From Methanosarcinales archaeon (lineage in GTDB: Archaea > Halobacteriota > Syntropharchaeia > Alkanophagales > Methanospirareceae), in assembly GCA_025464325.1 (NCBI GenBank), contig JAODGH010000016.1:18231-53810 (forward strand): 35,580 bases of DNA, read 5' to 3'. A program made the translations under genes and the position numbers. Under the pieces are notes generated by a model that worked only from the letters and a program-made list of their open reading frames with translations, had not been told where the DNA came from and ran no database searches. This document shows, in pieces, positions 1 through 35,580 of this stretch (position 1 is the stretch's first letter; every line of letters starts with the position of its first letter).

Positions 1-642
1 CGTTCGATTCTCAAGCATGGAATCAGAGATTACCAGTTTCGCACCGCGAGAAATTGCATAGCTCACCAGCGGTTCCGGGAGCGTTGCAGCGTCTACATCG
101 CCGTTCAGCAGCATCTGCATCCGCAATGGCACCTTCCTCACTTCCACCTTTTCCACCGGCGTGTCTCCTATCAACGCATCGGTTATGTATTCTATGATAG
201 TATTACTGGAAATGGCGATTTTTTTGCCCGCTAAATCGCTAACTGAAGTTATATTGGAACGAGGCGATGCAAGAATGGCGAACCGTATCTTGTCCGGTGT
301 CTCCTGTAGTTCAAGCGATACTATACGGATGTCATAACCTGCGTTTCGTAAGAGGATCACTCCCACCGGGTCGTTCTCCGCCGCCACTATCTTGCCCGTC
401 GTCAGCGCACTATCACGTTCCATAGCGCTCTGAAACGCTACTGGCTCGACATTCAGCCCATAACTGCTGAATATCCCATCCTGTACGGCGACATAATACG
501 GTAATGTCGCTTCGTCCGGCATCAGTCCTATTTTTATGATCCCCGGGGCCGATTCCTGCTTCGTTACACAGCCACAGCATACCAGAGTCACCATAACAAG
601 TGCGATGAATATCCCCTTACGCATGGTCGCCTGACCTGTCAT
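1..642 (-). CDS. NMT1/THI5-like ABC transporter solute-binding lipoprotein (C-terminus outside window)
   Basis: Reverse-strand reading gives (MTGQAT)MRKGIFIALVMVTLVCCGCVTKQESAPGIIKIGLMPDEATLPYYVAVQDGIFSSYGLNVEPVAF...: lipobox-like CCGC and an NMT1-type fold start; open to the window edge. Start may be 624 or 642. Confidence 0.8.
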   Translation of the reverse strand, partial: MTGQATMRKGIFIALVMVTLVCCGCVTKQESAPGIIKIGLMPDEATLPYYVAVQDGIFSSYGLNVEPVAFQSAMERDSALTTGKIVAAENDPVGVILLRNAGYDIRIVSLELQETPDKIRFAILASPRSNITSVSDLAGKKIAISSNTIIEYITDALIGDTPVEKVEVRKVPLRMQMLLNGDVDAATLPEPLVSYAISRGAKLVISDSMLENRT

Positions 643-711
643 ATCTTATATCTTTTTGTCTGTTCAATTTAAATTCGTTCTTTCTTTACTTCGATCGTAC
701 TGTGTATCATT

Positions 712-1158
712 TCATTCTACACGCTTCTTCTTTTCCTTCTTCTCCACCACGATCCGCTCTATACACGTATCGGGATAATTACCGGTCTCATCCTTCTCTT
801 CCGATTTCACCATATCCCATATAGTAAGCAGAGCCACAGATACCCCATGCAGTGCGTCCATCTCCACACCCGTCTTATCGATCGATTTCACCGTCACTCT
901 CGCAGTTATTTCGCCATCGCTCACCCGGAAATCAACATCCACCGCGTCTATATTCACGGGATGGCACAGCGGGATCGCTTCCGGTGTCCTCTTCACGGCA
1001 AGAATCGCGGCTATCTCGGCACAGGCGAATACATCTCCCTTCTTTATCTCCCTGTTCTTCACCTTCTCGATCGTACGGGCGTTCAATCTGATACTGCCCG
1101 ATGCCACCGCTGTCCGGATCATATCCTCTTTTCCACTTATATCCACCATGCGTTGCAT
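712..1158 (-). CDS. moaC: Cyclic pyranopterin monophosphate synthase MoaC
   Basis: MVDISGKEDMIRTAVASGSIRLNARTIEKV...PLCHPVNIDAVDVDF...GVEMDALHGVSVALLTIWDMVK; canonical MoaC motifs (PLCHP, GVEMEAL.GVS). The ORF-track N-terminal extension to 1488 is antisense to the next gene and probably spurious. Confidence 0.95.
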   Translation of the reverse strand: MQRMVDISGKEDMIRTAVASGSIRLNARTIEKVKNREIKKGDVFACAEIAAILAVKRTPEAIPLCHPVNIDAVDVDFRVSDGEITARVTVKSIDKTGVEMDALHGVSVALLTIWDMVKSEEKDETGNYPDTCIERIVVEKKEKKKRVE

Positions 1159-1255
1159 TTCTACCGCTTTTAAAATAGGTGCCTGTATGGAAGTATGTTT
1201 TATAGAGGAGATATTTATAGATAATTCACGCGAAATAAAAGGGGCAGAGGGGGAT

Positions 1256-2158
1256 ATGGAAGAAGAAGAGTTAGAGCAGATATTAGATAAGTATAGAGCT
1301 GCGGGTAAGATACTTGTCGAAGTTCGTGAGGCAGCGTTGGAACTGGTGAAAGAAGGCGAGTCGCTATTGAAAGTTGCGGAATTTGTGGAGGGTGAGATAA
1401 GAGCAAAGGGTGGTGAGCCCGCGTTCCCGTGTAATATCGCAAGGAATGAAGAGGCAGCCCATGCTACTCCATCAATAGATGATACCACGGTATTCAGTGC
1501 CGATGATGTCGTAAAGATAGATATAGGTGTTCATATTGACGGCTATATCGCTGATAGCGCGGTTACTGTGGATCTGAGTGGTGAGTATGGGGCACTGGTA
1601 CGAGCATCAGAAACGGCGTTGAATGAAGCCTTAAAGATAATTCGTGATGGCGTTACCACGATAGAGATAGGGGAAGTGATAGAATATACGATAAAGGACT
1701 ATGGCTACAAACCCGTTGTTAATCTATCCGGGCACGGTTTACTCAGGTACAACGCGCATGCACCACCAACAATCCCCAATGTGAGATACGCACAGGGTGT
1801 TATACTGAAGACGAACGATGTTATCGCGATAGAGCCGTTTGCGACAGATGGTGGTGGTAAAGTGGTGGAAAGCGGTAATGCCGAGATATACAGCCTGATA
1901 AAAGAAAAACCCGTTCGTTTGCGCGAGGCGCGAAAGATGCTGGATGAGATAAAGAAGTACAGAGGACTGCCATTTGCCAGGCGATGGTTGCCCCAGGAAC
2001 GGCTTAATTTGGCACTCCGAAGTTTGAAGAATGCGGGTGTACTGAGAGATTATCCTGTTCTGAAAGAGGAAGAGAAGGGGATGGTTTCTCAGGCTGAGCA
2101 CACGGTAATCATAAAAGAGGACGGTTGCGAAATTATAACCGCCGGGAATCAAAACTAA
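1256..2158 (+). CDS. map: Methionine aminopeptidase, type II (archaeal)
   Basis: ARNEEAAHATPSIDDTTVFSADDVVKIDIGVHIDGYIADSAVTVDL...NLSGHGLLRYNAHAPPTIPN...AIEPFATDGGGKV; metal ligands typical of MetAP2. ATG at 1256 is preceded by a G-rich putative RBS; ORF track extends to 1148. Confidence 0.93.
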   Translation: MEEEELEQILDKYRAAGKILVEVREAALELVKEGESLLKVAEFVEGEIRAKGGEPAFPCNIARNEEAAHATPSIDDTTVFSADDVVKIDIGVHIDGYIADSAVTVDLSGEYGALVRASETALNEALKIIRDGVTTIEIGEVIEYTIKDYGYKPVVNLSGHGLLRYNAHAPPTIPNVRYAQGVILKTNDVIAIEPFATDGGGKVVESGNAEIYSLIKEKPVRLREARKMLDEIKKYRGLPFARRWLPQERLNLALRSLKNAGVLRDYPVLKEEEKGMVSQAEHTVIIKEDGCEIITAGNQN

Positions 2159-2185
2159 TTTGTGTGAAGAGATCAATTCTTGTGA

Positions 2186-3253
2186 TTGAAGATGAAGAGC
2201 TTGCTTGTATCGTCGGTGGAGGAATATTCGGGTAAGAGTGCGGTTATAATAGCCCTGGGGCTGATACTGCAGGATAGAGGCTTAAAAGTCGGCTATTTCA
2301 AGCCGTTTGGCGTTGGTGTCACGAAGATAGGTGATCAGCTTATCGATGAAGATGCCTATAATACCGCCATGGTACTGGCGACCGGTGATGATATGGGCGA
2401 CATATGTCCGATAAAGCTTGACAGACCGTATGTGGAATTTGCATGTACGGTAAATCCAGGAGAATTGAAGGAGCGTGTGGAGCGCTCTTATGCTAATATC
2501 TGCTCGGGTAAGGACGTCGTGCTCGTGGAGGGCGCGATCGAATACAAGGTGGGTAAGATGCTCGGGCTATGTGATTGTGATATATCAGATATGCTCGATT
2601 TGAGAATCCTTATGGTTGTTCGCTATACAACGGATTTTGTACTTGACCGGCTCATGGTGGCAAAAGATCTTTTTGGCGACCGTTTTCAGTTCGTTCTATT
2701 CAATCAACTTGCAGGTTATAAGAAAGCGTATCTAAAGCCTATAACGGAGCGGTATCTGAGGAATCGTGGTATAGAGCTGCTGGGTGTGCTGCCTCATGAC
2801 CCGCTTCTCGCAGGGCTATCCGTCAGTGAGATTGCCGATGCTTTGAACGGTGAATGGCTCGTAAAACCGCGGGATGAGGATGTCATCATCGAAAGCTTCC
2901 TGATAGGTGCGATGTCACCACCATCGGCATTGAAGTATTTCAGGCGAGCGAGGAGAGCTGCTCTGGTTACCGGTGGTGATCGTGCGGACTTACAGAACCT
3001 TGCACTTGAAACTGGTAACATAAGTTGCCTTCTACTTACCGGTCATCTCGAACCACCGGACACTATATTGGGTAAGGCAGAAGAGAAGAATGTACCGGTA
3101 GTGCTCGTCGCTGATGATACACTCACTACGATGGAGCGAGTGGACGAGATATTTGGTAAAGCGCGGATAAAGGGTGAGGCGAAGATAAACCGGATAAAGG
3201 AGCTGGTAGAGGATAATATCGATTTAGAACGCCTGATGGAGCTGCTTACTTAG
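2186..3253 (+). CDS. BioD-like/DRTGG-domain protein (phosphotransacetylase N-terminal-like)
   Basis: MKSLLVSSVEEYSGKSAVIIALGLILQDRGLKVGYFKPFG P-loop of the dethiobiotin synthetase type, then ...RRAALVTGGDRADLQNLALETGNISCLLLTGHLEP DRTGG-like domain. Confidence 0.8.
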   Translation: MKMKSLLVSSVEEYSGKSAVIIALGLILQDRGLKVGYFKPFGVGVTKIGDQLIDEDAYNTAMVLATGDDMGDICPIKLDRPYVEFACTVNPGELKERVERSYANICSGKDVVLVEGAIEYKVGKMLGLCDCDISDMLDLRILMVVRYTTDFVLDRLMVAKDLFGDRFQFVLFNQLAGYKKAYLKPITERYLRNRGIELLGVLPHDPLLAGLSVSEIADALNGEWLVKPRDEDVIIESFLIGAMSPPSALKYFRRARRAALVTGGDRADLQNLALETGNISCLLLTGHLEPPDTILGKAEEKNVPVVLVADDTLTTMERVDEIFGKARIKGEAKINRIKELVEDNIDLERLMELLT

Positions 3254-3982
3254 AATAGCCCATATAAGAAGAACAATTGTTCTTGTGATCTCATTTGCAG
3301 CGCCTATCATATCACCACTGACCGTCCCGAATTTAGTGGCACCCGTAATAGCAACGATAGTGGAGCTAATAATGGCGATGCAGAGGCTGAACATGCCGAT
3401 TGCGAACGTAAGGGGGATAAAGAAGGTGGCTGCGGATACGATGAGTAAGGAGCATACAAGGGCGAGTAGATAGCGTACCGGGGTGCATGCTTCTACGAAT
3501 AATGCACCGGTACCCCAGCCGGGCTCAAATCGCCTGCCAGCTATCATACAGGTGTTCATACCCAGTTTCGCCGATACCTCTGCGATCAATAGCGCGGGAT
3601 ATATGAACGCACTTGCCTCTTTTATCGCTATGAAGCTGGATATCAGAATGACAAATGTGGCAAATAGCCCCGCTATGCCGATCTTCGCGTCTTTCATCAC
3701 ATTTATACGCCGCTCTTTACTGCCACCCGCCATCAAGCCATCGAAGAAATCGGCAACACCGTCCAGATGCAGAAGACCGGTGAGGAGATAAAGCGTGATG
3801 AGCGTGAATAGAGCGGCAATATCGGGTTCTACGTAGCGGAATAAGAGATAAGAGAACAGTGTAAGAGGCAGAGCGATAGCCAGTGCTGCGAATGGGAAGA
3901 GATAACTTCTGGATGCGATTTCCTCTATACCCGCTTCCTTACCTGTGGGTAGCCGCGTCAGAAACGCCAGAATAGCTCGCAT
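3224..3982 (-). CDS. cobS: Adenosylcobinamide-GDP ribazoletransferase
   Basis: MRAILAFLTRLP...LLTGLLHLDGVADFFDGLMAGGSKERRINVMKDAKIGIAGLFA; CobS signature (HLDGLAD..DG) and multiple TM segments. Confidence 0.93.
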   Translation of the reverse strand: MRAILAFLTRLPTGKEAGIEEIASRSYLFPFAALAIALPLTLFSYLLFRYVEPDIAALFTLITLYLLTGLLHLDGVADFFDGLMAGGSKERRINVMKDAKIGIAGLFATFVILISSFIAIKEASAFIYPALLIAEVSAKLGMNTCMIAGRRFEPGWGTGALFVEACTPVRYLLALVCSLLIVSAATFFIPLTFAIGMFSLCIAIISSTIVAITGATKFGTVSGDMIGAANEITRTIVLLIWAILSKQLHQAF

Positions 3983-4058
3983 GTGTTTTACTTAATCGGT
4001 TTGTTCTTCTGCTATGACAGAAGGGAAGGCAGTAAGAGATAAATAAAGATTATACAAC

Positions 4059-5963
4059 TCAGTACGTCTTCACTTCTTTCACCTCTGATTTGCCCTGTGT
4101 CTTCTGTACGACAATCACGTGCACGCTCGGATCATTTACGGTCAGCTGGCTCGGTGTTATCAGCAGACATTCTGTTTCTCGCATCAGCGAGACCATCTTT
4201 CTGTATATCTCCTCCCGGTTACGCGGATCCATGTGTATGTCGAACTCATCCACCGCTCTGAACGGTGAGCGTATTAGCTGCTGTATAGCGAGCAGGAACG
4301 CCATTATCGATGCTGTCTTCTCACCACCGCTCTGCGTATAATTATCGAACAACACGGGCGGGGAACCACGAAAACCCACATAGAGCTCCAGTCCCGCATC
4401 TATGATGTCATCAGGATTGACCAGGCGTGCCATACCGGTTGCACCTATACACGCCAGTATCTCCTGGAATGAGCGATTTACCGAGTTTAATAGTTCCATA
4501 ATCGCGTCACGCCATACTTTTGTCCGCGATTCCAGCTCTTTCAGTCCTTCCCGTCTGTTCGTTGCTACTATCTCCGCCCTGGTCTTCAGTTCCTCGTACA
4601 GTTTGCCATAAGACGAGTATATCTCCTCCGTCTCTGCGGGTATATCACCCAGCGCCTCTATCTTCGCCTTTATCAGTTCTATTTCATGCTCTATCTCGGT
4701 CTGTTTACGTTCGGTCTCTATTCGCTCACCCGCTCGCTTACGTAGCGATTCCAGCTCACTCAATTTACGGTTCACCTTCTTCAGCTCGTTTTTCAGCTCT
4801 TTTATATCATTCTCGATCAGCTCTCGCTTGATCTTCAAAACCTCGCCTTTCACACAATAGCTTATGTATGTGTCGAGATTGAGCTCTACGGTTCGTTCGA
4901 GCGCTTTGAGATCACTCTGCCCCCGCATAATCATCTCTTTTAGCTGTTCCAGTCGGCGTTCCGCTTCCTTCTCTCGCATGCTACGTCGCTCTATCTCTTC
5001 ATACCTGCCCAGATCACGGAGGAGGACCTCCACCTCCTGCAGATGCGTGAGCAGATCTTCGATGCTTGTTGCCTCCTTTTCGAGCTGCAGTAGCTCATAA
5101 AACGCTTCTTTTATGCTCGTCTTCCACGAATCGAGCTTATCACGCCATTGCTTTATACTCAATTCCGTACGTTCCATTTCCTGTGCATTCGTAGCAAGCG
5201 TGTGCTCCTTCTGCTTCAATCGTTCAGTGAGTGCGTTCTGTATCGACTCCTGTTTCAATATCCGTGCCCATATCGCCTCCCTCTTCAGCCAGTCCAGCCG
5301 CGCTGTGAGTTCTTTACGCTGTAGATATTTATCATGCATCTCTTTCCAGTAGCCAAGACTCTCTTCTGCTTTGCCCAATAACGCTGTGATGGAGTCATCC
5401 TCACTTATGATCGATTCCAGCCGGTTTTTAGCTTCTATCACCCGTTCACGGTATTTACTGAATCCAACCGCGTCTTCCAGTAGTTTCAGCTTCTGCTGTG
5501 GCGTCGTCAGACAGAACTGCTCCATCGTGTTCTGATGCATTATTATCAACATATTGTTCGGATCCAGTCCAAACTCCTTGAATAACCGACTGATCTCCTC
5601 ATAGCTCACACGGCGATAATCTGCTTCCCACCAGTAGTTACCATCTCGACGCAGGTATCGCGAGAGCATGAACGTATCGGCATCTGAGAAACTTATCGGT
5701 CGTATTCCTTCTCTATCACTGTTGTCAAATACGAGCGTGATTCGTGCTATATCCTCGCCACGTCTTATAAGGTCCTTCAATCGCCTGCTCCGCTCTGTGT
5801 AGATCTGTCCGAGTGCTACAGAAATAGCGAGCAATATGGACGACTTACCCGCGCCATTTGGTCCTGAAATCAAATTCACGCCCGATTTAAGTGGTATTCT
5901 CGCATATTCATACGACATGAAATTCTCGAGTATGATCTCTTTCAGCCAGATACCGCCAGACAT
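4059..5963 (-). CDS. SMC-like coiled-coil ATPase (short, Smc5/6- or Rad50-like)
   Basis: Walker A GPNGAGKSS; coiled coil; C-terminal SGGEKTASIMAFLLAIQQLIRSPFRAVDEFDIHMDPRNR (ABC signature and Walker B). Only 634 aa. Confidence 0.85.
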   Translation of the reverse strand: MSGGIWLKEIILENFMSYEYARIPLKSGVNLISGPNGAGKSSILLAISVALGQIYTERSRRLKDLIRRGEDIARITLVFDNSDREGIRPISFSDADTFMLSRYLRRDGNYWWEADYRRVSYEEISRLFKEFGLDPNNMLIIMHQNTMEQFCLTTPQQKLKLLEDAVGFSKYRERVIEAKNRLESIISEDDSITALLGKAEESLGYWKEMHDKYLQRKELTARLDWLKREAIWARILKQESIQNALTERLKQKEHTLATNAQEMERTELSIKQWRDKLDSWKTSIKEAFYELLQLEKEATSIEDLLTHLQEVEVLLRDLGRYEEIERRSMREKEAERRLEQLKEMIMRGQSDLKALERTVELNLDTYISYCVKGEVLKIKRELIENDIKELKNELKKVNRKLSELESLRKRAGERIETERKQTEIEHEIELIKAKIEALGDIPAETEEIYSSYGKLYEELKTRAEIVATNRREGLKELESRTKVWRDAIMELLNSVNRSFQEILACIGATGMARLVNPDDIIDAGLELYVGFRGSPPVLFDNYTQSGGEKTASIMAFLLAIQQLIRSPFRAVDEFDIHMDPRNREEIYRKMVSLMRETECLLITPSQLTVNDPSVHVIVVQKTQGKSEVKEVKTY

Positions 5964-5983
5964 TATGGGTAAGAATATACGTC

Positions 5984-7180
5984 ATGCACGCATTTAAATT
6001 TATGAGCCCGTTGATGAATAACCCGATAGAGAAGATACTGGCGATGGGATATTCGGTCAGGCATATAGTTTGCTCGGGTACCAGGGCGGGCTATGAGATG
6101 TATGCTGCAGATGAGTTCGGTGACGAGGATACGATAAGATGTGCGGGGCGATACATGCACCTGGAGCCCATCTCAGACCTCAGACATGTGATTGATGAAG
6201 TGGACGGTATTTTGTTCGGGTCGGGTCTGGAATATGCCGATCCGGGGTTCATCACTGATATGACGAAGATACTGGGCAATGCACCTGCTAAAATGCGTCA
6301 GGTATCGAATAAAGCATGGCTGGCATACAGGCTTGAAGAGCTGGACGTGCCCTATCCCCGCACGTGTATAGTGACGGATATGAGCGATCTAAAACTGAGA
6401 TACCCGGTGGTGGTAAAGCCGTTTTACGGCGGTGGTGGTATAAATAATGTACTGTGCAGGGATGATAATGATTTAGCGAGATTTGTGGAATCGGGTTCTG
6501 AGTTCATATGCCAGGAATATATAGACGGTACGCACGCTTCGGTCTCCACACTATCAACGGGTAAAGAAGTCATATCTGCTGGCGTAAATGAGCAATTGAT
6601 CGGTATGGCTTCGTTGCATTCACCGGGTCCGTTCACATATTGCGGTAATATCACGCCGCTCATCTCTCCGGCTTCCGGGCGTATGTGCGAAATAGCCGAG
6701 TTTTTAACGCTCGAATTCGGATTGAAGGGCACTAATGGATTCGATTTCGTAATATCCCGTGATGGAGAACCGTTTCTGATAGAAGTAAATCCACGGTTTC
6801 AGGGCAGTCTCGACACGATAGAGCGTTCGACCGGGCTGAATCTCGTGGATGCAGTGGTAAAAGCGGTAAGAAACGGATTGTTACCAGATAGAATCGTCAC
6901 GCAGCGATACGCTGCAAGACTCATTCTCTATGCTGAACGTGACACAATCGTGAATACAATTATGGATACAATCGTGGCTACAAACTTTGGGGATGGTATC
7001 GCAGACGTTCCCGGAAAAGGTAAGATTATTAAATCGGGTCAACCACTGGTATCATGTATAGGCACGGGTACTACGAGGTCAGATGCAATTGCAGCCGCAA
7101 TGCGTAAGCTCACACGTCTGAAAGCGGAACTACGAGAAATCAGACGTAATGACGAAACTCATCCTCACGCCAGTTACTGA
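5984..7180 (+). CDS. ATP-grasp domain protein
   Basis: Preferred start may be ATG 6014 (MNNPIEKILAMGYSVRHIVCSGTRAGYEMYAADEFGDED); RYPVVVKPFYGGGGINNV and FLIEVNPRFQGSLDTIERSTGLN are ATP-grasp motifs. Confidence 0.82.
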   Translation: MHAFKFMSPLMNNPIEKILAMGYSVRHIVCSGTRAGYEMYAADEFGDEDTIRCAGRYMHLEPISDLRHVIDEVDGILFGSGLEYADPGFITDMTKILGNAPAKMRQVSNKAWLAYRLEELDVPYPRTCIVTDMSDLKLRYPVVVKPFYGGGGINNVLCRDDNDLARFVESGSEFICQEYIDGTHASVSTLSTGKEVISAGVNEQLIGMASLHSPGPFTYCGNITPLISPASGRMCEIAEFLTLEFGLKGTNGFDFVISRDGEPFLIEVNPRFQGSLDTIERSTGLNLVDAVVKAVRNGLLPDRIVTQRYAARLILYAERDTIVNTIMDTIVATNFGDGIADVPGKGKIIKSGQPLVSCIGTGTTRSDAIAAAMRKLTRLKAELREIRRNDETHPHASY

Positions 7181-7244
7181 TTTTTGTGCGCTTGCTTTAT
7201 ACATTCCGCAGTCGTACTTTCGCAATCGCACTTCATCACTACCG

Positions 7245-7254
7245 TTAAATATAT
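7245..7254 (+). promoter_or_regulatory. Candidate archaeal TATA box upstream of MFS gene
   Basis: ttaaatatat lies 21-31 nt upstream of ATG 7276, suggesting a near-leaderless transcript. Confidence 0.5.
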
Positions 7255-7275
7255 CACAGGCATATTATTAGCGAA

Positions 7276-8628
7276 ATGAACGAGAAGACGGTCGTTTTGT
7301 TTGTTGCTGCTATTCCGGCGTTTCTCACACCATTCATGGGTTCTGCAATAAGCATCGCTCTACCACCGATAGGCATGGAATTCGGCTCAGATACGATACT
7401 CCTGGGCTGGATTGTAACCGCCTATTTCCTCGCTGCGGGTATATTCTCCGTACCATCTGGCAGGCTCGCAGATATAATAGGTGTTAAGAAGGTCTTTACT
7501 GTCGGTATATTCGTATATACCATCGGATCGGTGCTATCGGCGATCGCCCCGTCCGCTGAGTTTCTGATCGGTTCGCGAGTTATTCAGGGTATAGGCGTTG
7601 CAATGGATTACGCAACGCGATTGGCAATACTGACATCGGCATTCCCACCAGTCGAACGTGGTAAAGTCCTCGGTATCAATATCGGTGTCACATATACCGG
7701 TCTCAGTCTCGGACCACTACTCGGTGGGCTCCTCACGCACAACTTCGGCTGGAGGAGTATATTCATCATAAATATAGCTGTTGGTATACTCGCTTTTATA
7801 CTCGCGTCCGGGTTTTTAAGAAGCGAATATGCCGGAGCACGAGGCGAAAAGTTCGATTTAATCGGGTCTTTACTGTATGGTATCTCACTACTGTGTATAA
7901 TTTACGGACTGAGTGAATCGGTCTGGCGGTATCTCACCTTCGGCATACTCGCTCTGGTACTGTTCGCCATATATGAGTGCAGAATCGAACATCCCGTATT
8001 TGAAGTCAGGCAACTTATTACGAACCATACCTTCTCGTTCTCCAATATCGCTGCTCTACTCAACTACAGTGCAACGTTTGGCGTTGTATTCGTACTCAGC
8101 CTCTACCTGCAGTACATAAAAGGATTGACACCGCAACAGGCGGGTTTGATACTCGTTGCGCAACCGGTGATTATGGCGATCATAGCACCCTTCGCGGGCT
8201 GGCTATCGGATAAGATTGAGCCACGCGGCGTAGCATCGGCAGGAATGGCGATAACAACATTGAGTCTGTTCATATTCGCGGGTATTGATGCTGATACTAC
8301 TATGGGAAGTATAGTAGCGAACCTCATTCTACTTGGTTTCGGGCTCGGGCTCTTCGCATCACCGAATACGAACGCGATAATGGGCTCAGTCAGCCGAAGA
8401 TTCTTCGGCAGCGCATCCGCGACCGTTGCAACGATGCGTTTGCTGGGTCAGTTACTTAGTATGGCACTTGTGATGCTCGTTCTATCTATCGAGATGGGTA
8501 GAGTGGCAATAACTCCTGAGTATTATCCCATGTTCATAACGAGTGCAAGAACTGCTTTCAGGATATTTACCGTGCTGTGTTTCATAGGTGTCTTCGCTTC
8601 TCTCGGCAGAGGACGCACCAGGGTGTGA
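7276..8628 (+). CDS. MFS transporter (EmrB/QacA-type drug:H+ antiporter family)
   Basis: Many TM segments; GSAISIALPPIGMEFGSDTILLGWIVTAYFLAAGIFSVPSGRLADIIGVKKVFTVG; MFS motif A and family-typical N-terminus. Confidence 0.9.
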   Translation: MNEKTVVLFVAAIPAFLTPFMGSAISIALPPIGMEFGSDTILLGWIVTAYFLAAGIFSVPSGRLADIIGVKKVFTVGIFVYTIGSVLSAIAPSAEFLIGSRVIQGIGVAMDYATRLAILTSAFPPVERGKVLGINIGVTYTGLSLGPLLGGLLTHNFGWRSIFIINIAVGILAFILASGFLRSEYAGARGEKFDLIGSLLYGISLLCIIYGLSESVWRYLTFGILALVLFAIYECRIEHPVFEVRQLITNHTFSFSNIAALLNYSATFGVVFVLSLYLQYIKGLTPQQAGLILVAQPVIMAIIAPFAGWLSDKIEPRGVASAGMAITTLSLFIFAGIDADTTMGSIVANLILLGFGLGLFASPNTNAIMGSVSRRFFGSASATVATMRLLGQLLSMALVMLVLSIEMGRVAITPEYYPMFITSARTAFRIFTVLCFIGVFASLGRGRTRV

Positions 8629-8781
8629 ATAAGGTGTCTATTTAATATGATTATTGCTGTGAATGATCAATCAACTAAAGCAATGGCGAGCGCGGGATGA
8701 ATTCAGAAAGCCCGAAAGCAACTGCTGGAATCGACAGACTGCTTGCGATAGATAAGCGTAATTTGAGGATTCAACCGGGAA

Positions 8782-9474
8782 TTATGCCTTGATTCCTGCT
8801 ACCTTCAGTATCTCTTCCAGACTGTTTATGATATATCTGTGCCATTTATTACTCTTCGTGCTACCGCTTCTATCAAGGAAATAAGCATTTATGCCAATCC
8901 TGCGCGGGTTCAGGAAATCAAATACCCAGTGGTCACCGACATGGACCATCTGTTGAGGCTTCACATTCAGGATCTGGCATATGCGGGTGTAGAAACTGTT
9001 GGACTTCTTAACTTCACCGAAATGCGATGTGGCGGAGAAGATATGTGAGAACAAACGTCGGATTTCCGATGGGATCTGAAATTCTATGAATTCCATGGTG
9101 GCATTCGAACTTATCACAAGTACGTACCCCGCGGCTTTCAGTTCATTCAAAACATGCTCCACATCCTCGTATACGTGTACTTCATGACGGTAACGCATAA
9201 ACAGTTCATCAGGGGTAATATCCAGCCCGTATTTATGTAACCAGTGGTCTATATGATACCATTCGATGCTCTCATCCCCCACTCGCTCATAGTCGCTCTT
9301 TACTATCCTGCAGGCGTCTTCAAAACTCAAACCCTTCTTCTCTGCATATGCTTCGGGTATACCGCGTAACCATACAGCGTCTGTAAAGCTCTTGCTAACT
9401 AACGTACCGTCCACATCGAATGAAAACACTTCCACATCTTCTTCTGTTGCCGCCATCTCAACTCCCGATCTCAT
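8782..9474 (-). CDS. HAD-superfamily hydrolase
   Basis: FSFDVDGTLV (motif I), VISSNATMEF (motif II), VHVGDHWVFDFLNPRRIGINAYFLDR (motif IV). Confidence 0.88.
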   Translation of the reverse strand: MRSGVEMAATEEDVEVFSFDVDGTLVSKSFTDAVWLRGIPEAYAEKKGLSFEDACRIVKSDYERVGDESIEWYHIDHWLHKYGLDITPDELFMRYRHEVHVYEDVEHVLNELKAAGYVLVISSNATMEFIEFQIPSEIRRLFSHIFSATSHFGEVKKSNSFYTRICQILNVKPQQMVHVGDHWVFDFLNPRRIGINAYFLDRSGSTKSNKWHRYIINSLEEILKVAGIKA

Positions 9475-9516
9475 CTCTAACTGGCATTCTTCTCACAATT
9501 ACGGGAGAATAGTATA

Positions 9517-9544
9517 AGTAGATAATTTTTAGTAGATAATTTTT
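9517..9544. repeat. Perfect 2x14-bp tandem repeat agtagataattttt
   Basis: Read directly: agtagataattttt agtagataattttt in the HAD/VWA intergenic region. Confidence 0.9.
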
Positions 9545-9637
9545 GCTATCTTTATAATAAACCAGCAAAATTAAATCAGGATCACAGCGTTCCCTAAATT
9601 GATGCGTTCGTGTGTCATCCAGAACAGCATTCAGAAC

Positions 9638-9661
9638 GGGGTTTTTGAAAAAGCCCCTTTT
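9638..9661 (+). terminator. Hairpin plus T-run, terminator-like
   Basis: ggggtttttgaaaaagcccc followed by tttt; GC stem with U/A extension. Its function in an archaeon is uncertain. Confidence 0.35.
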
Positions 9662-9755
9662 ATAGACCCCTCCACCCGAAATACACCCGAAAGTTATATT
9701 AGTGAGATTGACATCTGTACATTACATATGGAATTACACATGGAGATCGCATAAA

Positions 9756-11501
9756 ATGGCCAATATAAAGAGGAAGGAATCGGGAATCATGGTTCTGCTT
9801 ATCTCGATTCTATTTTTAGCCGGGATTGCTCTAACCACGGTATGCGCTGCTGAACAGGTGGATTTGTTTCTACTGATGGATGGTTCGGGCAGTATAAGCC
9901 CTGAGAATTATACCGTACAGTTGCGTGGGTATAGCGAAGCGATAAAAGAGGTCATTCCCCGGGATGGGTCTGTCCTGCTCTGTGTGATTATGTTTGGATA
10001 CCCGCCAACAAATGAGTACTTCTTATACTACCACAAACCCGCACCGCGTGGATATATCCCTTATGCGAGGGTGATTGTACCACCCACCATAATAACCAAT
10101 CAGTCTGTGATTGATTCTATCGTAGAGACGCTAAATAATACGCCACAGCCCGGTGACCACACGCCCATGGCTGAAGCGTTCATACTGGCGAATAAGACGC
10201 TGACTGAAGCTATTCAGGCAGGTATCGCGAGTAAAGATGCCGTCCACATAATAGACATATCCTCAGATGGTCGTCCAAACTGGGTAAAATCGCGCTACTA
10301 CGAAGTACCACCGATTGCTGTGAATGCCACGTTTAAGGCGCGAGATGACGCGGTGGAGAAGGGCTATTTTGATAAGGTGAACGTACTTGGTGTCGATATT
10401 ATGGATGAACCATCGCATCCATATCCATACAATCGGGAATTCTTGTATTTACTGAGATACCCGCAGCCAGGTGGTACTGAAACCCCGGGCTTCTATATAG
10501 AGGCAGCGAACTGGTCGGTCTTTCCTGAGAAGATAAAGGAGAAGTTACAGCGAGAGATACCCGGGCTCACAATCGAGAAGCACGTAGATAAGGCGGAGTG
10601 TAATCCTGGTGACACGTTGACGTACTCGATACACTACAGCAATACCGGTAACATGGGTCTTACAAAGGTTGTACTGACCGATGAAGTTCCCGCATACACC
10701 ACCGTGGTGAATAGCAGTATCTCGGATGGTGGAAGCTTTACGGCGGGTGTTATCACGTGGAACATAGGCGATCTGAGTACGGGTGCCTCGGGAACACAGA
10801 CATTCCAGGTACGGGTTCATAGCGGTCTCGTGAATGGGACCGTGATACGAAACGTAGCCACAATAGATAGTGACGAGACCAATCCGCTCAGTGATTATGC
10901 CGACACAGTGGTAGAAGTAACCTCGACACCGACGCCGACACCGACACCAACACCAACACCAACGCCGACACCAACGCCGACATACCCGACGCCGACATAC
11001 CATTTAGAAGCGTATAAGCTCGTGGATAAGAAGTTCGCGCTACCGAATGATACACTTATGTACTCGATAAGATTCCGTAATGAGGGTCTCACCACACTGA
11101 CGAACGTGAAGATAAAGGATGAGATACCAGAGAACACGACTTACATAGCAGAAAGTATGTACTTTAATGGCATATTGCAGACCGACGCAGCGGATGGCGA
11201 TAACGGGACATATTATCCATCGAATAATACACTGGTCTGGGATATAGGGACCATGGCTCCGGGTGCAATGAGGGAGGTGAACTTCAAGGTCAGGATAGAT
11301 CCGTTCGTCAGGGACGGTACCGTTATCGAGAATACAGCGATACTGTGGTCAAGAGAGACACCGCCAATCAACCGCTCTGCGATAACCGTCATTATGCATC
11401 CACCAGAAGTGCCTGCACTCATGCCTCCTGGTATTGCCATGCTTATCGGACTGTTGATGATGGTAGTGTATCGGAGCGTAAGACGCAGGTATAAAAGATA
11501 A
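9756..11501 (+). CDS. Secreted VWA-domain protein with two DUF11-like repeats, TP-rich linker and C-terminal membrane anchor
   Basis: Signal sequence; MIDAS DGSGSIS; two DUF11-type modules (VDKAECNPGDTLTYSIHYSNTG... and VDKKFALPNDTLMYSIRFRNEG...); (TP)n linker; C-terminal PEVPALMPPGIAMLIGLLMMVVYRSVRRRYKR. ORF track starts at a GTG at 9702. Confidence 0.85.
   Translation: MANIKRKESGIMVLLISILFLAGIALTTVCAAEQVDLFLLMDGSGSISPENYTVQLRGYSEAIKEVIPRDGSVLLCVIMFGYPPTNEYFLYYHKPAPRGYIPYARVIVPPTIITNQSVIDSIVETLNNTPQPGDHTPMAEAFILANKTLTEAIQAGIASKDAVHIIDISSDGRPNWVKSRYYEVPPIAVNATFKARDDAVEKGYFDKVNVLGVDIMDEPSHPYPYNREFLYLLRYPQPGGTETPGFYIEAANWSVFPEKIKEKLQREIPGLTIEKHVDKAECNPGDTLTYSIHYSNTGNMGLTKVVLTDEVPAYTTVVNSSISDGGSFTAGVITWNIGDLSTGASGTQTFQVRVHSGLVNGTVIRNVATIDSDETNPLSDYADTVVEVTSTPTPTPTPTPTPTPTPTPTYPTPTYHLEAYKLVDKKFALPNDTLMYSIRFRNEGLTTLTNVKIKDEIPENTTYIAESMYFNGILQTDAADGDNGTYYPSNNTLVWDIGTMAPGAMREVNFKVRIDPFVRDGTVIENTAILWSRETPPINRSAITVIMHPPEVPALMPPGIAMLIGLLMMVVYRSVRRRYKR
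10924..11001 (+). repeat. Low-complexity Thr-Pro coding repeat (acaccg/acgccg units)
   Basis: Directly visible; encodes TPTPTPTPTPTPTPTPTPTYPTPTY. Confidence 0.95.
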
Positions 11502-11515
11502 ATTTAGCCTGAAAC

Positions 11516-12418
11516 TTACAGGTTCAGCCATGCAATCATTATCATTATCATGATATAGCATATCGCAAATACAAAGGCACTCCTCTTCGCTATGCGTATG
11601 GCATCTCTGATATGCTCGGTTCGTGGTGCCTTACAGCCGGTCCCTGTAACCGAATAATGCCCTATCTTCTCCAGTTTCACATTTAACACAGAACTCATTG
11701 CTACAATAGTAAGATGTACTCGTTTACCCGTCTTCGCTATACGTGTTTTACCACCTACCAGTAATATCAATCCAGCCGCTATGCGTTCCGGTACGTAATT
11801 CAGAACGTCGTCGGCTCTCGCTGCAAACCACCCGAAATGTATGTACCGGTCGGTTTTATAGCCCACAACGGCATCCAGTGTATTAATCACGCGGTAAAGC
11901 ATAGCGCCCGGCAGACCAGCAATTGCGAAATAGAAGAACGGTGCAATAACACTATCCGTCAGGTTCTCGGCTACCGATTCTATTGTGGCGGAGTTCAGAT
12001 GCTCCTGATCAAGGTCAGTTACCGCTCTGCTCACAATCTTGCCAACCGCGTTACGTTTCGAGTCCAAATCGTCCGCTGTTATTACGTTTCGGGCGTATCG
12101 TTCCAGACCATTCAGTGTGAATGTCATCTTGAATATGAGTGCTGCTGCTATAATGTACAACTCCCATGGTAGCAGAAACATAGCACAGCAGGGCACTGTG
12201 AAGATGGTCGCTATCAGCACACTGAAGCTAACCCCGCGAAAACGCTCTTTACGCGGGTTACCACGTTCTGTCATCCGGTCAAAGCGGTACATCAATCTGC
12301 TTATCCAGACGATGGGATAATATCGTTCCAGACGCTCTGGTGGATCACCCACGGTGAGATCAATAGCAAGCGCGGCGATAAAAATCAAGATTTGGGATAT
12401 TGCAAACGGAGGGTTCAT
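11516..12418 (-). CDS. cbiB: Adenosylcobinamide-phosphate synthase (CbiB/CobD)
   Basis: IDLTVGDPPERLERYYPIVWISRLM, SVAENLTDSVIAPFFYFAIAGLPGAMLYRVINTLDAVVGYKTDRYIHFGWFAARADDVLNYVPERI; canonical CbiB motifs. Confidence 0.95.
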   Translation of the reverse strand: MNPPFAISQILIFIAALAIDLTVGDPPERLERYYPIVWISRLMYRFDRMTERGNPRKERFRGVSFSVLIATIFTVPCCAMFLLPWELYIIAAALIFKMTFTLNGLERYARNVITADDLDSKRNAVGKIVSRAVTDLDQEHLNSATIESVAENLTDSVIAPFFYFAIAGLPGAMLYRVINTLDAVVGYKTDRYIHFGWFAARADDVLNYVPERIAAGLILLVGGKTRIAKTGKRVHLTIVAMSSVLNVKLEKIGHYSVTGTGCKAPRTEHIRDAIRIAKRSAFVFAICYIMIMIMIAWLNL

Positions 12419-12771
12419 TGCCCTTTCACCGGCGGATAGCTATCTTTGAGTTCATGGAATATGCTCACGCGTACACGCTCCAGATCCTCCACACGCTTTA
12501 TGCCCCGCCCCCTGATTATCTCAAGTAAGACCGATGCGACTTCGAATCGGTGTATCCAGTAGCAGTGTGTACAGTTCCATACAGAGGTCCCATCCTTACG
12601 TTTTAACCATTCTCCCCCGGTCTGTTGATCTTTACAGGGATAAAAGGGGCAGAAGCACCATGTACAGTCCTGTCCACGGAAATGGCATGGATAATAATCA
12701 CAACTCTCGTCCGGTCCAACAAGTCCTGATATCAGTACCTTCTTCAGGTGTTCATATGCCAGGGGGTGCAT
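12415..12771 (-). CDS. Cysteine-rich small domain protein (cobalamin-biosynthesis associated)
   Basis: CDYYPCHFRGQDCTWCFCPFYPCKDQQTGGEWLKRKDGTSVWNCTHCYWIH; overlaps the cbiB start by 4 nt (ATGA-type coupling). Confidence 0.8.
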   Translation of the reverse strand: MHPLAYEHLKKVLISGLVGPDESCDYYPCHFRGQDCTWCFCPFYPCKDQQTGGEWLKRKDGTSVWNCTHCYWIHRFEVASVLLEIIRGRGIKRVEDLERVRVSIFHELKDSYPPVKGQ

Positions 12772-12882
12772 TTATATGGCTATTATTGATTACCATGGAT
12801 GGTTTTGCAGAAATTTAAACTTGTTGGCGGTTAGCCTCTGAGTAGAAAGCCGGGACTGTGCGGTGTAGATGTCAATATTTAT

Positions 12883-13914
12883 TTACGTAGAAGCTTCAAC
12901 GAAAGCTTTTTTACCATCTGCTGTGTTCTTAAGCAGCCGGAACGCCAGGTCCTGACCCGGAAAAGACCGTAATCCGCAATCAGGTCCGGTATACTTGATT
13001 CTATCACCGAATATAGCATGAGCGTGTTTCAATCTCTGTTTCACTCGTTCCGGGTTGTTATATTCATCTATAATCGCTTTCAATATCGTTTCATCACCGA
13101 ACGCCCGCGTATGATGGCGTTCATCGTATTCCGCAGCCATGCTCATTATATCTGTCCGTGCGATACCCACCCTTAGATACTTGTCGTAGCGCTCCAGCAT
13201 CTCCCGGTCTATAAGTTGCAATAGCGATGGATTTGCAGCGGATTCCACCCCTATCACGCTTATACCTTCCACCTGACACACGAGCTCGTAGAATATCGGT
13301 GAGTGCAGATGTATCTGCGTATCTATACCTTTCTGAAATGCGAACTGCGATGCGGTCTCCAGTGCCTTTATCACCGCTTCGTCCTCTTCTATACGCGGAT
13401 CCAGACCCATACTCGGCTCGTCGATCGATACGCATCGCACCTCATAATTGCGTGCACACTCGATACTGTGTTTTATGAACCTGCAAACCGATTTAGCGAT
13501 GTTCAGCACGATGTCCATATAAACCGGCGGCTGGAACTGGTTATAATACAGCTCTATCGGACCGGTGACGCATACCCGCAGCTTCAATTTCTCACCCCTG
13601 TCTGCTTTATAGCGTGCTGCAAGCGTTTCAAGCGCTTCCAGCTCTATTATTCGTGCCTCTTCGTACTTTATCAGCAATGGCGCTTCTGTCTTCGTATCGT
13701 CCATCATGGGCTCACTGAACTGTGCGACCATGTGCTGGAACTGGGGGTACGTGGGCAGTTCCACCCCTGCATTTATCTTCTGCCACATCGCATCCTCTAT
13801 CATGCCATAAAGCGCGTCATCAGGCATGGCAAAGGCTTTCTCTATCCATTCTTTGCTCGTTCCTTCCGGTAACGGATAGCTGCCTATGTCATCATATATT
13901 AATTCTGAACTCAT
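12883..13914 (-). CDS. MetE C-terminal-like/UroD-superfamily methionine synthase-like methyltransferase
   Basis: DDIGSYPLPEG start, VTGPIELYYNQF, SIDEPSMGLDP, IHLHSP, GVESAANP, YTGPDCGLRSFP; resembles folate-independent (core-MetE-type) enzymes. Confidence 0.75.
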   Translation of the reverse strand: MSSELIYDDIGSYPLPEGTSKEWIEKAFAMPDDALYGMIEDAMWQKINAGVELPTYPQFQHMVAQFSEPMMDDTKTEAPLLIKYEEARIIELEALETLAARYKADRGEKLKLRVCVTGPIELYYNQFQPPVYMDIVLNIAKSVCRFIKHSIECARNYEVRCVSIDEPSMGLDPRIEEDEAVIKALETASQFAFQKGIDTQIHLHSPIFYELVCQVEGISVIGVESAANPSLLQLIDREMLERYDKYLRVGIARTDIMSMAAEYDERHHTRAFGDETILKAIIDEYNNPERVKQRLKHAHAIFGDRIKYTGPDCGLRSFPGQDLAFRLLKNTADGKKAFVEAST

Positions 13915-15281
13915 ATCTCATCCATCCTCCTCTCCCAATAGCTGGTTATCTTATCCACCTTCTCCGCTGCTATACCTGTGTAACGCTCAGCGTTAAACAC
14001 CTGTCTGCGCTGTTCTGGCGTGAACCTGCTTATATATGATTGCACAGTATCATCCGCTTCTATCAGCTCTTTCAAGCTCTTACCGTGTTCATATGCCTGA
14101 AACGTCTTCTGCCTGAGGTATTCATGCGCATCTCGATACCCGTAATACGATAGCAATATGTACAGTGGTTCAGCAATGATATTATCCGCAGAGATGTTGA
14201 AATTGGCACGCATTTTGGCTCTGTCCACAACTAACCGCTCGCTTATGCGCTTCAATCGCCTCACACTGTGATCGAATATCACCAGCAACTCGGGGATATA
14301 TCGCTGAGATGCGGAATTGGTAAGGTCGCGTTGATGCTCTGAGACCTGATCGAGATGCACTGTCACGATCTGTGGCATGAATCGTTTCCATAAACTCTTA
14401 ACCCCCTCGAACCCTATCGGATTGCGTTTATGCGGCATAGTCGATGAGCCCACCTGAGTTGCAGTCGCCTGCTCTCGTACCTCGGCAATCTCGCTCCGCT
14501 GCAGGTGTCGCATATCATCACAGAAATTGGCAAGCACCGAGAAACTGCTTATTATCGTGTGTATCAGGTCGCATACAGGCTCGGGCGGTACGATCTGGGT
14601 GGATATAGGAGCGGGTTTGAGTCCCAGCACCGCCATTACATCCCGTTCAAACGCTTCAGGATCATCGAATATGAGTGAAGCGGCGTTATACGCGCCTACG
14701 GCGCCCGATAACTTACCTCGAAGATTCTCACTTGCATCTCTAACCTTCAATATCCGGTTGCCCCATCGGTTCACGTACTGCGCAATTGCGAATCCGAAAG
14801 TGATGGGTTCGGCATGCTGTCCATGTGTTCGTCCTATCTGCAGCGTATCTCGTTCTCGTCTGGCAAGGTCGATCCAAACGCGTTCCAGCGCTTTCATGTC
14901 CGGCAGGATGACTGCTCTCACCGCTTCCCGGTACCTCAGGGCATTCGCGGTATCCACAATGTCGTACGAAGTAGCACAGAGATGCACAAATGGTTTCGCA
15001 TCTTCGCTCACCTTACGCCTGATCACATTCACCAGTGCGCGTATATCATGCTTCGTACGTTTCTCCTCTTCGTATACTTCCTCCGGGCTTATACTTGACG
15101 CTGCATCCACAATCTCCTGTTTCAACGCCTCGTCCAGTAACCCCCTGCGTGCGAAAACCTCAGCAATTGCCGCTTCCACACGCGCCTTGTAGTGCAGATA
15201 CGCTTCCTCAGACAGATACGCACGCAGATCATCCACCGCATAACGGTAGTCCGTTGGTGAGAAATCAGTGAAAGCCACCAT
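13911..15281 (-). CDS. purB: Adenylosuccinate lyase
   Basis: TSYDIVDTANALRYREAV, GRTHGQHAEPITFGFAIA, and the signature VGSSTMPHKRNPIGFE. ATG at 15281 has an upstream GAGGAGGGTG SD. Confidence 0.95.
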   Translation of the reverse strand: MVAFTDFSPTDYRYAVDDLRAYLSEEAYLHYKARVEAAIAEVFARRGLLDEALKQEIVDAASSISPEEVYEEEKRTKHDIRALVNVIRRKVSEDAKPFVHLCATSYDIVDTANALRYREAVRAVILPDMKALERVWIDLARRERDTLQIGRTHGQHAEPITFGFAIAQYVNRWGNRILKVRDASENLRGKLSGAVGAYNAASLIFDDPEAFERDVMAVLGLKPAPISTQIVPPEPVCDLIHTIISSFSVLANFCDDMRHLQRSEIAEVREQATATQVGSSTMPHKRNPIGFEGVKSLWKRFMPQIVTVHLDQVSEHQRDLTNSASQRYIPELLVIFDHSVRRLKRISERLVVDRAKMRANFNISADNIIAEPLYILLSYYGYRDAHEYLRQKTFQAYEHGKSLKELIEADDTVQSYISRFTPEQRRQVFNAERYTGIAAEKVDKITSYWERRMDEI

Positions 15282-15987
15282 TAACACCCTCCTCTCGCTT
15301 CATCAATTCTATAAGCTCACAGGGCTGATCGGTCGCTATACCATCCACACCAAGATCGATAGCGTTAAGTAAATCCTGCTTCGTGTTCACAGTCCACGGA
15401 TAAACCTCTATACCGCTGTCCGTACACACATCAACAAATTCACGATTGCATTTTATCCGCTCGTATTTGGGGAATATAGCATCCGCCTCAGCATCCTGTA
15501 CCAGCCGTACGGGATTCACCGGTACACAAGCAATTATCGCACCGGTCTTTATCGATGCACCCCCAGTATCCTTCAGATTACGTAGTGAATGATGCAGGAA
15601 AGAGACGACAATTACATCTCCGGTCATATCCGCTTCTGTTATCGCATCAAGCACCGGTATCTCCATGCCCTCTTCCTTCAGTTCTATAACCAGAGAGCGG
15701 TTATATAGCTTTGCAAGCGAAATAACCTCGGATAACTCCGGTATACGCTCGCCTCTGCCCGCATCGAGTACCTTTAACTCTCTCAGGGTCCTGTCACCCA
15801 CCCTGCCGGTACCATTTGTGGTTCTATCAAGTGTGTCGTCATGGATCACCACCATCTTATTGTCTGCGGTGAATCTTACATCAACCTCAACGGCATCCAC
15901 GCCACATTCAAAAGCTTTACGCACCGCTCTCAGCGTGTTCTCGGGCTCGGTCGCTCTCGCGCCTCGATGGGCTATCACCTTTATCAT
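15265..15987 (-). CDS. Glycerophosphodiester phosphodiesterase
   Basis: MIKVIAHRGARATEPENTLRAVRKAFECGVDAVEVDVRFTADNKMVVIHDDTLDRTTNGTG; canonical GDPD motif. Confidence 0.95.
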   Translation of the reverse strand: MIKVIAHRGARATEPENTLRAVRKAFECGVDAVEVDVRFTADNKMVVIHDDTLDRTTNGTGRVGDRTLRELKVLDAGRGERIPELSEVISLAKLYNRSLVIELKEEGMEIPVLDAITEADMTGDVIVVSFLHHSLRNLKDTGGASIKTGAIIACVPVNPVRLVQDAEADAIFPKYERIKCNREFVDVCTDSGIEVYPWTVNTKQDLLNAIDLGVDGIATDQPCELIELMKREEGVNGGFH

Positions 15988-16044
15988 CCTGTACTTATGA
16001 GCAGCTCAAACATTTAATAATCTTCAAATAAAATATTATCGAAG

Positions 16045-16860
16045 ATGGAAGAGTTTGAGATAGATGAGGTTTCGATCTACTGGGATATTGGAGAGAAGTA
16101 CAAGGAACAAATAAAAAATCGCTATAACTTCATGGTTGCTGGCTTTCCGCCTCTCGGTAACATCATACCCTATCATCTGAAAGAGCTTTTGCAGGATTCC
16201 GTGCGGGTAATGTGCCTGTATTCCTGTAACTTCCCACCGATGGTAGAAGCACGGGATGAGGAGTTTGTGATACCACATGACGAGCTCTGGTACAGCACGG
16301 AGAAGCGGTTGTTCTGCTATGTTGGCAAGTATCCGGAGACGGAATATCTACCAAAATCGGCGTATAAGCAGTCCGAAGGGCTGGCGCGAATCGCAAAGAT
16401 GCTCAACGTACGTGAGTTATACACAATAGGGGTGATAATGCCATTTCAAGAACCCTTCAGGAATACTAAACCAGGTATAGAGGCGTATATCGGCTATTTC
16501 GAAGGTTCTCGCAAGGAGTTACCAGCTGGTTCGATAAAGATGACGAGAAAGAATATCGGACGCTACACGATAATTCGTAAGACCGGACTGTTGCCGGGTT
16601 TCGCGTCGAAAATGGGTATTGAGAGCTATTCTATACTCGGTGTTGGTAAATATCCCGAAGACCTGCGAGCTTGTGTCGGTGCATTACGGGTATTCAAGCG
16701 GATGTCTGGAATAGAACTGGAGACGGGCACGATAGAGAAGATGCTGACGGAAAGCGCAGAAGCGGTTGAGAAACGGATAAAGCAACAGATAGAGAAGAGT
16801 GCTTCTGTGTATCGCGGTGATGGTGTGGGTGCCGATACGTCTCAATACATGTATGGCTGA
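16045..16860 (+). CDS. PAC2-family (proteasome assembly chaperone-like) protein
   Basis: FMVAGFPPLGNIIPYHLKELL...VRVMCLYSCNFPPMVEARDEEFVIPHDELWYSTEKRLFCYVGKYP; PAC2-like architecture recognised by eye. Confidence 0.55.
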   Translation: MEEFEIDEVSIYWDIGEKYKEQIKNRYNFMVAGFPPLGNIIPYHLKELLQDSVRVMCLYSCNFPPMVEARDEEFVIPHDELWYSTEKRLFCYVGKYPETEYLPKSAYKQSEGLARIAKMLNVRELYTIGVIMPFQEPFRNTKPGIEAYIGYFEGSRKELPAGSIKMTRKNIGRYTIIRKTGLLPGFASKMGIESYSILGVGKYPEDLRACVGALRVFKRMSGIELETGTIEKMLTESAEAVEKRIKQQIEKSASVYRGDGVGADTSQYMYG

Positions 16861-16885
16861 TTGAACCGGAATGAACCATTGAAAT

Positions 16886-18757
16886 ATGAAGGAATCGTTG
16901 AGCAGTGTGGATATAGCAGTAATCGTTAAAGAACTGCAGCAGCTGGTTGGTGCGAGGGTGGAGAAGGTCTATCAGATCGGTAAGGAAGAGATAAGGTTGA
17001 AACTGCATAAGAGCAATGTCGGCTCCTTTGATCTGATAATAGAAGCTGGTAGACGAATCCATCTAACGAAATACAGACGTGAAGCGCCGCGAATGCCTTC
17101 TAACTTCGCAATGTTCCTCCGGAAGTATCTTGGTGGCTGCAGGATCATTGCTATAAGGCAGTTCGATTTCGATCGAATAGTGGAACTGAGCTTGAGTTGC
17201 CGTGATAACGAGCTTGGATTGATAGCGGAATTGCTTCCCGGTGGCAATATCATTCTGATAGACGAGAAAGGTGAGATACTGATACCATTCCACCGTGTTA
17301 GCTTCTCAACGCGTGAGATAAAAGCGCACGAGCGATACGAGAGACCACCTTCGAGAATCAACCCGTTACAAATGTCTAAGGACGAATTTGCGAAACTGTG
17401 CAGTTCTGCAACTAAAGATGTTGTACGTACACTTGCAATGTGTCTGGGTGGGCTTTATGCGGAAGAGGTATGTGCAAAATCGGGTATTGACAAGCATAAG
17501 CATGCAAGTGCGCTCGATGATGCCGAGCTGAATGCCATATACAGTACGATAAGGGAGGTGTTAAAGCCGGTGATAACGGGTGAAGGGCTGTGCCCGCATA
17601 TAGTGATCGAGGCGGGTGAGCATGTGGATGTTTTACCGTTCGAACTGAGTCGATATAAAGACGCGGAGAAGATAACATTTCCCTCTTTTAACGATGCGGT
17701 GGATGAATTCTTCACGAAGAAGATAGCGGATAGTGTGGAAACAGCCGCTCAAAGTGAACGTGATAGGGTAATAGCGCGATACGAGCGTATATTGAAGGAG
17801 CAGGAGGAGGCACTGGCTGAGTACCAGACGAAGGAGGAGGAATGGCGGCGAAAAGGTGAACTGATATATACAAAATACCGGCAGATTGAAGATATGCTGG
17901 CGAGTATGACGCGAAATGCCCGGAAGGTGGAACTGTCACTGCCCGAGGGTAAAATCGAGATCGATACCTCTTTATCGCTATTTAAGAATGCGAGTCTGTG
18001 TTACGAACGTGCGAAGGTCTTCAAGAGGAAGAGGGAGGGTGTGGAACGTGCGATTGCGGAGACGAAGGAGAGATTGAAGCAAGCACAGGAGCGAGAGTTG
18101 GCTATTGCGAAGGGTGCGATACCGGAGAAGCGCGAGATGAAACGTAAGAAGCAGGAATGGTACGAACGTTTCCGGTGGTTTGTAACCCGTGAGGGAGTAC
18201 TCGTAATAGCGGGTAATGATGCAACCACAAACGAGATGCTGGTGAAGAAGTATATGGATAGTGACGACCTGTTCTGTCATACACAGACGAGTGGTGCTCC
18301 CGTCGTAATAGCGAAGACGGGCGGGAAAACTTTATCTGAGTCAAGTTTGCGTGCGATAGCGCAATTTGCCGCTTCTTACTCCAGTTTATGGAAATACGGG
18401 TTCTACGAGGGTGAATGCTATATCGTCAGCGGTGAGCAGGTGAGTAAGGCACCACCATCGGGCGAATACATAAGGAAAGGCAGTTTTGTGATAAGGGGCA
18501 AGAGACAGTATTTCAAGGTGCCTCTGGGGCTTTGTATCGGTATAGACGAGCGTGACCGCGTGGTTGCATTGCCCGAGCAGGAGAAGCAGAGGCTGAAACG
18601 GTTTGTGGTTCTGGAACCCGATAATGAACTGGATAAGAACGAACTATCAACGGCGATTGTGGAGTACTTCCAGGCGCATGGTATTGTGACCACACAGGAT
18701 AAGATACTGCGTCTTTTACCGCCCGGTAAGTCCCGAATAAAGGCAAAATCGGGTTGA
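16886..18757 (+). CDS. rqcH: NFACT/RqcH (Rqc2-like, FbpA) ribosome quality control protein
   Basis: MKESLSSVDIAVIVKELQQLVGARVEKVYQIGKEEIRLKLHKSN N-terminal NFACT-N; coiled coil; WYERFRWFVTREGVLVIAGNDATTNEMLVKKYMDSDDLFCHTQTSGAPVVIAK NFACT-R domain. Confidence 0.92.
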   Translation: MKESLSSVDIAVIVKELQQLVGARVEKVYQIGKEEIRLKLHKSNVGSFDLIIEAGRRIHLTKYRREAPRMPSNFAMFLRKYLGGCRIIAIRQFDFDRIVELSLSCRDNELGLIAELLPGGNIILIDEKGEILIPFHRVSFSTREIKAHERYERPPSRINPLQMSKDEFAKLCSSATKDVVRTLAMCLGGLYAEEVCAKSGIDKHKHASALDDAELNAIYSTIREVLKPVITGEGLCPHIVIEAGEHVDVLPFELSRYKDAEKITFPSFNDAVDEFFTKKIADSVETAAQSERDRVIARYERILKEQEEALAEYQTKEEEWRRKGELIYTKYRQIEDMLASMTRNARKVELSLPEGKIEIDTSLSLFKNASLCYERAKVFKRKREGVERAIAETKERLKQAQERELAIAKGAIPEKREMKRKKQEWYERFRWFVTREGVLVIAGNDATTNEMLVKKYMDSDDLFCHTQTSGAPVVIAKTGGKTLSESSLRAIAQFAASYSSLWKYGFYEGECYIVSGEQVSKAPPSGEYIRKGSFVIRGKRQYFKVPLGLCIGIDERDRVVALPEQEKQRLKRFVVLEPDNELDKNELSTAIVEYFQAHGIVTTQDKILRLLPPGKSRIKAKSG

Positions 18758-19036
18758 ACGCTGTTGTAAAATCACAAGATTGCATAACATTTCAGCCGAA
18801 GAATGCATAGGATACGGGAATGCGCTGCGAATGGCAATAGAGGGACAAGAACTTTCAAATGCTGATTCATCGTTCAGAATAGTGCGTACATTGAATGTCT
18901 CAAAATCCAGCGGAATCATGATTGCCATGGCAGTCTGGGACAATCCCATACGATAATGCTATCCGTTGGGATTTTTATCAGGCGCCGAAATGCGAAGAAG
19001 CCTGTCTTGGCGAATGGTAATCATGGAGTGCATCCT

Positions 19037-20728
19037 TCATTTCTTCTTGGCTTCATACCATGGCATCAAAAGCTTCTCTATGAACGATACAAGAGCATAT
19101 AAAATAATTCCCAGCACAGTAAGCTGAATAATCGCAACGAAGACCTGAGGAGTATCCATCAATCCCGCAGCATAAATTGTTAAATAACCAAGACCCGCAT
19201 TCGCACCTACAAATTCACCCACTACTGCACCGATTACTGCGAGTGTAATTGCAGTTTTAAAGCCCGCGAATAGCATGGGGAGAGAACTTGGGATCTCGAT
19301 TTTCCTGAAAATGTCAAACTTACTCGCACCGGTGGATTTCATCAGTTCAAGCAAATTCCTATCTGACGACCGTATGCCGGTAATCATATTTACAAATATG
19401 GGGAAGAATACGATTAAAGCAACGAGGAAGATCTTCGATGAGAGACCAAAGCCAAGCCAGATAACTATAAGAGGTGCTAAAGCAATTTTGGGTGCCGTTT
19501 GCGCCGCAACTATATAAGGCGAAAGTATCCGTTCCAGTTTTCTCGATTTTGCCAGCGGATAACCTAAAAGTATACCAATTGTCATGCCTGCCAAGAATCC
19601 CGTGATTGTTTCATACAGCGTTACATAAGTGTGTTTGAGTAGCATTCCGTTCCCAAGCAAAGAGAGGTATTCAAAGAAGACATCTTCAGGTGGCGGTAAT
19701 AAAAAGGGCGGGATATTGAAGAGTGAAGTTATACCCTTCCAAAAACCTATTGTCAGCAGAAACACCAGTATATACATCGTATATAAAGTGAGAGTGCTGA
19801 TTTTTGGCGTGGCGACGAAATCATCCAGCCTTTTTGGTGGTTTTACCACTTCACCTCTGGTGATTTTAGTGTTAAAGTGTATTCTACCATTGGTATAGGC
19901 ACCCAAAGCTTTTCGCACTTTTTGTACATACTTGCTAAAATCATCAGTTTCTATTATATTCACGTCCCTGTCCCTTTTAAGTTTTATCTCCAGAACCTCT
20001 TTTACGGTTCCCGGTCTATCGGATAATATCACAACCCTGTCAGAGAGGAGAACGGCTTCGGGTATGCTGTGAGTGACGAAGACAATAGTCTTTCCCGTTT
20101 CTTTCCATATCCTTAAAAGTTCAAAGTTCATTCTCCCCCTTGTTATCTCATCTAAGGCACCAAAAGGCTCATCCATCAGAAGAACAAGAGGGTCTTGCAC
20201 AAGTGCCCGTGCGATGGCAACTCTTTGCTTCATGCCTCCTGAAAGCTCGTTTGGATAGAAGTGTTCGAAACCCGTCAAATCAACCATCGCAAGTATCTTT
20301 TTTACTTTCTCCTCATCTTCTGCTTCGATTTTTTTTTTGGCAACTTCCAGCGGTAATAGGGTATTTCCTAAAACTTTCCGCCAGGGCAGTAGTGTGGGAT
20401 CCTGAAAAACGAATCCGGAATTCTTATGCAAATCTTGAACTGCTCCTTTTTTAAAAATAACCTCCCCCTCTGTTTGTTCTATCAGGCCTCCAATGATTCT
20501 GAGTAAGGTGGTCTTTCCACAGCCACTTGGTCCGATGATGGACAGGAATTCTCCCTCGTTAACAGTAAAAGATACGTTCTGCAACGCTCTGACAGGCATT
20601 TTTTCTGTCTCAAAGACCATACCAATACCTTTGAGTTCTATCAGTACATCCTTCATCTTTATCAAATGATTATAGAAAGAGAAGATAAGCATATCTCCAC
20701 GATGGAGAGGAAAATAAGGGAACCCCAT
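19037..20728 (-). CDS. Fused ABC transporter ATP-binding + permease (NitT/TauT/SsuBC family)
   Basis: Walker A GPSGCGKTT, LSGGMKQRVAIARALVQDPLVLLMDEPFGALD, then TM domain with EAA-like loop (VGEFVGANAGLGYLTIYAAGLMDTPQVFVAI) in one ORF. Likely start MKDVLIELKGIGM near 20656. Confidence 0.9.
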   Translation of the reverse strand: MGFPYFPLHRGDMLIFSFYNHLIKMKDVLIELKGIGMVFETEKMPVRALQNVSFTVNEGEFLSIIGPSGCGKTTLLRIIGGLIEQTEGEVIFKKGAVQDLHKNSGFVFQDPTLLPWRKVLGNTLLPLEVAKKKIEAEDEEKVKKILAMVDLTGFEHFYPNELSGGMKQRVAIARALVQDPLVLLMDEPFGALDEITRGRMNFELLRIWKETGKTIVFVTHSIPEAVLLSDRVVILSDRPGTVKEVLEIKLKRDRDVNIIETDDFSKYVQKVRKALGAYTNGRIHFNTKITRGEVVKPPKRLDDFVATPKISTLTLYTMYILVFLLTIGFWKGITSLFNIPPFLLPPPEDVFFEYLSLLGNGMLLKHTYVTLYETITGFLAGMTIGILLGYPLAKSRKLERILSPYIVAAQTAPKIALAPLIVIWLGFGLSSKIFLVALIVFFPIFVNMITGIRSSDRNLLELMKSTGASKFDIFRKIEIPSSLPMLFAGFKTAITLAVIGAVVGEFVGANAGLGYLTIYAAGLMDTPQVFVAIIQLTVLGIILYALVSFIEKLLMPWYEAKKK

Positions 20729-20751
20729 GTGATTGAAGATGAAAATTACTA

Positions 20752-21858
20752 TTACATCTCATAATATGCTTTGTCTATGCTCTTCACATCTACACACACC
20801 TCTATATCTTTTACCAGCAGGTTTATGATTTCTGCTTTAGTTTTGCTTTCATCGTAGTCCCATGCATTTGCTTTGATTTCAACAAAGAAGGACCCACCTA
20901 TCAGGGGTTCTTCAATACGATCCAGGTTTATAATCACTTCTTTCATCTTTATTCTCCTCCGCCTTTTCACAATTTTTCTCTCTATTTTAGCATTCAAGAA
21001 TTCGAGGAAGAAAATGATCGAGGGATGTTCCACTTTTATCTCTTCCCTCTCCCTGTTTATAATCCAGACATTTCCGTGTCGTAACTTATTTATGAGCCTT
21101 ACCCATGTGATGATATGTGAAGGAGTCTTCTTTAACGATTGCTTTAATGGAGTTTCCTCTCGATATCGGAGATATGCGTTTGGTTGATATCCCGTTGGGG
21201 TGATGTAATAATCTGATTGCGTTACTTCCTCCTCGGTTATAATTCCTTTTTTTATATTGTTATAGAGACGCGAGAAGTCCGAAGTTTTCACCCGGAACTT
21301 TGTTTGTATTTCAAAGCTCGGTGTAAAGGGTATGTCACTGAGTTCTTTTATTGAATATAATATGGAGTGCCCATCAGGAGTAATTGAATACTTCCCCTCA
21401 CCTTTTCTTACTAATCCTGCATCAATGAGAGCATCTAAAACGTTCTTCATGCTGCTCTGACTGATGTCGGTGCCCCTATACAATTCATTCCAGGTGTGTT
21501 CTCGGGTATTCAGCTGCTTCAATATCCGTATGGAGTGCTTCTTTTGAATTGCCTTTATTTGATTTTGGGGTATGTTCAGCTTTGATAAGCCTTTGTAGAA
21601 GTCAATGCCATTTTGAGAGAGAATGAATCTGTTTTCGGTTTCGGGTTTAACGATTTCCAGATGAACGAGTTTGGTTATGAGTCGGTAAAGCTGGTTATAA
21701 TCAATGTTGAGGGATTCGCATATCTCTTTTGTTGAAAAGCCTCCCCTTCGAGTGTATAACAAATGCAAGAGCTTATCAAATATACCGGGAAAATTTGCCT
21801 TTGCTTCCAGTATCCCTATTACCTTCTCTTCACCTATCCTCTTCAATTCTATCATCAT
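20752..21858 (-). CDS. Winged-helix (probably two) plus C-terminal CYTH-like domain protein; putative ligand-responsive regulator
   Basis: N-terminal helix-turn-helix regions (STKEICESLNIDYNQLYRLITKLVHLEIV; TWNELYRGTDISQSSMKNVLDALIDAGLV); C-terminal FEIQTKFRV...YLRYREE...FFVEIKANAWDYDESKTKAEIINLL...AYYEM resembles CYTH. Confidence 0.65.
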   Translation of the reverse strand: MMIELKRIGEEKVIGILEAKANFPGIFDKLLHLLYTRRGGFSTKEICESLNIDYNQLYRLITKLVHLEIVKPETENRFILSQNGIDFYKGLSKLNIPQNQIKAIQKKHSIRILKQLNTREHTWNELYRGTDISQSSMKNVLDALIDAGLVRKGEGKYSITPDGHSILYSIKELSDIPFTPSFEIQTKFRVKTSDFSRLYNNIKKGIITEEEVTQSDYYITPTGYQPNAYLRYREETPLKQSLKKTPSHIITWVRLINKLRHGNVWIINREREEIKVEHPSIIFFLEFLNAKIERKIVKRRRRIKMKEVIINLDRIEEPLIGGSFFVEIKANAWDYDESKTKAEIINLLVKDIEVCVDVKSIDKAYYEM

Positions 21859-21906
21859 ATATTAATAAAGCTGGAATTTTACATAAAGTCTATCGTAGAT
21901 AAGTAC

Positions 21907-22443
21907 ATGATAGAAGTAGAGGCGAAGGTGCGGATAAGTGATGTGTGGTGGATGGAGAAGAGAATATCAGAGGAGGGAGCGGAGTATAAAGGGATGATAA
22001 AACAGCGTGATGAATATTATGACTTTCCAGATATGAGGCTTTTTAATGATGGTGGTGCATTCAGAGTTAGATCTTCAGATGGTGACTTCAGGATAACTTA
22101 CAAGTGGTGTAAAAAGGATGAAGATACAACAAGCAGGGAGGAGATAGAGATAGGGATAGAATCTGCAGATAAAATGATAACGATACTGGAGAGCATAGGC
22201 TTCGTAAAATTGTGTGAGATAAAGAAAAAGAGAAAGGTTTATCAGTTGGATGATTTGAAGGTATCACTGGATGAAGTAGAAGGACTGGGCAGTTTTGTAG
22301 AGGTGGAAGGGATGGCAGATAGTGAGGAAGAATACAGAGCGAAGAAGGTTGAGATATTTAAGCTTCTTGATAGACTGGGCATATCTTCAAGTGATATTAT
22401 TCGAAGGACATATATGGAGATGGCACTTGATAGAAAAGCTTAA
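21907..22443 (+). CDS. CYTH domain protein (class IV adenylate cyclase CyaB-like/thiamine triphosphatase superfamily)
   Basis: MIEVEAKVRI (canonical ExExK), QRDEYYDFPDMRLFNDGGAFRVRSSDG, ITYKW, REEIEIGIES, VSLDEVEGLGSFVEVEG; ATG at 21907. Confidence 0.9.
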   Translation: MIEVEAKVRISDVWWMEKRISEEGAEYKGMIKQRDEYYDFPDMRLFNDGGAFRVRSSDGDFRITYKWCKKDEDTTSREEIEIGIESADKMITILESIGFVKLCEIKKKRKVYQLDDLKVSLDEVEGLGSFVEVEGMADSEEEYRAKKVEIFKLLDRLGISSSDIIRRTYMEMALDRKA

Positions 22444-22479
22444 ATGTAAATAGGGGAATAGTATGAAGGGGAAATAGGA

Positions 22480-23142
22480 ATGAAGAATAGAAGTTTCACA
22501 TTGCCGGTAGTGATTCTGGTTTCAACCGTTATTGTTATCTTCACTTGTGGAATGCCCGTGTTTGCGAAGGTTAATTACATGTCAAATGCAACATATGACT
22601 ACGACGGCAGTTCGGTGTATCCCGGCGAGGAGATACGGGTGAAGATGACGATAAACCCGGGAGTGAGCGAAGTGAAGGACATGAGAATAACCATTTCCGA
22701 GGCTGATGCGCTGATAGACGGCAATTCGTTTGAGAAGACGATATCACCCGCAGGGGCGCCGGTGAATCTTACGCGGGAAGGACACACCTTCTTATGTGAT
22801 AGATTAAAACCGGGTGAGTCAATCACATTGATGTTCAACGCGTATCCGAAGACGGAGAAGGAGAAGAGGATAAAGGTGGCGAATGTACGGATAGAGTATA
22901 CGCAATTGGGGCAACGACTTGAAGAGACAAAGGAGATAAGCGCGAATCTCGAGAATTCCGCATGGTTTGGTTACGAAGTAGTAAAGAGGGAGGCAAAAGG
23001 GCTTCAAAACGAGCTTAAAAAGCTTCAACTCGAATTATCAGCGATGCGGTGGATGCTATATCTTGCCATTATTTTTGGTATTACGACGGTTATATTTTGT
23101 GTCATGTGGTATAACGAATGGAAGAAGCCAAAGATACCATAA
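22480..23142 (+). CDS. Membrane-anchored extracytoplasmic protein (signal peptide, beta-rich ectodomain, coiled coil, C-terminal TM)
   Basis: MKNRSFTLPVVILVSTVIVIFTCGMPVFAKVNY signal; AYPKTEKEKRIKVANVRIEY; short heptad stretch; WMLYLAIIFGITTVIFCVMWYNEWKK TM near C-terminus. Confidence 0.75.
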   Translation: MKNRSFTLPVVILVSTVIVIFTCGMPVFAKVNYMSNATYDYDGSSVYPGEEIRVKMTINPGVSEVKDMRITISEADALIDGNSFEKTISPAGAPVNLTREGHTFLCDRLKPGESITLMFNAYPKTEKEKRIKVANVRIEYTQLGQRLEETKEISANLENSAWFGYEVVKREAKGLQNELKKLQLELSAMRWMLYLAIIFGITTVIFCVMWYNEWKKPKIP

Positions 23143-23153
23143 ATATATAAATA
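23141..23153 (+). promoter_or_regulatory. Candidate TATA element upstream of tubulin-like gene
   Basis: aaatatataaata in AT-rich intergenic region, followed by ggtgagg RBS-like motif before ATG 23207. Confidence 0.4.
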
Positions 23154-23206
23154 GCCATTGAAATATCAAAATAAAATATAAAAGAAGAAAGAAAAGGTGA
23201 GGAGTT

Positions 23207-25408
23207 ATGAATCCTATGGTTGTGGTAGGAGTAGGCGAGGCAGGCGCGAACATGGCTACAGCAGTGTACGAGTTGGTGAAGCACGAAAAGGTTGACAAAT
23301 ATTTCCAGTTTATTCTTATTGACTCAAACGAGAGCGAGCTCCAGCGAGAAGAGATACCGAAAGAGATAAAGCAGAAGATAACCCTCAGACCACCGGATAA
23401 TGTAATAGCTATTCGGGAGGATTTAAAGACTTTCAAATACCTGTATAAAGGAGTAAATATTCAGAGGAAGGGTGCGTTAAGACAGCGGGTGGTTGCAAGG
23501 TACTTTGTGGACAGGAAATACGACGATCTAAGGATAAGCCTCTACAATATCACGAGAGACTTTGCAGATAAGCACATGGCAGACCTTACAGAAGAGGGGA
23601 ATAGTTTGACGATTACGCTATTACACTCCGTCGGTGGAGGAACAGGTAGTGGTAGTTTCCCAATACTTACAGCGATGCTCAACGGTATAAAGAGGGATTT
23701 AGAGAAAGAACTGGCTATAAGTGTATCAATATGTGGTGTAGGGAGTATGCCAACTTTGCCTGAAGACATAGCTGCTCCGGTAGAGGGAGACCCGGTATAT
23801 TATGCGAATGCATTTGCGGTGTTCAAAGAGATAGAGAAGCTGCTCGAGGATAAAGAGCTTGTACTCCCGTTATACTATACAGTGGCGGAGGTAGGGAAGC
23901 CATTGGAACTAAAAATAGAAGGTTTGCCATTTGATAAATATTTTCTTGTCGGCATAAATGAAGGCGAGTTGAAGCGAGGGATAAAAGAAGAGTGGGTGGA
24001 AGCCTATATAGAGGAGAAGAATCGGAGTATAGCTAATTGTCTACTGGCATTACATGAACATCGCTCGTTATCTAAGGGAGACTGGCCCGTAGCAGGTGGA
24101 GGTGGTAGTGAATACGCGATAGGTTCGTTTGCGGAACATGAGATAAAGGTACCTGTTCGGCTTTTAGAAGTTTATGTAAGGAAAAGAGAAGAGCTCGATA
24201 GCAAGATGGGGGAACTGAAAGGGGTTAAAGAGGAGATAAAGAATAAAATAGAAGATATCAAGCGCCTTCAGGCAGTGAATATCAGTCCGGACGATGTCCC
24301 TGAAGCACTTAAGAAAGATGTAGAGGCTATGGTTACGAGAGAACTTCAAACGGGTATTATGAATATTTCAGAAGCAGAACTTGAGGATTTTGTAAAAGGA
24401 GAACTTAAGAAGGGTTTTGGAATAGAGGGAGAAGTATACGGTGTAAAACTTTTGACGAATAAATTTGATGAGATGAAATATACAGAGGAATGGGGGAAAA
24501 AGGTAGAGGAACTCTGGGAACGTTATGGACTTGGAAATAAGGATAAATACAAGAATAAGACAACAATCAGGGACAAGGATGAAAGTTTACATAAGTGGCT
24601 TTTAGAAGTAATCAATATAAATAAGGCATGGCTTGAGAATCCGCCAAGAGTGCATCTGCCGGGAGAGAAGAAGAGGAAACAAAATTTGATTGAGAGATTA
24701 GAGAGTGAGAAGGATGATCTGGAAGCTATTAAGAGAAAAAGTGAACAGTTAGAGAGACTCAAGGGGAAGACGGCAGAATTAAATGGAGAAGTAAAGAATG
24801 AACTTTTAGATGAGATAAGCAGGAAAACAGAAGCAAAGAATAGCCGGGAAGATAGGGTGAGGAGGCTTGAGGACGAGATAAAAGCACTGGAAAGGGACAT
24901 TAAAGCTACTGAGGACGGTTTATCAAAGTCAAAATTCGGGAGAGTTGGGTATCTTCAGTTAAAGAGTGATAAGGTGAAGGATATAACAGGAGAGGAGCTT
25001 GATAGATTGGATTCTTTGAAGAAATTTGTGGAACGGGGATATATAGATATTCAAGATGTGAGACGTGGCTTAGAGACACAGATAAAGAGAGCGAAAGGCT
25101 GGTCTTCAATAAGTGTAAGAGATGCAAGGCATCTAAGCTTGTTCCTGCTCTGTAACGGAGAAAATGCGGAACTCATAAGCGAGCTATCCGCAGAGGTTAT
25201 CCCTCAAGACTATTCATCGTACGAGTTAAGGGATAAGTACACGATAAAGGCGTGCTTTTTTCAAGTGGGCATGAAAATTTCTGATATCACGGATTTCCGC
25301 TTGATAAAAGAGCGATATGAGGAAGGGATATTACAAAAAGCGTTAGAAAGGGTCGGGAGAAAGGTTGAGGAATCGTTTGCATACCCTGAGTGGTTCTCTA
25401 AGGAGTAA
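23207..25408 (+). CDS. Divergent tubulin/FtsZ-superfamily GTPase with long C-terminal coiled coil
   Basis: VVVGVGEAGANMATAV (T1-like), ILIDSNESEL (beta2/T2-like), HSVGGGTGSGSFPILTAM (tubulin signature GGGTGSG), ICGVGSMPTLPEDIAAPVEGDPVYYANA (T5-like), KYFLVGINEGEL; Lys/Glu-rich heptads in the C-terminal half. Confidence 0.85.
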   Translation: MNPMVVVGVGEAGANMATAVYELVKHEKVDKYFQFILIDSNESELQREEIPKEIKQKITLRPPDNVIAIREDLKTFKYLYKGVNIQRKGALRQRVVARYFVDRKYDDLRISLYNITRDFADKHMADLTEEGNSLTITLLHSVGGGTGSGSFPILTAMLNGIKRDLEKELAISVSICGVGSMPTLPEDIAAPVEGDPVYYANAFAVFKEIEKLLEDKELVLPLYYTVAEVGKPLELKIEGLPFDKYFLVGINEGELKRGIKEEWVEAYIEEKNRSIANCLLALHEHRSLSKGDWPVAGGGGSEYAIGSFAEHEIKVPVRLLEVYVRKREELDSKMGELKGVKEEIKNKIEDIKRLQAVNISPDDVPEALKKDVEAMVTRELQTGIMNISEAELEDFVKGELKKGFGIEGEVYGVKLLTNKFDEMKYTEEWGKKVEELWERYGLGNKDKYKNKTTIRDKDESLHKWLLEVININKAWLENPPRVHLPGEKKRKQNLIERLESEKDDLEAIKRKSEQLERLKGKTAELNGEVKNELLDEISRKTEAKNSREDRVRRLEDEIKALERDIKATEDGLSKSKFGRVGYLQLKSDKVKDITGEELDRLDSLKKFVERGYIDIQDVRRGLETQIKRAKGWSSISVRDARHLSLFLLCNGENAELISELSAEVIPQDYSSYELRDKYTIKACFFQVGMKISDITDFRLIKERYEEGILQKALERVGRKVEESFAYPEWFSKE

Positions 25409-25488
25409 AATGCGAGGGGGCACGCACAAAACTATATGGGTAAGAGAAGCAAGAACCGGCTTTGTTTGCTACGATAAATCAGTGAGAA

Positions 25489-27254
25489 ATGCTAAGATAT
25501 AAATCGTGGTTTATCGGACCGAAAGGAGAGAATGCAGACATATTAGAGGAGTATGTTCTGAAAAGCCTCAGGGATTACATACACATGAGGCGGAATTTCA
25601 GGACTCGTGACCCGTTTATAATATCACCAAAGAACAAGAGTACGAGGGAATTTGAGGAGAGTCTGGAACCGTTTAAGGAGAATTTTGAGAAACTAACGTA
25701 CCGGATGAAGGAGAGTATGCCTTTCTTTTCGCCGAGATATATCGCTCACATGACTTCTGATACACTCATATCCGCCAACGTGGGATATTTCATGGGAATG
25801 TTATACAACCAGAACAACGTGACATCGGAAGCGTCTCCAGTAACGACAGAGCTTGAACATGAAGTGGCATGTGATCTGGCAGAGTTGATAGGCTATGATA
25901 CCTCTTCCTTCTGGGGGCACCTAACAAGTGGAGGCACGGCGGCGAATTTTGAGGCTTTATGGGTGGCCAGGAACCAGTGCTATTTCCCGCTGGCGGCGAA
26001 AGAGGTGGCGGATGCATATGATCTGGATATTGAAGTGGAATTGTTAAACGGTGAGAAGAGAGACATAAAGGAGGCAGAAGAGGTGACGGATGCGTTTTTG
26101 AATAGCATTGACCCAAGGAGAGCGTCAGAGTTACGAGATGCGTTATATGAAGCAGCGATGAAGAAGGGGGTTGGACCAAAGGCTATAGAAGACGCATTAT
26201 TTGAGGCAGGGATTTCGGGTGAGGGTATGCACGGGTATCCAAGAGGAGCAGTTTTTGTCCCGCAAACGGCGCATTATTCATTCAAGAAGATCGTGGAAGC
26301 GCTCGGAATAGGCAGGAAGAATCTGGTATATGTGGATGTTGATGAAGATTTTAAGATGAACATGGAGGATTTGAAGACAAAGCTTGAGAGAGGAGAGAAA
26401 GGTTATTGCCGTTGTTCCAATAGTCGGCACTACGGAAGAAGGCGCGGTTGACCCTGTGGATAAAATAGTGACTATGCGGGATGAGTTAGCGAAAGTAGGG
26501 GGGGCAAAGCTTTTTCATTCATGCCGATGCTGCTTATGGAGGTTATGCAAAAACAGTTTCAAAGGGTAAACTGGCAAAGCATGTTCATGACTGTTTACAG
26601 GCATTGAGATATTGTGATTCGGTAACGATGGACCCGCATAAATTGGGATATGTGCCATATCCTGCGGGTTCAATTCTGTTCAAGGACAGGGGTGCAAGGA
26701 AGTTTATTATATGCAATGCACCGTATATATTTCATGGCGAATCGGAAGTTATTGGTCAGTATATACTGGAAGGCTCCAAACCAGGAGCAGCGGCGGTGGC
26801 GTGCTGGCTCGCTCACAGGTCGGTCCCATTAAATGAGAGGGGTTATGGAAGAATCATTGGCACGACGATAGACCTTATCCGCAATCTTGAAAATAAACTC
26901 GCTACAGATTTGAAGGATGTCACGCAGTTATTGACACGCCCACATCTTAACATGCTGTGTTTCAGAGTGAATTTTCCGGGCGTTTCTCTGGATAAGATGA
27001 ATGAAATAAACGAGCGAATCTACAAATACTTTTTGGAAGGACCGGATAAGGATTATCCGATAACATCCAGAAGGTTTTTCATATCGGAGACCAGTTTCAA
27101 GATTGGAGATTACAAATTCTTAAAGGAGAAGTTCAATTTAGAGGGAGCGGGTGAAGATGACGAAATAAAGTTCTTGCGAGTTACCATTATGAATCCATAT
27201 TCAGAGAATGCGCTTTTTAGTTTTGTGGAGGAGTTAAAGAAGAAACGCGAATGA
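25489..27254 (+). pseudogene. Frameshifted PLP-dependent group II decarboxylase, tyrosine-decarboxylase-like
   Basis: Three consecutive frames (25489..26451, 26384..26569, 26604..27254) encode one contiguous decarboxylase: SWFIGPKGENAD, RYIAHMTSDTL, EASPVTTELEHEV, HADAAYGGYAKT, TMDPHKLGYVPYPAGSILF, YILEGSKPGAAAVACWLAHRSVPLNERGYG. Two +1 insertions in G-runs restore the frame if removed. Confidence 0.88.
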
Positions 27255-28974
27255 TTTACCGTTAGAGAAATGGTTACAGAAATACACGTCCCCGCTGGAG
27301 AAACGGTTTGTGGATGAGGAGTTTTGCTATTATGGCACCTTGCTCGCGTGCATAGAGATGATAGAATCGGGTACTACGTGCTTTGCGGATATGTATTACT
27401 ATGAGGGAGAAGTAGCGAGAGCGGCAAGAGATGCAGGTATGCGGGGCGTATTAGCTGAGAGCATACTTAAGAATGAGACGCCAGATGCGGCTGATTTTGA
27501 AGAAGGGCTCACCTATGCGGAGGAGTATATCAGGGGTTGGAGAGATGACAGCCTTATTATCCCCGCTATCGGACCGCATGCACCTTATACCTGCAACGAT
27601 GAAATTCTTATAAGGGCTAAGGAGCTTGCAGATAAGTATGAAGTGCCCGTGTTAATCCACGTTGCAGAGACGATCAGCGAGGTGAAGAATTCTATGAACA
27701 CCACGGGTTATCGCCCGGTGGAATATTTAGGTGCTCTGGGTGTTCTGGGCATGAATGTGGTGGCTGCGCATTGCGTCTGGCTCACATCAAAGGAGATGGA
27801 GATACTGCGAGAGAGCGGCGTGAAAGTAGCGCATAACCCCACGAGCAATCTCAAATTGGGCTCTGGAATAGCGCCGGTGCCGGAACTGATGGATAGGGGA
27901 GTGGTTGCAGGTATCGGAACGGACGGATGTGCAAGCAATAATGACCTGGACATGATAGAAGAGATGAGGCTAGCTTCTTTGCTCCATAAAGGCACGCATG
28001 CAGACCCTACGAAGGTGGATGCGAAACGTGTTATAGAGATGGCGACCATAGAAGGTGCGAAGGCGCTGGGCATAGATGACATCACTGGTTCAATAGAAGT
28101 TTCAAAGCGAGCAGACATAGCGATTCTCAACTTTAATAAAACCCACCTGACTCCTTTTTATGATTATGCACCGGAGAATATCTATTCGCAGATAGTATAC
28201 GCGGCGAAGGGTTCGGATGTTGAGACGGTGATTATCAACGGTAAAGAGGTGATGCGAGACCGTGCGATTATGACAATAGACAAGGAGATGGTGATGTTGA
28301 AATGCCGTAGTATAGCTAAAGAGATAAACGAATACAGAAGAGAGCCGGAGCGAGTCGCATCGAAGTTGATAAAGCTTGGTGCTGTGGATGTGGAACCCAC
28401 GTACGAGATGCAGATAAAGTTCAAGTTTGAAGAAGAGCCAGCAGTGTTTGAAGTTCTAAAACGGGGAGCAATAGCGGTTAGCGATGTCCAGACGGTTAAG
28501 CAACGAGATATTTATTTCAAGCAGAAGCTGGAAGAGCGGGGATATCTGAGGTTAAGAGAAGAGCAGGCAGTTTCAGAGCAGGATGAACCAGCCGGGAAGC
28601 CGAAATACACACTCACAAGCACGGCAGGAACGGTAATAGATGAAAAGGGCATAACAATCATGCGCAGAAGAAGGATGGATACAAGAGTTGAGCCCACAAT
28701 AGCATTCTTCATGGATTATTTTGGTGTGAAGAAGGATAAAGAGATAGAGAAGATACGGCGTAAATTAAAGTGCATTTATAAAGGTGTGCATATCTCCATC
28801 AATATTGACAGATTCATCAAACCCGCAATATCCGTGCGCTACGTTGAGGTGAAGAGCAGTGCATGGACGAGGAAGGAGGCGAACAGGCAGAGGGACATAA
28901 TGAACGAGTTCATAGGGGTATTGGGGTTTGAGCATGAGAAGCAGATTAAACAGTCATATTATGAGATGGTTTAA
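27250..28974 (+). CDS. N-terminally truncated MTA/SAH-deaminase-like amidohydrolase fused to a C-terminal CYTH-like domain
   Basis: In-frame from (A)NDLPLEKWLQKYTSPLEKRFVDEEF... through HAPYTCNDEIL, VAAHCVWL, VAHNPTSNLKLGSGIAPVPEL, GTDGCASNNDLDM; no HxH N-terminal metal motif. C-terminal ~200 aa YEMQIKFKF...YLRLREE...YVEVKSSAW...SYYEMV is CYTH-like. ORF-track start is GTG 27310. Confidence 0.75.
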   Translation, partial: NDLPLEKWLQKYTSPLEKRFVDEEFCYYGTLLACIEMIESGTTCFADMYYYEGEVARAARDAGMRGVLAESILKNETPDAADFEEGLTYAEEYIRGWRDDSLIIPAIGPHAPYTCNDEILIRAKELADKYEVPVLIHVAETISEVKNSMNTTGYRPVEYLGALGVLGMNVVAAHCVWLTSKEMEILRESGVKVAHNPTSNLKLGSGIAPVPELMDRGVVAGIGTDGCASNNDLDMIEEMRLASLLHKGTHADPTKVDAKRVIEMATIEGAKALGIDDITGSIEVSKRADIAILNFNKTHLTPFYDYAPENIYSQIVYAAKGSDVETVIINGKEVMRDRAIMTIDKEMVMLKCRSIAKEINEYRREPERVASKLIKLGAVDVEPTYEMQIKFKFEEEPAVFEVLKRGAIAVSDVQTVKQRDIYFKQKLEERGYLRLREEQAVSEQDEPAGKPKYTLTSTAGTVIDEKGITIMRRRRMDTRVEPTIAFFMDYFGVKKDKEIEKIRRKLKCIYKGVHISINIDRFIKPAISVRYVEVKSSAWTRKEANRQRDIMNEFIGVLGFEHEKQIKQSYYEMV

Positions 28975-28980
28975 GAGGAG

Positions 28981-29850
28981 ATGCTCGACATAGCCTGTGT
29001 GGGAGACATAGCAGTGGATTACATATCAACGGTGAACGAGTTTCCGGAGATAAATTCCAATACAGAAGTGCTGGAATTCACGAGAACGTTTGGCGGCAGT
29101 GCGGCGAATACCGCGATAATGTGTGCGCGGCTGGGAGTGAAGACCGGGTTGTTCGCCTGTGTCGGTGCGGATTTCCCCGTGGAATATATGGAAGAGCTGG
29201 AAGAATTGAATTTGCATACAAATCTGGTCAGGTCAGCACTGAACACTACCACAGCGATGCTGTATTCGAATGGCGAGGAGCAGCTCACGTTCTTCTATCG
29301 TGGTGCATCACGCGAGATAACCGAAATAGAGCCGCCTGATGAGATATTAGAGGCGGGAGTTATACACATGTGCCGTGATTTCACCGGTGCATTCAAGAAG
29401 CTCATCCAGAATAGTGATGCTCAGATTTCGTTCAATCCGGGATACGGGCTGGATGAAATAGAGAAGAAGGACCTGGAATATATACTGCAACATACCACGA
29501 TACTGTTCATAAACGAGCATGAGCAGCGATATTTGATGCGGATGTTTGAACTGACGAGCGAAGATGTAAGGGTGCTGGGACCGGATATAGTGGTGCTGAC
29601 ACGCGGCTCCAGGGGTAGTAAGGTCTTCTCAGAGGGTGATGTGAAAGAGATCGGAGCGATTCCCGCTATGCTGGTTGATCCTACGGGCGCGGGCGATTCA
29701 TTTGCGGCGGGATTCCTCGCGGGCTATACAAGGAACTATTCACTGGAAGAATGTGCGAGGATAGGTGCCGCGGTGGCGAGTGTAACGATAAGCACGAGGG
29801 GTACACATCCAGAGGTAAGCTGGGAGCGAATAAAGATGCTGATAGTTTGA
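28981..29850 (+). CDS. PfkB-family carbohydrate/nucleoside kinase
   Basis: FGGSAANTAIMCARLGVKTGLFACVGADF and signature VDPTGAGDSFAAGFLAGY. Confidence 0.93.
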   Translation: MLDIACVGDIAVDYISTVNEFPEINSNTEVLEFTRTFGGSAANTAIMCARLGVKTGLFACVGADFPVEYMEELEELNLHTNLVRSALNTTTAMLYSNGEEQLTFFYRGASREITEIEPPDEILEAGVIHMCRDFTGAFKKLIQNSDAQISFNPGYGLDEIEKKDLEYILQHTTILFINEHEQRYLMRMFELTSEDVRVLGPDIVVLTRGSRGSKVFSEGDVKEIGAIPAMLVDPTGAGDSFAAGFLAGYTRNYSLEECARIGAAVASVTISTRGTHPEVSWERIKMLIV

Positions 29851-30060
29851 ATGATGTTTATTCGACGATGTTAAGAGTGCTAACAGCTTCGTTTTGGTTC
29901 ACTGCGAAATCCAAAAGCTTAGGTGCATCATCTACATAGTGCCGGATGAGCGCATGGATATCACTAAATATCTTTGCATGACTCCGGGATTCGGTTCCGG
30001 TTGGATTGTGACCCTAACTTTTTAGTTGCATATATTCCCTCTCACGGGAAAATTCAAAAG

Positions 30061-30071
30061 TTTTAAATATA
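30061..30071 (+). promoter_or_regulatory. Candidate TATA element upstream of the HD-domain module
   Basis: ttttaaatata 26 nt upstream of ATG 30097. Confidence 0.4.
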
Positions 30072-30096
30072 CCCTCATTATTTACATCTTTGTAGT

Positions 30097-30279
30097 ATGC
30101 AGCCATCGGGGGATGGAGTGATAAATGCCGTACCGATAGAGGAGACGATAATTGACCCGCTCTACGAGCCGCTGAAGTTGAACCGGTATGAGTTATGCGT
30201 GCATCTTCAACGATTACATGATATTTCGCATCTCCGCTATGGGCTCTCGCCCTATCTGCTGTTCGATGTGGAGGCGTGA
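30097..30279 (+). CDS. Small 60-aa ORF with the same DPLYEP motif as the HD protein N-terminus
   Basis: MQPSGDGVINAVPIEETIIDPLYEPLKLNRYELCVHLQRLHDISHLRYGLSPYLLFDVEA; TATA-like element upstream; stop overlaps the next start region. Confidence 0.5.
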   Translation: MQPSGDGVINAVPIEETIIDPLYEPLKLNRYELCVHLQRLHDISHLRYGLSPYLLFDVEA

Positions 30280-32156
30280 AGATGGAAGAAATGCAGCTGG
30301 TGGATCCGCTATATGAGCCCACGATAATGTATTCTGTGAAGGATATACCATACTGTAAAAAACATCGAGACGAGTATAAGAAGAGGCATAAAAAAGAATT
30401 CATAGATCACTATGAAAAATCATTTCGTCTTCTTCTTTTAGATAAGATTAAAAATGAAGATGGGAAAAAATATAAAACGTTAAGAGACGAATTAGAAGAT
30501 CTAAATATAAATATTGATTGCCTAACAAGCTTAAGTGATTTAACAAAAAGATTAAGACTAGAAAAGGCTAGAGGTAAAAGAGCGGCTAATAGGGCTAGAT
30601 CGGAGTTAAGTGAAATACTGGAGGAAGAAATAGAGGATTGCCCTTTCCCTGAGGAAAATGGTTTCTGCACAAAGAAGTCCCAACCTTATTCTTTAGATTA
30701 TGACAATGCACTCAAAGAACTCTACGACATCTACAAAGAATTAATAAACACATTTGAGATGCAGAGACTGAAGCACCTTCAGATGACCGGATTCTTATCT
30801 TTTAAATATCCATCGTCCACGCATACAAGATTTGCGCATGTGGTAGGCACATGGATTAGCGGGTTAATTGCGCTACAAAATGTTACGGTTGTTATAGAAG
30901 AAGGTAAAGAGGAGCGATTAATAGAGTTCTTAGCAGATGAAGATATGCATCGTGAATTCATGGCTGCATTAATATTGCATGACATCGGGCATGCGCCATT
31001 CTCGCATGTTCTTGAGATGAATCCTCATTTGAAATACAACCATGAGGAAATAACAAAGCAATTAATTGGAGGGGGGGAGGCATATTTGATATTAGAAGAT
31101 ATATTGGTATCGAGTTACATAGATTTAGAATATAAATACGATAAGAGATATGGAGTTATACCAGGGATTTTAGATGTATCCAAGAATAAGATAAGGAGAA
31201 AAGAGAATTTTGTATTAGTTCACGATGTAATAGAGAGTATGGGGTTGGATAAGGACATTATAGTGGATTTATTTTCTGACGAAAAAACCAATGATTGGGC
31301 AGTAGAAGCATTAAGAGGACTCATACATGGTGTTGTGGACATAGATAGAATAGATCATATTTATCGTGATTTGCATTACAACAGTTTTAAAACGATGGGC
31401 ATACCACTTACTTCGTTGTTTCATGGTATGAAAATTCACTGTGAAGAGAATGAACCCTATATAGAAATAAGCGAGAAAATCACGCCTATAATTGAGACTT
31501 TAATAACAGCGAGAGAGCAATCGCAGAAAGCTATTTTTGATAATCCAGTGAATAATTTCTATATTGCTGTATTGAATTCCGGAATTTCAGATGCAATCAG
31601 GATGTTCCCCCTGATTAAATATTACATTCCTTATCTCACAGATGAAGCGCTGTTGCACATTCTACAGGATAGAGAACTATTCCATAATTTGTCACCAACA
31701 GAAAAAGCAAGTATCATCACAGGTTCAAGTTTCGGGCACAGAGATTATGTATATTCCATTTATATAATAAGAAACGGTGAGAAAATTCCTAATAGTGCTG
31801 AGGAGAAAGAAACGAAGGAGATAATAGCCTCTGCAACTGAGGATATCGGAGAAGGGAGAGTTTTTTGGTATGCCTTTCTTAAAGATACAAGACATGCTTA
31901 TGAATCTAAGTGTGAGTATATAGGTAAGAGAGAGCAAGGCAAAGGCGACAACAAATTGGGCAACAAATTAAAGAAGTATATAGATGGAATTACCTGGGAT
32001 AGCAGTGTTAATAGATCTTGGACTTTTACATTGTTTGCGAAGGAGGGGGATAAAGATAGAATAAAAGAGGTTAAAAAAGAGGTTGAAGATAAAATAAAGG
32101 GGGAATTAGGTAATATCAATATTACACCTGTTTTTAGTGAAGAGCGGGTAAGATGA
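30276..32156 (+). CDS. HD-domain phosphohydrolase (dNTPase/SAMHD1-like)
   Basis: FEMQRLKHLQMTGFLSFKYPSSTHTRFAHVVGTW, ALILHDIGHAPFSH (HD), GVVDIDRIDHIYRD; GTG 30276 or ATG 30282 start. Confidence 0.85.
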   Translation: MKMEEMQLVDPLYEPTIMYSVKDIPYCKKHRDEYKKRHKKEFIDHYEKSFRLLLLDKIKNEDGKKYKTLRDELEDLNINIDCLTSLSDLTKRLRLEKARGKRAANRARSELSEILEEEIEDCPFPEENGFCTKKSQPYSLDYDNALKELYDIYKELINTFEMQRLKHLQMTGFLSFKYPSSTHTRFAHVVGTWISGLIALQNVTVVIEEGKEERLIEFLADEDMHREFMAALILHDIGHAPFSHVLEMNPHLKYNHEEITKQLIGGGEAYLILEDILVSSYIDLEYKYDKRYGVIPGILDVSKNKIRRKENFVLVHDVIESMGLDKDIIVDLFSDEKTNDWAVEALRGLIHGVVDIDRIDHIYRDLHYNSFKTMGIPLTSLFHGMKIHCEENEPYIEISEKITPIIETLITAREQSQKAIFDNPVNNFYIAVLNSGISDAIRMFPLIKYYIPYLTDEALLHILQDRELFHNLSPTEKASIITGSSFGHRDYVYSIYIIRNGEKIPNSAEEKETKEIIASATEDIGEGRVFWYAFLKDTRHAYESKCEYIGKREQGKGDNKLGNKLKKYIDGITWDSSVNRSWTFTLFAKEGDKDRIKEVKKEVEDKIKGELGNINITPVFSEERVR

Positions 32157-34483
32157 ATGAAGAAACACCTGCGGGAAATGATAGTGCAGTATGGATAAAA
32201 GAATATAAGCAAAAATTATTCGAGGACGAGTGTGTTCAATATTTTCTTAACCTTGAAATAAGCGATGTGGAGAAGCCATTATTGTTTACAATAAAGTCGC
32301 TCTCAAATTTTGAAAGCGACTTGAATAATGGCACCATTCCTGAAGAATTAAGAGAAGGAATTAACCGTGAATTGGGAAAATCTGGATGGGATGGTGGAGA
32401 TTTTTCGGTTAAGAGAGATGAAAATAAAGATGAGTGGATTGTTAGATGGGAGCTAAATGTTGAGAGGGATAATAAGAAGAAAGAGTATATAAAGGAATTC
32501 CGCCTTAAGAAAAACGGGGATAATTTAGGGATTTACGAGCAAGACAGCGATTTTGTGAGATTAGTAAGAGAAGCAATTATGGATGTTCCGATACCGGATA
32601 CAGAAGAGGAATGGAAGGATTTTATAAAAAAAACTAAGGAAGTAAGAGAAATCCTCGCTATTTCTCATACCATTATGGACTTGCTATTTTTCTTCTCCGA
32701 TTATTTCCCGGATGGCATTAATGATAATGATAAAGAGAAAGAGCATAAAAGGAGAGTCAGGAATTATAAGAACATGCTAAAACTGAGGGAGAAAGTGAAT
32801 GATGTGTATATAAAGAAGCTTAAGAACTTTTTAGAAATGGAATATATGGGTAGTATTGAGAAAAGAAACGAGTCCGAATTAAACAAGGGTAATATACCAG
32901 CAGATTTACGCGATCTTTTAGGTAATAATGGGATTACGTTATCAGAATCGCCCGAAATTAGGAGGGTAGATGATACTGAATGGGAGATAAGAGATAATGA
33001 CAGCGCAATCGTTTTTATCAGTAAGAAAATGGGGGGTAAGAATGAGGTATTACGCGTTTATGAAAAAAGAAAACCCGAAGAAGAGCCAAGAATTATAATA
33101 GTGGTGCCAATGTTCCCCAATATCACTATACAATCATTTTCTATCATATCCGAATTGAGCTGGTTGAGAGAATTAATTATAAGAGAAGAAGAGAAATCGC
33201 TTAGAGATAATGTGGAACTCTATCTATTATTCCTGAATAAACCCTTCCTGAATATTCTTAGGAATATTGACGAAAAGAAGCGAGAATATTTCTATGATTA
33301 TCGGGGGGAGGGAAGAAATACAGTAAAATCTGTGCTTAATTTAAATAAATTGCGGATAGAGTCATTTATTAAGCGATATTTGACGGAGTATATATTGAAA
33401 GAGCTGGTAGGAGAGAAAGACAAATTAATGAAAGTTCCAAAATGGCTGCATGAGCATGTGAAAACAGTTGACCAGGAAGTAGTTATTGATAATTTTTGGG
33501 ACAGGAGAATAGAAGTGGGGAAGGAAGAGAAAGAAGAAGGAATAGTAGATGATGTAGTGAAATGCGATGATGAAACGTTGAATGAGATCAATAAGTATCT
33601 AAAGCAGAACAAAAAAGTTGCTGAAAGAAGCTATTATCTATCTGATGTAGGGGTACCGAAAATATTGGAATTTGACCTTGGGGAAGGAGAAGAGAAGGAA
33701 GCAACTTATAAAGATCTCCTTTATTATTTGAAGGAAAAAATACCAGAAAATACGTTGATAATCCATGTTCACACATTTAGAGCAGTTGTGTTATTTAATT
33801 TCTACATTGATAGAATATTTAAGGACGGAAAGAAGTTTCTTGGCTGGGATTCATGTATACCGATGGTTATGCCTCCAGTAATTCCGATATTTCAATATAT
33901 CTCCACACTCTCAAAGGATTATAATTATTCGATAGCAAAAATGTATGAGAAATATGTGTATGGGGGCGATGGAGGAAAATACGCAATATGCTATTTAGCG
34001 CATTATCTGGAGTTTTTATTCAAAGATGTACTCAATACGTTCAAAATAAACATTAAGGGACCACAATGTGATAAAGCTAAAGACAACGGAAAATGTAATA
34101 GCGATACGATACTATTAAAGGAGGACTGCGATAGACTTAAAGAAAGCGGTAAATGCGGAACCAGGCATTGGGCGTTTGAATGCACATCGCATTGGGATGA
34201 ACACGCACCATGCGGAACCATTAGCGATTATTTATGCCTACCAATGGAGATATATTATGCACTGGAAAAAATCTTTTTGGATATCCCTTACACCTTTGTG
34301 TTTACTAAGAGGAGCTATATGGGCAAGTTGTGGGATGAGCGTCAAAATGGAGATGAAAAAGCGGTGGATACAGAATTCGAGATATTTATGCAAAATAGCG
34401 AAGATATTACTGATAACCTGAAGAAACACCTTAGCAATATTATTGATAACTTGAAGGAACACCTTGAAAAAGAGTATCTTTAG
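32153..34483 (+). CDS. Large protein of unknown function with internal repeats and Cys-rich segment
   Basis: Long ORF (776 aa) overlapping the HD gene stop by 4 nt (ATGA); no family recognised by eye. Confidence 0.8.
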   Translation: MNEETPAGNDSAVWIKEYKQKLFEDECVQYFLNLEISDVEKPLLFTIKSLSNFESDLNNGTIPEELREGINRELGKSGWDGGDFSVKRDENKDEWIVRWELNVERDNKKKEYIKEFRLKKNGDNLGIYEQDSDFVRLVREAIMDVPIPDTEEEWKDFIKKTKEVREILAISHTIMDLLFFFSDYFPDGINDNDKEKEHKRRVRNYKNMLKLREKVNDVYIKKLKNFLEMEYMGSIEKRNESELNKGNIPADLRDLLGNNGITLSESPEIRRVDDTEWEIRDNDSAIVFISKKMGGKNEVLRVYEKRKPEEEPRIIIVVPMFPNITIQSFSIISELSWLRELIIREEEKSLRDNVELYLLFLNKPFLNILRNIDEKKREYFYDYRGEGRNTVKSVLNLNKLRIESFIKRYLTEYILKELVGEKDKLMKVPKWLHEHVKTVDQEVVIDNFWDRRIEVGKEEKEEGIVDDVVKCDDETLNEINKYLKQNKKVAERSYYLSDVGVPKILEFDLGEGEEKEATYKDLLYYLKEKIPENTLIIHVHTFRAVVLFNFYIDRIFKDGKKFLGWDSCIPMVMPPVIPIFQYISTLSKDYNYSIAKMYEKYVYGGDGGKYAICYLAHYLEFLFKDVLNTFKINIKGPQCDKAKDNGKCNSDTILLKEDCDRLKESGKCGTRHWAFECTSHWDEHAPCGTISDYLCLPMEIYYALEKIFLDIPYTFVFTKRSYMGKLWDERQNGDEKAVDTEFEIFMQNSEDITDNLKKHLSNIIDNLKEHLEKEYL
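34404..34469 (+). repeat. Imperfect 2x33-bp tandem repeat in the gene 3' end
   Basis: atattactgataacctgaagaaacaccttagca / atattattgataacttgaaggaacaccttgaaa; encodes DITDNLKKHLS/NIIDNLKEHLE. Confidence 0.85.
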
Positions 34484-34525
34484 ATCGAAAGGGGAAAAAT
34501 GGGAAAAAAAAAATATAATTGGAGA

Positions 34526-35548
34526 TCATTCAACAGCTGATGGAACAAATTCGTTTGTATATGCTTTGCTGAGGTCTATTTTATGATCTATCAACCCCAA
34601 ATCATAGAGGATGTCCTGCGTTTCTTTCCATTGCTCTTCTCTCATCTTACCGAGAGGATATTTATCTGGCTGATAGACTTCTTTTATCATTGTTTTCCAG
34701 AAGTCCAGATGGAAATCTCTCTTCTTAGCATATTGAGGTGCCCAGTTCTTTATATAGATGTCCGTTGCTTTATCAGGATTATTAATAGCAAATCTAAAGC
34801 CTTTATCAGTTGCCCTAACGAATTTCTTGACTAAATCCGGATTTTCCTTTAGTATTTTCTCACTTGTTATTATTCCATTTCCCACAAAGTCCACATAATC
34901 TCTTGCATAAATCACGTTAATTTCATCTCCCTTCCCCATACTTTCAAGTAGCAGTTTGTGGAATATGTGTCCACCCATCGCATCCGTCTTGTTTTGTAGT
35001 AATGCGGTGATTTCTTGCCCACTTGTGGGAACAAAGATTACCTTATGATAGTCCAACCCCAACTGTGCCAATGCGGCTTCTATTGCAATCTGTTGTGGAC
35101 ATCCAGTTCCTGGTATTGCCACTCTCTTTCCGATTAAATCCCCCATTTTGGTGATTCCAGAAATCTTCCTAGCAATTACAATGTATGGATAGACTTGGTC
35201 GGTTTGGTATACCATAACTACAGGAACTCCTTTAGATCTTGCGACTATGACTGAACTTCCAGATGGAAATCCAAATTCTGCATTTCCTGCACCCACTTGT
35301 TTTATGGGCCCCATAGAACCTTCAGAAGTGTGTTGAATGGTTACATTAAGTCCTTCATCTGCGTAGTATCCTTGATCTAAAGCGCAATAGAAGGCAGACA
35401 TCCCCATTGCTGGTCGATAAGGCATCACCACCGTAACCTTCTCTCCTCCCGAAGTCGTTGTTGGCGGCGAGTAAAGAACCACCGCTCCTGCTATAGCCGC
35501 TATTACCACGATAGCGGCGACCAGAGCGCCGATAGTCTTCCTGTTCAT
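34526..35548 (-). CDS. NMT1/THI5-like (NitT/TauT) ABC transporter solute-binding protein
   Basis: Signal/TM N-terminus; VTVVMPYRPAMGMSAFYCALDQGYYADEGLNVTIQHTSEGSMGPIKQVGAGNAEFGFPSGSSVIVARSKGVPVVMVYQ. Confidence 0.92.
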   Translation of the reverse strand: MNRKTIGALVAAIVVIAAIAGAVVLYSPPTTTSGGEKVTVVMPYRPAMGMSAFYCALDQGYYADEGLNVTIQHTSEGSMGPIKQVGAGNAEFGFPSGSSVIVARSKGVPVVMVYQTDQVYPYIVIARKISGITKMGDLIGKRVAIPGTGCPQQIAIEAALAQLGLDYHKVIFVPTSGQEITALLQNKTDAMGGHIFHKLLLESMGKGDEINVIYARDYVDFVGNGIITSEKILKENPDLVKKFVRATDKGFRFAINNPDKATDIYIKNWAPQYAKKRDFHLDFWKTMIKEVYQPDKYPLGKMREEQWKETQDILYDLGLIDHKIDLSKAYTNEFVPSAVE

Positions 35549-35580
35549 CTTCTTCTCATATCACCTCCTGTTGTTTTTTT

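Follow-up and report, generated by a model that had tools for sequence, protein, structure and literature searches.

The window analysed here, a 35,580-nucleotide stretch of a contig assigned to a Methanosarcinales archaeon, encodes a 733-residue protein that is, with near certainty, a member of the already described FtsZl1 family (Pfam Tubulin_2), outside both ordinary FtsZ and CetZ, and its gene is directly preceded by the gene of a single-pass membrane protein (Table 1). This gene pairing is kept across distant archaea and is our strongest new result. We consider it somewhat better than even (a probability of roughly 0.55) that the two genes form a membrane-linked FtsZl1 module that is accessory and serves in defence or envelope stress rather than in cell division. 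New here, with the literature on type III accessory genes covered in part, are a partner dedicated to FtsZl1, a type III CRISPR neighbourhood that recurs in methanogens, the reading of the C-terminal domain as split and the apparent exchange of half of the module.

Table 1. Features of the FtsZl1 locus (positions are those of the window; residues are those of the encoded protein).
Feature	Position	Strand	Basis and remarks
CYTH/CyaB-like gene, 36 bp before the partner gene	21907..22443 (longest ORF from 21763)	+	profile match, synteny
Conserved partner, single-pass membrane protein, 220 residues	22480..23142	+	directly upstream of FtsZl1 in all close homologues; topology, alignment
FtsZl1 (Tubulin_2) protein	23207..25408	+	ATG start, 733 aa; profile match, AlphaFold model, Foldseek
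GTPase domain at the N-terminus, up to and including helix H7 (residues 1-284)	23207..24058	+	PF13809 over 5-254; DSSP of model
T1 loop GVGEAGAN (residues 8-15)	23228..23251	+	alignment; G8, G10 and G13 invariant
T4 signature GGGTGSG (residues 143-149)	23633..23653	+	invariant in seven homologues
S6-T6 KYFLVGINEG (residues 244-253)	23936..23965	+	model strand 244-251; aligned by inspection to FtsZ S6-T6
Helix H7 with candidate nucleotide-binding Asn N272 (residues 261-284)	23987..24058	+	model helix; profile alignment to TubZ/RepX H7
T7 region (residues 285-304): G(L/V)ENLW in most relatives, SKGDWPVAGGGG in the window	24059..24118	+	alignment; FtsZ T7 acids not conserved
All-helical charged coiled-coil insert (residues 317-634)	24155..25108	+	DSSP of models, composition
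Strand-helix-strand segment (residues 643-689), which may form the second half of a split C-terminal domain of tubulin/FtsZ type	25133..25273	+	two models
C-terminal motif FAYPEWF (residues 724-730), family-wide	25376..25396	+	A725 and P727 invariant
Segment without DNA similarity to L048, probably replaced	22958..29844	.	blastn

Family and fold of the FtsZl1 protein

An earlier note, made from the sequence, had described this reading frame as a divergent tubulin/FtsZ-superfamily protein that carries five superfamily motifs in order and lacks ordinary FtsZ sequence. All five are present exactly as described (VGVGEAGANMA at residues 7-17, IDSNESEL at 38-45, GGGTGSGSFP at 143-152, MPTLPEDIAAPVEGDP at 181-196 and VGINEGEL at 248-255), and the resemblance is not due to chance: in a Pfam profile search, Tubulin_2 (PF13809) matched residues 5-254 with E=1.9e-18 and 67.3 bits (cut-off 27). 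The Tubulin model (PF00091) barely passed (33.9 bits vs a cut-off of 33), and the FtsZ equivalog model scored 15.7 bits where 295.2 are required; ordinary FtsZ and CetZ were both rejected on profile scores. The T1 and T4 loops are intact with their invariant glycines, and the order of parts is that of FtsZl1, an FtsZ-like GTPase followed by an extended coiled coil and a mostly helical C-terminal part, with strands after the coil. This answers the question, raised in the earlier note, of whether the protein belongs to one of the families of Makarova and Koonin or to a separate archaeal one.

FtsZl1 was described as an FtsZ-like GTPase with a coiled coil and a helical C-terminus, predicted to act in membrane remodelling, in which T6 and H7 were not identifiable and in which a separate archaeal branch includes Methanospirillum hungatei (Makarova and Koonin, 2010, PMC2875224). 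The window protein shares with it the divergent GTPase with GGGTG(S/T)G, the long coiled coil and the helical C-terminus. It differs in that T6 and H7 can be placed in its subfamily, and in its gene context: FtsZl1 operons typically, though not universally, contain vWA, GTPase, kinase or OmpA genes, which therefore do not define the family alone, whereas none of these was found among the window neighbours scanned, and a dedicated membrane partner is present instead. FtsZl2 does not fit, being proteobacterial and without a coiled coil, with a C-terminus of ~300 residues of alpha/beta type, in contrast to the archaeal relatives and coil insert of the window protein.

A Foldseek search of an AlphaFold model, which the earlier note had proposed as a check, supports the GTPase fold; a model lacking that fold, which by the note would have refuted its reading, was thus not obtained. 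The window model (seven sequences, pLDDT 70) matched CetZ2 at 7.3e-8 as well as TubZ, FtsZ and tubulin, and the model of the orthologue from genome G020 (locus L039; 16 sequences, pLDDT 89.2, pTM 0.80) matched CetZ2 at 2.3e-8, FtsZ at 7e-7 and tubulin at 1.9e-6. CetZ2 of Haloferax volcanii (PDB 4b45) is thus the best structural match of both; CetZ nevertheless lacks the coiled-coil insert, and its sequence resembles the window family only at T1 and T4. With the models and the family profile, T6 and H7, which were unrecognised when the family was described, can be assigned in FtsZl1: S6-T6 follows the pattern YFL-GI(N/D)E, H7 has a conserved Asn, and the TubZ/RepX helix YTSYSNKYIADALHEI aligns with the orthologous H7 stretch, a weak segment of the profile match that is close by eye. 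The acids of the FtsZ T7 loop, which we take to be D209 and D212 of E. coli FtsZ, are conserved neither in the window protein nor in its relatives, and low or partner-dependent GTP hydrolysis would therefore be expected.

The similarity to TubZ raises the question of whether the gene encodes a TubZ-like protein for plasmid segregation or is left over from a decayed prophage. TubZ shares the tubulin fold and appears among both the structural matches and the profile hits, phage tubulins/FtsZ were matched in BFVD, and one FtsZl1 relative lies on a Halobellus megaplasmid. However, the window protein has a coiled coil and no plasmid-partition context, and the gene beside it encodes a membrane protein, not a partner that binds DNA. 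A TubZ or phage origin was rejected on finding no PHROG match and no relative in viral contigs, and we regard this explanation as very improbable.

The coiled coil had been described as a charged tail of ~400 residues. A charged helical region is indeed present (K/R/E/D content of 44% in residues 317-575 vs 35% overall; modest heptad periodicity of 487-574, matched by 73 of 2000 shuffles), but it spans ~320 residues and, with strands and the FAYPEWF motif coming after it, is more probably inserted within the protein than a tail. In the L039 orthologue, the GTPase domain up to H7 is followed by a strand (299-308), a helix (311-324), an all-helical stretch (330-593), a strand (614-622), a helix (623-631) and two further strands (640-646 and 653-663). 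The C-terminal domain of FtsZ runs S7-H9-S8-H10-S9-S10; the orthologue would thus read S7-H9-(insert)-S8-H10-S9-S10, and the coiled coil probably splits the tubulin C-terminal domain. The GTPase domain is clear, whereas the C-terminal domain is read from strand-helix order only, Foldseek being probably unable to align across an insert of ~280 residues.

The membrane partner and the window locus

In 10 of 10 close homologues, the partner gene shares the strand of the FtsZl1 gene and lies directly upstream of it, with gaps of -26 to +64 bp (the loci with this arrangement include L039 of G020, L048, L049, L035, L036, L037, L067, L051 and L052), and it is likewise upstream in Halobellus, at a gap of 149 bp. 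The earlier note was thus correct that a membrane-protein gene is the neighbour, but listed it as mere gene context, which a conserved partner is not. The protein consists of a signal peptide (residues 3-31), an external domain (~32-160), an inserted coil (~165-186), a TM helix (187-213) and a 7-residue tail; across 12 aligned members, D40, I79, D80, G112, F119, Y122 and P123 are invariant. No Pfam model scored above cut-off for the window partner and none fits the partner family, and a profile search of the external domain against PDB and Pfam returned weak TRAP-beta and cohesin-like matches, with no confident fold. The cytoplasmic tail is present in the methanogen and G020 partners and missing in the window partner and two haloarchaeal versions.

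Synteny between the window and locus L048 is lost at the pair. Protein identities are 86% for the ABC protein, 78% for the HTH-CYTH protein, 71% for CYTH, 59% for the partner and 27% for FtsZl1, while the FtsZl1 of L048 and that of G020 are 56-58% identical. By blastn, the two loci are 80.2% identical over 19053-22958, where similarity stops at the end of the partner's external domain, to resume only at 29844-30274 (70.6%). In trees of the two proteins, the window partner groups with those of G020 and L048 (support 99/97), and the window FtsZl1 with haloarchaeal proteins (100/99 and 99/99). A grouping of the window FtsZl1 with L039 and L048 was rejected by AU test (p=3e-5 and 1e-4), and a tree with the entire short group as a single clade was mildly rejected (p=0.02-0.03). 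The window FtsZl1 also shares an N-terminus, P-VVVGVGEAG--M, with Halobellus and has haloarchaeal motifs near EG-PV-YANA. On these sequence comparisons, a haloarchaeal-type version has probably taken the place of the window FtsZl1 gene and of the intracellular end of its partner.

The FtsZl1 tree joins long branches, as the tree program flagged, and this picture could also arise if the gene had diverged rapidly from the L039/L048 type without moving, under relaxed or diversifying selection. Position, strand and partner are indeed the same as in L048, and the single-clade test was rejected only mildly. We find this explanation the less likely of the two; against it stand the N-terminal sequence shared with Halobellus and the haloarchaeal motifs, the AU result of p=3e-5 against the L039 and L048 grouping, and the abrupt stop in DNA similarity together with the missing cytoplasmic tail of the partner.

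Several features of the surrounding genes are recorded here. Upstream (19037-22443) lie genes, conserved in L048, for an ABC ATPase fused to its permease and for an HTH-CYTH protein, and the separate CyaB-like CYTH gene; CYTH was rejected as a core component, as only the window and L048 have it before the pair, and G020 and the methanogen loci lack it. Downstream, a tyrosine-decarboxylase-like gene lies in two frames (25489-26451 and 26604-27254, covering parts 5-213 and 374-585 of TIGR03811) and reflects either a pseudogene with a frameshift or a mistake in the assembly. It is followed by an amidohydrolase reading frame (27310-28974) that lacks the first ~95 residues of its best model and whose C-terminal part resembles the L048 HTH-CYTH protein (28%, E=2e-17). 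At 30276-34483, an HD-domain protein (dGTPase/SAMHD1-like by eye) overlaps a 776-residue protein of no known family, and an HD protein 29% identical to it comes after the pair in L048. L048 is labelled as an Aerophobetes MAG, and L049 and L094 are among contigs labelled Aerophobetes and Thermotogae; their genes are nearest to archaeal ones, which suggests misbinning, or transfer in the case of L049.

Distribution and CRISPR neighbourhood

Distribution is patchy: the membrane partner was found in 2 of the 51 genomes of the window's family, a protein search of 59 relatives found 2, and in the order to which G361 belongs the count was 5 of 199 genomes. The window genome also has an ordinary FtsZ (contig C52, 358 aa), so division does not need the window FtsZl1 gene. 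It carries in addition a second Tubulin_2 protein, an 893-residue reading frame on contig C1, whose system (L040, 5671-9854) comprises a 154-residue membrane protein, the Tubulin_2 protein and a 344-residue unknown protein. Many of the family's genomes conserve this second system, which is near-universal in the lineage, and four of its loci (L040-L043) have no CRISPR arrays. Genome G465, presumably Methanospirillum hungatei strain JF-1, has one full Tubulin_2 gene, which belongs to the window subfamily. In Haloferax marinum (L054, 2657-8823), two Tubulin_2 genes flank one membrane-protein gene, and Halolamina (L055) looks similar. The family of the window genome includes G020, labelled Ca. Syntrophoarchaeum; a search of the window genome (94% complete) for methyl-coenzyme M reductase alpha (PF02249) gave no match.

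CRISPR arrays are found near the pair in Methanospirillum, in Methanoregula and in a further methanogen MAG, in most cases accompanied by Csx1, Csx16 and Cas10. CRISPR proximity is seen in six distinct loci (L035, L036, L037, L039, L067 and L094): arrays lie ~1-6 kb from the pair in L035, L036, L037 and L039 and ~5 kb in L067, and type III genes surround the relatives L035, L036, L051/L067 and L094. In G361 and G373, the pair is found ~5-6 kb past an array with Csx16 genes between, and beyond the array come cas1, cas2, CARF and cas10/RAMP genes; in G251, array and pair are ~3 kb apart on one 14.8-kb contig, and in G020 the array ends ~0.8 kb from the FtsZl1 gene. The order in M. hungatei is CARF, an opposite-strand gene, membrane protein, FtsZl1, HD protein, Csx1, Csx1, array, cas2-cas1 and type III genes, with a weak vWA gene nearby. 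Cmr1 follows the pair in L051, and the MAG contig L094 reads Cmr1-Cas10-Cmr3-Cmr4-Cmr6-HD protein-IS-membrane protein-FtsZl1. Cas10 is ~25-27 kb from the pair in G361, G373 and G465, and in G511 the two share a contig; in three genomes, the chance of random placement at the observed Cas1/Cas10 distance is ~0.03, 0.05 and 0.04.

An HD protein recurs beside the pair (L035 4918-6750, L037 2575-4239, L067 11650-13332, L051 5351-7051 and L094 7422-9203), at loci that also carry CRISPR arrays or type III CRISPR genes. The call rests on HD-CE/HD matches, with GTDGHG/DHH in the N-terminal half (DHH read by eye), and the protein is possibly a signal-degrading enzyme. The HD protein of the window was rejected as its homologue, no match being found in the comparison.

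The window copy itself does not lie in a type III locus: neither the window nor the initial 18.5 kb of the contig holds a CRISPR array, and the genome has no Cas10 match, its Cas1 being on another contig. The CRISPR link is thus one of the relatives and not of the window copy. A Cas10 match is absent also from G020, G510 and the haloarchaeal genomes with FtsZl1 relatives.

These observations bear on a possible role of the pair as a genuine type III effector, in which cyclic oligoadenylates would trigger FtsZl1 assembly and the membrane would be opened or deformed via the partner. The position after the cmr genes in L094 and the Csx1 (CARF-HEPN), Csx16 and weak Csx3 neighbours would fit, and membrane and tubulin-domain proteins near CRISPR loci have been noted in general terms, as vWA-related systems, in the part of Altae-Tran 2023 that bears on them (PMC10910872). 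However, neither protein matches CARF or SAVED, the pair occurs in the above genomes without a Cas10 match, and insertion sequences lie between it and the HD gene in L094, which makes this explanation unlikely. Better placed, though still doubtful, is a constitutive cytoskeletal or membrane-remodelling protein, acting in cell shape as CetZ does or in the vesicle biogenesis proposed by Makarova and Koonin, with incidental CRISPR proximity. This would agree with the published FtsZl1 prediction, with a membrane partner in every case, with CetZ as best structural match and with a window copy that is not beside CRISPR. But the pair is far too patchy for housekeeping, and chance proximity would have to recur in the six loci and yet spare the near-universal Tubulin_2 system at L040-L043.

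A proposed membrane-linked module and its relation to known systems

We therefore retain the two-gene membrane-linked module as the preferred reading. The upstream gene product would be a single-pass membrane protein with its external domain outward, and FtsZl1 the cytoplasmic half, whose N-terminal domain would bind GTP and which would assemble head-to-tail as other tubulin-fold proteins do; a membrane-tethered FtsZl1 assembly is likely. The coiled-coil insert may join filaments to one another or to the membrane partner. Without the catalytic acids of T7, GTP would be turned over slowly, and assembly would be stable or switch-like, without treadmilling. The module would be accessory, patchy and exchanged between lineages, and in the window lineage FtsZl1 and the intracellular end of the partner would have been swapped for a haloarchaeal-type version. 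Since type III CRISPR loci contain or adjoin the pair in methanogens, the module is more likely to act in defence or envelope stress than in cell division, and for the pair we advance defence as a hypothesis. A bolder version is tentative: the pair would be an archaeal tubulin-family immune module that turns signals from outside or inside the cell into a GTP-dependent assembly at the membrane during infection, was repeatedly recruited to type III CRISPR loci and has its intracellular half exchanged as a cassette.

Tubulin domains fused to coiled coils, as in the window protein, are known from predicted GTPase-centric immune systems (Kaur 2020, PMC7159879), but these are bacterial and contain GAP1-N2 GTPases and vWA proteins, neither of which was identified beside the window copy. 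Given the general remark in PMC10910872, the idea of tubulin-domain proteins near CRISPR is not wholly new; the portion of that paper concerned with them describes no dedicated archaeal pair of a membrane protein and FtsZl1. Although the family has been known since 2010, a literature text search found no later functional study of FtsZl1.

Altogether, the dedicated membrane partner provides a simple two-component system to test, and the type III CRISPR neighbourhood a concrete hypothesis, namely that this FtsZl1 pair serves immunity rather than division. The modelled presence of T6 and H7, the absence of the T7 acids and the proposed split of the C-terminal domain would further predict that FtsZl1 polymerises in a manner unlike FtsZ.
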